Positions 1-64,000 of a DNA stretch of 64,000 bases are shown here, piece by piece (positions within the stretch are counted from its first letter, which is position 1; each line of letters starts with the position of its first letter). A program made the translations under genes and the position numbers. This stretch comes from Sneathiella chinensis (GTDB lineage Bacteria > Pseudomonadota > Alphaproteobacteria > Sneathiellales > Sneathiellaceae): positions 558,001-622,000 of the forward strand of contig NZ_VNWN01000004.1 of the NCBI RefSeq assembly GCF_012720115.1, written 5' to 3'. Below the pieces are notes generated by a model that was not told where the DNA came from, did no database searches, and worked only from the letters and a program-made list of their open reading frames with translations.

Positions 1-2
1 AA

Positions 3-683
3 CTTGCCGGGATTTGGGGCGCGATCAGCGGGTCTTTCTATACCCTGATTGTCACCTTCCTGATCTCGTTCCCCATCGGGGTCATGTCCGCAATCTATCT
101 GGAGGAGTTCGCCCCCCAGAACAAGTTCACGGACCTGATCGAGGTGAATATCAACAACCTTGCCGCGGTCCCGTCGATCGTGTTTGGCTTGCTGGGATTG
201 GCGCTGTTCCTCAATGTGGCGCATCTGCCGCGCTCCGCCCCCCTTGTTGGTGGGTTGACGCTGGCACTGATGACCTTGCCAACCATTATCATCGCCTCTC
301 GTGCGGCCATCCGGGCCGTCCCGGACAGCATTCGCGAGGCGGCGCTGGGTCTTGGGGCCTCCAAACAGCAGACGGCCTTTCACCATGTGTTGCCCCTGTC
401 CATGCCGGGTATCCTGACAGGAACGATTATCGGTCTGTCACAGGCGCTTGGCGAGACGGCCCCACTTTTGATGATTGGTATGGTTGCCTTTATCGTGGAT
501 ATCCCTGGCGGGTTTACCGATGCGGCGACGGTTCTTCCGGTCCAGATTTTCCTTTGGGCTGACAGCCCGGAGCGGGCCTTCGTCGAGAAGACCTCGGGGG
601 CGATCCTCGTGCTGCTCGGGTTCCTGATTTTTATGAATGCACTGGCTGTTCTTCTTCGCAAGAAATTTGAACGGCGTTGGTAA
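3..683 (+). CDS. pstA: Phosphate ABC transporter permease PstA (5'-partial)
   Basis: Inner-membrane permease subunit of the high-affinity phosphate importer PstSCAB. The reading frame is open from the window edge, so the N-terminus lies outside; 226 residues are visible. The visible part has several hydrophobic segments and the permease EAA-type loop in the stretch [20 protein letters not shown], which contacts the ATPase. The C-terminus ([10 protein letters not shown]) is typical of PstA. It is followed directly by pstB, phoU and phoB in the same direction, the usual Pst-Pho order. pstS and pstC should lie upstream of the window. Identification is firm from sequence pattern and context. Confidence 0.95.
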
Positions 684-697
684 GAGGTTATAGGAAA

Positions 698-1498
698 ATG
701 CAAATGCTTGCTGACGTAACGACCCCTGAAATTGAAGACGTTGAAGCCATCATTTCTGCAAAGGATGTGTCAGTCTTCTATGGTGACAAACAGGCGCTGA
801 ACAATGTCAATCTGGACATTCCCGCCAACCAGATCACCTCTCTGATTGGTCCGTCCGGTTGTGGTAAATCGACCTTTCTGCGGTGTCTGAACCGGATGAA
901 TGATACGGTTTTCGGGTGCCGCGTCGAAGGGAATATCACGCTGGATGGGCAGGATATATATGCCCCCGAGGTGGACGAGGTTCTGCTCAGGGCGCGGGTC
1001 GGGATGGTGTTCCAGAAACCCAACCCGTTCCCGAAATCCATTTATGATAACGTGGCCTATGGCCCGCGTATTCATGGCCTGACCCGGGATAAGGACGAAC
1101 TGGACGAAGTGGTCCTGACCAGTCTTGAGAAGGCGGGCCTGCTGAAAGAGGTGAAGGATCGCCTCAACGCAACAGGGACCGGACTTTCCGGTGGCCAGCA
1201 ACAGCGCCTTTGTATTGCCCGTGCGCTGGCGGTGCAGCCGGACATCATTCTGATGGACGAGCCCTGTTCGGCCCTTGACCCGATCGCAACGGCGCGGATT
1301 GAGGAACTGATTGAGGAACTGCGGGAAAACTATACGATTATCATCGTGACCCATTCCATGCAGCAGGCCGCCCGTATTTCCCAGAAAACGGCTTTCTTCC
1401 ATATGGGCGAGATTGTCGAGGTCGGGGATACGGAGCAGTTGTTCACCAACCCGCGTGATGACAGGACACAGGGCTATATTACCGGCCGGTTTGGTTGA
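698..1498 (+). CDS. pstB: Phosphate ABC transporter ATP-binding protein PstB
   Basis: Cytoplasmic ATPase that drives phosphate import through PstCA. The 266-residue product has Walker [10 protein letters not shown] at about residues 51-59, a Q-loop within [17 protein letters not shown], the ABC signature LSGGQQQR, and Walker [14 protein letters not shown] followed by the switch His in VTHSMQQA. The PNPFP element after the Q-loop is characteristic of PstB. I chose the ATG at 698 over an upstream in-frame TTG at 677, because 677 would overlap pstA and the purine stretch AAGAGG sits about ten bases before 698. An ATG two codons further on is also possible. It lies between pstA and phoU in one operon. 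Confidence 0.97.
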
Positions 1499-1524
1499 TC
1501 CGGGTGCGGCGAGGAGAATAGGAA

Positions 1525-2271
1525 ATGAACGGAACAGGACATATCGTGACGTCGTTTGACACCGACCTGACAGAGGTCCGCAAAACCATCATCGAAATGG
1601 GTGGTCTTGCTGAATCCCAACTGGAAGCAGCCATTCGCGCCCTTGTGGAACGGGATTCCGAACTGGCGCAGCAGACCATTGAAGGGGATGCGGCGGTGGA
1701 TGCACTGGAACACAAGCTGGATAATCTGGCGGTCAAGATGCTGGCGCTGCGCAACCCGGTGGCAGATGATCTTCGGCTGGTGATTTCCGCCTTGAAGATC
1801 GCGTCCCTGCTGGAGCGTGTAGCGGATTATGCGGCAAACCTTGCCAAGCGGGTTATCGCCCTCAACAAGGCGCCGATCGTGCGTCCGGTATCCACCATTC
1901 CCCGCATGGGCGAAATGGTCCGGCACATGATCCATGATGCCCTGACCGCTTATTCAAAGCAGGATGTGGATCTTGCCTATGATGTGTGGCGCCGGGACAA
2001 GGAAGTGGATGAACTGTATAACAGCATGTTCCGGGAGCTTCTTACCTATATGATGGAAGACCCCCGGAGCATTACAAGCTGTACCCACCTGATCTTCATG
2101 GCGAAGAATATCGAGCGGATCGGGGACCACATGACGAATATTGCGGAAATCCTGATCTATCAGGTCAAGGGCCACGGCCCCGAGGAAAAACGCCCCAAGG
2201 GGGACGAAACCAGCACCACCATGATCACATCGGATGAACTGGGTGTAGGGCAGGGAGCAGACAGTAAATGA
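1525..2271 (+). CDS. phoU: Phosphate signalling protein PhoU
   Basis: PhoU couples the state of the Pst transporter to PhoR-PhoB signalling and limits phosphate uptake. The 248-residue protein shows the two-repeat, all-helical PhoU pattern, with related segments VADDLRLVISALKIASLLER and a second copy around HLIFMAKNIERIGDHMTNIA; the ERIGD motif provides metal-binding acidic residues in this family. A GAGGAG ribosome-binding site precedes the ATG. It sits 26 bases after pstB, and its stop overlaps the phoB start (ATGA), which implies translational coupling. No phoR is seen beside phoB in the visible part; in many alphaproteobacteria it lies upstream of pstS. Confidence 0.96.
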   Translation: MNGTGHIVTSFDTDLTEVRKTIIEMGGLAESQLEAAIRALVERDSELAQQTIEGDAAVDALEHKLDNLAVKMLALRNPVADDLRLVISALKIASLLERVADYAANLAKRVIALNKAPIVRPVSTIPRMGEMVRHMIHDALTAYSKQDVDLAYDVWRRDKEVDELYNSMFRELLTYMMEDPRSITSCTHLIFMAKNIERIGDHMTNIAEILIYQVKGHGPEEKRPKGDETSTTMITSDELGVGQGADSK

Positions 2272-2948
2272 GAGTTTTGATTGTTGAAGATGAACCGTCC
2301 ATGGTTGAGCTTTTGAGATACAATCTTGAAAGCGAAGGCTTTGAGGTCAGTTCTGCCCTGGATGGCGAGGAAGCGATGCTGTCCATCGAGGAGCAGACCC
2401 CTGACATGGTTCTTCTTGACTGGATGCTGCCAAAACTGTCCGGGATCGAGATTTGCCGGCGTTTGCGGCGGGATAAGGAATACCGCAACCTTCCGGTGAT
2501 CATGATCACCGCAAGGGGAGAGGAAAGCGACCGCATTCGCGGGCTGGATATCGGCGCGGATGATTATGTATCAAAGCCGTTTTCCCCCAACGAATTGATG
2601 GCCCGTATTCGGGCGGTCCTGCGCCGTCACAACCCGGTTCTTGGCAGTGATACCCTGACGGTTTCAGATGTGACCATGGATCTGGTGGCCTACAAGGTCC
2701 GGCGCAATGACCGGGAATTGCATCTTGGCCCGACGGAATTTCGCCTACTGCGCTTCTTCATGGAGCGGGCGGGCCGGGTCCTGACCCGTGAACAGCTTCT
2801 GGATGGTGTCTGGGGGCAGAACGTCTATGTGGAGGACCGGACCGTGGACGTGCATATCCGGCGCCTTCGCAAGGCCCTGAACGGTGAGAACGACCCGGAC
2901 CTGATCCGCACGGTAAGGGCTGTGGGCTATTGCTTTGAAAAGGCCTGA
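2268..2948 (+). CDS. phoB: Phosphate regulon response regulator PhoB
   Basis: OmpR/PhoB-family transcription factor activated by PhoR under phosphate limitation. The 226-residue protein has a receiver domain (about residues 1-120) with the acidic pair ED at 7-8, phospho-acceptor Asp51 in LLDWMLP, and Lys103 in YVSKPFSP. A winged-helix DNA-binding domain (about 130-226) follows, with the characteristic LGPTEFRLLRFFMERAGRV and VDVHIRRLRKAL segments. The start overlaps the phoU stop by four bases. A strong bidirectional hairpin lies just downstream, separating this operon from the convergent mla genes. Confidence 0.96.
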   Translation: MRVLIVEDEPSMVELLRYNLESEGFEVSSALDGEEAMLSIEEQTPDMVLLDWMLPKLSGIEICRRLRRDKEYRNLPVIMITARGEESDRIRGLDIGADDYVSKPFSPNELMARIRAVLRRHNPVLGSDTLTVSDVTMDLVAYKVRRNDRELHLGPTEFRLLRFFMERAGRVLTREQLLDGVWGQNVYVEDRTVDVHIRRLRKALNGENDPDLIRTVRAVGYCFEKA

Positions 2949-2977
2949 GCCCGATAGGGATTTACAGACGCCAAAAT

Positions 2978-3006
2978 AAAAGAGGGCCTGAAAGGGCCCT
3001 CTTTTA
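2978..3006. terminator. Bidirectional intrinsic terminator between phoB and mlaC
   Basis: Perfect 11-bp inverted repeat AAAAGAGGGCC / GGCCCTCTTTT with a 6-base loop. It carries T runs on both strands, so it can end phoB transcription rightward and mlaC transcription leftward. It lies in the short gap between two convergent operons. Confidence 0.9.
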
Positions 3007-3026
3007 TGTGTGCTGTCCGGCGTGTT

Positions 3027-3677
3027 TTACTGCGCGGCGGCGATATGGCTTTTCAGGGTTTCGATCAGCCCGTCGACGCCTTTGCCGTTATTGCTGATCA
3101 CCGATGAAAATTCATCCCGGTGGGTGATGGCCATGCTGACATTTTCCACAATCAGGTCGATGATTTTCAGGTCGCCAGAGTTTGACTTGCGAACCCGCCA
3201 ATCCAGCTTGATGGGCGGACCGGCCGGACGGATGATCTGGGAATTGACCAGAATTTCTTTCTTGTTCAGCGGTTTGGCTTTCAGGATTTCAAGATTCTCA
3301 CCCGCATACTCACCGATCCGCTTCTGGTAGGTCGTGATCATGTAGGTATCGAACAGGGACAGGAATTCCTGAAGTTGTTCCGGTGAGGTTTGTCGCCGAT
3401 ACTTGCCCAGCACAAACTTGCCAATCAGGTCCATGTCAAAGCCGTCATTGACGAGATTGGAAAAGCCTTCCCGCTTTGCATCCTCGTCAAGAGAGCCGTC
3501 AGACAGGAGTTTGACAGCCCGCTGTCCCAACTGGTCAACCAGATTGATGGCTTGCTGTTCCGCGGCTTCCACCGCCTGTGCTCCCGTGGGGGAGGGCATG
3601 ATCGCCAGCGGCGAGGCCGCAAGGAATGTTGCCACCAGAGGAACGCTAAGGGCTTTGCAGAGTTTCATCCGCTTCAT
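3027..3677 (-). CDS. mlaC: MlaC-type periplasmic phospholipid-binding protein
   Basis: MlaC/Ttg2D-family carrier that shuttles phospholipids between the outer-membrane MlaA complex and the inner-membrane MlaFEDB transporter. The 216-residue precursor begins with a basic N-terminus and a hydrophobic signal segment ending near PTGAQA (about residue 34). The mature part has the family pattern of an N-terminal helical region, GKFVLGKYRRQTSPEQ, the YQKRIGEYAGE segment and a C-terminal DLIVENVSM strand. It lies immediately downstream of mlaA on the same strand with six bases between them, so the two are co-transcribed. mlaFED are not in the window. Some annotations would call it an ABC transporter substrate-binding or toluene tolerance protein. 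Confidence 0.9.
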   Translation of the reverse strand: MKRMKLCKALSVPLVATFLAASPLAIMPSPTGAQAVEAAEQQAINLVDQLGQRAVKLLSDGSLDEDAKREGFSNLVNDGFDMDLIGKFVLGKYRRQTSPEQLQEFLSLFDTYMITTYQKRIGEYAGENLEILKAKPLNKKEILVNSQIIRPAGPPIKLDWRVRKSNSGDLKIIDLIVENVSMAITHRDEFSSVISNNGKGVDGLIETLKSHIAAAQ

Positions 3678-3683
3678 CCCTGA

Positions 3684-4544
3684 TCAGTTCAGGCCGGTTG
3701 AGGCTTGGGCGTCGGTTCCTGTATCATCAATGAACAGGTTTGAAACCTTGCGGGCGGCACCGGGGGCATCATCTTCTTCAAAGTCGAAAGAGATATCCGG
3801 CAGCGGGGTGGCTTCTTCGTTGCCATCCATCAGCAGGTTTTTACGGTTCTGACGGTACAGGCTGCGAATCGCGGCATAGAAATCAATGGAATTGCGTTCG
3901 ATATCATCCACGGAGTCGAGAGACTGGTAGCGGAAGTCGATTGCATGGGCGCCGGTGCGATAAATCCGGAAATTGTCGATGTCATGGTGCTCTGCAACCA
4001 TGTTGGCCGGGTCGATGAAATATTCACCAACACTGCCGACGGCTTCACGGGTTGTATTGGGACCAAAGACCGGCAGAACCAGATACGGGCCTTCCGGGAC
4101 ACCCCAGACGGCAAAGGTCTGGCCCAGATCTTCATCCTCGGTTTCCAGTTGCGCCACGTCAAACAGACCGCCAACGCCAAGGAAGGTATTGGTGAAGAAA
4201 GCGCCCATGTTGTTCCCTGCACCATCCAGATCGCCTTGGGCGACGTTGTTGATGAAGTAGATGGGCTGCGACAGATTCGTCAGGAAGTTGGAAACGCTGT
4301 CCTTGACCCCATCGGGAACGGCATCCCGGTAAATATGGGCCACAGGTTTCAGGAACAGGGCATCCAGTGCATTGTTCACGTCAAAGAAATACCGGTTTAG
4401 GGGTTCGATCGGATCATAGACATCCTGATACATCATTGTTGAGGACTCGGTGTCCTGTGCTGTCGCAGCGGTCCCGGTCAATCCCACAAGGGAGAGGGCC
4501 ACGGCGCCAGTCAGCAACGATGTTTTGAACCTGTTCGAACTCAT
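3684..4544 (-). CDS. mlaA: MlaA/VacJ family outer-membrane protein
   Basis: MlaA removes mislocalised phospholipids from the outer leaflet of the outer membrane and hands them to MlaC. The 286-residue product shows the family core: DPIEPLNRYFFDVNNALD, then the PVAHIYRDAVPDGVKDSVSN, FLGVGGLFDVA and PYLVLPVFGPNTTREAVG motifs. I use the ATG at 4544, which begins a clear signal peptide (MSSNRFKTSLL...GTAATA); a longer in-frame start at 4601 would prefix charged residues. Unlike the Escherichia coli protein, the leader ends in ATA-QD with no lipobox cysteine. The mature protein is therefore probably not lipidated. Confidence 0.9.
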   Translation of the reverse strand: MSSNRFKTSLLTGAVALSLVGLTGTAATAQDTESSTMMYQDVYDPIEPLNRYFFDVNNALDALFLKPVAHIYRDAVPDGVKDSVSNFLTNLSQPIYFINNVAQGDLDGAGNNMGAFFTNTFLGVGGLFDVAQLETEDEDLGQTFAVWGVPEGPYLVLPVFGPNTTREAVGSVGEYFIDPANMVAEHHDIDNFRIYRTGAHAIDFRYQSLDSVDDIERNSIDFYAAIRSLYRQNRKNLLMDGNEEATPLPDISFDFEEDDAPGAARKVSNLFIDDTGTDAQASTGLN

Positions 4545-4784
4545 AATAAAACCCAGCTCCAGTTTCAGGAATTCACGTCCATTTAAACAATGGAAGCACA
4601 TAATATATTACAGAACCCTTTACGTAATGCATTAATCCATTGCGAGAACCAAATTAATGCAAGCAACGCGTATAGCGTAATTTCTATCGCAAGAAAACCT
4701 TGTTGTTCAATGTGGTTTATGGGTGACCTGTGACGGGGTCTACAACTGTGTTGCGAAAAAGTCGCGAAAAACGAACTGTACAAA

Positions 4785-4806
4785 GATATAAAGATATGTT
4801 TATATC
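4785..4806. promoter_or_regulatory. Probable operator of the ArsR-methyltransferase regulator
   Basis: Perfect 8-bp inverted repeat GATATAAA-GATATG-TTTATATC, 35 bases before the GTG start of the ArsR-type gene. It is very AT-rich in a GC-rich genome and also contains the direct repeat AAAGATAT. Position and symmetry fit an ArsR-family dimer site; SahR-type regulators of the methionine cycle are known to bind palindromes of this general kind. The rest of the roughly 300-base gap from 4545 to 4840 is AT-rich with no gene seen. Confidence 0.6.
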
Positions 4807-4840
4807 ATTAGGTATTTTTTGAGCGAGGCGAGAGTATCCG

Positions 4841-5797
4841 GTGGAAAGTCTGTTGCAAGGGTTGAAGGCTGCGGGGGAGGAGACGCGTATGCGTCTTCTT
4901 GTTCTGTGTGCCCATTCTGAACTGACGGTCAGTGAACTGATCCAGATTCTCGGGCAGAGCCAGCCCCGCGTGTCCCGTCACCTTAAACTGCTGTGCGAGG
5001 CGGGCCTGATTGACCGTTTTCAGGAAGGAAGCTGGGTTTACTACCGGTTGGCCAGCAAGACCGGCAATTCCGAACTGGCCCGATCACTGGTTGATCTGGT
5101 GCCCGAGGGGGATTCGGTGGTGGCGCGGGATCTGGAGCGTTTGAGCGCTGTCAAGCAGGCCCGCATGGACGCCGCTTCGGAATATTTCCGGGAAAATGCG
5201 TCGCGCTGGAAAGAAATCCGGTCCCTGTATGTTGCCGAGAAGGAGGTTGAGAAACTTCTTTTGAGGGCCTTTGAGGGAATGGAGATCGCCGATTTTCTGG
5301 ATATCGGCACCGGAACCGGGCGCATTCTGGAATTGATGGGATCACGGGCGGATTATGCCGTGGGGATTGATACCAGCCGTGAAATGCTGGCCTATGCCCG
5401 TACGGCAATCGAGGATGCGGACCTTCGGAATTGTCAGGTTCGGCTTGGCGATATGTATAACCTGCCTTTTTCCAATGAAACGCAGGATGCCATTGTTATT
5501 CATCAGGTCCTTCACTTTGCCGACCGACCGCAACAGGTCATTGAGGAGGCCGCACGGGTTTTGCGCCCCGGTGGCCGCCTTGTGGTCGCTGATTTTGCGC
5601 CTCATTCGGTCAAGTATCTCAGCGAGGATCATGCCCACCGCCAGATGGGGTTCGATGAAAACCTTGTGTGGAACTGGTGCGAAGCGGCTGGTTTGCAAAA
5701 AGGGCAGTCCTTTGTCCTTAAAGGGGACCCGCTGACAGTTATTATTTGGGTGGCCCATGCCGCCGAACAGGAAGTAGTATTAGGAGAAGTATCATGA
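4841..5797 (+). CDS. ArsR-family regulator fused to SAM-dependent methyltransferase domain (SahR-like)
   Basis: Fusion of an N-terminal ArsR winged helix (about residues 1-100; LTVSELIQILGQSQPRVSRHLKLL is the recognition region) to a class I methyltransferase domain (about 135-300) with the SAM-binding motif FLDIGTGTGRILELMG and the VIHQVLHFADRPQQ segment. The 318-residue protein starts at a GTG preceded by GAGGCGAG. No metal-binding cysteine cluster of classic ArsR proteins is evident. It is encoded directly upstream of metF with a four-base overlap, and metH follows. In Proteobacteria such fusions control methionine-cycle genes in response to S-adenosylhomocysteine or SAM; whether the domain is catalytic here or only senses ligand cannot be told. 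Confidence 0.88.
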   Translation: MESLLQGLKAAGEETRMRLLVLCAHSELTVSELIQILGQSQPRVSRHLKLLCEAGLIDRFQEGSWVYYRLASKTGNSELARSLVDLVPEGDSVVARDLERLSAVKQARMDAASEYFRENASRWKEIRSLYVAEKEVEKLLLRAFEGMEIADFLDIGTGTGRILELMGSRADYAVGIDTSREMLAYARTAIEDADLRNCQVRLGDMYNLPFSNETQDAIVIHQVLHFADRPQQVIEEAARVLRPGGRLVVADFAPHSVKYLSEDHAHRQMGFDENLVWNWCEAAGLQKGQSFVLKGDPLTVIIWVAHAAEQEVVLGEVS

Positions 5798-6714
5798 GTT
5801 CGCCTTTGGCACAGTTGGCCGCGATCGACAAGGTCGGCCCGTCCGGCAATGGCTCGAAAAACCCGGTCAATATTTCGTTCGAGTTTTTTCCGCCAAACAC
5901 GGAAAAGATGGAGGCGAAGCTTTGGGAAACGGTAGAGCGGCTGGCTCCGCTCGGTCCCAAATTTGTGTCGGTGACCTATGGTGCGGGGGGCTCCACGCGG
6001 GAGCGTACCCACAAGATTGTCAGCCAGATCCGAAAAGAAACGGCGCTTGAGCCGGCCGCCCACCTGACCTGTGTCGGGGCGTCGGTCGCCGAAATCGAGG
6101 ATGTGGTCAACCAGTATTGGGAAAGCGGTGTGCGTCATATCGTGGCCCTGCGCGGTGATCCGCCGGAAGGGGCCGCCGGGTTCAAGCCGCATCCGGACGG
6201 GTTTGCCGGATCGGCGGAACTGATCGAGCATATCCGCAAAATGCACGATTTCGAGATCAGCGTGGGCTGTTACCCGGAAATTCATCCGGAAGCCTTGTCC
6301 AGTCAGGCGGATATTGATTACCTGAAGCGCAAAGTGGATGCCGGGGCGACCCGGGCCATCACCCAGTTCTTTTTTGACCCGGAAACCTATCTGCGGTTTC
6401 TGGACAGGGTGCAGGCGCAGGGCATTGATATTCCCATCATCCCCGGTATTCTTCCTGTAACCAGTTATACCAAGTTAAGGCAGTTTAGTGGCCAGTGCGG
6501 CGCCCATCTGCCCGCGTGGCTGACCCATCTGTTCGAGGATCTGGACGAGGACCCGGCGACCCGCAACCTGGTAGCGGCCATGGTCGCGTCGGAACAGTGC
6601 CGCCAGTTGCAGCAGGCCGGTATCCGGGATTTCCATTTTTATACCCTGAACCGGGCCGATCTGGTGTATGCCATCTGTCATACGCTGGGCGTCCGGGCCG
6701 TGCAGGCCAACTGA
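5794..6714 (+). CDS. metF: Methylenetetrahydrofolate reductase
   Basis: Flavoenzyme reducing 5,10-methylene-THF to 5-methyl-THF, the methyl donor for MetH. The 306-residue product matches the bacterial MetF length and shows NISFEFFPPNTEKMEAKLW near the start, SVTYGAGGSTRERTHKIV, the ALRGDPPEG loop, and ITQFFFDPETYLRF. The ATG at 5794 is preceded by AGGAG eight bases upstream and overlaps the regulator's stop codon, so I prefer it to an upstream in-frame TTG at 5746. It is transcribed with metH, which begins 50 bases downstream. Confidence 0.96.
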   Translation: MSSPLAQLAAIDKVGPSGNGSKNPVNISFEFFPPNTEKMEAKLWETVERLAPLGPKFVSVTYGAGGSTRERTHKIVSQIRKETALEPAAHLTCVGASVAEIEDVVNQYWESGVRHIVALRGDPPEGAAGFKPHPDGFAGSAELIEHIRKMHDFEISVGCYPEIHPEALSSQADIDYLKRKVDAGATRAITQFFFDPETYLRFLDRVQAQGIDIPIIPGILPVTSYTKLRQFSGQCGAHLPAWLTHLFEDLDEDPATRNLVAAMVASEQCRQLQQAGIRDFHFYTLNRADLVYAICHTLGVRAVQAN

Positions 6715-6764
6715 GACCGCTTGAAAATTGTTGATGTATTGTTGTGAAACGCAGGACCGATCCC

Positions 6765-9700
6765 ATGAAAAAGTCTGATGCCTATCTTCGTCTGGAAACT
6801 GCCCTGAAAGACCGCATTCTGGTTCTGGATGGTGCGATGGGCACCATGATCCAGTCTTATAAATTGTCGGAAGAGGACTATCGCGGTGATGCCTATCGGG
6901 ACAGCCCGATTGACCTGAAGGGCAATAACGACCTTCTGTCCCTGACCAAGCCGGACGTGATCGAGACGATCCATGACCAGTTCATGGAGGCCGGTGCGGA
7001 TATTCTGGAAACGAACACGTTTAACTCAACCAGTATCGCACAGGCGGATTATGGACTGGAAAGTGAGGTCTATGCCCTGAACAAGGCATCGGCGGAACTG
7101 GCGCGGCAGGTTGCCGATCGCTGGACGGCCAAAACACCGGACAAGCCGCGCTTTGTGGCCGGCGTGCTTGGCCCGACCAACCGGACCGCCTCCATTTCGC
7201 CGGATGTGAACGATCCGGGGTTCCGGAACGTCACTTTCGATCAACTGGTCGAGGCCTATGACGAGGCGCTGGGCGGTCTTGTGGACGGCGGGGCGGATAT
7301 CGTCCTGATCGAAACCGTGTTTGACAGCCTGAACTGTAAGGCTGCCATCTATGCGGTATTGCAATATTTCGACCGGACCGGCGTGCGCAGGCCGGTCATG
7401 ATTTCCGGCACTATTACCGACGCGTCCGGCCGGACCCTGTCGGGCCAGACCGCGGAAGCCTTCTGGGTATCCATGGCCCATGCGGAACCGATCAGCGTCG
7501 GTTTCAACTGCGCCCTTGGGGCGAAAGATTTGCGCCCCCATGTTCAGGCCGTGTCGCACGTGGCACGGACCCGGATCAGTGTGCATCCCAACGCGGGTCT
7601 GCCGAACGAATTGGGTGAATATGATGATACGCCTGCCTATATGGCCGATCAGCTTAAGGAATTTGCGACCAGCGGGTTGGTGAATATCGTCGGAGGCTGC
7701 TGCGGAACCCGGCCCGAGCATATCGCCGCCATCGCCGAGGCGGTTCAGGATGTGGCACCGCGTGCCATTCCTGATACTGAGCCGCTGGGGGCGTTGAGTG
7801 GTCTGGAGCCGCTATACTTGGATGACACCGTCGGGTTTGTGAACGTCGGTGAGCGGACCAACGTGGCCGGTTCTGCCAAGTTCAAGAAGCTGGTGATGAA
7901 CGGCGATTATGACACCGCCCTTGATGTCGCCCGCGAACAGGTGGCAAACGGCGCCCAGATTGTGGACGTCAATATGGATGATGCCATGCTGGACGCCCAC
8001 GAGGCCATGGTGACCTTCCTGAACCTGATTGCATCGGAGCCGGATATCTGCCGGGTGCCGGTGATGATCGACAGTTCCAAGTGGGATGTGCTGGAAGCGG
8101 GCCTTAAAACCGTTCAGGGCAAGGGGGTTGTAAACTCCATCTCCCTCAAGGAAGGCGAGGAAAGCTTCATTGAGCAGGCCCGCAAGATCCGCCGGTACGG
8201 CGCGGCGGTTATCGTCATGGCGTTTGATGAGACAGGGCAGGCCGATACGCAGGAGCGGATGATTGAAATCTGTTCCCGGTCCTACAAGATTCTGACGGAA
8301 ACGGTTGGCTTCCCGCCGGAAGATGTGATTTTTGACCCCAATATCTTCCCGATTGCCACCGGTATCGATGAGCATCGGAACTTCTCGAAGGACTATATCG
8401 AGGCGACGAAGCAGATCAAGGCGAGCCTGCCCTATGCCAAGGTCAGCGGCGGGGTGAGCAACATGTCCTTCTCGCTGCGGGGCAACAACCCCATGCGCGA
8501 GGCCATGCACGCCGTATTCCTGTATCATGCGGTCAATGCCGGCATGGATATGGGGATCGTCAATGCGGGCCAGCTTGCGGTCTATTCCGATATCCCTGAG
8601 GACCTGCGCGAGCGGATCGAGGATGCGGTCCTGAACCGCCGGGATGACGCCACGGAACGACTTCTGGAAGTGGCAGAGCAGGCGGTTGGCCAAAAGAAAT
8701 CATCGGCCGATGACCTGACCTGGCGGGAGGGAACGGTTGGTGAACGGCTGACCCATGCGCTGGTGAAGGGTATCTCTGAATATATCGAGGCGGATACCGA
8801 GGAAGCCCGCCAACAGGTCGAGCGTCCCATTCAGGTGATTGAGGGCCCCCTGATGGATGGCATGAACGTGGTCGGTGACCTGTTCGGGTCGGGCAAGATG
8901 TTCCTGCCGCAGGTGGTGAAAAGCGCCCGCGTCATGAAGCAGGCGGTTGCCTATCTGTTGCCCTATATCGAGAAGGAAAAGGAAAAAGGCGGCAGCCTTG
9001 GCGCCAAGGGCAAGGTCCTGATGGCCACCGTAAAGGGGGATGTGCACGATATTGGCAAGAATATCGTGGGTGTTGTGCTGCAGTGTAACAACTTCGAGGT
9101 AATCGACCTTGGGGTGATGGTTCCCTACACCAAAATTCTTGAAACCGCCCGCAAGGAGAATGTGGATATCATTGGCCTGAGTGGCCTGATCACCCCATCG
9201 CTTGAGGAAATGGCAACGGTCGCCGCCGAAATGCAGCGGGAAGACTTTGACATTCCGCTGCTGATCGGCGGGGCGACCACGTCCAAGGTTCATACAGCCC
9301 TGAAGATCGAGCCGCAGTATAACGGCTCGACTATCTATGTGACGGATGCGTCCCGTGCGGTTGGTATTGCCACGGCCCTGATCAGTGAGGACGGTAAGGC
9401 CAAGCTGGTGTCTGATATCAAGTCCGAATATGAACAGGTCCGCGAGAACTATCTGCGCAAGGCGAAACCTAACGCCCAGGCCACCATCGAGGAGGCGCGG
9501 GCCAACAGGGTACAGATCGAATGGGACGGGTATGTTCCGCCCAAGCCGTCCTTCATCGGCTTGCGGCAGTTCGATGATATCGACCTTCATGATCTGGTCG
9601 ATTACTTCGACTGGTCACCGTTCTTCAGGACATGGGAACTGGCGGGGCATTTCCCGGCCATTCTGGACGATCCGGTTATCGGGGAAACGGCCAAGGAGCT

Positions 9701-10475
9701 TTTCAATGATGCCCAGAACATGCTGGCCTGGATCATGTCCGAGAAGTGGCTCACAGCCAGGGCCGTTGTCGGGTTCTTCCCGGCGGCGCGGGACGGGGAT
9801 GATGTGATCCTCTATGAGGATGAAAGCCGGACCCGGGAAATTCACCGTTTCCATTATCTGCGTCAGCAGATGAACCGCAGCAACAAGCGGGCCAACCACT
9901 GCCTTGCGGACTATATTGCCCCGCTGGACATGGGCATTCCCGACTATATGGGTGTGTTTGCCGTAACTGGCGGTCTTGGGATCGAAAAGAAACTGGCGGA
10001 TTTCGAGCGGACCCATGACGATTACAGCAATATCCTGTTGAAAGCCCTTGCCGACCGGTTCGCCGAGGCAACAGCGGAATATATGCATGAAAAGGTTCGT
10101 CAGGAGTTGTGGGGCTATGCTGCGGACGAGCAATTGTCCAACGAGCAACTGATCAAGGAAGCCTATCGGGGTATTCGTCCGGCACCGGGTTATCCGGCCT
10201 GCCCGGACCATTCCGAAAAACCGGGGCTGTTTGAATTGCTGGAAGCAGAGGAGCGGGTTGGAATCTCGCTGACGGAAAGTTTCGCCATGTTGCCGGCGTC
10301 GTCCGTATCGGGGTTCTATTTCTCTCACCCTGAGGCCCGGTATTTCGGTGTCGGCAATATTGCGCAGGATCAGGTGGAGGATTACGCCCGGCGCCGTGGT
10401 GTTCCCGTCGAGACGGCCGAACGCTGGCTGGCATCGAACCTGTCCTATGATCACCGGCGGAAAGACAAGAAATAG
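6765..10475 (+). CDS. metH: Cobalamin-dependent methionine synthase
   Basis: Transfers a methyl group from 5-methyl-THF to homocysteine through cobalamin. The 1236-residue protein has all four modules in order. The homocysteine domain has GFNCALGA and the zinc cysteines of [11 protein letters not shown]. The pterin-binding domain begins at [14 protein letters not shown]. The B12 domain carries [10 protein letters not shown] with the cobalt ligand His761, plus [12 protein letters not shown] and IGGATTSK. The C-terminal SAM-binding reactivation domain contains [15 protein letters not shown]. Start chosen at ATG 6765 with AGGA eight bases upstream; an in-frame GTG at 6744 is less likely. It completes a regulator-metF-metH operon for methyl-group recycling. 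Confidence 0.98.
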
Positions 10476-10553
10476 ACCTGACGAATTCTTGATTTCCCTT
10501 TAGCCTGTTAATGGGGAAAAGTGATGCAGAAACCCTTGCCGAAAGGATGGTTG

Positions 10554-11015
10554 ATGCAAAAACTTTTCCCCTTTTTGCTGTCTGCAATGTTGTGTGTGAT
10601 CAGTCTGCCGGCTTCGGCCTTTGACGAGATCAATACCGGATTTCTGGGCAATCTGGCCCTGAAGGGGTATGATAGCGTCGAATACCATTCAAGCGCCCGC
10701 CCGGTTATGGGGAGCCCCTCCCTGACGGTGAACTGGAAGGGGGCCGTGTGGCGTTTTGCCAGTTCGGCGAACCGGGATTTGTTTGCCGCTGACCCCGAGC
10801 GCTACGCCCCGCAATATGGCGGCTATTGTTCCAACCAGATGAGCCTTGGAAACTTGTATGACAGCGATCCTGCCATCTGGCTTATCCATAAAGGCAAGCT
10901 GTATTTCTTTGGTCATCAGGCCGGGAAAGACCGGTGGACCCAAACCGGGATCGATGCGCGGATAGAGGATGCGGACCGGCATTGGCAGGACTATCTGACG
11001 GGGGCCAAGGGCTGA
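10554..11015 (+). CDS. Secreted YHS-domain protein
   Basis: Small periplasmic protein of 153 residues with a clear signal peptide (MQKLFPFLLSAMLCVISLPASA). The mature part has a YHS-like fold signature: LKGYDSVEYHSS, the WRFASSANRDLFAADPERY segment and YGGYCSNQM. YHS domains are found near metal-handling proteins, but the partner is unknown here. The ATG at 10554 has AAAGGA seven bases upstream and gives a clean leader; in-frame GTG and ATG codons at 10521 and 10524 would add eleven or ten residues. It lies 78 bases after metH and may be a separate unit. Confidence 0.8.
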   Translation: MQKLFPFLLSAMLCVISLPASAFDEINTGFLGNLALKGYDSVEYHSSARPVMGSPSLTVNWKGAVWRFASSANRDLFAADPERYAPQYGGYCSNQMSLGNLYDSDPAIWLIHKGKLYFFGHQAGKDRWTQTGIDARIEDADRHWQDYLTGAKG

Positions 11016-11073
11016 CCCCTTGCAAGGGACGGGATGAACAGTTTACTGTCTCCCCAAGGTGAGGGAGGTCAGA

Positions 11074-12006
11074 ATGAAATTTATCAGCTTTGAAGATGCG
11101 GATTCCAAATTATCCTGGACAGAAATGGCCGACGCCCTTGAGGCGGGGCATAAGCTGGACCGGGCAGAAATTGGGGATTTGCTGCTGTCGAAACAGGATC
11201 GCAGCCTGCTGAGCCGCGCCGCGTGGATTGACGGATTGGGGATTGCCCTGAAATCTGTGACGGTCTTTCCGGAAAACCCTGCCAAAACCCCGCCGGAACC
11301 GACGGTTCAGGGGGCCATGCTGATTTTCGGCAGTGAAAACGGTGCGCTGGAGGCCATTGTGGATGGGCCGTTGGTCACCAAGTGGAAAACAGCAGGGGAC
11401 AGTGTTCTCGGCGCCCGCTTGCTGGCCCGAAAAGACGCGGCGACCTATCTGGTGATCGGGGCCGGGACCGTGGCAAAATCCCTGTTTCAGGCTTATTCCG
11501 AAGTCTTTCCGGGACTGACGCGCTTTCTGATCTGGAACCGGACCCGGCAAAAGGCGGAACAATTGGCCGAGGAAATGCAGCAGGTCGGCCTAGCGGTTGA
11601 GGTGGCCGATGATCTGGCCATTGCGGTGGGGGAGGCGGATATCATTTCCACTGCGACCATGGCGAAATCCCCTGTCCTTCGCGGGGAATGGGTTCGTCCC
11701 GGTACCCATGTGGACCTGATCGGGGCGTATCGCCCGGACATGCGCGAGGCGGATGATGATCTGTTGTTGAAAGGGTCTCTGTTTGTGGATTCCCGCGAGA
11801 CCACCATTGGCGAAATCGGTGAGTTGATCATTCCCATGCAGGCGGGTGTTATATCCGCAGATCACGTTAAAGGGGATTTTATGGATCTTTGCAACGGTGC
11901 TGAGGGGCGGGTCTCTGACGAGGAAATCACCGTCTTCAAGAATGGCGGCGGTGCCCATCTGGACCTGATGACCGGGGCGATGATTGTCCGCCGGTCAGGC
12001 GCGTGA
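11074..12006 (+). CDS. Ornithine cyclodeaminase / mu-crystallin family protein
   Basis: NAD(P)-dependent protein of 310 residues. The substrate-side motif PLVTKWKTAGDSVLGARLLA corresponds to the family's K-T-A region, and the Rossmann motif is LVIGAGTVAKSLFQAY; STATMAKSPVLRGEWV and HVDLIGAYRPDMREAD are also family segments. Members include ornithine cyclodeaminase, alanine dehydrogenase, lysine cyclodeaminase and ketimine reductases, so the substrate cannot be assigned. The ATG at 11074 has GGAGG just upstream. Its 3' end overlaps the convergent unknown gene at 11995 by twelve bases. Confidence 0.82.
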   Translation: MKFISFEDADSKLSWTEMADALEAGHKLDRAEIGDLLLSKQDRSLLSRAAWIDGLGIALKSVTVFPENPAKTPPEPTVQGAMLIFGSENGALEAIVDGPLVTKWKTAGDSVLGARLLARKDAATYLVIGAGTVAKSLFQAYSEVFPGLTRFLIWNRTRQKAEQLAEEMQQVGLAVEVADDLAIAVGEADIISTATMAKSPVLRGEWVRPGTHVDLIGAYRPDMREADDDLLLKGSLFVDSRETTIGEIGELIIPMQAGVISADHVKGDFMDLCNGAEGRVSDEEITVFKNGGGAHLDLMTGAMIVRRSGA

Positions 12007-12510
12007 GAAATTCAGCAGGCTGGGGGCTTTTTCAATAATTTCCTGAAGGATCAGTTCGGCAGTGTTCAGGTCGTTAAGGGCATCCTCGCTGAGCATGCCC
12101 TGATATTTCGGGCGGTCCAGTTCGCTTTTCAGGCTGTATAGTCGGCGAAGCTCGGATGAGAACAGGTCCTTGGCGCCCAGCGGCAGGGTGGTGGCCGCGC
12201 TCAGGATATAGAAGAATTTCATGCTGGCCTGAATTTGTCGGTGTGCCACCACAATTTTCAGCATGTCATACTGATCCTGCAGGCCCTGAACATTGCCGGC
12301 CCCGATTTCCACATTTTGAAGGCGGGTTTCCACCAGAATGGACAGGGTGTCAAAGTCTGATGCCGTGCGAACAAACCTGTCATAGAGGGCGAAACTGTTC
12401 TTGGTGGCGCCATCCTCGACGGCCTGTGCAATGGTTTGAACGTCTCCGGCTTTTCGCTCCATTGCGGAAAGCATCTCGACGGCTTCGGACTTTTTGTATT
12501 TTTTTGCCAT
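11995..12510 (-). CDS. Conserved-looking protein of unknown function
   Basis: A 171-residue, mostly helical, soluble protein I do not recognise. It starts with a lysine-rich segment (MAKKYKKSEAVEML) and shows no signal peptide, cysteine motif or transmembrane span. A moderately hydrophobic stretch, MKFFYILSAATTLPLGAKDL, lies near the middle. Codon use and GC match the neighbours, and a purine-rich region precedes the ATG, so it is probably real. It is convergent with the ornithine cyclodeaminase-like gene, overlapping its end by twelve bases. No function is suggested. Confidence 0.6.
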   Translation of the reverse strand: MAKKYKKSEAVEMLSAMERKAGDVQTIAQAVEDGATKNSFALYDRFVRTASDFDTLSILVETRLQNVEIGAGNVQGLQDQYDMLKIVVAHRQIQASMKFFYILSAATTLPLGAKDLFSSELRRLYSLKSELDRPKYQGMLSEDALNDLNTAELILQEIIEKAPSLLNFSRA

Positions 12511-12599
12511 GATTCACGCGGATACAGGATTAAACCACACGGCCGGGAGGCCAGCGATTTACTGTAACGATCCTGCGTCGGTTGCCAACTGCTTTTTGG

Positions 12600-13763
12600 T
12601 CAGGGCGTTAAAGAATATACCGCCAACCTGTTCTTTAACCCCTTCAGGGTGAATTCTCCTATAAGCTGTGTTTCCCGGTCTATCTTTGACGCAAAGATAT
12701 CTGACACCAGAAGGGCGTGTCCGGTCTCCTTGGTCAGGCTTTCCAGGCGGGACGCAAGGTTGACGGCCGGTCCCATGACCGTGAAATCCAGCCGATCCTC
12801 GGCCCCCACATTGCCATACAGGGCCTTACCGAAATGAAGGCCGATCCCGACATGAATTTCCGGCTGGCCGCCCCGTTGCCTGCGGACGTTTATGGCCTTC
12901 AGGGCCGACAGGCAATCCTCGGCGGCTTCCAGTGCGGATTGGCAGTTTTCCTCGGGCGGGGTGGTGTCGGTCACCGGGAAGATGGCAAGAACGGCATCGC
13001 CGATAAATTTCAGGATTTCACCATTTCGGTGCTTCAGGGCATCGGATACGGTCTGGAAATACTCATTCAGAAGACCGAAAACCTCCTCCTGTGAGCGGGT
13101 TTCGGAAATACTGGTAAAGTTGCGCAGGTCACAAAACCAGAGCGCGGCCTCTATGGCCTCTCCGCTGCCGCGCTGGATGGTCCCGTTGAGGATGCGCTCG
13201 CCTGTTCGGTGGCCGGTATAGGTATCCAGAAGGGTGACGGCAATTGTTCGTGTTGCGTGTACCTCGATGATCGGGGCGATATAGTTGACCAACTCCTGCA
13301 GGTCGAGGATATCCTGATCGGAAAAGCCGTCTTTGTGGCGGGTGCAATAGGTGACCAGACTGGTCGATCCGTCCATAAACCCGAGGGGCAGCATGATATA
13401 ATCCGTATAGCCGGCGACCTGCTGTTCAAACAGGACCAGATGGTCCTTGCCGGGGACCAGTTCGTCCAGACGCTTTCGGAACATGGTCTTGTGATCATGC
13501 ACCCATTCCGCCGGGCTGCCATAGTAGCTGGAGGAGGAGCGGATGCCATGTTCCCCGCCCCACGTGGAGGCTTTGTTATCCGTGTCGTTCCAGTAATAGG
13601 TGCAGACATCAAGCTGGGGATGAATGGTCTGGAAGCCGATCCGAAGGCGGTCGAGGGGAATCCCATCCTGTCTGATGCGGCGGCAAAGCGTATCCACAAA
13701 GTCCAGCGGATCCGGCAGAAGGCGTCCCTCCGTCAGGAGCCAGTGCTTCGTTCCATCGATCAT
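12600..13763 (-). CDS. Class III adenylate/guanylate cyclase with N-terminal sensor-like domain
   Basis: Soluble nucleotide cyclase of 387 residues. The C-terminal catalytic domain (about residues 190-385) contains the metal-binding aspartates in WFCDLRNFTSISE and ILKFIGDAVLAIFP, then VGIGLHFGKALYGNVGAEDR and the MGPAVNLASRLESLTK region. The N-terminal half (about 1-185) has no membrane span and looks like a GAF-type or similar small-molecule domain (LPLGFMDGSTSLVTYCTR), but I cannot name it. I start at ATG 13763, which has AAAGGTG six bases upstream, rather than the longer frame to 13835. This class is common in Rhizobiales and relatives; cAMP is the likely product. Confidence 0.88.
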   Translation of the reverse strand: MIDGTKHWLLTEGRLLPDPLDFVDTLCRRIRQDGIPLDRLRIGFQTIHPQLDVCTYYWNDTDNKASTWGGEHGIRSSSSYYGSPAEWVHDHKTMFRKRLDELVPGKDHLVLFEQQVAGYTDYIMLPLGFMDGSTSLVTYCTRHKDGFSDQDILDLQELVNYIAPIIEVHATRTIAVTLLDTYTGHRTGERILNGTIQRGSGEAIEAALWFCDLRNFTSISETRSQEEVFGLLNEYFQTVSDALKHRNGEILKFIGDAVLAIFPVTDTTPPEENCQSALEAAEDCLSALKAINVRRQRGGQPEIHVGIGLHFGKALYGNVGAEDRLDFTVMGPAVNLASRLESLTKETGHALLVSDIFASKIDRETQLIGEFTLKGLKNRLAVYSLTP

Positions 13764-13899
13764 CAATTCACCTTTATCTGTTGAAGGCGTGTTGCCTCCG
13801 GGGCAGGATCGGATAAACTTATATAAGTGGGGCAAAGTCTAGACCGGGACCGAGAGGAATTCCAGACAGGACTGGCGGCAATAACAGGAGGGGGGCGAT

Positions 13900-14775
13900 A
13901 TGACGCATAAGGGGATCATTCTGGCAGGGGGAACCGGGTCACGGTTGCACCCGCTTACCCTTGGCGTCAGCAAGCAACTGATGCCGGTCTATGACAAGCC
14001 CATGATTTATTACCCGCTGACGACGCTGATGCTGGCAGGGGTGCGGGATATCCTGATCATCACCACCCCGGAAGAACAATCCGCCTTCAGGCGCCTGCTG
14101 GGGGATGGCTCGAAATGGGGCCTGAACCTTGTCTATGCGGTCCAGCCCAGCCCCGATGGTCTGGCGCAGGCCTTCCTGATCGGCGAGGACTTTATCGGGG
14201 AGGATCCGTCTGTCCTGATTTTGGGCGATAATATCTATTATGCCACCCAGTTTTCAAAGGCGCTTCAGAATGCGGCAAGCCAAACGGAAGGGGCAACCGT
14301 TTTTGGGTATCATGTGTCCAACCCGTCTGATTATGGTGTGGCGGAGTTCGATGGGGATGGCCGGGTGATCGGGGTCGAGGAAAAGCCGGCCAAGCCCAAA
14401 TCCAACTTTGCGATCACGGGCTTGTATTTCTATGACAATCAGGTGGTTCGGCTGGCCAAAAGCCTGAAGCCGAGCGCCCGCGGGGAGTTGGAGATAACGG
14501 ATCTTAACCGGTTATATCTTGAGAAAGGGTTGCTTCGTATGGAGTTTCTGGGCCGGGGAAGTGCGTGGCTGGATACGGGAACCCATGATCACCTGATGGA
14601 GGCGGCCTCTTTTGTCCAGACCATCGAGAAGCGGCAGGGCCTGAAGGTCGCCTGCCCCGAAGAGATTGCCTATCAGCGGGGATATATCAGCGGCCCAGAA
14701 CTTCGCGCCCTAGCGGAGCCCCTGATGAAAAGCGGGTATGGGGAATATCTGCTGTCCCTGCTCCCGCAGGGATAG
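13900..14775 (+). CDS. rmlA: Glucose-1-phosphate thymidylyltransferase
   Basis: Makes dTDP-glucose from dTTP and glucose-1-phosphate, the first step of dTDP-L-rhamnose synthesis. The 291-residue protein opens with [20 protein letters not shown], followed by [20 protein letters not shown], and has [10 protein letters not shown] (metal-binding Asp), [20 protein letters not shown] and [18 protein letters not shown], all diagnostic of RmlA. The ATG is preceded by a strong AGGAGGGGG site. The other rml genes (B, C, D) are not adjacent, which is unusual since they normally cluster; here it stands alone between the cyclase and the cys genes. Confidence 0.95.
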
Positions 14776-14797
14776 GGAGCCCGGCTTGCGGGCTCCC
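14775..14797. terminator. Hairpin between convergent rmlA and cysNC
   Basis: Perfect 9-bp stem GGGAGCCCG / CGGGCTCCC with a 5-base loop, starting at the rmlA stop codon. It lacks a T run on either side, so it is only terminator-like. It lies in the gap between convergent genes. Confidence 0.5.
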
Positions 14798-14809
14798 CGG
14801 TCAGGTTCG

Positions 14810-16708
14810 TCAGATGAACCGGTTTTCCTTCAGGTAGGCGATGATGTTATCGGCTGCCTGTTCGACGCTGGTGGTGGCACCGTCAATAATGATCTCGGCA
14901 TTTTCCGGCCGTTCATAGGCTGAATCGATACCGGTAAAGTTCTTGATCTCGCCAGCGCGGGCCTTGGCGTACAGTCCCTTGATGTCGCGTTCTTCACAGA
15001 CTTCAAGCGGGGTGTCCACAAAGACCTCGATAAACTCGCCTTCTTCCAGCAGGCCACGGGCCATCTGGCGTTCGCTGCGGAACGGCGAAATGAACGAGAC
15101 CAGCGAGATCAGTCCCGCATCCACGAACAGTTTCGCGGTTTCACCCACCCGGCGGATATTTTCCACCCGGTCCGCGTCGGTAAAGCCAAGGTCCTTGTTC
15201 AGGCCATGACGGACATTGTCCCCGTCTAGCAGATAGGTGTGCTTGCCAAGGGCGTGCAGCTTTTTCTCCACCATGTTGGCAATGGTCGATTTGCCGGAAC
15301 CGGACAGGCCCGTAAACCACAGGACGGATGCCTTCTGGCTTTTCTGTTCGGACCGGGTCGCCTTGTCGATATCCACGGATTGCCAGTGGATGTTGTCGGC
15401 GCGGCGCAGCGGGAAGTCGATGACACCGGCGGCGACCGTCGCGTTGCTGAACCGGTCAATCAGAATGAAGGAACCGGTCTGGCGATTGTCCGCATACGGG
15501 TCAAAGGCAATGGGCTTGTCGAGGGCAAAGTTACAAATGCCGATCTCGTTCAGCGCCAGGGTCTTGGACGCCACATGCTCCAGCGTGTTGACATTGACCT
15601 TGTATTTCAGGCTTGAAACCCGGCCGGTTGTCGTGCTGGTTCCCAGTTTCAGGATATAGTTCCGACCGGGAAGCAGGTCTTCCTCGCTCATCCAGACAAG
15701 TTTGGCCTCGAACTGGTCGGCGCAGGCCGGACGGTCCTGCAATCCTGCCAGCATATCGCCGCGGCTGATGTCAATCTCGTCCTCAAGAACAAGGGTGACC
15801 GCCTGACCGGCAAAGGCTTCTTCCAGATCGCCGTCAAAGGTGACAATCCGCTTGACCGTGCTGGTCTTGCCAGAGGCAGGCACCACAATGCCATCCCCGA
15901 CCTTGACGCGGCCGCTGGCGATGGTGCCGGAGAAACCCCGGAAATCCAGATTGGGTCGGTTGACCCATTGAACCGGCATGCGGAACGGCTTGGCATCCAG
16001 ATCCTGATCGATCTGGACGGTTTCCAGATAGTCGATCAGCGCCGGGCCGGAATACCAGGGGGTATTCTCGCTGTTTGCAATGATATTGTCCCCTTCCAGC
16101 GCGGACAGGGGAATGGCCATGATTTCATCGAAACCAAGCTGGTTGGCAAACGCCTCGTAGGAGGAACGGATGTCCTCGAACACGGTTTCGCTGTAATCCA
16201 TCAGGTCCATCTTGTTGACGGCCAGAACCACCTTGCGGATCCCGAGAAGCGAGACCAGAAAGCTGTGGCGCTGGGTCTGGGTCAGGATGCCTTTACGGGC
16301 ATCGACCAGAATGATGGCAACATCCGCCGTTGAGGCGCCGGTGACCATGTTGCGGGTATATTGTTCATGACCCGGCGTATCGGCGACGATGAACTTGCGC
16401 TTGTCCGTGGCAAAGAAGCGATAGGCCACGTCAATGGTGATGCCTTGTTCCCGTTCGGCCTGAAGGCCATCCAGAAGAAGCGCATAGTCAATATTTCCGC
16501 CTTGTGTGCCGACCCGCTTGCTTTCGGCGGCCAGTGTCGCGAGCTGGTCTTCGAACAGCATCTTGGAGTCCCACAGCAGGCGGCCGATCAGTGTGCTTTT
16601 CCCGTCATCCACACTGCCGCAGGTGATAAAGCGGAGCATGCCCTTGCTTTCCTGTGCTTTCAGGTATTCCTCGACCGAGGCGGGCGTTTGTTGAGCGTGA
16701 ATATTCAT
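14810..16708 (-). CDS. cysNC: Bifunctional sulfate adenylyltransferase subunit 1 / adenylylsulfate kinase
   Basis: Fusion of CysN (GTPase subunit of ATP sulfurylase) and CysC (APS kinase), 632 residues. The N-terminal GTPase carries [16 protein letters not shown] (P-loop), [17 protein letters not shown] and NKMDLMDY, then elongation-factor-like beta domains to about residue 440. The kinase half begins near residue 455 with [20 protein letters not shown] and ends with [16 protein letters not shown]. With CysD it converts sulfate to APS, then to PAPS. Its ATG overlaps the cysD stop by one base. The fusion is common in Rhizobiales, where nodQ is the related form. Confidence 0.96.
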
Positions 16709-17616
16709 CAGAAATAGCCCTCCTGCTTTTTCTTCTCCATGGAGCCGGACTGGTCCTTGTCAATGAGGCGGCCCTGACGTTCGGATGTGCGTGCGACCAG
16801 CATCTCCTGAATAATTTCGGGCAAGGTGGAAGCTGTTGATTCAACGGCCCCCGTAAGCGGGTAGCAGCCAAGGGTCCGGAACCGGACAGATTTCATTTCG
16901 GGCGTTTCGCCAGCCTCAAGCGGCATCCGCTCGTCATCGACCATGATCAACATGCCGTCCCGGTTCACGACGGGGCGTTCCTTGGCGAAATACAGGGGAA
17001 CAATGGGAATATTTTCCAGATAGATATATTGCCAGATATCAAGCTCGGTCCAGTTGGACAGGGGGAAGGCACGAATGCTTTCGCCTTTCTTGACGCGGGC
17101 GTTGAACACATTCCACAGTTCCGGGCGCTGGTTCTTCGGGTCCCAGCGGTGGTTTTCCGTGCGGAAGGAAAAGATCCGTTCCTTGGCGCGAGAGGCTTCC
17201 TCGTCCCGCCGGGCGCCGCCGAAAGCCGCATCAAAGCGATACTGGTTCAGGGCCTGCTTCAACCCTTCGGTCTTCATCACGTCCGTATGCAGGGCCGACC
17301 CATGGGTGAAGGGGCCAATCCCCTGTTCAACACCATCCGGGTTGATATGGACAAGCAGATCAAGATCGTAGTCCTTGACCAGTTGATCCCGGAACTCGAT
17401 CATTTCCCGGAACTTCCATGTGGTGTCCACATGCAGAAGGGGAAAGGGAATGGGGGATGGGTAAAAGGCCTTGCGCGCAAGGTGCAGGAGGACTGAAGAG
17501 TCCTTGCCGATAGAGTACAGCATGACCGGTTTCTCAAACTCGGCGGCCACCTCACGGAATATGTGAATGCTTTCTGCTTCAAGCTGTCGCAGATGTGTCA
17601 ATCGGTTGTGTGTCAT
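16708..17616 (-). CDS. cysD: Sulfate adenylyltransferase subunit 2
   Basis: PP-loop ATPase subunit of ATP sulfurylase, 302 residues. The ATP-pyrophosphatase motif [18 protein letters not shown] lies near residue 35, with the downstream [20 protein letters not shown] and [13 protein letters not shown] segments of CysD and a C-terminal [12 protein letters not shown]. The start at ATG 17616, preceded by GAGAA, gives the normal CysD N-terminus ([20 protein letters not shown]). A longer frame to 17691 would add 25 residues of unrelated sequence. It is the first gene of a cysD-cysNC operon supplying activated sulfate for cysteine or sulfated products. No reductase genes are adjacent. Confidence 0.96.
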
Positions 17617-17883
17617 GCTTTTCTCAATAAATACTGACAATATGAAAACAATGTCTTTTCCTGAAATAACGATATTTTCCGGCTTCCACAAGGGGGTAGG
17701 TCAAATATTTTTGAAATTTTTGTGTAAAACAAATAATTAAACACAATTTTAGTGTGAAAAAGGCGTGTGGTGGCTGAGAGAACGGCATGGCCTTGTTCTC
17801 TGGAAATGTTTAATAATCTGATTTTCTTGACATAATAGGCTGGCCAATCAAATGTGAGTCATGCTTCACACGGATCGGAATGA

Positions 17884-18522
17884 ATGCCGGATATTCTAAG
17901 AAAACTGCCGGAAACAGGCCCCTATATTGCCTGCCCGGAATGCGACCTGATACACGAACGGGGCCGGATGAGGCCCGGTCATGTGGGTGTTTGTCGTCGC
18001 TGTGGGGCGGTGCTTTTCAAGTCGCAGCATAACAGCCTTGACCGGACGCTGGCCCTGTCGCTCAGCGGTATCGTGTTCTTTCTGCTGGCCAGCTATTTCC
18101 CGCTGCTGTCTTTCCGTATGGAAGGGGCGTTTCGTTCCAACCAGTTGCTGGATGGCACCTTTGAATTTGTAAACGAAGGTTATTTCTTCCTTGCGGTCGT
18201 GGTGCTGGTATCCAGCGTCCTTGCGCCGTTTCTGGTGCTGGTCCTTGTCTCCAGTATCCTGCTGCCGCTGAAGTTCGGCGTCCTGCCATTTGCGGTAAAG
18301 TCACAGGTCCGCATTCTGGAACAGATCCGTCCGTGGGCCATGGCAGAGATTTTTCTGCTGGGCATTCTGGTGGCCTTTGTAAAGCTGGGGGATTTTGCAG
18401 AAGTGTCCGTGGGCGTCTCCTTTTACTCTCTGGCCATGATGGTTGTGGCGACGGTACTGGCTTTTACCACGCTGGATGAACACGAACTCTGGTCCCGGAT
18501 CAGGGAAGTGGAAAACGGATGA
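17884..18522 (+). CDS. pqiA: PqiA-like inner-membrane protein, first copy
   Basis: Paraquat-inducible protein A domain, 212 residues, equivalent to one half of the E. coli PqiA. The N-terminus has a paired zinc-ribbon-like motif, CPECDLIHERG and CRRCGAVL, followed by about four hydrophobic spans (LALSLSGIVFFLLASYFPLL and later). It is predicted to sit in the inner membrane beneath the PqiB tunnel and load or accept lipids. The next gene overlaps it by four bases (ATGA). Two single-domain pqiA genes in place of one two-domain gene is a recurring arrangement in alphaproteobacteria. The 267-base gap upstream to cysD is AT-rich, with a possible TTGACA at 17827 but no convincing -10. Confidence 0.86.
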   Translation: MPDILRKLPETGPYIACPECDLIHERGRMRPGHVGVCRRCGAVLFKSQHNSLDRTLALSLSGIVFFLLASYFPLLSFRMEGAFRSNQLLDGTFEFVNEGYFFLAVVVLVSSVLAPFLVLVLVSSILLPLKFGVLPFAVKSQVRILEQIRPWAMAEIFLLGILVAFVKLGDFAEVSVGVSFYSLAMMVVATVLAFTTLDEHELWSRIREVENG

Positions 18523-19154
18523 CAAAGCCAAGAACAGCCCGGTCCATAGGCGCGGCCTCCTGCAAGGGATGCGGATTGCTGGTCGAGGTGTCGGATGCAC
18601 CAAAGGCGTTGCATCACTGCCCCCGTTGTCACACCGCGGTTTATCAAAGAATTCCCGACAGTCTGGCCCGCACATGGGCGTTCCTGCTGGCGGCGATGGC
18701 GCTTTATATTCCGGCCAACCTGTATCCGATCCTGACCCTCGTATCCTTTGGACAGAAGAACAGCGATACGATCATCAGTGGCGTGTTCTCGTTAATGGGG
18801 GCCGGGCAGTGGTCCATTGCCCTGATTGTTTTCGTGGCCAGTGTTCTTGTCCCGATTGTCAAGATTGTGGTCCTGTTGTTCCTTGTCTTGTCGGTCCAGC
18901 TCAAAATACAATGGCGGCCGGATGTGAGAACCCGCATGTATCGGGTGACCGAACTGGTGGGGCGCTGGTCCATGGTGGATATCTTCATGATTTCGATCCT
19001 GATCGCGCTGGTCAAGCTGCAGGCCCTTGCCAATGTGGATGCGGGGCCGGGGGCTGCGGCCTTTGCCGCGGTCGTGATTTTAACAATGTTGGCCGCCATG
19101 TCCTTTGATCCGCGTTTGATCTGGGACGTACTGGAGGAAGAAACGAATGAGTGA
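18519..19154 (+). CDS. pqiA: PqiA-like inner-membrane protein, second copy
   Basis: Second PqiA-type domain as a separate 211-residue gene. It repeats the architecture of its upstream neighbour: a cysteine pair CKGCGLLVEV and CPRCHTAVYQ near the start, then four hydrophobic segments beginning at WAFLLAAMALYIPANLYPIL. The ATG overlaps the previous stop, and its own end overlaps the pqiB start by eight bases, showing strong translational coupling. Together the two proteins should reproduce the tandem PqiA of gammaproteobacteria as a heterodimer (inference). Confidence 0.85.
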   Translation: MTKPRTARSIGAASCKGCGLLVEVSDAPKALHHCPRCHTAVYQRIPDSLARTWAFLLAAMALYIPANLYPILTLVSFGQKNSDTIISGVFSLMGAGQWSIALIVFVASVLVPIVKIVVLLFLVLSVQLKIQWRPDVRTRMYRVTELVGRWSMVDIFMISILIALVKLQALANVDAGPGAAAFAAVVILTMLAAMSFDPRLIWDVLEEETNE

Positions 19155-20856
19155 CGAGACGGGTGTACCCGTAGAGAAGCCGGTTATCCGGCGGGGCTAT
19201 GGCGGGTTGTTCAGTATCTGGCTTGTCCCGGTCATCGCCATTCTGGTTGCAGGCTGGCTGATATTCCAGAATATCAGCGAGAAGGGACCGGAAATCAGGA
19301 TTTTCCTGCCGAGTGCCAAGGGGATGGAGGCTGGCAAGACGCCGCTGAAATACCGGGATGTGGTCATTGGTGTACTGGACCGGATCGAGTTCCCGGATGA
19401 TGACAACGGGGTCAACCTGATCGTCGAGATCAACAGTTCAGCGGAAAAATACCTGACCGATACGGCCCGGTTCTGGGTTGTGGCCCCGGCCATCGGGTTC
19501 GAGGGGGTGTCCGGGTTGGAGACCCTGTTGTCCGGCGCCTATCTTGAAATCGACCCCGGTACGGGCGGTAAGGAAAAGCGTGATTTTGTCGGGCTGGAGA
19601 CCCCGCCGGTGATTACTTCGCGCACGGCTGGAACCGAATTTACCCTGCTGACGCCCCGGCTTGGGACGGTCAAGCGGGGAACCCCCATCCTGTACCGCGG
19701 GTTGGTGGTCGGGAAAATCCTGGGATACTCCCTGTCCGGCGACAAGCAGGCGGTGGAACTTTACGCTTTTGTCGAGAAACCGTTCGATGCACTGGTTCAT
19801 GAGGCGACCCTGTTCTGGAATGCGGGCGGGGTCAGTGTGACCCTGTCGCCTGCCGGGCTGGAGGTCGGGGCGGAGTCCCTGCAGGCGTTGATCGCCGGGG
19901 CCGTTGAATTTGAAACCCCGCCTTTCCTGACAGATACCTTCCGGGCGTCCGAGAACCACCAGTTCCAGCTTCATTCGAACCGAAGCGCCATGGAGAATGC
20001 CCGCTTTACCGAACGGGTCTCCTATATTCTTTACTTTGACGGATCGGTGAGCGGCCTGTCCGTTGGGGCTGATGTTGAATTCAAGGGCATGAAGGTCGGG
20101 ACGGTCAAGGACATCAAGTTGCAGATTAACCCGGACACGGGGCAGTATTTCCTGCCTGTCGTGATTGAGATCGAACCACAGCGGGTGCAAATCGCGGGAG
20201 AAGAGACCCGGATTGATTCCGTGGTCGAGGCCGGACAGAGACGGGCCCGGATCATTTCCGCCCTGATCGAGAAGGGGCTGAAGGCGCGCCTGAAAACCGC
20301 CAATTTCCTGACAGGGCAGCTTATTGTCGATCTGGACCTGCTGCCGGAAAGACCCGCCCAGTATGTGGCGGAACAATCCGATATGCAGGAAATCCCAACC
20401 GTTCCCGCCGGGATGGATGAAATCACCACATCCCTGGCCCGACTGGTCGAGAAAATCGAGCGTTTGCCGGTGGAAAGGGTATCGAAGGCCGTGCTGAATA
20501 CGGCGGAAGGGTTGGAGCGGATCGTCAATTCGCCGGACTTTGCCGGATCGGTCACGGAAATCCGGGAAACAGCCCGCTCCGTTCGCCGGCTTGTAGATAA
20601 TATCGACCGGGAAACCCTGCCGGCCATTGGCGGCGCGTTCGAGGATACCCGAAAGGCGTTGCAACGGGCCGATCAAACCCTGCAAAGTGCCGAACAGTTA
20701 TTTGACAACACGAACGGGATGCTGGCGGACGGATCGCCTTTGAAATATGACCTCACCGTCATGATGCGGGAATTGGCCGCCGCCAGCCGGGCGGTGCGTA
20801 ATTTGGCCGATTTTCTAGAACGGAACCCCAGTTCCCTGTTGGGAGGAAAGAAGTAG
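19147..20856 (+). CDS. pqiB: MCE-domain lipid transport protein PqiB
   Basis: MlaD/MCE-family protein of 569 residues that bridges inner and outer membranes. A single N-terminal transmembrane segment, LFSIWLVPVIAILVAGWLIF, is followed by three MCE repeats. Their starts are recognisable at GPEIRIFLPSAKGMEAGKT, TLLTPRLGTVKRGTPILYRG and LYFDGSVSGLSVGADVEFKG. The C-terminal third is helical (LARLVEKIERLPVERVSKAV) and should build the needle of the tunnel. It lies in the pqiA-pqiA-pqiB-pqiC operon, and three MCE domains match PqiB rather than seven-domain LetB. Confidence 0.92.
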   Translation: MSDETGVPVEKPVIRRGYGGLFSIWLVPVIAILVAGWLIFQNISEKGPEIRIFLPSAKGMEAGKTPLKYRDVVIGVLDRIEFPDDDNGVNLIVEINSSAEKYLTDTARFWVVAPAIGFEGVSGLETLLSGAYLEIDPGTGGKEKRDFVGLETPPVITSRTAGTEFTLLTPRLGTVKRGTPILYRGLVVGKILGYSLSGDKQAVELYAFVEKPFDALVHEATLFWNAGGVSVTLSPAGLEVGAESLQALIAGAVEFETPPFLTDTFRASENHQFQLHSNRSAMENARFTERVSYILYFDGSVSGLSVGADVEFKGMKVGTVKDIKLQINPDTGQYFLPVVIEIEPQRVQIAGEETRIDSVVEAGQRRARIISALIEKGLKARLKTANFLTGQLIVDLDLLPERPAQYVAEQSDMQEIPTVPAGMDEITTSLARLVEKIERLPVERVSKAVLNTAEGLERIVNSPDFAGSVTEIRETARSVRRLVDNIDRETLPAIGGAFEDTRKALQRADQTLQSAEQLFDNTNGMLADGSPLKYDLTVMMRELAAASRAVRNLADFLERNPSSLLGGKK

Positions 20857-20857
20857 G

Positions 20858-21508
20858 ATGAACAGTCAAGCGCGTATCCATGGTATCAGGGCGGTGAAGA
20901 AAGTTTCTCTTGTGGCCCTGACCTCCCTTGTGCTGGCAGGCTGCAGTGTTATTGGTCAGTCCGAACCGACGCGGTTTTATACCCTGACACAAGCCCTGTC
21001 CCCGGCCGAGGGGACCGAGCGATATGACATTCCGGCCCCGGTCTATGTGGGGATCGGCCCGGTCGAGATTCCGGGATATGCAGATCGGCCCCAGATTGTG
21101 ACCGAGGGGGAGGCCGCTGTCCTGAAAGTTGCTGATTTTCATCATTGGGCGGAACCGGTTGCCGAGAATATTGAACGGTTGCTGGTGGCGAATATCGCGG
21201 CCTTGACCCGCTCCCGTCAGGTCTTTCCCTATCCGGCCCGCTTCAACCCGGACAGCAAAAGCCTGCAAGCCTCGGTCGAGATCACGGAAATGACCCAGCA
21301 GGCAAATGGGGCGGTCATCCTGACCGCCAGTTGGAATGTGAAACGAACCCTGTCCAATACGCTGTTGGTGCGGGAGAGCGGCGCCTATCAGGGCACGGCC
21401 CCGGCCGGGGACTATGCGGCCTATGCCCAGACCCTCGGGACCCTGATCGGTTCCCTGTCCCGGGACATGGCACGATCAATTGCATCAGCGGCGGAAATGG
21501 GAACCTGA
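20858..21508 (+). CDS. pqiC: PqiC-like outer-membrane lipoprotein
   Basis: ABC-type transport auxiliary lipoprotein (PqiC/YmbA family) of 216 residues. The signal peptide ends in a lipobox, LVLAGC, with lipidated Cys29. The mature domain starts with the family motif PTRFYTLTQAL, continues with YVGIGPVEIPGYADRPQIVT and ends with a SLSRDMARSI helix. In E. coli PqiC anchors the PqiB needle at the outer membrane. It begins one base after the pqiB stop, the last gene of the pqi operon; the sulfatase-family gene follows 22 bases later. Confidence 0.9.
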   Translation: MNSQARIHGIRAVKKVSLVALTSLVLAGCSVIGQSEPTRFYTLTQALSPAEGTERYDIPAPVYVGIGPVEIPGYADRPQIVTEGEAAVLKVADFHHWAEPVAENIERLLVANIAALTRSRQVFPYPARFNPDSKSLQASVEITEMTQQANGAVILTASWNVKRTLSNTLLVRESGAYQGTAPAGDYAAYAQTLGTLIGSLSRDMARSIASAAEMGT

Positions 21509-21530
21509 TTTTCGGTCTGCGGAGAATGGC

Positions 21531-23072
21531 ATGACAAATGTTCTGTTTATCACAATCGACCAGTGGCGGGCCGACTGGCTGGCGGCCAATGGCCATGACC
21601 ATGTGGAAACCCCGGCACTGGATGCGCTTGCCGCGGATGGGGTCCTGTTCCGGCAGCATTATTCCTGTTCTGCACCGTGCGGCCCGTCGCGGGCCACCTT
21701 GCATACGGGGATGTATCCCAGCAATCACCGGTCGGTCAGAAACGGAACGCCGCTGGATGGCTCCCTGACCAATATCGCCCTCGAAGCCCGAAAGGCCGGG
21801 TTCGAACCCACCCTGTTCGGATATACCGATACCACGGCCGACCCCACGGGACGGGACCTGAAGGACCCTGATCTTGCAACCTATGAAGGGGTGCTGCCGG
21901 GGTTCAAGGTTGGCGTCAGCCTGCCGGAGCATAGCGCCCCCTGGCTCGCCTATCTGAAGGGAAAAGGCTATTCGGTGCGGAAACCCGGTTTTGATATCTA
22001 CCACCCGGATCCGGATTTTGACCTGCCGAAGGGACGGCATGAAACCTTTGCCCCGTCCCGCATCCGGGCAGAAGACAGTGAAACGGCATGGCTGACAAAT
22101 CAGGTGATGGATCATATTGACGGCTTGTATGGCAAGCCGTTCTTTTATCATCTGTCCTACCTACGGCCGCATCCACCCTTTATCGCGTCGCCGGAATATC
22201 ATGATCGCTATGCCCCCGGTGATATGAAGCCACCCATCGATTTCGGCGACCCCGATGCGGTGGCCGCCCGTCATCCCATGCTGGAATTTGCGCTGGCCCG
22301 CACCGGGCTGGAGCATTTCTACATGACCGGAAAGGGGCTTGCGCGGGATCTGGATGCGGACGGGATTGCCCAGATCCGGGCCATCTATTCCGCACTGGTA
22401 TCCGAGGTGGACCACCATGTGGGGCGGTTGGTCGAGCAGTTGAAGGACGCGGACCTTTATGACGATACCCTGATTGTGGTGACCTCCGATCATGGTGAGC
22501 AGCTTGGGGATCATCACCTGATGGGCAAGCTGGGGTTCCATGACCAGAGCTTCCATATCCCCCTGATCGTGAAACCCCCACGGGACAAGAACCTTGCCCG
22601 TGGGCGAACGGTTGACGCGTTCACGGAATCCGTCGATATCATGCCGACAATCCTTGATCTGATTGGCAGGGACGTGCCGTTGCAATGTGACGGGCATTCC
22701 CTTGGTGATTGGATTTCTGGAGAAACACCGGTTAAATGGAGAAGTGCGGTTCACTGGCTGTTTGATTTCCGCGATATCGAGCATCGGGAGCCGGAGACCC
22801 TGCTGGACCTGTCCCATGATGAATGCAGCCTTCTGGTCCTTCGCGATGACCGCTTCAAATATGTGCATTTTGCGGCCTTGCCGCCGCTTCTGTTCGATCT
22901 GGTGAATGATCCGGATGAATGCCACAATCTGGCAGAAGAGCCGGATTATCAGGCGGTTGTCCTGCTCTATGCGCAGAGGCTGCTGTCCTGGCGCATGTCC
23001 CACGAGTTTGGGGCGCTGGACAAGCATCTTGCAACGTCTGATGGTATGATCGTGGGGCGGAAATCGCGGTAA
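21531..23072 (+). CDS. Sulfatase-superfamily hydrolase, phosphonate monoester hydrolase-like
   Basis: Alkaline-phosphatase-superfamily enzyme of 513 residues. Metal ligands appear in FITIDQWRADW (Asp10) and in VVTSDHGEQLGDHH. The nucleophile motif is C-G-P-S-R with Cys50, the residue converted to formylglycine in sulfatases. Overall length, SLTNIALEARKAGF, YLRPHPPFIASPEYHDRY and the C-terminal FAALPPLLFDLVNDPDECHN closely follow the Rhizobium/Burkholderia phosphonate monoester hydrolase/phosphodiesterase group rather than typical arylsulfatases. Start at ATG 21531 with GGAG upstream; the frame stays open to 21480 but overlaps pqiC. Physiological substrate unknown: phosphodiester, phosphonate ester or sulfate ester. 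Confidence 0.82.
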   Translation: MTNVLFITIDQWRADWLAANGHDHVETPALDALAADGVLFRQHYSCSAPCGPSRATLHTGMYPSNHRSVRNGTPLDGSLTNIALEARKAGFEPTLFGYTDTTADPTGRDLKDPDLATYEGVLPGFKVGVSLPEHSAPWLAYLKGKGYSVRKPGFDIYHPDPDFDLPKGRHETFAPSRIRAEDSETAWLTNQVMDHIDGLYGKPFFYHLSYLRPHPPFIASPEYHDRYAPGDMKPPIDFGDPDAVAARHPMLEFALARTGLEHFYMTGKGLARDLDADGIAQIRAIYSALVSEVDHHVGRLVEQLKDADLYDDTLIVVTSDHGEQLGDHHLMGKLGFHDQSFHIPLIVKPPRDKNLARGRTVDAFTESVDIMPTILDLIGRDVPLQCDGHSLGDWISGETPVKWRSAVHWLFDFRDIEHREPETLLDLSHDECSLLVLRDDRFKYVHFAALPPLLFDLVNDPDECHNLAEEPDYQAVVLLYAQRLLSWRMSHEFGALDKHLATSDGMIVGRKSR

Positions 23073-23171
23073 AAGCCAGGGGCGCGTGTATTTTTCTTTT
23101 GGAATTAACGGAAAAATGGCTATCGTTTCCGCAACCAACAATCAAAAAACTCCAGTAAGGGGGGAGCGGGC

Positions 23172-23636
23172 ATGTCCATGACTATTTCCAAAGAAGATTT
23201 CCTGAACTCAAAAGGCGCTGTTTACGGACCGGGCGAATGGTTCAAGGTTGATCAGGGGCGCATCAATGCGTTTGCCGATGCAACCGATGATCACCAGTTC
23301 ATCCATGTTGACCCGGAAGCGGCCAAGGATACGCCGTTCGGCGGCACAATCGCCCACGGCTTTCTGACCCTGTCCCTGCTGGCCTATCTGGTGCCGAAGA
23401 TTACGCCGGTCCCGGAGAACAAGAAAATGGGGGTCAATTACGGCCTCAACAAACTTCGTTTCCTGCAACCGGTGGCGGAGGGCAGTGAAATTCGGATGAC
23501 AGCCAAGGTACTCGATGTTGCCGAGAAACGCCCCGGTCAGGTTCTGGTGAACACCGAAGTGACAGTCGAGATCAAGGGGCAGGAAACCCCGGCCCTGATC
23601 GCCGAGTGGCTCGGGATGACATTTTTTGAAGACTAA
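23172..23636 (+). CDS. MaoC-like (R)-enoyl-CoA hydratase
   Basis: Hot-dog-fold hydratase of 154 residues. The catalytic hydratase-2 motif is visible as DATDDHQFIHVDPEAAKDTP followed by FGGTIAHGFLTLSLLAYLVP, with the Asp and His of the active site. It probably hydrates trans-2-enoyl-CoA to (R)-3-hydroxyacyl-CoA. A GGGGGAGCGGG purine tract precedes the ATG. It lies 39 bases upstream of an SDR gene that matches the (3R)-hydroxyacyl-CoA dehydrogenase domain of peroxisomal multifunctional enzyme type 2. The two together resemble a split form of that enzyme. A TetR regulator follows. Confidence 0.87.
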   Translation: MSMTISKEDFLNSKGAVYGPGEWFKVDQGRINAFADATDDHQFIHVDPEAAKDTPFGGTIAHGFLTLSLLAYLVPKITPVPENKKMGVNYGLNKLRFLQPVAEGSEIRMTAKVLDVAEKRPGQVLVNTEVTVEIKGQETPALIAEWLGMTFFED

Positions 23637-23675
23637 AGACAGTCAAGATTTCAGTTAGAGGATTGAGGAGCAAGA

Positions 23676-24596
23676 ATGACGATCCGATTTGACGGGAAGG
23701 TGGCCATCGTCACCGGTGCCGGGAACGGCTTGGGGAAATGCCACGCCATCGCCCTTGCGGCACGGGGGGCAAAGGTTGTTGTCAACGATCTGGGCGGTGC
23801 CCGGGATGGTGTTGGCGCCTCTAGCGAGGCGGCCCGCGCCGTCGTTGCCGAAATTGAGGCCGCCGGCGGCGAAGCCATTGCCAACGGCGCTGACGTTACC
23901 AACTACGAGCAGGTCGAGGCCATGGTCAATGAGGCCCGCGAAAAATGGGGGCGCGTTGATATTCTGGTCAATAACGCCGGGGTTCTGCGGGATAAATCCT
24001 TCAGCAATGTGGAACTGGATGATTTTGGCTTTGTGCTGGATGTGCACCTGATGGGCGCCGTGAATTGCACCAAGGCGGTCTGGCCCCTGATGCGGGAGCA
24101 GAATTATGGCCGGGTTGTCATGACCACTTCTTCCAGTGGCCTTTACGGAAACTTTGGTCAGACCAACTATGGTGCGGCCAAGATGGGCGTGATCGGACTG
24201 ATGAATACGCTGGTTCTGGAAGGCGGCAAATACGGCATTCGGGTCAACGCCCTGTCCCCGTGTGCGGCTACCCGCATGACAGAAGACCTGATGCCGGAAA
24301 ACCTGCTGGGGCTTCTCAAGCCTGAAAGCGTGACCCCGGCCTTGCTGTATCTGGTATCCGAGGATGGCCCCAACCGGACCATCATTACGGCCGGTGCCGG
24401 AACCTTCGCCCGCTCCATCGTGTATGAAACCGGCGGGATGTGGCTGCCGGAAGAGGACCAGACACCGGAGAAGATCGCGGAACATTGGGACGCCATTTCC
24501 GATCCGTCGACCCAGAAGGAATATACAAGCGGTAACGACCAGACCCAGAACATGCTGACCAAGGCAGCAGAAGGACTGGGCATCAAGTTGCAGTAA
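23676..24596 (+). CDS. SDR-family (3R)-hydroxyacyl-CoA dehydrogenase-like protein
   Basis: Short-chain dehydrogenase of 306 residues, longer than the usual 250 because of a C-terminal extension. It has the cofactor motif VTGAGNGLGKCHAIALAARG, the NNAG motif in ILVNNAGVLRDKSF, and catalytic Ser-Tyr-Lys in MTTSSSGLYGNFGQTNYGAAK. KVVVNDLGGARDGVGAS after the first beta-alpha unit and the extended C-terminus are characteristic of the dehydrogenase domain of multifunctional enzyme type 2 (HSD17B4-like). NAD is probably preferred, given the Asp in VVNDLGG. It is likely co-transcribed with the MaoC hydratase for side- or branched-chain acyl-CoA oxidation. Confidence 0.88.
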   Translation: MTIRFDGKVAIVTGAGNGLGKCHAIALAARGAKVVVNDLGGARDGVGASSEAARAVVAEIEAAGGEAIANGADVTNYEQVEAMVNEAREKWGRVDILVNNAGVLRDKSFSNVELDDFGFVLDVHLMGAVNCTKAVWPLMREQNYGRVVMTTSSSGLYGNFGQTNYGAAKMGVIGLMNTLVLEGGKYGIRVNALSPCAATRMTEDLMPENLLGLLKPESVTPALLYLVSEDGPNRTIITAGAGTFARSIVYETGGMWLPEEDQTPEKIAEHWDAISDPSTQKEYTSGNDQTQNMLTKAAEGLGIKLQ

Positions 24597-24611
24597 CCGC
24601 CGCATGACCGG

Positions 24612-24645
24612 AAAAAGCCGCCGATATTTTCGGCGGCTTTTTTTT
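24612..24645 (+). terminator. Intrinsic terminator after SDR gene
   Basis: Perfect 13-bp stem AAAAAGCCGCCGA / TCGGCGGCTTTTT with a 5-base loop and a continuous T run. It ends the MaoC-SDR transcript 16 bases after the stop codon. Confidence 0.93.
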
Positions 24646-24773
24646 GTGGTCAGCGGGTGCCTGAAAGCGGGCAGGCGGGGTTCATGTTTTCGTTATGTAG
24701 AAAAGTATAAAATACGACTTGTTATCAATCCGCCTGATTGACTAGAATTCGCGAGCACAGGTTGGGAGGCGAT

Positions 24774-25403
24774 GTGACAAGAACAGCGGGATCAAGCGGC
24801 GAGAAAACCCTGAAGGCATTGCGGGAGGCAGGCTTGCAGCGGCTCTATCGGCAGGGATTTGCCGGTATGACCCTGCGCCAGCTTGCGGGGGATGTGGGGA
24901 TACAGGCGGGGTCGCTCTATAACTATTTCCAGAATAAGCAGCATTTCCTGTTTGAGCTTCTGGAAAAGGTCATGACTGACCTGACGGATGAAATGGATGC
25001 AAGGTTGCAGGGGGTCGAGACACCGGAGCAGGCGCTGCTGGCCTTTATTGAGTGCCACGTCTCCTTTCACTCCTCCCGCAACAAGGAAGTGATTGTCAGT
25101 ACGATGGAACTGCGCAGCCTGACACCGGAAAACTATACGGTGATTGTCCTGATGCGCGATCAATATGAAGGGCGGCTTCGGGATATTCTGGAATGGGGAA
25201 ATCGCACCGGGTGCTGGTTGGTCCCGGATTCCCGGGTGGCGACCAAGATCATATTGGGGATGATGACAAGTGTGGGGAGTTGGTATCGCCCCGGAGGCCG
25301 GTATCGGATTTCCGATCTTGTCCTGATTTACCAGAAAATGGTGGAAAACCAGCTTCGCCTTGGCGGAGGCCCGAAGGATGCGAGCCCGAAGCTCGCATCC
25401 TGA
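24774..25403 (+). CDS. TetR/AcrR-family transcriptional regulator
   Basis: Predicted repressor of 209 residues. The N-terminal helix-turn-helix is clear: QRLYRQGFAGMTLRQLAGDV then GIQAGSLYNYFQNKQHFLFE. The C-terminal ligand-binding part is helical (FIECHVSFHSSRNKEVIVST), of the type found near acyl-CoA metabolism genes. I use the GTG at 24774, which has GGGAGG five bases upstream; a TTG at 24738 lies in frame further up without such a site. It is on the same strand as the MaoC and SDR genes but beyond their terminator, and may control them (inference). Confidence 0.85.
   Translation: MTRTAGSSGEKTLKALREAGLQRLYRQGFAGMTLRQLAGDVGIQAGSLYNYFQNKQHFLFELLEKVMTDLTDEMDARLQGVETPEQALLAFIECHVSFHSSRNKEVIVSTMELRSLTPENYTVIVLMRDQYEGRLRDILEWGNRTGCWLVPDSRVATKIILGMMTSVGSWYRPGGRYRISDLVLIYQKMVENQLRLGGGPKDASPKLAS
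25375..25401. terminator. Hairpin at the convergent tetR/hutU junction
   Basis: Perfect 11-bp inverted repeat AGGATGCGAGC / GCTCGCATCCT with a 5-base loop, embedded in the last codons of the TetR gene. There is no T tract, so termination would need help from Rho or act as an mRNA end-stabiliser. Confidence 0.5.
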
Positions 25404-25417
25404 TCAGGGGACCTGAT

Positions 25418-27085
25418 TTAGTCGATGGACGGCAGGTTAAGGCCGTTTTCGCGGGCGCATTCCTTGGCGATTTCATAGCCTGCATCCGCATGACGCATGA
25501 CACCGGTTGCCGGGTCATTGAACAGAACCCGTTCAAGGCGGGCATCCGCTTCTTTTGAACCATCACAGACGATGACCATACCGGAATGCTGCGAGAAGCC
25601 CATCCCGACGCCGCCGCCGTGATGCAGGCTGACCCATGTGGCACCGCTGGCGGTGTTCAGCAGGGCGTTCAGCAGCGGCCAGTCGGACACGGTGTCGGAA
25701 CCGTCCATCATGGCTTCGGTTTCCCGGTTCGGGCTGGCAACAGAACCGGAGTCCAGATGGTCGCGGCCAATAACGATCGGGGCTTTCAGTTCGCCGTTCC
25801 GCACCATTTCGTTGAAGGCAAGGCCAAGGCGGTGACGCTGGCCAAGACCGACCCAGCAAATCCGGGCGGGAAGGCCCTGGAAGTGGATTTTCTCGCGGGC
25901 CATGTCCAGCCAGTTGTGAAGGTGCGGATCATCGGGGATCAGTTCCTTGACCTTGGCGTCTGTCTTGTAGATGTCTTCCGGGTCGCCGGACAGGGCCGCC
26001 CAGCGGAACGGACCGATGCCCCGGCAGAACAGCGGACGGATATAGGCCGGCACAAAGCCCGGGAAGTCAAACGCGTTCTCGACGCCTTCTTCAAGGGCCA
26101 TCTGGCGGATGTTGTTGCCATAATCCACGGTGGGAATGCCGCGTTCCTGGAATTCCAGCATGGCGCGAACCTGAACGGCCATGGATTTACGGGCAGCAAT
26201 CTCGACCTCTTTCGGGGCGGATTCCCGCTTGTCCTGCCATTCGGCCAGTGTCCAGCCTTGCGGCAGGTAACCGTTGACCGGGTCATGGGCGGAAGTCTGG
26301 TCTGTGACAATATCCGGCAGTTCGCCGCGTTCCAGAATGGCCGGGAAGACATCGGCGGCGTTGCCCAGCAGGCCGACGGAAATGGCTTCACCGCGCTGGG
26401 TGGCTTCGCGGATCATGTTCAGGGCGTCGTCCAGTGTATCCGCACGCTTGTCCAGATAGCCGGAACGCAGGCGGAAATCGATGCGGCTCGGCTGGCATTC
26501 AACGGCCAGCATGGAAGCACCGGCCATTGTCGCAGCAAGCGGCTGGGCGCCGCCCATGCCACCAAGGCCACCGGTCAGGATCCACTTGCCGGTCAGGTCG
26601 CCGTTATAATGCTGGCGGCCTGCCTCGACGAAGGTTTCATAGGTGCCCTGTACAATGCCCTGACTACCGATGTAAATCCAGGAACCGGCGGTCATCTGGC
26701 CGTACATCATCAGGCCCTTGCGGTCCAGTTCGTTGAAATGGTCCCAGTTGGCCCAGTGGGGCACGATGTTGGAGTTGGCAATCAGAACCCGCGGGGCGTT
26801 TTTGTGGGTCTTAAAAACACCAACCGGCTTGCCGGACTGAACCAGCAGGGTTTCGTCTGTTTCCAGCTCCTGCAAGCTTTTGACAATGCGATCATAGGCT
26901 TCCCAGTTGCGGGCGGCGCGACCGATGCCGCCATACACAACCAGTTCATGCGGGTGTTCGGCAACCTCGGCGTCAAGGTTGTTCATCAGCATCCGAAGGG
27001 GGGCTTCGGTCATCCAGCTTTTACAGCTGAGGTCCGTCCCGGTGGGGGACTTGATGATGCGACTGTTATCAATACGGTTCGTCAT
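25418..27085 (-). CDS. hutU: Urocanate hydratase
   Basis: Converts urocanate to 4-imidazolone-5-propionate, the second step of histidine degradation, using tightly bound NAD. The 555-residue product has the invariant pattern of Hut[37 protein letters not shown], the glycine-rich [20 protein letters not shown], and [13 protein letters not shown]. The C-terminal [20 protein letters not shown] is also characteristic. It is the last gene of hutI-hutH-hutG-hutU, 12 bases after hutG. Confidence 0.98.
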
Positions 27086-27097
27086 TACTTTTCCTTC

Positions 27098-27904
27098 CTA
27101 CGATCCATAGGTATTTCGGCCCCACGCGATCATGGTCTCGAGCAGGGTTTTCAGGTGCGGTTTGAGGGATGAAGCCTTGTCTTCCCGCCAGTCAAAGGGG
27201 TGAACCTCTTCCATATAGGCGGTCTGGGCGATTTCCATTTGAACGGCGTGGACGTTATCGGCTGGCGTGCCGTAGTGGCGGGTGATGAACCCACCCTTGA
27301 AGCGGCCATTGATCACGTAGCTGTAGTCACCGTTTGCCAGTGTCTGGTCCAGACACTGTGTCAGTTCCGGTGCGGCGCTGGAGCCGCCGCCTGTCCCAAG
27401 GTTGAGCATGGGAAGGGCCCCCTCGAAAAAGCGGGGGACAACGGAACGGATGGAGTGGCAATCATAAACCAGGGCGTAGCCGTGCTGCGCCTTGACGCGG
27501 GCAATCTGGGCGGCAAGGGCGTCGTGATAGGGCTGCCAATAGGTCTGTTTGCGATCTTCTATTTCGGCGGCATCCGGCTCTTGTCCGTCCTGGTACAGGG
27601 GGCTGCCGTCGAACAGGGTGGTGGTGCAAAGCTCGGTAACGCTCTGTCCCGGATAGAGGGAGACCCCGCCGGGGTCCCGGTTCAGGTCAATGACATAGCG
27701 GGAATAGTGGGTCTGGACCACGGTGGCGGACAGGTCTCGCGCCATGTCTGCATACAGGTCAGGGATGTGCCAGTCCGTATCGGGAAGCTGAAGCGCGGCC
27801 TCTGTCAGGCGGTCCTCCATCCCCGGTGCCAGTTGGGTGCCGGGGTGGGGCTGGCTCAAGATCAGGGGGGACGTTCCCTCGCTGACGGTGTAAATGTGAC
27901 TCAT
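27098..27904 (-). CDS. hutG: N-formylglutamate deformylase
   Basis: Hydrolyses N-formylglutamate to glutamate and formate, the last step of the formylglutamate branch. The 268-residue sequence carries the FGase pattern LILSQPHPGTQLAPGMEDRL, VIDLNRDPGGVSLYP, the probable zinc His in LVYDCHSIRSVVPRFFEG, and GGFITRHYGTPADNVHAVQM. It lies between hutH and hutU, two bases after the hutH stop. Its presence with hutF fixes the five-step pathway via formiminoglutamate deimination instead of direct hydrolysis by an arginase-like HutG. Confidence 0.94.
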   Translation of the reverse strand: MSHIYTVSEGTSPLILSQPHPGTQLAPGMEDRLTEAALQLPDTDWHIPDLYADMARDLSATVVQTHYSRYVIDLNRDPGGVSLYPGQSVTELCTTTLFDGSPLYQDGQEPDAAEIEDRKQTYWQPYHDALAAQIARVKAQHGYALVYDCHSIRSVVPRFFEGALPMLNLGTGGGSSAAPELTQCLDQTLANGDYSYVINGRFKGGFITRHYGTPADNVHAVQMEIAQTAYMEEVHPFDWREDKASSLKPHLKTLLETMIAWGRNTYGS

Positions 27905-27906
27905 TT

Positions 27907-29451
27907 TCAGTGCACCAATCCTGTTTTTGGAAGATATGCGGCAAATTCATTCCGCAATTCATCGGTTTTGACCCACGCCTTGATGGCTTCGATATCCGGG
28001 GCAAAGAACCGGTCCTCGTCATAGGCGGGGACCCGCTCCCGAATGCGCCCGAACAGGGTTTCCAGTACCGTTGAGGATTTCAGCGGGTGGCGGAACTCGA
28101 TCCCTTGTGCGGCGGCCAGCAATTCAATCGCCACAATGGCGGCGGTGTTGTCGGCCATGCGCAGAAGGCGCCGGGCCCCGTGGGTGGCCATGCTGACATG
28201 GTCTTCCTGATTGGCGGATGTGGGGATGCTGTCCACGGAGGCCGGGTGGGATTGCTGCTTGTTTTCGCTGGCAAGGGCCGCTGCGGTTACGTGGGCAATC
28301 ATGAAGCCGGAATTGACGCCCGGCTTGCCGACCAGAAAAGCGGGCAGGCCGCTGATTGTGGTGTCGATCAGCATGGCGACGCGCCGCTCCGACATGGAGC
28401 CAATCTCGGCAATGACCAGTGCCAGGATATCAGCGGCAAGCGCGATGGGTTCGGCGTGGAAATTGCCGCCGGAAATGACCTCCCCTTCCTCGGTGAAGAC
28501 CAGCGGGTTGTCGGACACGGCGTTGGCCTCGATCTCGATGGTGTGGGCCGCGTTGCGAAGCTGGTCAAGGCAGGCGCCCATGACCTGTGGCTGACAGCGC
28601 AGGCAATAGGGGTCCTGAACCTTTTCGCAGTCTTCGTGGGATTTGCGGATTTCGCTGCCCTCGATGATCTTGCGATAGGCTTCGGCCATATCCACCTGTC
28701 CGATCTGGCCGCGGGCCTCGTGAATGCGGGCATCGAACGGGGCATCCGTGCCCTTTGCCGCATCTAGGGACAGCCCCCCGGCGAGGGTGGCCGCCGCCAG
28801 AAGTTTTTCAGCCTCGAACAGTCCGGCAAGGGCAAGGCAGGTGGAAACCTGTGTGCCGTTCAGCAGCGCCAACCCCTCTTTCGGGGCGAGGCTGATCGGG
28901 GTCAGGCCAAACCGGGCGAGGGCGTCTTTTGCGGGGATCAATTCACCGTCAACGCGGGCCTCGCCAACGCCCATCAGGCAGGCCGTCATATGGGCCAGTG
29001 GTGTCAGGTCGCCGGACGCGCCAACGGACCCCTTGGCCGGAATGGCCGGATAGATATTATTGTCGAGAAGGGCGATCAGTGCCTTGATGACCAGCGGGCG
29101 GACCCCGGAAAAGCCCCGCGCCAGACTGGCCGCCTTGGTGGCGATCACCAGCCGGACAACCCGGTCTTCCAACAGGGGGCCGGTGCCCGTCGAATGGGAC
29201 ATGACAAGGTTCTTCTGAAGCAGTTCCAACTGATCGGAGGGGATGACCTCCTGTGCCAGTCGGCCGAACCCTGTATTGATGCCATAGACGATGCGGTCTT
29301 CATCAATGATCTTTTGTACGGTGGCGGCGCTGGCCTCCACCTTGTCCCAGCAGGACGGGTCCAGCGAGAATTTGACAGGGCCGGCATAGATGTGCCGCAG
29401 GTCATCCAGACCAAGGTGCCCCGGAACGGCGAATATGGATTTGTCGGACAT
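27907..29451 (-). CDS. hutH: Histidine ammonia-lyase
   Basis: Eliminates ammonia from L-histidine to give urocanate. The 514-residue protein contains the Ala-Ser-Gly triad (about residues 145-147, in [15 protein letters not shown]) that cyclises to the MIO cofactor. It also has [25 protein letters not shown]-type equivalents such as [11 protein letters not shown], and the C-terminal region containing [11 protein letters not shown] take ATG 29451, with AAGGAA six bases upstream; the frame extends to 29523 but would overlap hutI. It is the second gene of the hut operon. Confidence 0.98.
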
Positions 29452-29470
29452 GATGGTTCCTTGTGTCTGA

Positions 29471-30709
29471 TCAGTTAAACGGGGTTTCGGTACCGTTGAA
29501 GTACCGTTTGTACAGGCTGGCATTGCCGATGCTGTTGGTCAGTTCGGCAGGATGGTCAATATCCCAAACGGCAAGGTCCGCCTGCTTGCCGACCTCCAAT
29601 GTGCCGATCTCGTGGGAAAGGCCGAGGGCGCGGGCTGCGTTCCGGGTAAAGCCTGCCAAGGCTTCCTCCGGTGTCATGCGGAAGAAAATGGCGGACATGT
29701 TCATGACCAGTGTCGGGGAAATAACCGGGGAGGAACCGGGATTGCAGTCTGTTGCCAGCGCAATGGGAACCTTGTGTTCCCGCAGCAATTCCAACGGCGG
29801 CAACTTGGTTTCCCTGAGGAAATAGAACGCGCCGGGCAGCAGAACCGCCACCGTGCCATGGTCGGCCATGGCCTTGACGCCGCGTTCATCCAGATATTCC
29901 AGATGATCCGCAGACAGGGCCTTGAAATGGGCGGCCAGTTCCGCGCCTTGCAGGTTGCTGAGCTGTTCTGCGTGAAGTTTGACCGGAACCTTCAGGGCCT
30001 CGGCGGCCTTGAACAGGCTGCGCACCTGCTCGGTTGAAAAGGCGATTTTTTCGCAAAAGGCATCGACCGCATCCACAAGGCCAAGGGCATGGATCGTCGG
30101 CAGCATTTCCTTGCAGACCTTGTCCATGTAGCCATCGGAATCGCCTGCAAATTCGGGCGGCAGGGCATGGGCCCCCAGAAATGTCTTTCGCACCCGGACC
30201 GGGTTTTGTTCGCCCAGCTTCTTCGCAACCTCCAGCATCTTGATCTCGTTTTCCAGATCAAGGCCATAGCCGGACTTGATTTCAAGGGTGGTCACGCCAT
30301 AGCGCAGGCTTTCCTTCAGGCGAGACTGGCTGGCGGCCAGCAGGTCGTCTTCACTGGCGCGGCGGGTGCTGTTCACGGTCGAGATAATACCGCCGCCCTT
30401 TTTGGCAATTTCTTCATAGCTGGCACCGTTCAGGGCCATTTCAAATTCTTCGGCCCGGTTGCCGCCATAGACCATATGGGTGTGGCAATCGATCAGACCC
30501 GGTGTCATCCAGCGGCCTTCCATATCGATTTCAACGCAGTGGGACGGACGGGTGAAGGAGGGGAGCGCATCTTGGGTCCCGATCCAGGCGATCCTGCCGT
30601 TCTGGATGGCCAGACAATCGGCGTCTGTCGCACCGTAGGGAGAGGTATGCTCGACCATCGTGGCGAGTCGCGTATTGATGAACAACGTATCCCATTCTGT
30701 GTTCGGCAT
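29471..30709 (-). CDS. hutI: Imidazolonepropionase
   Basis: Amidohydrolase converting imidazolonepropionate to N-formiminoglutamate. The 412-residue product has metal-binding HxH in [20 protein letters not shown], then [19 protein letters not shown], the [18 protein letters not shown] segment, the later His in [10 protein letters not shown], and [11 protein letters not shown] with the catalytic Asp. AAGGGA precedes the ATG. It is the first gene of the minus-strand hut operon and is divided from hutF by only 61 bases containing an 18-bp palindrome. Confidence 0.97.
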
Positions 30710-30729
30710 TTCTTCGTCCCTTGTGAATT

Positions 30730-30758
30730 TTGAATTTGTATATACAAATTATTATGAT
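30730..30758. promoter_or_regulatory. HutC-type operator within the divergent hutI/hutF promoter
   Basis: The 61-base gap between hutI and hutF centres on a perfect 18-bp palindrome at 30733-30750 with core TTGTATATACAA, the HutC site type known in other Proteobacteria. For hutF, TTGAAT (30730-30735) and TATGAT (30753-30758) form a -35/-10 pair with a 17-base spacer, placing the operator exactly in the spacer. One repressor dimer could silence both directions. The hutI promoter is less clear. Confidence 0.78.
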
Positions 30759-30770
30759 AAGATATTCGTC

Positions 30771-32141
30771 ATGATCAAGCATTTTTTTCAAAACGCCTTC
30801 ATCCAGGGCAAATGGGTAAAAAACGTCACCCTTACGGTTGGGGATGATGGTTGTGTGGCTGCTATTGAAACAGATAGCGCAGGGGCAGGGGCCGACAATC
30901 AGGGGGGTGTTCTGGTTCCCGGCATGCCGAACCTGCATTCCCACGCCTTTCAGCGGGCCATGGCCGGACTGGGGGAAATTGCTGGGCCGGGGGATGACAG
31001 CTTCTGGAGCTGGCGGTCGGTCATGTACAAGTTTCTGGCCGAAATCGACCCTGAGGATATGGAGGCCATCGCCGCCCAGCTATATCTGGAAATGCTGAAA
31101 TCCGGCTTCACCTCGGTTGGTGAGTTTCACTATCTGCATCACCAGAAGGACGGAACCCCTTATGCCAATCCGGCGGAAATGTCGCTCCGGGTTATGGCGG
31201 CGGCGGAACAGGTGGGGCTGCAAATGACCCTGCTGCCGGTTCTCTATTCCTATAGCGGGTTTGGCGAGGCGGCCCCGACCGACGGGCAGCGCCGCTTCAT
31301 TCATTCAACGGATGCCTATCTTGATCTGGTGGACCGGTTGGTGGCTGAAACCGCCGGAAGGCCGGGCTTTGATGTGGGCTTGACCCCGCATTCGTTGCGG
31401 GCGGTAAGCCGGGATCAGTTGCAGGCGCTGGCGGAATACCGGACCCCGGAGATGCCTGTCCATATCCACATTGCCGAACAAATGAAGGAAGTGAATGACT
31501 GTCTGGACTGGTCCGGTCAGCGTCCCGTGGAATGGTTGCTGAATAATACGACCGTCGATGAAAACTGGTGTCTGGTCCATGCCACCCATCTGACCCCGCA
31601 GGAAGTACAGGGCATCGCAGAGCGGGGCGCGGTTGTGGGGCTGTGCCCGGTGACCGAGGCCAATCTGGGGGACGGATTGTTCCCGGTAGAGGATTTCCTG
31701 TCCCAAGGGGGGCGCTTCGGGATCGGATCTGACAGCAACATCAATATTTCCGTCGCCGAGGAATGCCGCATTCTGGAATACGGCCAGCGGCTTGTACGGC
31801 AGAAACGCACCCTGATTGCGGAGCGGAATGCCTCAAACGGGGAACGTATTCTGTCTCTGGCTGTAGAGGGCGGGGCGCAGGCGCTCTGTCCCGGAAAGCC
31901 GGCGGGGATCGCCGTTGGCGCGCCAGCCAACTATCTGACACTGGATGAAAACCACCCGGCGCTGGTCGGGCGAGGTGTTCAAAATATTGTTGATGGATGG
32001 TTGTTTGCGGGCAACAACTCTGTTGTAAAGGATGTCTACGTGGCAGGGCGGCCTGTAATTCGGAACGGTCATCACGACCGGGAGGAGGAAATTCTGGCCC
32101 GGTTCAGCACGGTAATGAAACGGCTGGCCACAAAAATCTGA
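30771..32141 (+). CDS. hutF: Formimidoylglutamate deiminase
   Basis: Amidohydrolase that turns N-formimino-L-glutamate into N-formylglutamate and ammonia, feeding HutG. The 456-residue protein has HxH in PGMPNLHSHAFQRAMAGLGE, the substrate-binding FWSWRSVMYKF, VGEFHYLHHQKDGTPY, HIHIAEQMKEVNDCL, and FGIGSDSNINISVAEECRIL with the catalytic Asp. The ATG at 30771 comes about six bases after the predicted transcription start and has no clear Shine-Dalgarno, so the mRNA may be nearly leaderless. It is divergent from hutI and followed by hutC. Confidence 0.96.
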   Translation: MIKHFFQNAFIQGKWVKNVTLTVGDDGCVAAIETDSAGAGADNQGGVLVPGMPNLHSHAFQRAMAGLGEIAGPGDDSFWSWRSVMYKFLAEIDPEDMEAIAAQLYLEMLKSGFTSVGEFHYLHHQKDGTPYANPAEMSLRVMAAAEQVGLQMTLLPVLYSYSGFGEAAPTDGQRRFIHSTDAYLDLVDRLVAETAGRPGFDVGLTPHSLRAVSRDQLQALAEYRTPEMPVHIHIAEQMKEVNDCLDWSGQRPVEWLLNNTTVDENWCLVHATHLTPQEVQGIAERGAVVGLCPVTEANLGDGLFPVEDFLSQGGRFGIGSDSNINISVAEECRILEYGQRLVRQKRTLIAERNASNGERILSLAVEGGAQALCPGKPAGIAVGAPANYLTLDENHPALVGRGVQNIVDGWLFAGNNSVVKDVYVAGRPVIRNGHHDREEEILARFSTVMKRLATKI

Positions 32142-32163
32142 TGCCGGACATCTGGAACAAGAC

Positions 32164-32916
32164 ATGACCCTGATCGAAGAACTGCCTGAAAACAGCACTG
32201 AACCGCTCTATAAGCAGATCAAGCAACTGATCGTCAGCAAGATAGAGGCAGGAGAGTGGCGTCCGGGGGATCGTCTGCCCACGGAGCACGCGCTTGTGAA
32301 GGAGCTGAAAACATCGCGCATGACGGTAAACCGGGCTTTCCGTGAATTGACACAGGAAGGGGTTCTGGTCCGCCGTCAGGGGTCGGGAACCTTTGTCTCG
32401 CCATCAAAACTTGAAACGGGCATGCTGGAAATCCGCAACGTGGCGGAGGATATCACCGCCCGCGGGAATGAGCATTCATCCGAGGTTCTTCTGCTGGAAA
32501 CTGTCGATACCGTCCCGGCTGAAATCGCCGAGACCATGACGGACCTTCCCCGCGGTGCGGCCTTTCATTCCCTGTGTTTGCATTTCGAGAATGGCAGGCC
32601 GCTCCAACTGGAGGATCGATATGTGAACCCCCGGCTGGTGCCGGATTTCCTGAAACAGGATTTTTCGGTCCAGACCACCGGCGGCTACCTGCTGGACAAT
32701 GTTATCTATACCCACGCCGATCACCGGATCAGTGCCGCCATCCCGACGGAGGAGCAGAAAAAGCTGCTTCGGCTGGAGGAGGGAGAGCCCGTTCTTGTGC
32801 TGGAGCGTCACACCTATTGCCCGGATGGGGTCATCACGACCGTGCGTCTTTACCATCCGGCAAGCCGCTATGAATTCAGCGGGACCTTCTTCCCCCATCG
32901 GGAATTGTCCGACTGA
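32164..32916 (+). CDS. hutC: Histidine utilisation repressor HutC (GntR family)
   Basis: GntR/HutC-subfamily repressor of 250 residues. The N-terminal winged helix (about residues 10-78) shows EPLYKQIKQLIVSKIEAGEW, RLPTEHALVKELKTSRMTVN and EGVLVRRQGSGTFVS. The C-terminal UTRA domain (about 95-240) contains LCLHFENGRPLQLEDRYVNP and LERHTYCPDGVITTVRLYHP. Urocanate is the usual inducer of HutC. It lies 22 bases after hutF; the palindrome between hutI and hutF is its likely target, which would also make it self-regulated through the hutF promoter. Confidence 0.94.
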   Translation: MTLIEELPENSTEPLYKQIKQLIVSKIEAGEWRPGDRLPTEHALVKELKTSRMTVNRAFRELTQEGVLVRRQGSGTFVSPSKLETGMLEIRNVAEDITARGNEHSSEVLLLETVDTVPAEIAETMTDLPRGAAFHSLCLHFENGRPLQLEDRYVNPRLVPDFLKQDFSVQTTGGYLLDNVIYTHADHRISAAIPTEEQKKLLRLEEGEPVLVLERHTYCPDGVITTVRLYHPASRYEFSGTFFPHRELSD

Positions 32917-33089
32917 TCATTTTGGCAAATTCTTGAGCGGGATACGCATTCCGGTTGTGGTGTCGCTTTAAATATGTAAAATGGTCTAATATAATAGGTT
33001 GTGGAATATTCAGCCCACAGGTGATACCGGGCTGAAAAACAAACATTGCAGTTCCCCTTTCACACAGAAGAATTGGCGCTTTTTCTGCT

Positions 33090-35303
33090 ATGATTGAAGA
33101 CCGACTGATACAGGCACAGGTTCTTGTTCGGAAAAAAATCAAGGAACTCATCCTTCCGTTGCTGATTTTTGTCCTGGGCTCGTTCGGGCTGATTTTTTTC
33201 GGCATCTGGCAAACATCGGAAATTCAGGATGAACAGACGGTTGAATCCTCCAAATTCCTGCTGGAAACCCTGATCAAGGAAGAAAAGGCGGCTCTGGAGA
33301 CGCTGGTTTACGACTACGCCTACTGGCAGACCGCCCTTGAAAATCTTGTGGACACGCAGAATAGAGAATGGGCGCAGGACAATATCGGTCGGTACTTGCA
33401 GGAAACGTATGGTTTTGATGCCACTTTCGTTCTGGATGGGGAGAACCGCAGTGTGTTTTCCATCGAAAAGGGGGAAATCCTCTCGAAAGAGTTTTTGGCC
33501 TTTGTTCTGAACGGGGATGAGTTTGTCAGTCGGATCAGGACCGCCCGCGCCCTTGGCCGGAAAGCCCCCCTGTCGGAAGTGGTGCGATTGAAGTCCGGGG
33601 ATATGGCGCTGGTGGCGGCGGCAATGATTGAATCCGATTTGCAGGAAGTCGGTGCCGACGGCGCGGGCGCCTACCGCAAGTCTGATTATGTTCTGGTGCT
33701 GGTCAAGCCCATGGGCGAGCGGTTTATCGAGGCCATTTCCAAGCGCTTTTCCTTTACCGGTCTTGAGGCCGTCGCCGGCCCTGATGTGGAAGAACACAAG
33801 CGGGCCTATCTGTCGCTGACGGATGGGCGGGGCCGGGTTGTTGGTTATCTGGAATGGAGCCCGGCACTACAGGGGCCTGCCTTTATCTCGCTCTCTCTTC
33901 AGAATATCGCCTTTGCCGTCATACTGTTGTTTGGATTGATGGTTTTGATTGTCTTGCGGACCATGAAGCTGTTTCGCATGTTTGATACCCAGTATCGGGA
34001 TTACCTTGAGAACGAACAGAAAATGCGTCACTACGAAAGTGCCATTTCCGAACTGGTACAGGGGGAATTCCTGTATGAAATGACGGTGATTGAGGCGCTC
34101 AAGGAAATTGTCCGGAACGTGGCGGAAACCCTGAAAATCGACAAGGTCAGCATTTGGCAGATTGATATGGAACAGAACGCCCTTGTCAGTGCCTGCCGCT
34201 TTGATCGGGCAATCGGCGGGTTTCTGCCGGACCTGACATTGAAGGGGGAATTGCATCAGGATTTCTTCAAGGCCAGCCAGACAGGACATGAATTAAGCAT
34301 TGCCAATGTCTGGAAGGATCCCCTGACCCGAGGCCTTCGCAAAATCCGTTTCCCCGAGCAGGAGCCCCTTAGCCTGATCCAGATGCCGTTCTCGATCCGC
34401 GGGCGGCAGGAAGGGTTCATCAGCCTTGCCAAGCGGGAAAACGATTATGAATGGACCAAGGAAGAGCGGCGCTTTGTGCAGTCCATTTCGGATATTGTGA
34501 CCCTGATTTTTGAGGCCCATCTTAGGGACCAGATCGAACAGGAACTGCGCAAGGAGAAAAACAAGGCCGAGGCCGCCAATCTGGCCAAGACCGAGTTTCT
34601 GGCCAATATGAGCCACGAGCTGCGCACCCCCCTGAATGCGGTGATCGGCTTTTCCGATCTGATGCAGCAGAAAATTTTTGGGGAACTGGGGTCGCCGCGC
34701 TACGAGGATTATCTCAGTGATATCAATATGAGCGCCCGCCACCTGCTCAGTCTGATCAATGAAATCCTTGATGTGGCCAAGACCGAATCCGGGAAATACG
34801 AGATTTTCCCGACGGATGTGGATATCGCAACCGAGATCGATAGTGCGATCCGCCTGCTGCACGGACGTTTCAAGGACAAGAAATTCACGGTGGAAACCCG
34901 GCTGGCCGACGGGATCGGGACCATCAGCGCGGACCCGAAATGTTTCCGCCAGATCATCCTGAATATCCTGACCAATGCGGTCAAGTTTTCGGGCGATGAT
35001 TGCCTGATCGGGGTAACCGCGGACGTCAAGGGGGATGCAGTTGAATTCTCCTTCTCGGACAATGGCATCGGTATCCCCCGGGATCAGCTTGAAGAGGTTT
35101 TCAAGGCCTTCCACCAGATTGAGAGTGCCCTCAGCAAGACAACGGAAGGCACCGGTCTTGGGCTTGCCATTACAAAGGCGCTGGTGGAAATGCACCATGG
35201 CGGCATTGCCATCGAAAGCGAGCCGGGACAGGGCACCACAATCCGGGTCACCCTGCCGGTCAAGCAACCCGAAACCCGCGCCCGCGCAAGGGATGCTGCC
35301 TGA
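33090..35303 (+). CDS. Membrane-bound sensor histidine kinase with CHASE4-like and GAF domains
   Basis: Two-component sensor of 737 residues. Transmembrane span 1 (about 17-40, ILPLLIFVLGSFGLIFFGIW) and span 2 (about 267-292) enclose a periplasmic domain with the CHASE4-like motif ETLVYDYAYWQTALENLVD. A GAF-type domain follows (about 335-480), then a short coiled coil, HisKA with phospho-acceptor His509 in NMSHELRTPLNAVIGF, and HATPase (about 570-726) with SDNGIGIPRDQLEEVF and TGLGLAITKALVEMHHGG. No receiver domain and no response-regulator gene are nearby, so it is an orphan; ligand unknown. There is no obvious Shine-Dalgarno before the ATG. Confidence 0.9.
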   Translation: MIEDRLIQAQVLVRKKIKELILPLLIFVLGSFGLIFFGIWQTSEIQDEQTVESSKFLLETLIKEEKAALETLVYDYAYWQTALENLVDTQNREWAQDNIGRYLQETYGFDATFVLDGENRSVFSIEKGEILSKEFLAFVLNGDEFVSRIRTARALGRKAPLSEVVRLKSGDMALVAAAMIESDLQEVGADGAGAYRKSDYVLVLVKPMGERFIEAISKRFSFTGLEAVAGPDVEEHKRAYLSLTDGRGRVVGYLEWSPALQGPAFISLSLQNIAFAVILLFGLMVLIVLRTMKLFRMFDTQYRDYLENEQKMRHYESAISELVQGEFLYEMTVIEALKEIVRNVAETLKIDKVSIWQIDMEQNALVSACRFDRAIGGFLPDLTLKGELHQDFFKASQTGHELSIANVWKDPLTRGLRKIRFPEQEPLSLIQMPFSIRGRQEGFISLAKRENDYEWTKEERRFVQSISDIVTLIFEAHLRDQIEQELRKEKNKAEAANLAKTEFLANMSHELRTPLNAVIGFSDLMQQKIFGELGSPRYEDYLSDINMSARHLLSLINEILDVAKTESGKYEIFPTDVDIATEIDSAIRLLHGRFKDKKFTVETRLADGIGTISADPKCFRQIILNILTNAVKFSGDDCLIGVTADVKGDAVEFSFSDNGIGIPRDQLEEVFKAFHQIESALSKTTEGTGLGLAITKALVEMHHGGIAIESEPGQGTTIRVTLPVKQPETRARARDAA

Positions 35304-35330
35304 TCTATTCAGGCAGGAAAAAGATTTTTT
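35296..35330 (+). terminator. Probable terminator after sensor kinase gene
   Basis: Perfect 8-bp stem CTGCCTGA / TCAGGCAG with a 5-base loop spanning the kinase stop codon, followed after a short A-rich stretch by six T residues. The separation of the T run from the stem weakens the call. Confidence 0.45.
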
Positions 35331-35390
35331 GAGATAGGCTTGTCTTCGAGTATTTAAACATGCTGAGGATCGCTGCTAGGGAGTGTGAAT

Positions 35391-35780
35391 TCACTCTAAT
35401 TTAAAAGTGCAATGTCCGGTTTCTTCATCTAGGTAGGTAACCTTCCATTTTTGGTTACGTCGTTTTTTGGGGTGCCAGGGGTCGGCCTCTTTATAGCCTC
35501 TTTCAGGGCTGCCGGTTACAATGACCATATCCACATTGCCATTGAAGTCGGAGAGTGCTCGTTGCAAATGTTTGGTACGCTTTTTGTTCCCGGACTTGCG
35601 CCCCCATTCTTCATGTGGGGCACCAAATAGCTTGGAGTCAAAGGTCAGTACATTATCTATTTTCTTTATTTCTTGTTGCCAAACAGCTACGCAGATTCCA
35701 TCGTCTTTCTCAGCGCTCCAGTCTTGGCGAGGCGAAATAAGATCGTATCCTAATTTTTTGAATGCTTCTGTATACGTCAT
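35391..35780 (-). CDS. Unknown protein, island gene C
   Basis: A 129-residue soluble protein I do not recognise. The N-terminal half contains ICVAVWQQEIKKIDNVLTFD. A basic central part, GRKSGNKKRTKHLQRALSDF, leads to VDMVIVTGSPERG and then a C-terminal WKVTYLDEETGHCTFKLE that looks like a beta-rich ending. AAGGA lies eight bases before the ATG, supporting expression. GC content is visibly below the flanks. It is the last of three same-strand genes; a nucleic-acid role is conceivable from the basic region and its neighbour but is speculative. Confidence 0.6.
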   Translation of the reverse strand: MTYTEAFKKLGYDLISPRQDWSAEKDDGICVAVWQQEIKKIDNVLTFDSKLFGAPHEEWGRKSGNKKRTKHLQRALSDFNGNVDMVIVTGSPERGYKEADPWHPKKRRNQKWKVTYLDEETGHCTFKLE

Positions 35781-35827
35781 GATTTTTTCCTTGCTAAGTA
35801 GTGCTTAAAATAATTGGTTTGTTTAAC

Positions 35828-36472
35828 TTAAAGTTTGCCCAATAAGTTCTTTACTTCTTTCATGCACTCGACTGCTTGAAGTTTGGGGCAGTTGATGGAA
35901 AGGTGGTGGCAATAGATTGCGGGAATGCCCTGCCACTCGCCACGACCGAAAGTCATGTGGTTTTGTTTATGTTCAAATTTGCAATCTTGCCATTCTATAT
36001 TGAACGCTTGAGAAGCCTTGTCTCCGAAAATGAGGATTGCTTTTGGTGATTGCGCCATTAATAAGCGTTTGTTCCAATTTAGAGAAAAATCTCGCCAGAC
36101 CTTTCTGGGGCCAGTCTTCGGGTGCTCCCACATGCGAGCTTCCTGAGTGGGGGCAGAGGGGAAAATTGCGGCATGGGCAACTGTTCTTTCGAACAGTGTT
36201 TTTCGCAATCCCGCTTGAGCCATATATTTTCTTAGTATTTGGCCAAATCTATATGTATCGTTGAGGTAAAGAAGTTGGCTTGGTGCCTCGCGTTGAATGG
36301 ATTTGTCTTCGCCGCCACCTTGAAATGTTATGAGTGCTAGGTCCGGGGTATCGGCAAGGGGGGCATATAGGGGATTTAGTCCATGTTGTACGACGCTTGC
36401 GAGTTCTTTATCCTCTAACATTTTTCCAACTTCTGCATACAGTTCCTCGGATAAAACGGTGAGCTTGGTCAT
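35828..36472 (-). CDS. Uracil-DNA-glycosylase-like protein of unknown function, island gene B
   Basis: A 214-residue protein with weak features of the uracil-DNA glycosylase superfamily: LALITFQGGGED (residues 45-56) resembles the catalytic-water motif region, KAILIFGDKASQAF (144-157) resembles the conserved strand-helix of the family, and HHLSINCP (189-196) sits where the HPS-type minor-groove loop would be. Four cysteines (164, 188, 195, 203) fall in the C-terminal fifth and could hold metal, although their spacing is not that of known iron-sulfur UDGs. AAAGGA precedes the ATG. It is the middle gene of the low-GC island. The family call is tentative; an unrelated alpha/beta fold is possible. 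Confidence 0.55.
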   Translation of the reverse strand: MTKLTVLSEELYAEVGKMLEDKELASVVQHGLNPLYAPLADTPDLALITFQGGGEDKSIQREAPSQLLYLNDTYRFGQILRKYMAQAGLRKTLFERTVAHAAIFPSAPTQEARMWEHPKTGPRKVWRDFSLNWNKRLLMAQSPKAILIFGDKASQAFNIEWQDCKFEHKQNHMTFGRGEWQGIPAIYCHHLSINCPKLQAVECMKEVKNLLGKL

Positions 36473-36629
36473 GATCGTTTCCTTTAGGTATAGTTGTAGG
36501 TGCTTTGAAGAAGCTGTTCTCTAAAGCTTTTGAGAAAATACATTTTGAAATTGATTGATATGGGTGCGCTAAGCCTTTGTAGGCTCAAGGTGATCTGGCT
36601 ACTGTTGAGTGTTCAGTGTTCCCGTGAAA

Positions 36630-37379
36630 CTAATTTTTTGTTGCCTCAGGTCGTTTCAGTTTTAGGTATTCTGAAAACTGTAAAGATGGCCTTTCGTGTT
36701 TGTTTTCCGGTGAGGTGTATGGTGTGTCTATATCAATCCCGGCATGTATTAGAATGAGAATGCAATCATCGTCTCGGAGGGCGGAGGTATCGGAAAAATT
36801 CTGCTCTGTTCCAAAGGGGTGGTGGTTGCGAATATATTTGGCTTTTATCCACTCCGTCTTTTGAAATTTACATTCGAGGTCGTTCCATGCGTTCCGGTTG
36901 GTTCCTCCAGCAACTTCGTTTGCAAAATGAGAAGGGGAGAATTTCTGTTCGTTTACAAAAAGAGAGCCGTGACGAACTGTTGCAAGATCTAAGTCTAAAT
37001 TTTTGTGTTTACCTTTATAGCGGGAGCGGACAAGTGTGCCGTTAGGAAGCCATGCACTTCCCCACCACATGCCCTCCCCGTATCGTCCCCAATAACTTTC
37101 CCAATCCGCTTTCATAAGTGCAAATTTATGCGGGGTGATGCCGAAAAGAGTAATGCTATCCTCATGTTGAAATTGGTTTGAAAGGTGTTCCGCAAGCACG
37201 TCATATATATATGCGGCTGGGCTAATTTTTCCCTCTGACAGATGGAAAATCGCGGCGCATTGATCTATGTGCACAGGTATGCTTACAAATTCAGACGGGT
37301 TTTTGGGTAGTCTTTCGACGATCCCTTCTTCTGAGTGCAGGCTTGTGTGCGAGAAAAAGTCAAATTTCAATACAGACAT
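36630..37379 (-). CDS. Unknown protein, island gene A
   Basis: A 249-residue protein without recognisable family. It has a tryptophan/glycine-rich centre (ADWESYWGRYGEGMWWGSAW), followed by a basic stretch RSRYKGKHKNLDLDLATVRH, and a C-terminal NHHPFGTEQNF region. No signal peptide or membrane span is evident. It is the promoter-proximal gene of the three-gene unit: a good sigma-70-like promoter lies just upstream and GGGA precedes the ATG. Base composition is roughly 40% GC by eye versus about 60% in flanking genes, indicating acquisition from elsewhere. Confidence 0.6.
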   Translation of the reverse strand: MSVLKFDFFSHTSLHSEEGIVERLPKNPSEFVSIPVHIDQCAAIFHLSEGKISPAAYIYDVLAEHLSNQFQHEDSITLFGITPHKFALMKADWESYWGRYGEGMWWGSAWLPNGTLVRSRYKGKHKNLDLDLATVRHGSLFVNEQKFSPSHFANEVAGGTNRNAWNDLECKFQKTEWIKAKYIRNHHPFGTEQNFSDTSALRDDDCILILIHAGIDIDTPYTSPENKHERPSLQFSEYLKLKRPEATKN

Positions 37380-37406
37380 GAATGTTTTCCCTAGTGTTGT
37401 TTTGCA

Positions 37407-37435
37407 ACAATAGCATGAGAATTTTCTTATGTAAA
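37407..37435 (-). promoter_or_regulatory. Predicted promoter of the low-GC island
   Basis: On the minus strand TTTACA (37435-37430) and TATTGT (37412-37407) are separated by exactly 17 bases, 28 bases before the ATG of island gene A. The wider 343-base gap (37380-37722) is AT-rich and holds no gene that I can support; a small hairpin TCGAC-N8-GTCGA lies near 37540. Confidence 0.5.
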
Positions 37436-37722
37436 TGCGAAAATAGTAAAAAAATTTCCGTTTTGAGTAATTCGCTCAGATTGCGCGCCTTTAGGGGGGG
37501 GCTCTTAAAAAACCTCAACTACGGCAGTATGCAAAGTTTCGACCTTTGAAAGTCGAGGTGGTGACTATATTTTTTTCTCAGTCAATATTGTGCGGTTGCG
37601 TCGTTCCGTTGAAAAAAACAAGGCTAGATATAGGTGGAAAAGGGGGATAGCTCTAAAATATGGTTTCTGTGTTATCAGTTTTCGGCAGTGATATTCAGAA
37701 TGCTAGTCTTTACGGCTGATCG

Positions 37723-38718
37723 TCAGGTGCGGACCCGGCGTTCCTCGCTGGGGGTATGGCCGAAATGTTCGCGGTGGCATTTTGAAAAATGCGATGCGGA
37801 TACAAAACCGCAGGCCAGCGCCACCTCGATAATGGGCAGGCTGGTCTGGGTCAGAAGATACCGCGCCCGATCCAGCCGCAATTTCAGGTAATAGCGGGTG
37901 GGGGAGCGTTTCAGGTATTTCTGGAACAGGCGCTCCAGTTGCCGGGTCGACAGGCCCACTTCCGTTGCAAGGTCACTGCAACTGAGGGGGTCTTCCAGAT
38001 TGTCTTCCATACAGGAAATGGCGGCCAGAAGTTTGGGGTGGGAAATTCCCAGCCGGGCCCTCAGTTCCATGCGCTGGCGTTCCGACCCGTCGCGAATACG
38101 GTGATGGATCAACTGGTCGGCAACGGCAAGGGCCGCTTCATGATCGATCTGGCTGGAAATCAGCGACAGCATCATATCAAGGGACGCTGTTCCCCCGGCG
38201 CAGGTATACCGGTTGCCATCAATCTCGAACAGTTCCGTGGTAATCTCCAGATCGGGGAAATCCTCGCGGAAACCGGATGTGTTTTCCCAGTGGATGGTGC
38301 AGCGATGCCCGTCCAGCATGCCCGCCCGGGCCAGCACGTAAGAGCCTGTGCAGATCGCACCGATATCGGCGCCATAGGATGCGGCCTTCCTGAGTGCGGT
38401 CATCACTTCCGGGGTGCAGCGGGCCTGGATGTCCAGTCCCCCGCACAGAAAGACAATGCTGTGTTTCGGCATATCCGAAAAGCTGCCAGCCACCGGGATT
38501 TCCAGCCCGGCGCTGCTGCGGGCCGGGGCACCGTCTTCCGAATAGCATTTCCAGTCATAGATCTGCCGCCCGGCTGTGCGGTTGGCCAGACGCAACGGTT
38601 CAATCGCCGAGATAAAGGCAAGTGACGAGAAGTCGGGGACCAGACAAAAACCGATACTATATTGTGCTGTTGCCCCTTCCATCTTGTCGAAGGAAAGGGT
38701 TGTGCCTGAACTGTTCAT
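37723..38718 (-). CDS. GlxA-family AraC-type regulator (GbdR/CdhR-like)
   Basis: Transcription activator of 331 residues. It has an N-terminal DJ-1/PfpI-like domain (about 10-180; GFCLVPDFSSLAFISAIEPL, SIVFLCGGLDIQ and AICTGSYVLARAG), then a C-terminal double AraC helix-turn-helix (about 225-325; CSDLATEVGLSTRQLERLFQ and LACGFVSASHFSKCHREHFG). This architecture includes the glycine betaine regulator GbdR and the carnitine regulator CdhR. Neighbouring fhs and soxBDAG genes make control of methylated-amine catabolism plausible. The start is uncertain, since neither ATG 38718 nor TTG 38736 has a clear ribosome site. Confidence 0.87.
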   Translation of the reverse strand: MNSSGTTLSFDKMEGATAQYSIGFCLVPDFSSLAFISAIEPLRLANRTAGRQIYDWKCYSEDGAPARSSAGLEIPVAGSFSDMPKHSIVFLCGGLDIQARCTPEVMTALRKAASYGADIGAICTGSYVLARAGMLDGHRCTIHWENTSGFREDFPDLEITTELFEIDGNRYTCAGGTASLDMMLSLISSQIDHEAALAVADQLIHHRIRDGSERQRMELRARLGISHPKLLAAISCMEDNLEDPLSCSDLATEVGLSTRQLERLFQKYLKRSPTRYYLKLRLDRARYLLTQTSLPIIEVALACGFVSASHFSKCHREHFGHTPSEERRVRT

Positions 38719-38777
38719 ACGCCAAACGCTACTCAAGTTTCATTTTTTCAGCAACGGTTTTCCGTGCTCCCTCCGGG

Positions 38778-40472
38778 CTAGAACAATCCGATGATCTGCC
38801 CGTTTTCAGTCACATCAATCTGCGTCGCTGCCGGGATGCGCGGGAGCCCCGGCATGGTCATGATATCCCCGCAGATGACAACGACGAACTCGGCCCCGGC
38901 GGCGACCCGAACCTCGCGGATGGGAACCACATGATGGCTGGGGGCGCCTCTCAGGGTGGGGTCCGTCGAAAAGCTGTACTGGGTTTTGGCAATACAGACC
39001 GGATAATGGCCGAAGCCCTGTTCCTGAAGTTCCCGGAACTGGTTCTCCACCTTCTGGTCGGCGATGATGTCATCGGCGGCATAAATTTTGGTGGCAACGG
39101 TTTTAACCTTCTCCCAAAGCGGGGTTTCATCCTCATATAGCAGAGAGATCGGTCTTGCCGGTTTTTCCAGTTGGCTGACAACCGTCCGGGCAAGGACCTC
39201 GGCCCCGGCGCTGCCCTTGCCCCAGTGGTCGCACAGCACTGCCTTGACGCCGTGGCTGGCGCAAATTTCCTGTACGGCCTCAATTTCCGCGGTGGTATCT
39301 GTTGAAAAGCGGTTGATGGCAACCACAACGGGCAGGTCGAACTTGTGCAGGTTGTCAATGTGGCGGGTCAGGTTTCTGGACCCCATCTGGACGGCGGCCA
39401 CATCTTCCCGGCCAAGGTCCTGCTTGGCAACGCCGCCATGCATCTTGAGGGCGCGAACCGTGGCGACAACAACGGCGGCCTCCGGGTTCAGGTCCGCCTT
39501 GCGGCACTTGATATCAAGAAACTTCTCGGCGCCCAGATCGGCTCCGAAGCCCGCCTCGGTCACCACATAATCGGCCAGTTTCAGGGCGGTGCGGGTGGCC
39601 AGAACGGAATTGCAGCCATGGGCGATATTGGCAAAGGGGCCGCCATGGACAAGGGCTGGATTGTTTTCAAGGGTCTGGACAAGGTTCGGCTGGAAGGCAT
39701 CCTTCAGGACCGCCGCCATGGCACCGTGGGCGTCAAGATCGCGGGCGTGGATGGGTTTGCGGTCGCGGGTAAAGCCGACAATAATATTGCCGAGCCGCTT
39801 TTTCAGGTCTTTCATATCCGTGGCCAGGCAGAAAATGGCCATGACTTCCGAGGCGACGGTAATGTCGAAATGGTCTTCCCGCGGGAAACCGTTGCTGACA
39901 CCGCCCATGCTGTTGACGATATATCGGAGCGCTCGGTCATTCATGTCCACCACGCGCCGCCAGGTGATCCGCCGTTCATCCAGCCCCAGTTCATTGCCCC
40001 AATAGATATGGTTGTCGATCATGGCGGCCAGAAGGTTGTTGGCCACACCGATGGCATGAAAGTCGCCGGTGAAATGCAGGTTGATGTCGGTCATGGGGAC
40101 GACCTGGGCGTAGCCACCCCCGGCGGCACCGCCCTTCATGCCAAAACAGGGCCCAAGCGAAGGTTCCCGCAGGCAGATCATGGCCTTCTTGCCAATCCGG
40201 TTGAGGGCGTCTCCAAGGCCAACGGTGGTGGTTGTCTTGCCTTCGCCCGCCGGGGTCGGGGACATGGCCGTAACAAGGATCAGTTTGCCATCGGGCCGGT
40301 CTGCAAGCCGTTCAATGTAATCCAGCGAGATTTTCGTCTTGTAGTGGCCAAAGGGCTCAAGATTGTCCTCCTCAATTCCCAGTCGCTCCTTTGCCAGGGG
40401 CAGGATTTTTTCCATGCTGGCGGCATTGGCGATCTCAATATCGGTTTTGGGAGTGGTATGTTGGTCGGTCAT
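38778..40472 (-). CDS. fhs: Formate-tetrahydrofolate ligase
   Basis: ATP-dependent ligase interconverting formate plus THF and 10-formyl-THF. The 564-residue protein has the P-loop [20 protein letters not shown], the [20 protein letters not shown] segment, and [20 protein letters not shown], all diagnostic of Fhs. Divergent from the sarcosine oxidase operon, it probably handles C1 units released as 5,10-methylene-THF, running toward formate plus ATP or supplying formyl-THF. The direction cannot be told from sequence. A long imperfect hairpin lies in its predicted 5' leader. Confidence 0.97.
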
Positions 40473-40508
40473 TCTGTCGGCCCGTTGTCTATGCCCGTTT
40501 CCGGTATG

Positions 40509-40545
40509 AAGGAGTGAGGTGCACGGGACCTGTCCCGGACCTCCT
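40509..40545. promoter_or_regulatory. Long inverted repeat upstream of fhs
   Basis: Core CGGGAC-CT-GTCCCG flanked by AGGT/ACCT and then AAGGA/TCCTT arms, 37 bases before the fhs ATG in its probable leader. It could be a regulatory hairpin or protein site. It lies in the 305-base fhs-soxB gap (40473-40777), in which I see no supportable gene; the 85-codon minus-strand frame there lacks a ribosome site. Confidence 0.35.
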
Positions 40546-40777
40546 TGAATATTAACAAAAATAAAACCGACGGGGGATTGGGATCACCCGCCATTCTGCA
40601 GGGGACACTAAATCCTCCGGCCTCGGTTGAACAGGGATAATCTGCTTTCAGCAGGGGCGGCGTGTCGGATTTTTGGTGCAATATGGCGGATCGGTGTTTT
40701 TGTCCTTGCGGGTGTCGTATCACCATCCATAATGTAGAAAAACATCACGCAGGGTGAGAAACGGGAAACGGAAAAGA

Positions 40778-42028
40778 ATGGCGAAATATTCTATTTTTTC
40801 CATCGCACGCAACGCCTTCAGTCATCATCGGAACTGGCCGCGTCAATGGCGCAGCCCCGACCCGAAGCCGGATTATGATGTGATCATCGTCGGCGGCGGC
40901 GGGCATGGGCTGGCAACAGCCTATTATCTGGTGAAGGAACATGGCATCACCAATGTGGCGGTGCTGGAAAAAGGCTGGCTTGGCGGGGGGAATACGGCCC
41001 GCAACACGACCATTGTCCGTTCCAACTATCTGTGGGATGAAAGTGCGGCCCTCTATGAAAAGTCCCTGCAGCTTTGGGAAGGCCTGTCACAGGATATCAA
41101 TTATAATGTGATGCTCAGCCAGCGGGGGGTGCTCAATCTGGCCCATAGCCTTGGCGATGTGCGTGAAGGTCGCCGCCGGGTCAATGCGAACCGCCTGAAC
41201 GGGGTCGATGCGGAATGGCTGGATGAGGAACAGGTCAAGGACTTTTGCCCGATCATCAATATTTCCCGGTCGGCCCGCTATCCGGTGCTGGGGGCCACCT
41301 TGCAGCGGCGCGGCGGCGTTGCCCGTCATGACAGTGTGGCATGGGGCTATGCCCGGGCCGCGGATGCGCGCGGGGTGGATATTATCCAGAATTGCGAGGT
41401 GACGGGCATTCGCCGTGACGGCGACACTGTCACCGGGGTCGAGACAAGCCGCGGCTTTATCGGCGCCCGCAAGGTGGCGCTGGTCACGGCCGGGCACAGT
41501 TCCGTTGTCGCCGCCATGGCCGGTCTGCGCCTGCCGATCGACAGTCACCCCCTGCAGGCGCTGGTATCCGAACCCATCAAGCCGGTGATCGACTGTGTGG
41601 TCATGTCGGGGGCGGTGCATGTTTATGTCAGCCAGTCCGACAAGGGGGAACTGGTGATGGGGGCGGGCATTGACAGTTTTAATTCCTACGGCCAGCGGGG
41701 CAGCTTTCACGTGATCGAGCATCAGCTTGGCGCCTGTCTGGAGCTGTTCCCCATTTTCAGCCGGGTTCGCATGATGCGAAGCTGGGGCGGCATCGTGGAT
41801 ACCTGCCCGGATGCGTCACCTATAATTTCAAAAACACCGGTTAAAGGTCTTTATATCAATGGTGGCTGGGGAACCGGCGGGTTCAAGGCAACCCCCGGAT
41901 CGGGGTGGTGCTTTGCCCATACGGTGGCGCGGGACGAACCCCATGCCCTGAATGCCCCGTTCAGTCTGGACCGGTTTACCAGCGGGGCGCTGATCGATGA
42001 ACATGGCGCCGCTGGCGTCGCCCACTAG
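40778..42028 (+). CDS. soxB: Sarcosine oxidase beta subunit
   Basis: Flavoprotein subunit carrying the site of sarcosine oxidation in the heterotetrameric enzyme. The 416-residue length equals the family norm. The FAD motif is [20 protein letters not shown], followed by [20 protein letters not shown], and the C-terminal [20 protein letters not shown]; a GGGSAW-like GWG is usual there. GGAAAAGA precedes the ATG at 40778, preferred to the upstream in-frame codon at 40754. It is the first gene of soxBDAG and produces glycine, methylene-THF and hydrogen peroxide together with SoxA. Confidence 0.97.
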
Positions 42029-42039
42029 AAGGAGGGGAC

Positions 42040-42339
42040 ATGCTCAAGATTGAATGCCCCTGGTGTGGGCCGCGACATGAAACGGAATTCCGCTATGGCG
42101 GGGAGGCCCACCGGGTTCGCCCTGAAAAGCCGGACAGCCTGACGGATGAGGCATGGGCGGCGTTTCTGTTCATGCGAACCAATACCAAGGGCGCCTTTGC
42201 CGAGCGGTGGTGCCATGTGAACGGCTGTCGGCGCTGGTTCAATGTGTTGCGCCATACGGTCAGTCACGAAATTCTGGCGGTTTATGCCATGGGCGAGGTG
42301 CCACCGGTTCCGGGCGCCCGGAAGGAGGGCGGCCAATGA
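42040..42339 (+). CDS. soxD: Sarcosine oxidase delta subunit
   Basis: Small zinc-binding subunit of 99 residues. Cysteine and histidine ligands are visible in IECPWCGPRHETEFRYGGEA and in the WCHVNGCRRWFNVLRHTVSH segment, the normal SoxD pattern. AGGAGGGG lies just before the ATG. The stop overlaps the soxA start by four bases. Position between soxB and soxA is invariant in these operons. Confidence 0.96.
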   Translation: MLKIECPWCGPRHETEFRYGGEAHRVRPEKPDSLTDEAWAAFLFMRTNTKGAFAERWCHVNGCRRWFNVLRHTVSHEILAVYAMGEVPPVPGARKEGGQ

Positions 42340-45300
42340 GCATGTTGAACCGCACGGCCAGCGGCGGCAGCGTCGATCGGTCGAAACCGCTGAATTTTAC
42401 CTTCAATGGTCAATCCTATCGGGGATTTGAGGGGGATACACTGGCCTCGGCCCTGTTGGCCAACGGGGTCCATCTGGTGGGGCGCAGTTTCAAGTATCAC
42501 CGCCCGCGCGGTATTGTCGCCGCCGGGGCGGAGGAGCCGGGCGCATTGGTGCAATTGGAAACGGCAGAACATACGGAACCCAATATCCGGGCCACGCAGA
42601 TCGAGCTGTATGAGGGGCTGGTCGCCAGCAGCGTGAATGTGTGGCCCAGCGTGGATTTCGATGTCAGTGCCATCAACGGCCTGTTTGCCAAGCTGTTCAC
42701 CGCCGGGTTTTACAACAAGACCTTCATGTGGCCCCGGTCCTTCTGGATGCGGCTGTATGAGCCGGTGATCCGCCGGGCCGCCGGATGGGGGCGGGCGCCG
42801 ACAACCTCGGATCCCGATTTGTATGACCACATGCATGACCACCCGGATGTGCTGGTGATCGGTGCAGGGCCGGCGGGCTTGTCAGCCGCGGTCGAGGCGG
42901 GCCGGGCCGGGGCGCGGGTGGTTCTGGTGGATGAACAGGCGGAGCCGGGCGGCAGCCTTTTGACGCTGGAGCGCGAGATTGACGGCCAACCGGGCCGGGA
43001 CTGGGTGCAGGACCGCATCGCCGAACTGGAGGCCATGCCGGATGTGCGCATTTTGTCCCGGACGGTTCTGTTTGGCTATTACGATCATAACTATCTGGTG
43101 GCGGTAGAGCGGAAAACCGATCATCTGCCGGTCATGAAACGGCCGGGCCGGATACGGCAGCGCACCTGGCATTTTCGGGCCGGGCATGTGGTGCTGGCCA
43201 CAGGCGCCCATGAACGGCCGCTGGTCTTTGCCGACAACGACCGGCCGGGGATCATGCTGGCGGGCAGTGTGCTGACCTATCTGAACCGATATGGTGTGTT
43301 TCCGGGCAAGGAAGTGGTGCTGTTCACCAATAATGACGGGGCCTATGAAACTGCGCTGGCCCTGCACGAACAGCGCCTGAAGGTTGCGGCGGTGGTGGAT
43401 GTCCGGCATCAGGTCACCGGGGCCTTGCCTGCCCGTGTGCGGGCATTGGGGATCCCTGTCTTTGCCGGGCATGCCCTGTCAGCGACGCGGGGCGGGAAGC
43501 GGGTCTCCGCGGTCGAGGTTCGGCCGGTTCAGCAGGGGGCCGGAAAACTGACCGGTGCCGGTCGCTGGATCAATTGCGATCTTGTGGCCATGTCCGGCGG
43601 TTGGAGCCCGGTTGTTCATCTGTTCAGTCAGTCGCAGGGGCGGCTGGAATTTGACGCGGGAAAAAGCGCTTTTGTCCCGGCCCATGCGGTGCCGGCGCAA
43701 ACGGTTGCCGGGGCGGCCAATGGCGATTTCCTGTTGAAAGACTGCCTTCTGGCCGGTCGGGAAGCTGGGCGGAACGGGGTTCTGGCCGCAGGCCTGAAGC
43801 CAAAACGCCGGAAACCCGCCGCAGCGGTCCATGAGCCGGAAACCGCGCCCATGGAGCCTGTCTGGCTGGTGCCGGGGCGCGAGCCTGTGGGGGTCGGGAA
43901 GGCCAAGCATTTTGTCGATTTGCAGAATGACACCACGGCGGCGGATATCGCGCTTGCCACACGTGAGGGGTTTGAAAGTTCCGAACATGTGAAGCGATAC
44001 ACCCTGACCGGTTTCGGCACGGATCAGGGCAAGACATCGAACATTAACGCGCTGGGAATTCTGTCCGGTCTGCTGGACAGGCCCCTAGGGGAGATCGGCA
44101 CCACCACCTTTCGCCCGCCCTACACGCCGGTGGCCTATGGGGCGCTGGCGGGGCGGAATATCGGGCGCTGGTCCGATCCGGTCCGCACCACATCCATCCA
44201 CCCGTGGCATGAGGGGAACGGCGCCCGGTTCGAGACGGTGGGGCAATGGCATCGCCCGTGGTATTACCCGAAAAACGGCGAGAACCTGCAGGCGGCCGTA
44301 AACCGGGAATGCCTTGCGGTGCGAAACGGTGTCGGGGTGCTGGATGCGTCCACCTTGGGGAAAATCGATATTCGGGGGCCGGATGCGGCGGAATTCCTGA
44401 ACCGGGTTTATACGAACGCATGGTCGAAGCTGGGCGTGGGGCGCATTCGGTATGGCCTCATGTGCCGCGAGGATGGCATGGTCTTTGACGATGGCACCAC
44501 GGCGCGGCTGGCCCCGGATCATTTCCTCATGACCACGACCACGGGCAACGCCGCCGTGGTTCTGGACTGGCTGGAAGACTATCTGCAAACGGAATGGCCG
44601 GACTTGAGGGTGTATTGCACCTCGGTGACCGAGCAATGGGCCACGGTTTCGGTGGCGGGGCCAAAGGCACGGCGGGTCCTTGAAAAACTGGCGCCGGAGA
44701 TGAAACTCGGTCCGGACGATTTCCCCTTCCTCAGTTTCCAAGAGGGAACCGTTGCCGGTATGGCCGCCCGGATTTTCCGCATCAGTTTTACCGGTGAACT
44801 GACCTTTGAAATCAATGTCCCCTGGCATCAGGGCTTGGCGCTCTGGAAGGCCGTGATGGACGCCGGAGAGGAATTTGGCATCACTCCTTACGGAACCGAG
44901 ACCATGCATGTCCTGAGGGCGGAAAAGGGTTTCATCATTGTCGGGCAGGAAACCGACGGCACCACAACCCCGCAGGATTTGGGGATGGACTGGATTGTGT
45001 CAAAGGCAAAGCCGGATTTCATCGGCAAGCGGTCCTTTACCCGATCGGATACAAGCCGCCCGGATCGCAAGCAACTGGTCGGCTTGCTGACGGAGGACCC
45101 GGAAACGGTTCTGCCGGAAGGGGCGCAACTGGTGTTTGACCCCCATGCCCCGAAACCCATGCCCATGGTCGGGCATGTCACGTCCAGCTATTACAGCGCG
45201 GCGCTGGGACGCAGCATCGCCCTGGCGCTGGTAAAGGGGGGGCAGGACCGGATGGGACAGCATGTTTTTGCCCCGCTGGAAGGGGGGACCGTTACCGCCG

Positions 45301-45359
45301 TGCTGACATCCCCCGTCTTTTTCGACAAGGAAGGGGAGCGACAAGATGGCGAAATATGA
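42336..45359 (+). CDS. soxA: Sarcosine oxidase alpha subunit
   Basis: Large subunit of 1007 residues that binds NAD and THF. N-terminal half: a ferredoxin-like opening LNFTFNGQSYRGFEGDTLAS with SFKYHRPRGIVAAG, and the dinucleotide-binding motif DVLVIGAGPAGLSAAVEAGR near residue 170. C-terminal half (about 600-1007): a GcvT-like folate-binding domain with GVLDASTLGKIDIRGPDAAE and ITPYGTETMHVLRAEKGFI. The methyl group is passed to THF here. The start is ATG 42336, overlapping soxD, not the longer open frame to 42153. Its end overlaps soxG by 14 bases. Confidence 0.97.
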   Translation: MSMLNRTASGGSVDRSKPLNFTFNGQSYRGFEGDTLASALLANGVHLVGRSFKYHRPRGIVAAGAEEPGALVQLETAEHTEPNIRATQIELYEGLVASSVNVWPSVDFDVSAINGLFAKLFTAGFYNKTFMWPRSFWMRLYEPVIRRAAGWGRAPTTSDPDLYDHMHDHPDVLVIGAGPAGLSAAVEAGRAGARVVLVDEQAEPGGSLLTLEREIDGQPGRDWVQDRIAELEAMPDVRILSRTVLFGYYDHNYLVAVERKTDHLPVMKRPGRIRQRTWHFRAGHVVLATGAHERPLVFADNDRPGIMLAGSVLTYLNRYGVFPGKEVVLFTNNDGAYETALALHEQRLKVAAVVDVRHQVTGALPARVRALGIPVFAGHALSATRGGKRVSAVEVRPVQQGAGKLTGAGRWINCDLVAMSGGWSPVVHLFSQSQGRLEFDAGKSAFVPAHAVPAQTVAGAANGDFLLKDCLLAGREAGRNGVLAAGLKPKRRKPAAAVHEPETAPMEPVWLVPGREPVGVGKAKHFVDLQNDTTAADIALATREGFESSEHVKRYTLTGFGTDQGKTSNINALGILSGLLDRPLGEIGTTTFRPPYTPVAYGALAGRNIGRWSDPVRTTSIHPWHEGNGARFETVGQWHRPWYYPKNGENLQAAVNRECLAVRNGVGVLDASTLGKIDIRGPDAAEFLNRVYTNAWSKLGVGRIRYGLMCREDGMVFDDGTTARLAPDHFLMTTTTGNAAVVLDWLEDYLQTEWPDLRVYCTSVTEQWATVSVAGPKARRVLEKLAPEMKLGPDDFPFLSFQEGTVAGMAARIFRISFTGELTFEINVPWHQGLALWKAVMDAGEEFGITPYGTETMHVLRAEKGFIIVGQETDGTTTPQDLGMDWIVSKAKPDFIGKRSFTRSDTSRPDRKQLVGLLTEDPETVLPEGAQLVFDPHAPKPMPMVGHVTSSYYSAALGRSIALALVKGGQDRMGQHVFAPLEGGTVTAVLTSPVFFDKEGERQDGEI

Positions 45360-45930
45360 AAACTGGCTGTCTCCGGTTGCCGCACTGGCGCCGTCCTTTC
45401 CGCAAGGGCTTGAGGCCTTGCCCTTTTGTGCGCAGGTCAACCTGCGGGGCAATCCCGGCGACCCGGAATTCATGTCTCGTGTTAAGGGAGAGTTGGGGTT
45501 TGCGCTGCCGACCGTTCCGAACACGGTGGCCGGCCGGAAGAAATGCCGGGCCTTGTGGCTGGGCCCGGATGAGTGGCTGATCGTTGAAGAAGGAGATGCC
45601 CGGTTCCGTGACGCGCCGGAGGGGGCACTGGCGGCGCAGCTGGAACAGGCGCTGGAGGGCCTGCATCACGCCGTCACCGATGTCAGCGCCAACCGTATCC
45701 GCCTTGAATTGTCAGGGCCAGAGGTCAGGACCGTTCTGATGAAAAGCTGCGAGCTGGATTGCCACCCGGCTGTATTCAGGCCGGGGCAGGTCGCCCAAAC
45801 CCTGCTGGCCAAGGCGCAAGTGATCCTGGAGAAACCGGCAGAGGATCGCGTTCACCTTTATGTGCGCAATTCTTTTGCCCTGTATGTGGCGGAATGGCTG
45901 GTGGATGCGTTTCGGTACAGCGGTGAATAA
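45346..45930 (+). CDS. soxG: Sarcosine oxidase gamma subunit
   Basis: Gamma subunit of 194 residues, structurally GcvT-like, needed for assembly of the tetramer. Recognisable segments are CRALWLGPDEWLIVEEGDAR, HHAVTDVSANRIRLELSGPE and LLMKSC-type VLMKSCELDCHPAVFRPGQV. GGGGAGC precedes the ATG, which lies inside the end of soxA in another frame. It is the last gene of the operon; a hairpin with a T run follows. Confidence 0.95.
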   Translation: MAKYENWLSPVAALAPSFPQGLEALPFCAQVNLRGNPGDPEFMSRVKGELGFALPTVPNTVAGRKKCRALWLGPDEWLIVEEGDARFRDAPEGALAAQLEQALEGLHHAVTDVSANRIRLELSGPEVRTVLMKSCELDCHPAVFRPGQVAQTLLAKAQVILEKPAEDRVHLYVRNSFALYVAEWLVDAFRYSGE

Positions 45931-45963
45931 TCTGTAAATTCTGAAAAAATATCACTTTGGTGA

Positions 45964-45993
45964 TCATAACCCGTTGTATGGGTTGTGATTTTT
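45964..45993 (+). terminator. Intrinsic terminator of the soxBDAG operon
   Basis: Nine-bp stem TCATAACCC / GGGTTGTGA (one G-T pair) with a 7-base loop followed by TTTTT, 33 bases after the soxG stop. It separates the sarcosine oxidase genes from the next ligase gene. Confidence 0.7.
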
Positions 45994-46071
45994 ATGCAAT
46001 TGTCTAGGTTTGTTTCGCAAAATGACAAAAGCCGCTCCGCCCGGACCGGTGAATAGACAGGGTAGAGGAAT

Positions 46072-47439
46072 ATGGATCCAAGGGAAGTCAAAACCGCCGC
46101 AGACGCACGGAAAATCATTGAAGAGCGCGGTTTACAGTATGTGAAGGTAGGCCTGTTTGACATTGATGGGGTCATGCGAGGCAAGTATCTGAGCAAATCC
46201 AAGTTTCTGGGTATTCTTGAAAAAGGTTTTGGCTTCTGCGACGTGGTGCTCGGCTGGGATGTGAACGACCAGCTGTATGATCAGGAAAGTTACACCGGTT
46301 GGGCATCCGGCTATCCCGATGCGCATGTGGTGCCTGTCATCGACAGTTGCCGCGAATTGCCGCTGGAAGACAACATGCTGCTGTTCCTGCTGGAATTTTC
46401 GGATCGGGCAGAGACTGTCTGTCCGCGGGGAACCTTGCGCCGCGTTTTGCAGAAGGCGGACAGCATGGGCTACACCGCCACTGCCGCCTGCGAGTACGAA
46501 TTTTTCCTGTTCAATGAAACACCGAAATCCGTGCGCGAGAAAAACTACCGGGACATGGACATGTTTACCCCGGGCTTCTTTGGGTATTCCATGCTGCGGG
46601 CCTCGGTCGAGTCTGACTTTTATCAGCAGTTGATGGATCTCTGTATTGAGATGGACATGGAACTGGAAGGGGTTCATACGGAAACCGGCCCCGGCGTGCT
46701 GGAAGCTGCGATTGCCTACGACGAGGCGCTGGCCGCCGCTGACAAGGGCGCCCTGTTCAAGACCTATACCAAAATTCTGGCGCAGCAAAATGACCTGATG
46801 GCCACCTTTATGGCCAAGTGGTCCCCGGATTATCCGGGACAAAGCGGACATATTCATCTGTCCCTTGCAGGCAAGAACGGCGAAAGCGTTTTCCACGATC
46901 CGTCCCGCCCCGACAGCATGAGCGATGAGATGCGGTATTTCATCGGCGGACAGCAGGCCCTGATGCCGCAGCTTCTGGCGATGGTGTCCCCGACCGTCAA
47001 CAGCTATACCCGTCTTATTCCGGGTTTCTGGGCCCCGACCGAGGCAAGCTGGGGTGTTGAAAACCGGACCTGTGCCTTGCGGGCCATTCCGGGTGATGCC
47101 AGGTCGCAGCGGGTTGAATACCGGATTGCGGCCGCAGACATGAACCCCTATCTGGCCATTGCGGCGGCGCTGGGGTCCGGGCTGTGGGGCATTGAAAACC
47201 GGATTGAACCCACCGAAGGCATCAAGGGCAGCGCCTACGACAAGACATTCCCGCCGGAACTGGCCTTGCCCCGTACCTTGTGGGAAGCGGCACAAAGCCT
47301 CAAGGCGTCTTCTGCGGCCCGGTCCCTGTTTGGCGATGCCTTTGTGGATCACTTTGCCATGACCCGCGAATGGGAAGAACGCGAGTTCCGGAAGGCCATT
47401 ACAGACTGGGAACTGCAGCGCTATTTCGAGATTATCTGA
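46072..47439 (+). CDS. Glutamine synthetase-family ligase (gamma-glutamyl-amine synthetase-like)
   Basis: GS-superfamily enzyme of 455 residues. It has YEFFLFNE and VLEAAIAYDEALAAAD metal-binding regions, GQSGHIHLSLAGKNGES with the catalytic His, and FWAPTEASWGVENRTCALRA in the ATP/substrate site. It lacks the adenylylation loop and length of canonical GlnA and resembles PuuA/GlnT/GmaS-type ligases that join glutamate to amines. Neighbouring sarcosine oxidase, aldehyde and alcohol dehydrogenases point to an amine or amino alcohol substrate. The N-terminus lacks the usual GS beta-grasp start (KVGLFDIDGVMRGKYLS instead). Substrate unproven. Confidence 0.87.
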   Translation: MDPREVKTAADARKIIEERGLQYVKVGLFDIDGVMRGKYLSKSKFLGILEKGFGFCDVVLGWDVNDQLYDQESYTGWASGYPDAHVVPVIDSCRELPLEDNMLLFLLEFSDRAETVCPRGTLRRVLQKADSMGYTATAACEYEFFLFNETPKSVREKNYRDMDMFTPGFFGYSMLRASVESDFYQQLMDLCIEMDMELEGVHTETGPGVLEAAIAYDEALAAADKGALFKTYTKILAQQNDLMATFMAKWSPDYPGQSGHIHLSLAGKNGESVFHDPSRPDSMSDEMRYFIGGQQALMPQLLAMVSPTVNSYTRLIPGFWAPTEASWGVENRTCALRAIPGDARSQRVEYRIAAADMNPYLAIAAALGSGLWGIENRIEPTEGIKGSAYDKTFPPELALPRTLWEAAQSLKASSAARSLFGDAFVDHFAMTREWEEREFRKAITDWELQRYFEII

Positions 47440-47475
47440 TCCCGCATCTGCCTGCCAGGGCGCATGACATCAAAG

Positions 47476-47508
47476 AAAAACCGGCAGTCGCAACTGCCGG
47501 TTTTTTTT
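47476..47508 (+). terminator. Intrinsic terminator, GS-like gene / DeoR gene
   Basis: Perfect 13-bp stem AAAAACCGGCAGT / ACTGCCGGTTTTT with loop CGCA and an eight-base T run. With A residues on the other side it can work for both the plus-strand ligase gene and the convergent DeoR gene. Confidence 0.93.
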
Positions 47509-47525
47509 ATGGGAAAGGGAGGCGC

Positions 47526-48281
47526 TCAGGCGACCTTGATCCTGTCCGGGCCAAGCTGCTCGACAAGGTCCCGGTCCGGCATCTGGTCGGTAATCAGCAA
47601 ATCCACCTCTGCCAGATCACAGACCTTGACGATACCGGCCCGGCCAAACTTGGTGTGGTCGGCGGTGACAATCACATTCTCTGTTTGTGGAATGACGGCC
47701 CGTTTGAATTCGGCTTCTGCCAGATCGAAATCAAGGCAGCCTTTTTGCGCGTGAATGGCTCCCATGGAGATGAAGGCCTTTTGGGTCGTGAACTGACGGG
47801 CAAAGGCAACGGCGGCCGGGCCAAAGGCGGAACTGTCGTCGGCACGGATTTCACCGCCCGCCATGAAGACCCGGTTATTGTTGCGCGAACATAGCTCCCG
47901 CGCCACTTCGGTGGAGTTGGTGAGGATCGTCAGGTTGCGGTGGGAAATGAGTTCCCGTGCGAAATAGCAGGACGTGCTGCCGTTGTCGATAAACAGCACA
48001 TCCCCATCCACCACCAGACCGGCAGAGAGTTTTGCGATCCGCTGCTTTTCCTCCCGTTGCTCCTGAAGCCGCCGCAGGAAAGGCGGCTCCTGCGAACTTT
48101 GGGGCAGCATGACGCCGCCATGAATTTTTTCGGCTGCCCCGCTCAGGGACAGTTGCCGGATGTCCCGCCGGATGGTTTCATCGGAAACCCCCAGTTTTTC
48201 GGCCAGTTCAATAACACTGCAAGATTTTTGGGCCTGCAGGATATTCATAATTTCAAGCTGTCTTTTTGATTGTTTAATCAT
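47526..48281 (-). CDS. DeoR-family transcriptional regulator, first
   Basis: Regulator of 251 residues. The N-terminal helix-turn-helix is RQLEIMNILQAQKSCSVIEL then AEKLGVSDETIRRDIRQLSL. The C-terminal sugar-phosphate-isomerase-like ligand domain has LFIDNGSTSCYFARELISHR, MAGGEIRADDSSAFGPAAVA and VIVTADHTKFGRAGIVKVCD, typical of DeoR proteins. It is divergent from the aldehyde dehydrogenase gene and convergent with the GS-like gene; the 273-base gap with the dehydrogenase is its probable target. A second DeoR gene lies 3 kb away. Confidence 0.9.
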   Translation of the reverse strand: MIKQSKRQLEIMNILQAQKSCSVIELAEKLGVSDETIRRDIRQLSLSGAAEKIHGGVMLPQSSQEPPFLRRLQEQREEKQRIAKLSAGLVVDGDVLFIDNGSTSCYFARELISHRNLTILTNSTEVARELCSRNNNRVFMAGGEIRADDSSAFGPAAVAFARQFTTQKAFISMGAIHAQKGCLDFDLAEAEFKRAVIPQTENVIVTADHTKFGRAGIVKVCDLAEVDLLITDQMPDRDLVEQLGPDRIKVA

Positions 48282-48471
48282 GTCCCGGACGATCTTTAAA
48301 GCCTAGTGATCCATGTCTATTGCATCATTTTTGCTACAGAAATAGGACGGATACAATATGATTTGTGTGGATTTCCAAAATGGGATGACCGGTTTTTGTG
48401 GGGGATGGGGCGGCGGACGTCAAAACAGGGTGGAACAAGCACAAAAAAACGGTTGTGGGGGGCATTCAAAA

Positions 48472-48505
48472 GTGAGTAAATGACACATCTTTATGATGTG
48501 CTCAC
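48472..48505 (+). promoter_or_regulatory. Stem-loop in the leader of the aldehyde dehydrogenase gene
   Basis: CACATC-TTTAT-GATGTG stem, extended outside by GTGAG/CTCAC arms with a 7-base bulge on one side, 50 bases before the ATG. A second small hairpin GTTGA-GCC-TCAAC follows. It may be an operator for the divergent DeoR protein or an RNA leader; the remaining gap holds no gene. Confidence 0.35.
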
Positions 48506-48554
48506 GGCAGGCCCGGTTGAGCCTCAACAGTACCAATCTATGGTGGGAGTATAA

Positions 48555-49946
48555 ATGTCCGAAAGTTTGAAGACCATCAGTCCGGTCGATGGAACCGTCT
48601 ATGTTGAACGTCCCTATATGGACAGAGTGGAAATTGATGCCGTTCTGGACCGGGCGCAGGCTGCGCAAAAGTCATGGAAAGGCCGCTCGCTGGAGGAACG
48701 CGCCGCGATCCTGACCGCCGGTGTCGAGAAATTCGTATCCATGAAGGACCGCATTGCCGAGGAACTGGCATGGCAGATGGGGCGCCCCATCCGGTTCGGT
48801 GCAGGCGAGGTTGGTGGGTTTTCAGAACGGGCCACCTACATGATTTCTGCGGCAAAGGACGCGCTGGCCGATATCGCGGTTGGTGAAAAGGAAGGCTTTA
48901 CCCGCTATATCAAGCGCGAACCGCTTGGTGTGGTCTTTACCATTGCCCCGTGGAATTTCCCGTATATGACAGCGGTGAACTCCATCGTGCCGGCCCTGAT
49001 GGCGGGGAACGCCGTTATCCTCAAGCATGCCACGCAAACCCATCTGTGCGGCGAGACCATGCGCGATGCCTTTGTTGCGGCGGGATTGCCTGCGGACCTG
49101 TTCCAGCTTGTGACCGTGACCCACGGTCTGGCGGCTGATATCATTCAGTCCGGGCGCGTCAATTTTGTGGCCTTTACAGGCTCCGTCCCTGCCGGTGCGG
49201 CGATCGAGAAGGCGGCCACAGGCCAGTTTATCGGTGTCGGGTTGGAACTGGGCGGCAAGGACCCGGCCTATGTGCGGAATGATGCCGATGTAGATTATGC
49301 GGCGGAAAACCTTGTTGATGGCGCCATGTTCAACTCCGGTCAGTCCTGCTGCGGGATCGAGCGGATTTACGTGCACGAGGACGTGTATGACCGCTTTGTG
49401 GAGGCTGTCGTCAAGACAGTAAACGGATACACGCTGGGCTCACCGTTGGATCAGGAAACCACATTGGGGCCGTGCGTCAACGCGGCTGCAGCTGATTTTG
49501 TACGCGGACAGGTGCGGGATGCCGTGGCCGCCGGGGGTCGGGCCCTGATCGATCCGGCGACCTTCCCCATGGACAAGGAAGGAACCCCCTATCTGGCGCC
49601 GCAGGTGGTTGTGGATGTGGATCATTCCATGCGCCTGATGACCGAGGAAAGTTTCGGTCCCGTTGTTGGCATCATGAAGGTCTCCTCTGACGAGCATGCA
49701 ATTGAACTGATGAATGACAGTGAGTTTGGTCTGACCGCTTCTGTCTGGACCAGCGACGAGGACGCCGCCGTTCGGATCGGGGACCAGATCGAGACCGGAA
49801 CCTGGTTTATGAACCGTTGCGACTATCTGGACCCGGCGCTGGCCTGGACCGGCGTCAAGAATTCCGGGCGGGGCTGCACCCTGTCCGTGGTCGGCTATGA
49901 AGGCCTGACCCGTCCGAAATCCTATCACCTTCGTACCAAGATTTAA
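48555..49946 (+). CDS. NAD(P)-dependent aldehyde dehydrogenase
   Basis: ALDH-superfamily enzyme of 463 residues. Visible motifs are FTIAPWNFPYMTAVNSIVPA with the catalytic Asn, VAFTGSVPAGAAIEKAA for cofactor binding, the general base Glu in VGLELGGKDPAYV, and the nucleophile Cys in FNSGQSCCGIERIYVH. The double Cys at the active site is shared by several semialdehyde and betaine-aldehyde-like enzymes. GGGAG lies before the ATG. An iron alcohol dehydrogenase gene follows nine bases later, suggesting successive oxidation of an alcohol to an acid. Phosphonoacetaldehyde (PhnY role) is an alternative substrate given the AEP locus 6 kb downstream. Confidence 0.9.
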   Translation: MSESLKTISPVDGTVYVERPYMDRVEIDAVLDRAQAAQKSWKGRSLEERAAILTAGVEKFVSMKDRIAEELAWQMGRPIRFGAGEVGGFSERATYMISAAKDALADIAVGEKEGFTRYIKREPLGVVFTIAPWNFPYMTAVNSIVPALMAGNAVILKHATQTHLCGETMRDAFVAAGLPADLFQLVTVTHGLAADIIQSGRVNFVAFTGSVPAGAAIEKAATGQFIGVGLELGGKDPAYVRNDADVDYAAENLVDGAMFNSGQSCCGIERIYVHEDVYDRFVEAVVKTVNGYTLGSPLDQETTLGPCVNAAAADFVRGQVRDAVAAGGRALIDPATFPMDKEGTPYLAPQVVVDVDHSMRLMTEESFGPVVGIMKVSSDEHAIELMNDSEFGLTASVWTSDEDAAVRIGDQIETGTWFMNRCDYLDPALAWTGVKNSGRGCTLSVVGYEGLTRPKSYHLRTKI

Positions 49947-49955
49947 GGTAAGTGA

Positions 49956-51134
49956 ATGACCGTCGATATTAAAAGCCTGAGTGGCAACTGGAACTATCCG
50001 ACTTCCGTTCGGTTTGGGGTTGGGCGTGCCAATGAAATCGGGGCTGCCTGTAAGGAACTGGGGATGACAAACCCGCTTCTGGTAACCGATCCGGGGTTGG
50101 CCGGTCTGCCGATGATCGCCAGCGCCGTTGAAAACTGCAAGGCTGCGGGGCTTGGATGCGCTGTTTTCAGTGATATCAAGCCGAACCCGGTTGGCAAGAA
50201 TGTTGAGGATGGCGTTGCCGTCTACAAGGCTGGCAACCATGATGGTGTGATCGCCTTTGGCGGTGGCTCCGGTCTGGATGCGGCAAAGGCGATTGCGCTG
50301 ATGGTGGGGCAGACCCTCCCGCTCTTTGATTTTGAGGATGTGGGCGATAACTGGACCCGCGTCAATGTGGACGGGGTGGCCCCGGTTGTGGCGGTTCCGA
50401 CCACATCCGGTACCGGTTCTGAAGTGGGGCGGGCCTCTGTCATCACGGACGAGGCCAACCATGTGAAGAAAATCATCTTCCATGCCAGCATGTTGCCGGA
50501 AATCGTCGTGGCAGACCCGGAACTGACCCGGGGACTGCCGCCTCATATTACGGCGGCAACCGGTATGGACGCGCTGTCTCACAATCTTGAGGCTTATTGC
50601 TCGCCCTTCTTCCATCCGATGGCCGAAGGGATCGCGGTTGAAGGTATTCGTCTGGTCAAGGAATTCCTGCCGGATGCGGTTCGCGATGGCAACGACCTGG
50701 TGGCCCGCAGTCAGATGATGGTCGCCTCAACCATGGGCGCAACAGCATTCCAGCGGGGCCTGGGCGGTATGCACGCACTGGCCCATCCGCTGGGTGCCTT
50801 ATATGACGCGCATCACGGTCTTCTGAATGCGGTTCTGATGCCTTATGTGCTGATCCGCAACCGCGAGGTTATTGCCGATCGTCTGGCCCGCGTCGCCGCC
50901 TATATGGGGCTTGAAGATGCCAGCTTTGACGGGTTCCTGGGCTGGGTTCTGGACCTGCGCAAGGAAATCGGTATTCCCAATGATCTCGGCGCGCTCGGGA
51001 TTGATGATGAAAAGGCGGAACTGGTCGGGAAAATGGCTGTCGAGGATCCGTCCTCCGGCGGCAACCCCATTGCCCTTTCCGCCGAGGAATATACCGAAGT
51101 CTTCCTGAATGCGGTCAAGGGGAACCTTGACTGA
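49956..51134 (+). CDS. Iron-containing alcohol dehydrogenase
   Basis: Group III alcohol dehydrogenase of 392 residues. It has the cofactor region VIAFGGGSGLDAAKAIALM, PTTSGTGSEVGRASVITDEA, and the metal-binding part ATGMDALSHNLEAYCSPFFH with later HALAHPLGALYDAHHGLLNA holding the iron His ligands. The family uses NAD and Fe or Zn and includes ethanolamine, lactaldehyde and glycerol enzymes. Co-transcribed with the upstream aldehyde dehydrogenase. A terminator-like hairpin and a DeoR gene with its own operators follow. Confidence 0.92.
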   Translation: MTVDIKSLSGNWNYPTSVRFGVGRANEIGAACKELGMTNPLLVTDPGLAGLPMIASAVENCKAAGLGCAVFSDIKPNPVGKNVEDGVAVYKAGNHDGVIAFGGGSGLDAAKAIALMVGQTLPLFDFEDVGDNWTRVNVDGVAPVVAVPTTSGTGSEVGRASVITDEANHVKKIIFHASMLPEIVVADPELTRGLPPHITAATGMDALSHNLEAYCSPFFHPMAEGIAVEGIRLVKEFLPDAVRDGNDLVARSQMMVASTMGATAFQRGLGGMHALAHPLGALYDAHHGLLNAVLMPYVLIRNREVIADRLARVAAYMGLEDASFDGFLGWVLDLRKEIGIPNDLGALGIDDEKAELVGKMAVEDPSSGGNPIALSAEEYTEVFLNAVKGNLD

Positions 51135-51189
51135 TCGCGAAGATGGATGGCAGGCGGTCTTGTCTGCCTGATCGGAAGGATCGAAACAG

Positions 51190-51218
51190 GGGTCTGCGTT
51201 TTGCGCAGGCCCTTTTTT
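51190..51218 (+). terminator. Intrinsic terminator after the alcohol dehydrogenase gene
   Basis: Nine-bp stem GGGTCTGCG / CGCAGGCCC (one G-T pair), 5-base loop, then TTTTTT. It is located 55 bases after the stop. Confidence 0.85.
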
Positions 51219-51220
51219 GT

Positions 51221-51268
51221 TTTTGCAAGGTTTGCAAAATTTTGCAAAACACCTTACCCTGTTTGCAA
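51221..51268. promoter_or_regulatory. Phased TTTGCAAA repeats, probable DeoR operator
   Basis: Half sites TTTTGCAA (51221), TTTGCAAA (51231) and TTTGCAAA (51241) lie exactly 10 bases apart, and TTTGCAAC follows at 51261, two turns on. The centre forms the palindrome GCAAAATTTTGC. The last site ends 14 bases before the DeoR ATG, so autoregulation is likely. Related sites lie before the downstream flavoenzyme gene. Confidence 0.65.
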
Positions 51269-51282
51269 CAACAGGAGGCCAT

Positions 51283-52047
51283 ATGCTGGCAGAAGAGCGG
51301 TATTTTTTGATCATGCGGGAACTGTCCCGGTTTGGCGCGGTGACCATTCGCGATTTGAGCGACCGGTTCGGGATGTCGCGGGAAACGGTGCGCCGGGATA
51401 TTTCCCATTTGGCGGAACAGGGAAAGCTGACCCAGATCAGGGGCGGGGCACTTTCGCCTTCTCGTAAGGAACCGGACCTTGAGGAACGCTTGAAAAGCAG
51501 CCCCGAAGGCAAGCGGGCCATTGGCCGCCACGTGGCAGGCCTGATCCCGGACGGGGCGTCGGTTCTGCTGGATTCCGGTTCGACCACCTTGGCAGTGGCA
51601 GAGGCCTTGCTGGATCACAAGGACCTTAAAATCCTGACAAATGACATGCGAATCTGTTTGCTTCTGGGGCGGGTGCCCGGCAATGAGGCAGCCCTTCTGG
51701 GCGGACGTTTGGCTTCTTTTGAGGACAGCGTTGGCGGTTGGGATACGGTTGACATGCTGTCCCGCTACTCTGTGGATTACGGGGTGATCGGGGTGGCCGC
51801 CCTGTCGGCGGAACCGGCGGTAATGACCTTCGATCGGGAGGGGGCGGCCCTCCGCGAGGCCATGATCCGCAGCGCCCGAATTCCGGTCATTGTGGCCGAT
51901 CACAGCAAGTTTGGCGGGGTTGCAGACTGCCGGATCAGGGGGGCGGAAAAGGTCGCCTATCTGGTGACGGATCAGGCGCCGGGGTCGGACATGCGGGCGG
52001 CGCTGGATCGGTTGCCCGCCGAACTGATTGTCACAGAACGGTCTTAA
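51283..52047 (+). CDS. DeoR-family transcriptional regulator, second
   Basis: Regulator of 254 residues. The N-terminal helix-turn-helix is MRELSRFGAVTIRDLSDRFG then MSRETVRRDISHLAEQGKLT. The ligand domain has VLLDSGSTTLAVAEALLDHK, AALLGGRLASFEDSVGGWDT and VIVADHSKFGGVADCRIRGA. ATG 51283 has AGGAGG nine bases upstream; the open frame further up runs through the operator repeats. It sits between the alcohol dehydrogenase and the dimethylglycine-dehydrogenase-like gene, with matching TTGCAAAA sites on both sides of it. Confidence 0.9.
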   Translation: MLAEERYFLIMRELSRFGAVTIRDLSDRFGMSRETVRRDISHLAEQGKLTQIRGGALSPSRKEPDLEERLKSSPEGKRAIGRHVAGLIPDGASVLLDSGSTTLAVAEALLDHKDLKILTNDMRICLLLGRVPGNEAALLGGRLASFEDSVGGWDTVDMLSRYSVDYGVIGVAALSAEPAVMTFDREGAALREAMIRSARIPVIVADHSKFGGVADCRIRGAEKVAYLVTDQAPGSDMRAALDRLPAELIVTERS

Positions 52048-52059
52048 CTTCCCTCTCGA

Positions 52060-52100
52060 CATTTTGCAAAATGATGCTAAATGGCAAATATTGCAAAATT
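52060..52100. promoter_or_regulatory. Second set of TTGCAAAA sites before the flavoenzyme gene
   Basis: A perfect 14-bp palindrome CATTTTGCAAAATG at 52060-52073, then GGCAAAT at 52083 and TTGCAAAA at 52091-52098, directly before the gene starting at 52120. The sequence matches the sites upstream of the adjacent DeoR gene, so one regulator probably controls both. Confidence 0.6.
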
Positions 52101-52119
52101 CTGATCAGGGAAGACTATC

Positions 52120-54570
52120 ATGACAGAACGGACACTTCCTTCCTCTGCGAAAGTGGTTGTTATCGGCGGCGGCATCGTCGGCTGTTCCATTGCCTATCAT
52201 CTGACCAAACTGGGATGGACGGATGTTGTCCTGCTGGAGCAGGGCAGCCTCAGTTGCGGCACAACGTGGCACGCTGCCGGGCTTGTAGGGCAGCTTCGTT
52301 CGGTGTCCAACATGACCCGCCTGATCAAGTACAGCACCGATCTTTATGCCAGTCTTGAGGCGGAAACGGGTCTTTCCACCGGATGGAAACGGTGCGGATC
52401 GGTCGGGGTGGCCCGGACCGATGCCCGCATGACCGTTTTGAAACGCAGTGTGGCCATGGCCCGCAGTCATGGCGTTGAGGCTGAACTGATTTCCCCTGAT
52501 GAGGCTGGTAAGATATGGCCCCTTATGCGAACCGATGATGTGAAGGGGGCGGTCTGGTTGCCGGGGGATGGCAAGGCCAACCCGACGGACCTGACCCAAT
52601 CATTGGCGAAAGGCGCGCGGAAGGGCGGGGCGCTGGTTCTTGAAAATATCCGGGTCACCGATGTGAGTGTTGACGCGGGCCGCCCCGTTGCCGTTGAAAC
52701 CGATCAGGGCCGCATTGCCTGTGAATATGTGGTCAATGCCGCTGGTCAGTGGGCGCGTGACCTTGGCCGCCGGTCCGGTGTGACCATCCCTCTCTATTCC
52801 GCGGAACACATGTATATCGTGACCCGACAGATCGACGGTGTACATCCTGACCTGCCGGTGCTGCGCGACCCGGATGGGTATATCTATTGCAAGGAAGAGG
52901 TGGGCGGCCTTGTCATGGGCGGGTTCGAGCCAAATGCCAAGCCGTGGGGCATGGAGGGCATCCCGGACAAGTTTGAATTTCAACTGCTGCCCGATGACTG
53001 GGACCAGTTTGAAATCCTGATGGAAAATGCCCTGCACCGCATTCCTGCCCTGGAAAATACCGAAGTCCGCCAGTTCGTGAACGGCCCGGAAAGTTTCACG
53101 GCGGACGGAAATTACATTCTGGGGGAGGCGCCGGGCCTGTCCAATTACTTCGTGGCGGCCGGGTTCAATTCCATGGGCATCGCGTCGGCGGGCGGGGCAG
53201 GGCGGGCCCTTGCCGAATGGATGGTGGAAGGCGAACCGACCATGGACCTGTGGCCCGTTGATATCCGGCGGTTCGGGAATTTTCAGGCCAATGACCGTTG
53301 GCTTCGGGACCGAACCATTGAAAGTCTCAGCCTGCATTACGCCATGTCGTGGCCGAAAAAAGAACTGGAAAGCGGGCGGCCCTTACGCCGATCACCGGTC
53401 TATTCCCTGCTGAAAGAGCAGAATGCCTGCTTTGGATCAAAAATGGGGTGGGAACGGGCAAATTTCTTTGCAAAAAGCGGTGAAAACCCGGTTATAGAAC
53501 ATTCGTTCCAAAAGCAGAGCTGGTGGGAAGCCGCCCGGCAGGAGCATCTGGCCACCCGCGAGGCGGTGACCGTTTTTGACCAGACCTCCTTCGCCAAGTT
53601 CCAGTTGCAGGGCCCGGATGCAGAGGCAGTGTTGCAATATCTATGTGCCAATGATCTGGCCGTTCCTGTGGGACGGACGGTTTATACGGGCATACTGAAT
53701 GACCGGGGCGGGTATGAAAGTGACCTGACCGTCAGCCGCATCGCCGAGGATTGCTTTTTTCTTGTGACGGGCAGCGGTCAGGCCACCCGCGATTTTGACT
53801 GGATCACCCGGAACATGCCGGTTGGCGCACGGGCGGTGCTGACCGATGTGACCTCCGCCTGGGCGGTGTTCGGGGTTATGGGACCGAATTCCCGTGATCT
53901 GCTGGCGCGTTTGACCCCGGCGGACCTCTCAAACGAAGGCTTCCCGTTTGGAACGGTTCAGGACATCCCCATGGGATACGCCATGGTGCGGGCCGTGCGC
54001 ATGACCTATGTGGGGGAGTTGGGGTGGGAGCTGTATGTGCCGACCGAATTTGCCGTGGGGGTCTATGAGGACCTGATGCGGGCGGGCGAGGATCTTGGCA
54101 TCCGAAATGCCGGATATTTCGCCATGGATAATCTTCGTATTGAAAAGGGGTTCCGGGCATGGGGGCATGAATTGACCCCGGATGTGACCCCGTTCGAAGC
54201 CGGGCTTGGTTTTGCCGTCAAGCTGGATAAGGACACTCCGTTCAAGGGGCAGGAGGCGCTGAAACAATTGAAGGGGACGCCCCTGATCCGGCGGCTGGTT
54301 TATTTCCTGCTGAAGGATGCGGATGTGCAAATCTGGGGTCGGGAGGGGATCTTGCGAAATGGCGTTCCTGTGGGCGAGATCGAATCCGCCGGATACGGCC
54401 ACACCCTCTGCGCGTCGGTGGGGCTTGGCTATGTCACCCATGAGGGGGGTGTCACGCGGGACTATCTGACGGACGGTCACTTTCAACTGGATGTGGCGGG
54501 GCAGCTTTATGATGTGAAGGCCATGCTGCAAACCCCGTATGATCCACGAGCGGAAAGGGTCCGGCAGTGA
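52120..54570 (+). CDS. FAD-dependent oxidoreductase with GcvT-type C-terminus (dimethylglycine/sarcosine dehydrogenase-like)
   Basis: Flavoenzyme of 816 residues that should demethylate an N-methyl amino acid. The N-terminal DAO domain (about 8-370) has VVVIGGGIVGCSIAYHLTKL and GTTWHAAGL with His51, the position of covalent FAD attachment in dimethylglycine and sarcosine dehydrogenases. The C-terminal part (about 430-816) is a GcvT-like THF-binding fold with TSFAKFQLQGPDAEAVLQYL, VFGVMGPNSRDLLARLTPAD and MDNLRIEKGFRAWGHELTPD. Close homologues include DMGDH, SARDH and betaine-related enzymes, so the substrate is not fixed. Preceded by DeoR-type operator repeats. Confidence 0.88.
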   Translation: MTERTLPSSAKVVVIGGGIVGCSIAYHLTKLGWTDVVLLEQGSLSCGTTWHAAGLVGQLRSVSNMTRLIKYSTDLYASLEAETGLSTGWKRCGSVGVARTDARMTVLKRSVAMARSHGVEAELISPDEAGKIWPLMRTDDVKGAVWLPGDGKANPTDLTQSLAKGARKGGALVLENIRVTDVSVDAGRPVAVETDQGRIACEYVVNAAGQWARDLGRRSGVTIPLYSAEHMYIVTRQIDGVHPDLPVLRDPDGYIYCKEEVGGLVMGGFEPNAKPWGMEGIPDKFEFQLLPDDWDQFEILMENALHRIPALENTEVRQFVNGPESFTADGNYILGEAPGLSNYFVAAGFNSMGIASAGGAGRALAEWMVEGEPTMDLWPVDIRRFGNFQANDRWLRDRTIESLSLHYAMSWPKKELESGRPLRRSPVYSLLKEQNACFGSKMGWERANFFAKSGENPVIEHSFQKQSWWEAARQEHLATREAVTVFDQTSFAKFQLQGPDAEAVLQYLCANDLAVPVGRTVYTGILNDRGGYESDLTVSRIAEDCFFLVTGSGQATRDFDWITRNMPVGARAVLTDVTSAWAVFGVMGPNSRDLLARLTPADLSNEGFPFGTVQDIPMGYAMVRAVRMTYVGELGWELYVPTEFAVGVYEDLMRAGEDLGIRNAGYFAMDNLRIEKGFRAWGHELTPDVTPFEAGLGFAVKLDKDTPFKGQEALKQLKGTPLIRRLVYFLLKDADVQIWGREGILRNGVPVGEIESAGYGHTLCASVGLGYVTHEGGVTRDYLTDGHFQLDVAGQLYDVKAMLQTPYDPRAERVRQ

Positions 54571-54654
54571 CCGTTCCCTTTCCTTGGCCTTGACCTTGAC
54601 CTTAACCCCGCTTCCGTCCCCGTCCGCGTTGTTGATGGGGAGGGGGCAGGGGCG

Positions 54655-55518
54655 TCAGGCGTCTTCCTGATTGCTGTCAAAAAAGGCGGCCACGCTTCGA
54701 AGGGGCAGCTTTTCCTTCAGGCAGACCAGAGATTCGGTCATGCTGGCCGTGCAGTCAGACAGGGTCAGGGGGACAAGACGGGAATCAAACCCGAATTCCG
54801 GTTCGCTGACGATGCCAACGCCGATCCCGGCGGCCACGGCCTCGCGCACGGCTTCGCGGCCCTGCACCTCCATGGCCAGATTGACCTTCAGGCCGGCGTC
54901 CTGCATGGCAGTTTCCAGATGAGCCCGCGTCTTGGAGCCCCGCTCCCGCAGGACCAGTGGCAGGGCGGACAATTCCCGAAGGGTGAGGGACTGCCGGTCC
55001 GCAAGGGGGTGGTCCTTCGAGATAAACGCCACCAGCGGGTCCTGCCGCAGGACAACAGAATGAAAGCGCGGGTCGTCCGGCATATCGGCAACAACCCCGA
55101 TATCAAAGTGGAAATCCAGCAGACCGGCCCGGATTTCATCGGAGTTTCCCATGCGCAGGCTGACCGTAATGCCGGGATACTGTTGGCGGAACCGGCCGAT
55201 CAGTGGCACCACATGCAGCGGCGTGTCAGAGGCAATATTGAGGTGCCCTTTTTCAAGCACCTGATTGGCGGATAACAGGTCCACGGCCTGTTTCTCGATA
55301 TCGAACATGCGCTGGGTATGCTCAAAAAGCTGGCTGCCAAGCTCGGTCAGGCGGACAACCCGCTTGTGACGATGAAACAACAGGACGTTGAAATGCTCCT
55401 CCAGCTTCTTGACCTGATCCGACACGGCGGGCTGGGTCAGGCCCAGATGATCTGCGGCTTTCGAAAAGCCGCCGCGAAGGGCGACCGCATGAAAAGCGCG
55501 AAATTGCGAGTAGTGCAT
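54655..55518 (-). CDS. LysR-family transcriptional regulator
   Basis: LysR-type regulator of 287 residues. The N-terminal winged helix contains FRAFHAVALRGGFSKAADHL and GLTQPAVSDQVKKLEEHFNV. The effector domain (about 90-285) has LNIASDTPLHVVPLIGRFRQ and VREAVAAGIGVGIVSEPEFG. It is divergent from the AEP transporter genes and separated from them by 351 bases, the common layout for a LysR activator of an adjacent operon. LysR regulators of this kind accompany phosphate-insensitive AEP loci (AepR-type); induction by AEP is therefore a reasonable inference. Confidence 0.9.
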   Translation of the reverse strand: MHYSQFRAFHAVALRGGFSKAADHLGLTQPAVSDQVKKLEEHFNVLLFHRHKRVVRLTELGSQLFEHTQRMFDIEKQAVDLLSANQVLEKGHLNIASDTPLHVVPLIGRFRQQYPGITVSLRMGNSDEIRAGLLDFHFDIGVVADMPDDPRFHSVVLRQDPLVAFISKDHPLADRQSLTLRELSALPLVLRERGSKTRAHLETAMQDAGLKVNLAMEVQGREAVREAVAAGIGVGIVSEPEFGFDSRLVPLTLSDCTASMTESLVCLKEKLPLRSVAAFFDSNQEDA

Positions 55519-55869
55519 AAGTCTGGCCTATTAGTAACATAACAATAAAAGTCTGTAATTATGATTAGAGGCAGGTTATCCTCTGGTCAAGGGATTAGGA
55601 GGAATCCCGCCGCTCCATCAAATTACATTTATGAAATATGTTGAAATTATGTGGTTTTGGGGCGAGTATTTGTCGGTTCGCGCCATATTGCTGCGTGAAT
55701 TGATTGGGAGATAATCAGAAAAGTGTCGGGTTTTGGGGGCTGTAACAAAACAATAATAAAACTGTCTTCATTTGGTGCCGAGTAAAAAATTAAAGGTGTC
55801 CTCAGTTCCTGGCGACAGGAAATCGACAACTCTTTTTTGGTGTGAGTGTCTAACAGAAGGATTCGAAGA
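55519..55869. promoter_or_regulatory. LysR / AEP-transporter divergent control region
   Basis: 351 bases without a supportable gene. The left end next to the LysR start is AT-rich with TTAGTAACATAACAATAA, a plausible LysR (T-N11-A) site. A hairpin GGGATT-N6-AATCCC at 55591-55608 exposes AGGAGG in its loop but no start codon follows. No Pho box was recognised, which fits phosphate-independent control. Confidence 0.4.
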
Positions 55870-56910
55870 ATGAAATCTCGTAAGCTGAAAACGACCTTTT
55901 TGGGGGTGCTTGGCGTCGCGTTCGCGGCAACTGCCTTTGCGAATATTGCGTCTGCCGCAACCGAACTGACCGTTTACACCGCCGTTGAAGCGGAAGACCT
56001 GAAGAAATACGCAAAGCGGTTCAACGAAGACCATCCGGATATCAAGATCAACTGGGTACGCGATTCCACCGGTATCGTGACAGCCAAGCTGCTGGCGGAA
56101 AAAGAAAACCCGCAGGCGGATGTGGTCTGGGGTCTGGCGGCCACCAGCCTGATGCTGCTGGGCGAGGAAGGCATGCTTGAGCCATATTCCCCGAACGGTG
56201 TTGAGAAACTGGACCCGAAATTCCGGGACAAGAACAACCCGACAACCTGGACCGGAATGGACGCCTGGGTTGCCTCCATCTGCTACAACACCGTTGAGGC
56301 TGAAAAAGCCGGCCTGCCGGTTCCGACCTCCTGGAAAGACCTGACCAAGCCCGTCTACAAAAACCAGGTGATCATGCCGAACCCGAATTCTTCCGGTACC
56401 GGCTTCCTTGACGTGTCTTCCTGGCTGCAGCTTTTTGGTGAAGAAGGCGGTTGGCAGTATATGGATCAGCTCCACGACAATATCGCCCGCTACACCCACT
56501 CTGGCTCCAAGCCGTGTAAACTGGCAGCCGCCGGTGAAATCCCGATCGGTATCTCTTTTGCTTTCCGTGCTGCCAAATCCAAGGCACAGGGCGCCCCGCT
56601 TGAAATCATCATTCCGACAGAAGGCGTCGGCTGGGACATGGAAGCAACGGCCATCATCAAGGGTTCCAAGAACATGGAAGCCGCCAAGACATTGGTAGAC
56701 TGGTCCATCACCAAGAAAGCCAATGAAATGTACAACGAAGGCTATGCTGTTGTTGCCTATCCGGGTGTCGCAAAACCGGTTGAGCATTTCCCACCGCAAG
56801 TTGGCTCCGCAATGATCGACAACGACTTTGCCTGGGCCGCGAAGAACCGCGATCGCATTCTGAAAGAGTGGCAGGAACGCTACGATTCCAAATCTGAAGC
56901 GAAGAACTGA
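55870..56910 (+). CDS. 2-Aminoethylphosphonate ABC transporter substrate-binding protein
   Basis: Periplasmic binding protein of 346 residues, of the iron/spermidine-like family that includes PhnS and AepX. A signal peptide (MKSRKLKTTFLGVLGVAFAA to IASA, about residues 1-36) precedes ELTVYTAVEAEDLKKYAKRF, WVRDSTGIVTAKLLAEKENP, DVVWGLAATSLMLLGEEGML and MPNPNSSGTGFLDVSSWLQL, the pattern seen in annotated AEP binders. ATG 55870 follows AGAAGGATTCGA. A stable hairpin behind the gene probably favours high expression relative to the ATPase gene. The following transporter and phnW genes support AEP as ligand. Confidence 0.9.
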   Translation: MKSRKLKTTFLGVLGVAFAATAFANIASAATELTVYTAVEAEDLKKYAKRFNEDHPDIKINWVRDSTGIVTAKLLAEKENPQADVVWGLAATSLMLLGEEGMLEPYSPNGVEKLDPKFRDKNNPTTWTGMDAWVASICYNTVEAEKAGLPVPTSWKDLTKPVYKNQVIMPNPNSSGTGFLDVSSWLQLFGEEGGWQYMDQLHDNIARYTHSGSKPCKLAAAGEIPIGISFAFRAAKSKAQGAPLEIIIPTEGVGWDMEATAIIKGSKNMEAAKTLVDWSITKKANEMYNEGYAVVAYPGVAKPVEHFPPQVGSAMIDNDFAWAAKNRDRILKEWQERYDSKSEAKN

Positions 56911-56931
56911 TCCAGCGTCATGTTTGGACCG

Positions 56932-56961
56932 GCCCCTCATCCCTGTTTTGGGATGGGGGGC
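56932..56961 (+). terminator. Intra-operon hairpin after the binding-protein gene
   Basis: Twelve-bp stem GCCCCTCATCCC / GGGATGGGGGGC (one T-G pair) with a 6-base loop and no T run. Such stems after binding-protein genes protect the 3' end or attenuate transcription, raising binding protein over transporter. Confidence 0.6.
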
Positions 56962-57023
56962 TGGTGCGTTTCCAGAATCGCACGTTTGTTGGTTGCTGGG
57001 TTATTTTGCATTAGGGAAAAATT

Positions 57024-58130
57024 ATGAATTTAGTGAGTAGTGAAAGTCTGGAAAAGCAATATCTACAGATCCGGAATCTGACAAAAATCTTTGGTGATTT
57101 CGCGGCCTTGAAGGATGTCTCTCTGGATGTGTTCGAAGGCGAGTTTGTCTGCTTTCTGGGGCCGTCCGGATGCGGAAAGACAACCCTGCTGCGGGCCATC
57201 GCCGGGCTGGATATCCAGACCCAGGGAACGGTGGAGCAGGAGGGGCGGGATGTTTCGACCCTGCCAGCCGCAGAACGGGATTTCGGTATTGTTTTCCAGT
57301 CCTACGCCCTGTTCCCGAATCTGACGGTTGCTGACAATGTGGGATATGGTCTGGTCAATATGAAGGCGGACAAGGCCAAGGTCAGTGCGCGGGTTGAGGA
57401 GCTTCTGTCACTGGTCGGGTTGTCCGATCAGGGCGACAAGCATCCGGCCCAGCTTTCCGGCGGACAGCAACAACGGGTAGCCCTTGCCCGTGCGCTTGCC
57501 ATGTCACCGGGGCTGCTGCTGCTGGATGAACCGCTGTCAGCGCTGGACGCCAAGGTTCGGGTACATTTGCGCCACGAAATGAAGGAATTGCAACGCCGTC
57601 TGGGCGTTACGACCATCATGGTTACCCATGATCAGGAAGAGGCGCTGACCATGGCCGACCGGATTGTGGTCATGAACAAGGGCGTGATTGAACAGGTGGG
57701 AACACCTGAGGAAATCTATCGCCACCCGGCCAGCCTGTTTGTGGCTGAATTTGTGGGGACCATGAATTTCATCGACGCCGGACGGGGCCCGAAGGGCGAG
57801 GTGGTGCTGGGGGATTTGACCCTTGAACTGAGCCCGCGCGAAGAAGCCAAGTTGAACGGCGGGGATGTGATCACCTGTGTCCGGCCTGAGGATATCAAGG
57901 TCCGCAATGTGGATGAGAATACGGTTAATTCCTTCCCGGTGACGGTGACCGATCTTGAGTTTCTGGGGTCGTTCTATCGCGCTACGCTGAACAACGACAC
58001 TTTGCTCAATCACGAGATTTTTGGGGATTTTTCCATCAATCTGGTGCGGGATCGGGACATCCAGATTGGCAACACCATCCGTGTCGCCCTGCCTGTCAAT
58101 CGGTTGCATATTTTCCGCAAGGGGAAATGA
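57024..58130 (+). CDS. 2-Aminoethylphosphonate ABC transporter ATP-binding protein
   Basis: ATPase of 368 residues. Motifs: Walker A FLGPSGCGKTTLLRAIAG, Q-loop in FGIVFQSYALFPNLTVADNV, signature [20 protein letters not shown], Walker B LLLLDEPLSALDAKVRVHLR, switch His in IMVTHDQEEALTMAD. The C-terminal TOBE-type domain (about 280-368) fits the spermidine/iron class that includes AEP transporters PhnT/AepV. Lying between the binding protein and the permease, it energises uptake. It begins 113 bases after the binding-protein stop, beyond the hairpin. Confidence 0.92.
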   Translation: MNLVSSESLEKQYLQIRNLTKIFGDFAALKDVSLDVFEGEFVCFLGPSGCGKTTLLRAIAGLDIQTQGTVEQEGRDVSTLPAAERDFGIVFQSYALFPNLTVADNVGYGLVNMKADKAKVSARVEELLSLVGLSDQGDKHPAQLSGGQQQRVALARALAMSPGLLLLDEPLSALDAKVRVHLRHEMKELQRRLGVTTIMVTHDQEEALTMADRIVVMNKGVIEQVGTPEEIYRHPASLFVAEFVGTMNFIDAGRGPKGEVVLGDLTLELSPREEAKLNGGDVITCVRPEDIKVRNVDENTVNSFPVTVTDLEFLGSFYRATLNNDTLLNHEIFGDFSINLVRDRDIQIGNTIRVALPVNRLHIFRKGK

Positions 58131-58131
58131 G

Positions 58132-59838
58132 ATGACGGATCAGGCTGTATCAGAGTTAAAATCCCGCGCCATTCGTCCCAAGTTGAGCCGGGATGACTGG
58201 GTCATGCGGGGGTTCATCCTTGCCATTGGGGCGTGGCTTGTCGTCACCCTGTTGCTGCCGCTTTATTCCATGCTGTCAAAGAGCCTGGAATCGAAGGACG
58301 GCGCCTTTGTCGGGCTTGGGAACTATATCGAGTATTTTTCCACGCCAGCCCTGTTTTATTCCATTAACAACAGTTTCTTCATTGCCATTGTCTCTACGCT
58401 GATCACCATCAGTCTGGCGACGGTTTTTGCCTTTATTCTGGCCCGCTCCTGCATTCCGGGAAAAGCGGTTTTCAAGGGGATTGCCCTGCTGCCCCTGCTG
58501 GCACCGTCCCTGTTGCCGGGGATTTCGTTTGTTTATCTGTTCGGGCGTCAGGGGGTCTTGAAGGGCCTGCTGGGGGATTACAGCATCTATGGCCCGATCG
58601 GCATTGTGATGGGCGAGGTGTTCTATACGTTCCCGCACGCCCTGATGATCCTGATTGCCGCCTTTTCCATTGCCGATGCCCGCATGTATGAGGCCGCCGT
58701 GGCCCTTCGCACTTCGCGCATTCGGACCTTTTTCACGGTCACATTGCCGGGAATCAAATACGGGTTGATCAGTGCCATTTTCGTGGTGTTCACCCTCGTG
58801 ATCACGGATTTCGGTATCCCCAAGGTTATCGGTGGCCAGTATAATGTTCTGGCGACGGATATTTATAAACAGGTGATCGGGCAACAGAATTTTGAAATGG
58901 GCGCCGTGGTCAGTGTCGTCCTGTTGATCCCGGCCATTCTGGCCTTTGCGGTGGATCGTTTCGTGCAGCGGAAACAGGTTGCCATGCTGACAGCGCGGGC
59001 CGTTCCCTATGAGCCGAAACCCCATGCGTTGCTGGACAAGATTTTCTTTGTCTACTGCCTGATTATCAGCCTGATGATTGTGGGCATTATCGGCATGGCC
59101 GGTTTTGCGTCTTTCGTGTCCTTCTGGCCGTATAATCTGGAACTGTCACTGAAGAACTATAACTTCGACCTGATGGATGGGGGCGGCTGGTCGTCGTTCT
59201 ACAACTCCCTCAAGATGGCAGCCTATACGGCGGTTTTCGGAACCATTGTGATCTTTACCGGCGCGTATATGGTCGAGAAGGCGAACGGCTTCAAGATCGT
59301 GCGCGGTATCATCCAGTTCCTGTGCATGATCCCGATGGCGGTGCCGGGGATGGTGCTGGGTCTGGCCTATATCTTCTTCTTTAACAGCCCGTCCAACCCG
59401 CTGGGGTTCATTTATGGCACCATGCCCATTCTGGTGATTGTCACCATTGCGCATTTCTATACGGTCAGTCACCTGACAGCCATGACGGCCCTGAAACAGA
59501 TCGATCCTGAATTCGAGACGGTCTCCGCCTCGTTGAAGGTGCCGTTCTTCAGGACATTCCTGCGGGTTACTGTGCCGGTCTGTATGCCCGCCATTCTGGA
59601 TATTTCCATCTATCTGTTCGTGAACGCCATGACCACGGTGTCTGCGGTGATCTTCCTCTATTCATCGGATACGACACTGGCGTCGGTTGCGGCGCTGAAC
59701 ATGGATGATGCCGGGGACGTGGCGCCTGCGGCGGCCATGTGTATGGTGATTGTGGCAACATCCGCCACGGTGCGCGTGCTGCATGCCCTGCTGACGCGGG
59801 GGTTGTCGCGGCGGACCCAGGCATGGCGGCAGCGCTAG
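58132..59838 (+). CDS. 2-Aminoethylphosphonate ABC transporter permease (double domain)
   Basis: Inner-membrane permease of 568 residues in which two binding-protein-dependent permease domains are fused, about twelve hydrophobic spans. EAA-type loops appear twice: YEAAVALRTSRIRTFFTVTL in the first half and FETVSASLKVPFFRTFLRVT in the second. Fusion of this kind is typical of the AepW/PhnU-like transporters and iron FbpB proteins. Start at ATG 58132, one base after the ATPase stop; the longer frame overlapping that gene is a shadow. The gene ends directly before the next start. Confidence 0.92.
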   Translation: MTDQAVSELKSRAIRPKLSRDDWVMRGFILAIGAWLVVTLLLPLYSMLSKSLESKDGAFVGLGNYIEYFSTPALFYSINNSFFIAIVSTLITISLATVFAFILARSCIPGKAVFKGIALLPLLAPSLLPGISFVYLFGRQGVLKGLLGDYSIYGPIGIVMGEVFYTFPHALMILIAAFSIADARMYEAAVALRTSRIRTFFTVTLPGIKYGLISAIFVVFTLVITDFGIPKVIGGQYNVLATDIYKQVIGQQNFEMGAVVSVVLLIPAILAFAVDRFVQRKQVAMLTARAVPYEPKPHALLDKIFFVYCLIISLMIVGIIGMAGFASFVSFWPYNLELSLKNYNFDLMDGGGWSSFYNSLKMAAYTAVFGTIVIFTGAYMVEKANGFKIVRGIIQFLCMIPMAVPGMVLGLAYIFFFNSPSNPLGFIYGTMPILVIVTIAHFYTVSHLTAMTALKQIDPEFETVSASLKVPFFRTFLRVTVPVCMPAILDISIYLFVNAMTTVSAVIFLYSSDTTLASVAALNMDDAGDVAPAAAMCMVIVATSATVRVLHALLTRGLSRRTQAWRQR

Positions 59839-61230
59839 ATGACCGGGGCTGACAGACCGGGCGGGAGGCCCCATCAATCCGAAGGGGATGTGAATTTGTC
59901 ACCCCGAAGGCAGGCATGGGCCGCCCGCAACATCGATCCGTCTTCGTCCCGCCTGCTGGCGCGGGACGAGGCGGCCTTCCTGCATCAGTCGGTTTCAACC
60001 CCTTGTTTGAACACCATCAAGGGGGCGGAAGGGGCCTATATCATCGACGGGCAGGGCCGGCGGTATCTGGATTTTCACGGTAACAATGTCCACCATATCG
60101 GGTATGGGCACCCCAAATTGAAAGAGGCCATTACCCGGCAAATGGAGGAACTCCCCTTTGCCCCGCGGCGCTTTACCTGTGAGCCTGCTGTTGAACTGGC
60201 GGAAAAATTGCGGGACATTTCGCCGGGGGATCTTGGCAAGGTGCTGTTTGCGACCGGCGGGTCCGATGCCATCGAAATGGCGCTGAAGGTGGCGCGGGCC
60301 AAAACCGGCCGGTTCAAGACCCTGTCTTTCTGGGATGCGTTCCACGGGGCCGGGTTTGGCGCGTCCAGCATCGGCGGGGAGCAACTGTTCCGGGGGCAGG
60401 CGATCGGACCGCTTTTGCCGGGAACCGAACATGTGGCCCCCTTTGCCTGCTACCGCTGCCCCTATGGATATGAGGCAAGGCCAGACGGAACCCCCGATCT
60501 TGAAACCTGCAAGATGACCTGTGCCAATATGGTGCGTTATGTGCTGGAAAAGGAAGGCAATGTGGCGGCGGTGATTGCGGAACCGGCCCGTGCCGTTCCC
60601 TATATGCCACCGCCCGGTTTCTGGAAGGCCGTGCGGCAGGCCTGTAACGAGGCCGGGGCAGTGCTGATTTTTGATGAAATTCCAACGGGCCTTGGCAAGA
60701 CCGGGAAGATGTTCGCCTGCGATCATGATGAGGTGGTGCCGGATATCCTGGTCATGGGCAAGGCGCTGGGGGGCGGTATTTTGCCCATCGCCGCGACCCT
60801 GTGCCATCCCGATCTGGATGTGCTGGGGGAGTATGCCATCGGGCATTACACGCATGAGAAAAACCCGGTGACCACACGGGCCGCCCTGACCACCATCGAG
60901 ATTATCGAGGAAGAGGGGCTGGTGGAAAATGCCGCCAGCGTGGGGGCTTATGCGCTGGCGCGGATGCAGGATATGAAATCCCGCCATGACCTGATCGGGG
61001 ATGTGCGGGGGCGGGGATTTTTGCTGGGGCTTGAATTGGTCGAGGACCGGAAAACCCGGGCCGGCGCCCCGGATGCCGCCGAGGAAATCCTGTATAAGGC
61101 GCTGGATGCCGGTCTCAGTTTCAAGACCACCATGGGCAATGTTCTGACCCTGACGCCCCCCCTGATCACCACCCGCGAGCAGATGGATTTTGCGCTGGAT
61201 ATTCTGGAAGCGGCCATCGCGGCCTATTGA
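59839..61230 (+). CDS. pbfA: Class III PLP enzyme, PbfA-like (1-hydroxy-2-aminoethylphosphonate ammonia-lyase candidate)
   Basis: Fold-type I PLP enzyme of 463 residues. It has LFATGGSDAIEMALKVARAK, the Asp of the cofactor site in LIFDEIPTGLGKTGKMFACD, and the Schiff-base Lys in VMGKALGGGILPIA. Annotated widely as an aminotransferase, proteins of this group located between AEP transport genes and phnW include PbfA, which converts (R)-1-hydroxy-2-aminoethylphosphonate to phosphonoacetaldehyde and ammonia. The context matches; sequence alone does not exclude a transaminase. The listed ATG directly abuts the permease stop; TTG 59896, with AAGGGG upstream, is another possible start. Confidence 0.75.
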   Translation: MTGADRPGGRPHQSEGDVNLSPRRQAWAARNIDPSSSRLLARDEAAFLHQSVSTPCLNTIKGAEGAYIIDGQGRRYLDFHGNNVHHIGYGHPKLKEAITRQMEELPFAPRRFTCEPAVELAEKLRDISPGDLGKVLFATGGSDAIEMALKVARAKTGRFKTLSFWDAFHGAGFGASSIGGEQLFRGQAIGPLLPGTEHVAPFACYRCPYGYEARPDGTPDLETCKMTCANMVRYVLEKEGNVAAVIAEPARAVPYMPPPGFWKAVRQACNEAGAVLIFDEIPTGLGKTGKMFACDHDEVVPDILVMGKALGGGILPIAATLCHPDLDVLGEYAIGHYTHEKNPVTTRAALTTIEIIEEEGLVENAASVGAYALARMQDMKSRHDLIGDVRGRGFLLGLELVEDRKTRAGAPDAAEEILYKALDAGLSFKTTMGNVLTLTPPLITTREQMDFALDILEAAIAAY

Positions 61231-61338
61231 TAATTTAAACTGATATATTGAATTAAAAATAGCAATTTGACTTATCCTTTGGGGCGGCGCCATATCAGGG
61301 CATTGATGCCATGATCCCATTTGAAAAGGAGAAGGGAT

Positions 61339-62523
61339 GTGACCCAGATGGCTGTTGCAAGTCAGGAACTTTCCACAGAACAAGGAACAATCGCCGTGGG
61401 CGGGGAACCTTACCTTTTGACGCCGGGTCCGCTGACCACGGCGCTGTCCACCAAGGCGGCCATGCTGCGGGACTGGGGATCGTGGGATGGAGATTTCAAG
61501 GCCGTTACGGCGGAAATCCGGTCCCGTCTGGTTGAGATGTGCGGGGGCGAGGATGCCTATGACTGTGTCCTGATGCAGGGAAGCGGCACCTTTTCCGTCG
61601 AGGCGGCGCTGGCGTCCTTTATCCCGCAGGATGGCAAGGCGCTGATCTTGATGAACGGGGCCTATGGGCAGCGGTCCGCCAAGATACTGGATTATATTGG
61701 CCGCGCCTATGTGACACTGGACAAGGGGGATTACCTGCCGCCGATGCCCGAAGAGGTGGATGCCATCCTTTCCGCCGACGGGGACATCACCCATGTGGTG
61801 GTGGTGCATTGCGAGACCAGTTCCGGTATCCTGAACCCGCTGAAGGGGATCTCGGATGTGACGCAAAAGCATGGCCGGAAGCTGATCGTGGACAGCATGA
61901 GCGCCTTTGGCGCGGTGCCGGTGGATGTGGCCGATGTCCCGTTTGAGGCGCTTGTTTCCTCCGCCAACAAATGTATCGAGGGCGTGCCCGGATTCGGGTT
62001 TGTGCTGGCCCGGAAATCCGCCCTTGAAGCGGCACGAGGCAACAGCCATTCTCTCAGCCTTGATGTTCATGACCAGTGGGTCTACATGAACAAGACGGGG
62101 CAATGGCGCTTTACCCCGCCAACCCATACGGTCGTTGCCTTCCGGGAGGCCTTGCACCTGCACGAGAAGGAAGGGGGCGTCACGGGGCGTCTTGCCCGCT
62201 ATACCCGAAACCGGGATGTACTGGTGTCCGGGATGCGGGCCCTCGGGTTTGAAACCCTGCTTGAGGATGAATGGCTGTCGCCAATCATCACCACCTTTTT
62301 CAGTCCGGCGGACCCCGCCTTTGATTTCGGTCGTTTTTATGATGAAATCAAAGCCCGGGGGTTCGTTATCTATCCCGGCAAGTTGACCGAAGCGGAAAGT
62401 TTTCGCATCGGTTGTATCGGCGCACTGGACCACAGGGTCATGGAAGGTGTATTGAAGGCAGTCAAGGAAAGTTGTGAGGCGATCGGGGTGACGAACTTCG
62501 GTCCGCCGGATGGAGTGAAATAA
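61339..62523 (+). CDS. phnW: 2-Aminoethylphosphonate-pyruvate transaminase
   Basis: Converts AEP and pyruvate to phosphonoacetaldehyde and alanine. The 394-residue PLP protein shows [54 protein letters not shown], and the cofactor Lys in [20 protein letters not shown], all closely matching PhnW. Start at GTG 61339 with AAGGAG seven bases upstream; ATG 61348 is a good alternative and would remove three residues. The 108-base gap from the preceding gene has a possible TTGACT box at 61267. The next gene begins six bases downstream. Confidence 0.95.
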
Positions 62524-62529
62524 GAAAAA

Positions 62530-64000
62530 TTGCATGCAACATCGGTTCTGATCAGTTTGTTAGGTGGCGTGGCCCTTCTTTTGTGGGGGCTGCGCATGGT
62601 AAATACAGGTGTGACCCGCGCGTTTGGCCGGGAGCTTGGGAAAATCCTCAATCTTAGCCTGCGGAACCGGGTGAATTCGTTCTTCGGGGGCCTTGGCGTG
62701 ACCATGCTGCTGCAAAGCAGTACCGCCACGGCCCTGCTGACCGCCTCGTTCGCCGGGCGGGGGCTTGTCCCTGCGGCGGCGGGCATTGCCATCATGCTGG
62801 GGGCCGATGTGGGAACCACGCTGGTGGCTCAGTTGCTGAGTTTCGATCTGTCCTGGCTGGCACCGGTGATGCTGTTTGTCGGCTTTGTGCGTCATTCGTC
62901 CGCCAAGTCCACACGGGCCAAGAATCTGGGGCGTATCCTGCTGGGCCTTGGCATGATGCTGACCGCCTTGAAACTGTTGGTCATGGCATCGGAACCGGTG
63001 CGCCAGTCCGATGTGGCCCAATATGTCTTTTCCTCCCTTGCCAACGAACCCGTCCTGACCGTGGTGCTGGGCGCGCTGGTCGCCTTTATCGCCCATTCCA
63101 GTCTGGCGACGGTGCTGTTTATCGTGACGCTGGCCTCTACGGGTGGGGTGCCGCTTGATGTGGGTTATGCCATGATTCTGGGCGCCAATCTGGGCGGTGC
63201 GTTGCCGCCGGTTCTGGCAACCATGAACGGGGATGCAGCGTCGCGCCGTCCGCCGCTTGGCAACTTTATCTGCCGGCTTGCCGGGGTGATTGTCCTGTTG
63301 CCGTTTCTGGACCTTGTGGCCATGGAACTGGTCCGGCTGGAATCAGAACCGGCCCGTCAGTTGGTCAACCTGCATACCTTCTTTAACCTTGGACTGGCCG
63401 CCTTCTTCATTTTCTGGACGGGGCCGCTTGGCCGCCTGACCGAGAAGCTGATCCCGGAAACCCGGAATGCCAATGCCTCGACCCCGGTACCCATGCATCT
63501 GGACAAGGCGGCACTGGCCAGTCCGCAACTGGCACTGGCCAATTCCGTGCGGGATACCCTGCGGATGGGGGATGTGCTGGAGCAGATGTTCCGGGATTTC
63601 CGCCAGGCGTTTGAGAATAACGACAAGGCGCAGCTGGAACCGGTTCGCAAATCCGACGAGTATCTGAAGAATTTCAGTGCCGCCATCAAGCAGTACCTGA
63701 CCGAGCTTGGCCGGGAAACGCTGGAGGAAGAGGATGAGGAACGCTGCACGGAAATCATTTCCTTTTCCAGTGATCTGGAACAGATCGGCAATATTGTCGT
63801 CCTGAATCTGGCCGAATATCTGGAACGCACCAACGAGCAACAGATTGTCTTTTCCGATGCGGACATGAAGGACCAGAACCGGTTGTTTGACATGCTGGTC
63901 GAGAACCTGAAACTGTCCTTCAGTGTGTTGCTGACACGGGACATGACAACCGCAGGCGTATTGGTGCGAAAGAAACAGGCGCTGCGGGATGAGGTCTACA
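62530..64000 (+). CDS. Na/Pi cotransporter family protein with PhoU-like tail (3'-partial)
   Basis: Membrane protein of the NptA/YjbB (PNaS) type; 490 codons are visible and the frame is open at the window end. Two inverted repeats of the family appear: LLQSSTATALLTASFAGRGL (QSSTA signature) and VAFIAHSSLATVLFIVTLAS with HSSLA in place of QSS. About eight membrane spans reach residue 305; then a helical PhoU-like region follows (LANSVRDTLRMGDVLEQMFR, FSSDLEQIGNIVVLNLAEYL). There is no ATG in frame at the start; TTG 62530 is the only plausible early codon, six bases after phnW. It may export or import phosphate. Confidence 0.87.
   Translation, partial: MHATSVLISLLGGVALLLWGLRMVNTGVTRAFGRELGKILNLSLRNRVNSFFGGLGVTMLLQSSTATALLTASFAGRGLVPAAAGIAIMLGADVGTTLVAQLLSFDLSWLAPVMLFVGFVRHSSAKSTRAKNLGRILLGLGMMLTALKLLVMASEPVRQSDVAQYVFSSLANEPVLTVVLGALVAFIAHSSLATVLFIVTLASTGGVPLDVGYAMILGANLGGALPPVLATMNGDAASRRPPLGNFICRLAGVIVLLPFLDLVAMELVRLESEPARQLVNLHTFFNLGLAAFFIFWTGPLGRLTEKLIPETRNANASTPVPMHLDKAALASPQLALANSVRDTLRMGDVLEQMFRDFRQAFENNDKAQLEPVRKSDEYLKNFSAAIKQYLTELGRETLEEEDEERCTEIISFSSDLEQIGNIVVLNLAEYLERTNEQQIVFSDADMKDQNRLFDMLVENLKLSFSVLLTRDMTTAGVLVRKKQALRDEVY

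Follow-up and report, generated by a model that had tools for sequence, protein, structure and literature searches.

The window, by which we mean the whole 64,000-nt stretch of Sneathiella chinensis that was analysed (assembly GCF_012720115.1, contig NZ_VNWN01000004.1, forward-strand positions 558,001-622,000), carries at positions 35391-37435 three minus-strand genes, here named A, B and C, encoding proteins of 249, 214 and 129 amino acids (Table 1). An initial annotation had described three same-strand genes of these lengths, each with its own Shine-Dalgarno sequence, and both statements held: the open reading frames (ORFs) lie where they had been placed, and a Shine-Dalgarno-like stretch is found at every start (AGGGAAAACATTCATG, AAAGGAAACGATCATG and AAGGAAAAAATCATG). 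The genes are spaced by 157 bp (A to B) and 47 bp (B to C), no terminator-like site was found on their strand in the A-B gap and a search of positions 35000-38000 against Rfam gave no match. A terminator-like site on the same strand is present inside B. The single sigma-70-like promoter proposed for the group does exist as a site just upstream of A, but sites of this type occur in the window at no more than chance frequency (4 found versus 3.6 expected).

Table 1. Features of the island and of protein B. Positions are those of the window unless given as residues.
Feature	Position	Strand	Description
Gene A	36630-37379	-	249 aa; RHH-like N-terminal segment (~30-70, by eye, tentative) and RAMA/DUF2924-like domain (~105-185)
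Gene B	35828-36472	-	214 aa; UDG-fold protein (predicted)
Gene C	35391-35780	-	129 aa; predicted PUA/SRA-like domain, tentative
Sigma-70-like site	37407-37435	-	TTTACA-N17-TATTGT, upstream of A; TG precedes the -10 element
Replaced segment	35304-37722	.	entire interval bounded by the stops of the histidine kinase and AraC
B, motif-1-like FQGGGEDK	residues 50-57		identical in B and its relative L002; motif name is our assignment
B, segment SPKAILIFGDKAS	residues 142-154
B, motif-2-like HHLS	residues 189-192		identical in B and L002; motif name is our assignment

Genomic site of the island

The three genes differ in composition from their surroundings, with GC contents of 0.441 (A), 0.459 (B) and 0.446 (C) against 0.568 for the whole window. 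Among 249 segments of 1989 bases compared, the one with the lowest GC (0.432) starts at position 35751, and when the 52 ORFs of at least 120 codons, some of them perhaps not genes, are ranked by how atypical their codon use is, A, B and C all fall in the top five. The GC and codon-use profile suggested in the initial annotation thus set the island apart as expected, although its description of flanks near 60% GC fits the right side (57-61%) and not the left (52-57%). As had also been stated, no tRNA or transposition gene borders the island: a tRNA/tmRNA scan of the 64-kb window returned none, and Pfam identified no integrase or transposase among the eleven flanking proteins (ten plus AraC). 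Inspection of the island edges gave no convincing direct repeats. The A-B-C segment is supported as a horizontally acquired, foreign-looking island.

Family libraries gave no match to A, B or C above the cut-off (Pfam, NCBIfam) and none that was convincing (PADLOC, PHROGs), and none of the ten flanking genes matched a PADLOC defence family convincingly. A 1068-aa flanking ORF has a weak match to PADLOC C3a186, and a PDC-M43B match on the flanking histidine kinase was read as a shared ATPase domain.

We compared the site with the rest of the genus by a DNA search of 24 genomes, S. chinensis itself included, after which nine stretches were retrieved. In at least 15 of the 23 other genomes, the match begins at the AraC end (window positions 37729-37739) and runs away from the island. 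All seven of the stretches that hold AraC carry, 2-3 kb from it and on the side where the window has the island, a gene with a match to the pterin-binding region of the 1243-aa protein encoded in the window. The histidine kinase is present in three stretches. In L021, the only same-genus genome with a fully readable interval between histidine kinase and AraC, this interval spans about 10.5 kb, adjoins the kinase and encodes MTTB, a DAO/GCV_T dehydrogenase, a B12-binding protein, DUF1638, MTHFR, a pterin-binding protein and a RACo-type activator; L019 has a similar-looking ORF beside the kinase (by eye), and L023 ends ~0.8 kb beyond it. Comparison with a relative lacking the island, as proposed at the outset, revealed one-carbon and methyltransferase genes at the site, a position held in same-genus genomes by a corrinoid methyltransferase/one-carbon cluster. 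The MTTB family had no match in the S. chinensis genome (0 of 1; 99.27% complete). Because the cluster is present in relatives and MTTB has no match here, the methyltransferase/one-carbon cluster seems to have been lost in S. chinensis, with the 2.4-kb A-B-C segment standing in its place.

Predicted domains of the three proteins

Protein B matches the Pfam uracil-DNA glycosylase (UDG) family (PF03167) at 14.4 bits (E = 0.04), below the curated cut-off of 24.3 bits. A pattern-based scan of genome contigs found its sole relative, L002, in a gammaproteobacterial MAG; this protein is 40% identical to B and scores 18.7 bits (E = 0.002) against the same family, likewise below the cut-off. Common to both are FQGGGEDK, LLYLxDxYRFG, FGR and CHHLS. 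The candidate motif-1 acidic residue and motif-2 histidine come from QGGGEDK and HHLS, which are identical in both known sequences, and the motif-1 loop is modelled with a pLDDT below 50.

An AlphaFold model of B built from the two sequences had a pLDDT of 72 and a pTM of 0.71. Its top Foldseek match in the PDB was the Thermus thermophilus UDG 1ui1 (probability 0.96, E = 0.017); no Foldseek match reached E = 0.001, the UDG matches had TM scores of 0.27-0.48 and unrelated folds were intermixed in the lists. With VIA-align, all 50 listed matches belonged to the UDG superfamily (Z = 5.8-8.0), led by 1ui0 (Z = 8.0 over 136 residues, rmsd 4.0); by the tool's own note a Z under 8 can reflect a common arrangement, and none of B's 50 listed matches was unrelated. 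Against BFVD the model had no match at E ≤ 0.001, and five weak matches among the 50 listed were named as phage UDGs. The initial annotation had noticed weak UDG features in the middle protein and had named the absence of a UDG fold in a predicted structure as evidence against its reading; the model instead supports that fold, and B is predicted to have it.

Sequence comparison within the genome pointed the same way for one protein. S. chinensis encodes three UDGs above the Pfam cut-off, which makes B an addition to an existing set. One of these, L047, of which the last 170 residues were taken, aligned to B with a score of 59, where shuffled sequences averaged 29 (z = 6.4; none of 500 shuffles scored as well), and to L002 with z = 8.5, and did not stand out against A (z = 1.1) or C (z = 0.0). 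The other two UDGs resembled shuffled sequences when aligned to B (413 and 411 of 500 as good) and gave z = 3.5 and -0.5 against L002. Neither an hhalign comparison of profiles between B and these three UDGs (Probab 0.05) nor a MAFFT alignment of all five proteins was informative. In searches against the PDB, the best matches of the B sequence (E = 0.13) and the B profile (E = 0.31) were weak and chance-looking; a PADLOC match of B to CARF (E = 0.011) and a match to Cas11 (E = 0.13) were also taken as chance. Nothing useful came from searching B against plasmids and phages, B and its alignment against viral contigs, or L002 against plasmids.

The UDGs of family 4 carry an Fe-S cluster held by four cysteine ligands. 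The four C-terminal cysteines remarked on in the initial annotation are present in B (164, 188, 195 and 203) but carry no weight, as Cys188 alone is kept in L002; with one of four conserved, membership of B in the Fe-S family 4 was dropped. The base-reading asparagine of family 4 enzymes, described as N82 for the Sulfolobus enzyme in the available text of PMC11078745, is absent from its expected place in B (by eye); this would be in line with a substrate that is not uracil.

Relatives of protein C are L040 (53% identity) and L041 (~30%). The best of five models reached a pLDDT of 69.6, with the others at 57.8 to 35.6, and Foldseek found nothing significant for it. The first 15 VIA-align matches comprised eight chains of SUVH-type SRA domains or modification-dependent restriction enzymes (3q0f, 4qep, 4qen, 4par, 6a5k, 4nj5, 4oc8 and 4rzl) and seven Lon N-terminal chains; MspJI and SauUSI followed lower down among unrelated folds. 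We take the AbaSI, AspBHI and LpnPI domains to be SRA-like and the Lon N-terminal domain to be PUA-like. The SUVH5 SRA domain aligned over 102 of 129 residues with an rmsd of 3.9 and Z = 5.6, the maximum obtained and within the tool's common range, so the SRA/PUA-type assignment is a lead. On the predicted model, C tentatively resembles SRA/PUA-type modified-base readers most; the accessible parts of PMC12707154 treat MspJI-family proteins as SRA-like and count the PUA class among modified-base readers. The best PDB match to the C sequence (E = 0.11) was weak and chance-looking, and searches of C, L041 and L040 against plasmids, of C against phages, and of C and its alignment against viral contigs returned nothing useful. 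A Pfam match of L040 to Ig_Rha78A_N (E = 0.0021, below the cut-off) was taken as chance, and a match to C in L042 (E = 0.0099) was rejected because it lies antisense within a long ORF that is rpoC-like by eye. A further weak match to C, of 41 residues, occurs in G088.

Protein A itself has no Pfam match, and thus none to RAMA (PF18755). A relative on a Rhizobium leguminosarum plasmid showed sub-threshold matches to DUF2924 (E = 0.007) and RAMA (E = 0.06), and a profile of these two sequences (A2) found four more relatives among 385 genomes: L036, L037, L038 (E = 2.6e-9) and L039 (E = 0.002), the last by profile only and not by tblastn. RAMA was matched by L037 (E = 0.005), L038 (E = 2.1e-4) and L039 (E = 7.5e-6), all under the Pfam cut-off, and was not matched by L036. 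The RAMA matches of L038 and L039 cover the same stretch as the aligned domain of A, and the relatives' sub-threshold RAMA, DUF2924 and DUF4357 matches fall on residues ~105-185 of A. An alignment of six sequences (A4) has a common LPNGTxLRxxYxG ... SPSxxAxxVAxGTxRNAWxD pattern. A RAMA/DUF2924-like domain in A, recognised through intermediate relatives, is supported by these sequence comparisons. RAMA has been proposed as a modified-base reader (PMC11037411; PMC12839542, both as partially available), and the available portion of PMC11037411 states that a 6mA preference of the RAMA domain of MPND could not be confirmed. The best PDB match to the A sequence (E = 0.2) was weak and chance-looking; A gave nothing useful against viral contigs and just two Listeria records among phages (E = 0.8 and 0.9). 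Against plasmids, the L036 protein found only the Rhizobium record already matched by A, and the L037 protein found none.

The N-terminus of A and of several relatives looks RHH-like by eye (a strand and two helices), an assignment we regard as tentative; the only score behind it is a SeqA_N match (E = 1.2e-4, under the Pfam cut-off) ahead of RAMA in L039. Such an N-terminus, together with that match and the overlap of the L036 gene with a small ORF weakly matching DUF4258 (E = 0.13), could suit a toxin-antitoxin or repressor-controlled cargo, in which A would be an RHH autorepressor or antitoxin and B or C toxic to the host. We consider this very unlikely: no toxin family matched B or C, and the predicted UDG fold suggests that B acts in DNA chemistry.

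Relatives and their neighbourhoods

Counts of the three proteins hold per genome search, since the sets of genomes searched overlap. B was found in 1 of 60, 1 of 398 and 1 of 298 genomes, its own genome each time; A in 1 of 30 and 5 of 385, and C in 4 of 385 and 3 of 398, the own genome included. The initial annotation had proposed looking for a conserved A-B-C order and for co-location with defence genes, and the order failed to appear: none of the nine loci searched had more than one of the three genes.

The contexts of these single genes are mixed. By eye, those of L036 and L037 (A), L040 (C) and L002 (B) look ordinary, and the relative of B in L002 stands alone among metabolic-looking genes. 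Closer to known defence, the Rhizobium plasmid has an AbiJ-type gene (AbiJ_NTD3 and Abi_C; PADLOC AbiJ, E = 1.2e-19) ~1.1 kb upstream of the relative of A. In L038, which sits at the end of a short contig, the A-type domain occurs in one protein with an MTES_1575 nuclease domain, and this protein matches PADLOC PDC-S37 and Hhe; the L036 protein matches the PADLOC candidate defence family PDC-S57 (E = 0.0014). The relative of C in L041 adjoins a D12-class methyltransferase (PADLOC MTase_II, E = 2e-111) and a 302-aa ORF. Relatives that never co-occur and sit in ordinary contexts had been named as an outcome that would speak against a joint system, and this describes part of what was found: the relatives are single and several contexts look ordinary, but some lie near an AbiJ-type gene or a methyltransferase or are joined to a nuclease domain. 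In all six loci measured (L002, L004, L036, L037, L040 and L041), the relative was poorer in GC than the locus around it, the difference ranging from 0.02 to 0.18; mobile cargo would be expected to show this.

That relatives of A, B and C were found singly and not together is what would be seen if three unrelated accessory genes, each with its own separate role, had ended up next to one another at a variable site. A would then be a regulator that senses modification, B a glycosylase working by itself, and C a reader or restriction accessory. The 157 bp between A and B and the difference in site content between S. chinensis and its relatives suit this account as well. It is possible but doubtful, given that the genes share a strand and that B and C are only 47 bp apart; that the A-B gap lacks a terminator-like site on that strand, though there is one inside B; that GC is alike in all three (0.44-0.46); and that recognition of modified bases is their common theme.

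The same contexts bear on a role of B in repair, in which it would act on a damaged base (uracil, hydroxymethyluracil or hypoxanthine), would have been acquired together with two DNA-binding helpers and would have no anti-phage role. We judge this distinctly unlikely. Its predicted UDG fold and the metabolic-looking surroundings of its sole relative (by eye) would be in keeping with such a function, but three UDGs above the Pfam cut-off are already encoded in the genome, the distribution is patchy, the genes and their relatives are low in GC, and PUA/SRA and RAMA domains are described, in the available parts of PMC12707154 and PMC11037411, as readers within restriction systems.

A proposed base-excision model and comparison with known systems

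Immunity that relies on glycosylases is a young concept, and its members are few: Brig1, Brig2 and Brig3 (PMC13160076, as far as available). Brig1 excises alpha-glucosyl-5hmC and has UDGs as its nearest folds (PMC11078745, in part); with Brig3, it represents UDG-fold enzymes that remove modified bases of T-even phages, and Brig3 acts with BapA, the product of a second gene of its operon (available text of PMC11078745 and PMC13160076). On this precedent, A-B-C may be an acquired three-gene base-excision module aimed at modified incoming DNA, a reading we hold tentatively, at somewhat under an even chance. B would be a divergent enzyme of the UDG superfamily whose action is to flip out and remove a non-canonical base. 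This base would probably be a modified pyrimidine in the DNA of an incoming phage or plasmid, and its loss would leave abasic sites that block replication. C would serve as a PUA/SRA-like reader of the modified base or modified strand, and A, as a putative RHH-RAMA DNA-binding protein, would read the modification, repress the operon, or both. By analogy with Brig1 and Brig3, this would be the simplest account using all parts. We have moderate confidence that A-B-C is a system at all, and we infer co-transcription and co-operation of its genes, its substrate and its anti-phage role.

A more specific form of the base-excision module, in which stand-alone RHH-RAMA and SRA-like readers direct or license a UDG-fold glycosylase so that modification-dependent restriction proceeds by base excision and not by strand cutting, is unlikely. 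The available portions of the literature on anti-phage glycosylases, RAMA/DUF2924 and SRA/PUA restriction contained no glycosylase with RAMA or SRA partners. If the base-excision reading is true, the island would contribute a divergent defence glycosylase that falls short of the cut-offs in the family libraries used, and would pair a glycosylase with types of reader domain that until now have been described together with nucleases. If the fold of B alone is right, B would still represent a family of UDG fold in which a single distant relative is known. The compact defence or DNA-processing operon envisaged in the initial annotation gains from the foreign origin of the segment and its DNA-modification theme, but not from gene order, which is not conserved, from the relative of B, which stands alone, or from PADLOC, which was unconvincing.

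Several known systems share parts of this arrangement. PabI-family enzymes, like the proposed module, work through base excision and abasic sites, in their case for restriction (PMC10273834, in part); they have a HALFPIPE fold and belong to restriction-modification systems, whereas B is UDG-like and the island has no methyltransferase gene. The SRA readers (SUVH SRA, AbaSI, AspBHI, LpnPI and MspJI) resemble C in predicted fold, but C has neither a sequence match to them nor a fused nuclease, and its Z is too low to prove membership. Proteins with RAMA (PF18755) or DUF2924 share with A the LPNGTxLRxxYxG...GTxRNAWxD pattern across six aligned sequences; unlike them, A itself is not matched by Pfam, has a different N-terminal segment and is not fused to a nuclease.

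Among UDGs, the family 4 enzymes (Thermus and Sulfolobus), UdgX and MUG/TDG resemble B in the predicted fold and, by our assignment, in the positions of a GED-type loop and a late histidine motif. B differs in scoring below the Pfam cut-off, in its unconserved Fe-S cysteines, in having HHLS for the HPS motif and in apparently missing the base-reading asparagine (by eye).

Brig1 and Brig3 differ from the island in gene context. The neighbours of B are RAMA-like and SRA/PUA-like and not a glucosyl hydrolase, and, judging from ten flanking genes, the island lies outside a recognised defence island, a location that is frequent and not obligatory for the Brig type. Compared by description, from the available parts of PMC11078745 and PMC13160076, both enzymes are like B in combining a UDG fold, which in B is predicted, with weak sequence similarity to UDGs, a place outside the housekeeping UDG set and membership of an operon-like group of genes.

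Island position and its borders in the genus

At the position of the low-GC island, same-genus genomes carry one-carbon genes, and one stretch (L021) holds a full MTTB/corrinoid/RACo cluster there; a family search of the S. chinensis genome itself returned no MTTB match. Three stretches from the same genus encode counterparts of the CHASE4 histidine kinase that borders the island, and it shares only 45–52% identity with them, whereas the neighbouring AraC and FTHFS reach 74–81% identity across seven. AraC adjoins FTHFS in the window, as it does in six of the compared stretches that contain AraC; genome G001 (L025), where ~3.6 kb separates them, possibly has a second insertion point in this gap.

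Coordinates of the features discussed
Sequence	Positions	Feature
Window	33090-35303	CHASE4 histidine kinase
Window	35304-37722	Island segment
L021	3974-14467	One-carbon cluster
L025	9464-13087	AraC–FTHFS interval
L036	8788-9581	A relative and ORF
L039	8321-8740	A relative
L041	6382-8197	D12-class methyltransferase and 302-aa ORF

Loci with relatives of A and C

At L041, which encodes a relative of the tentative PUA/SRA-like protein C, a 302-aa ORF adjoins a D12-class DNA methyltransferase; it had no convincing match in Pfam or PADLOC and is possibly an undescribed restriction enzyme. Two further loci carry relatives of A, the RAMA/DUF2924-like protein. In L039, a SeqA_N-like segment and a RAMA-like domain are joined in one 139-aa protein, and in L036 the A relative overlaps an ORF of 117 aa that matches DUF4258 weakly, an arrangement resembling that of toxin–antitoxin pairs.
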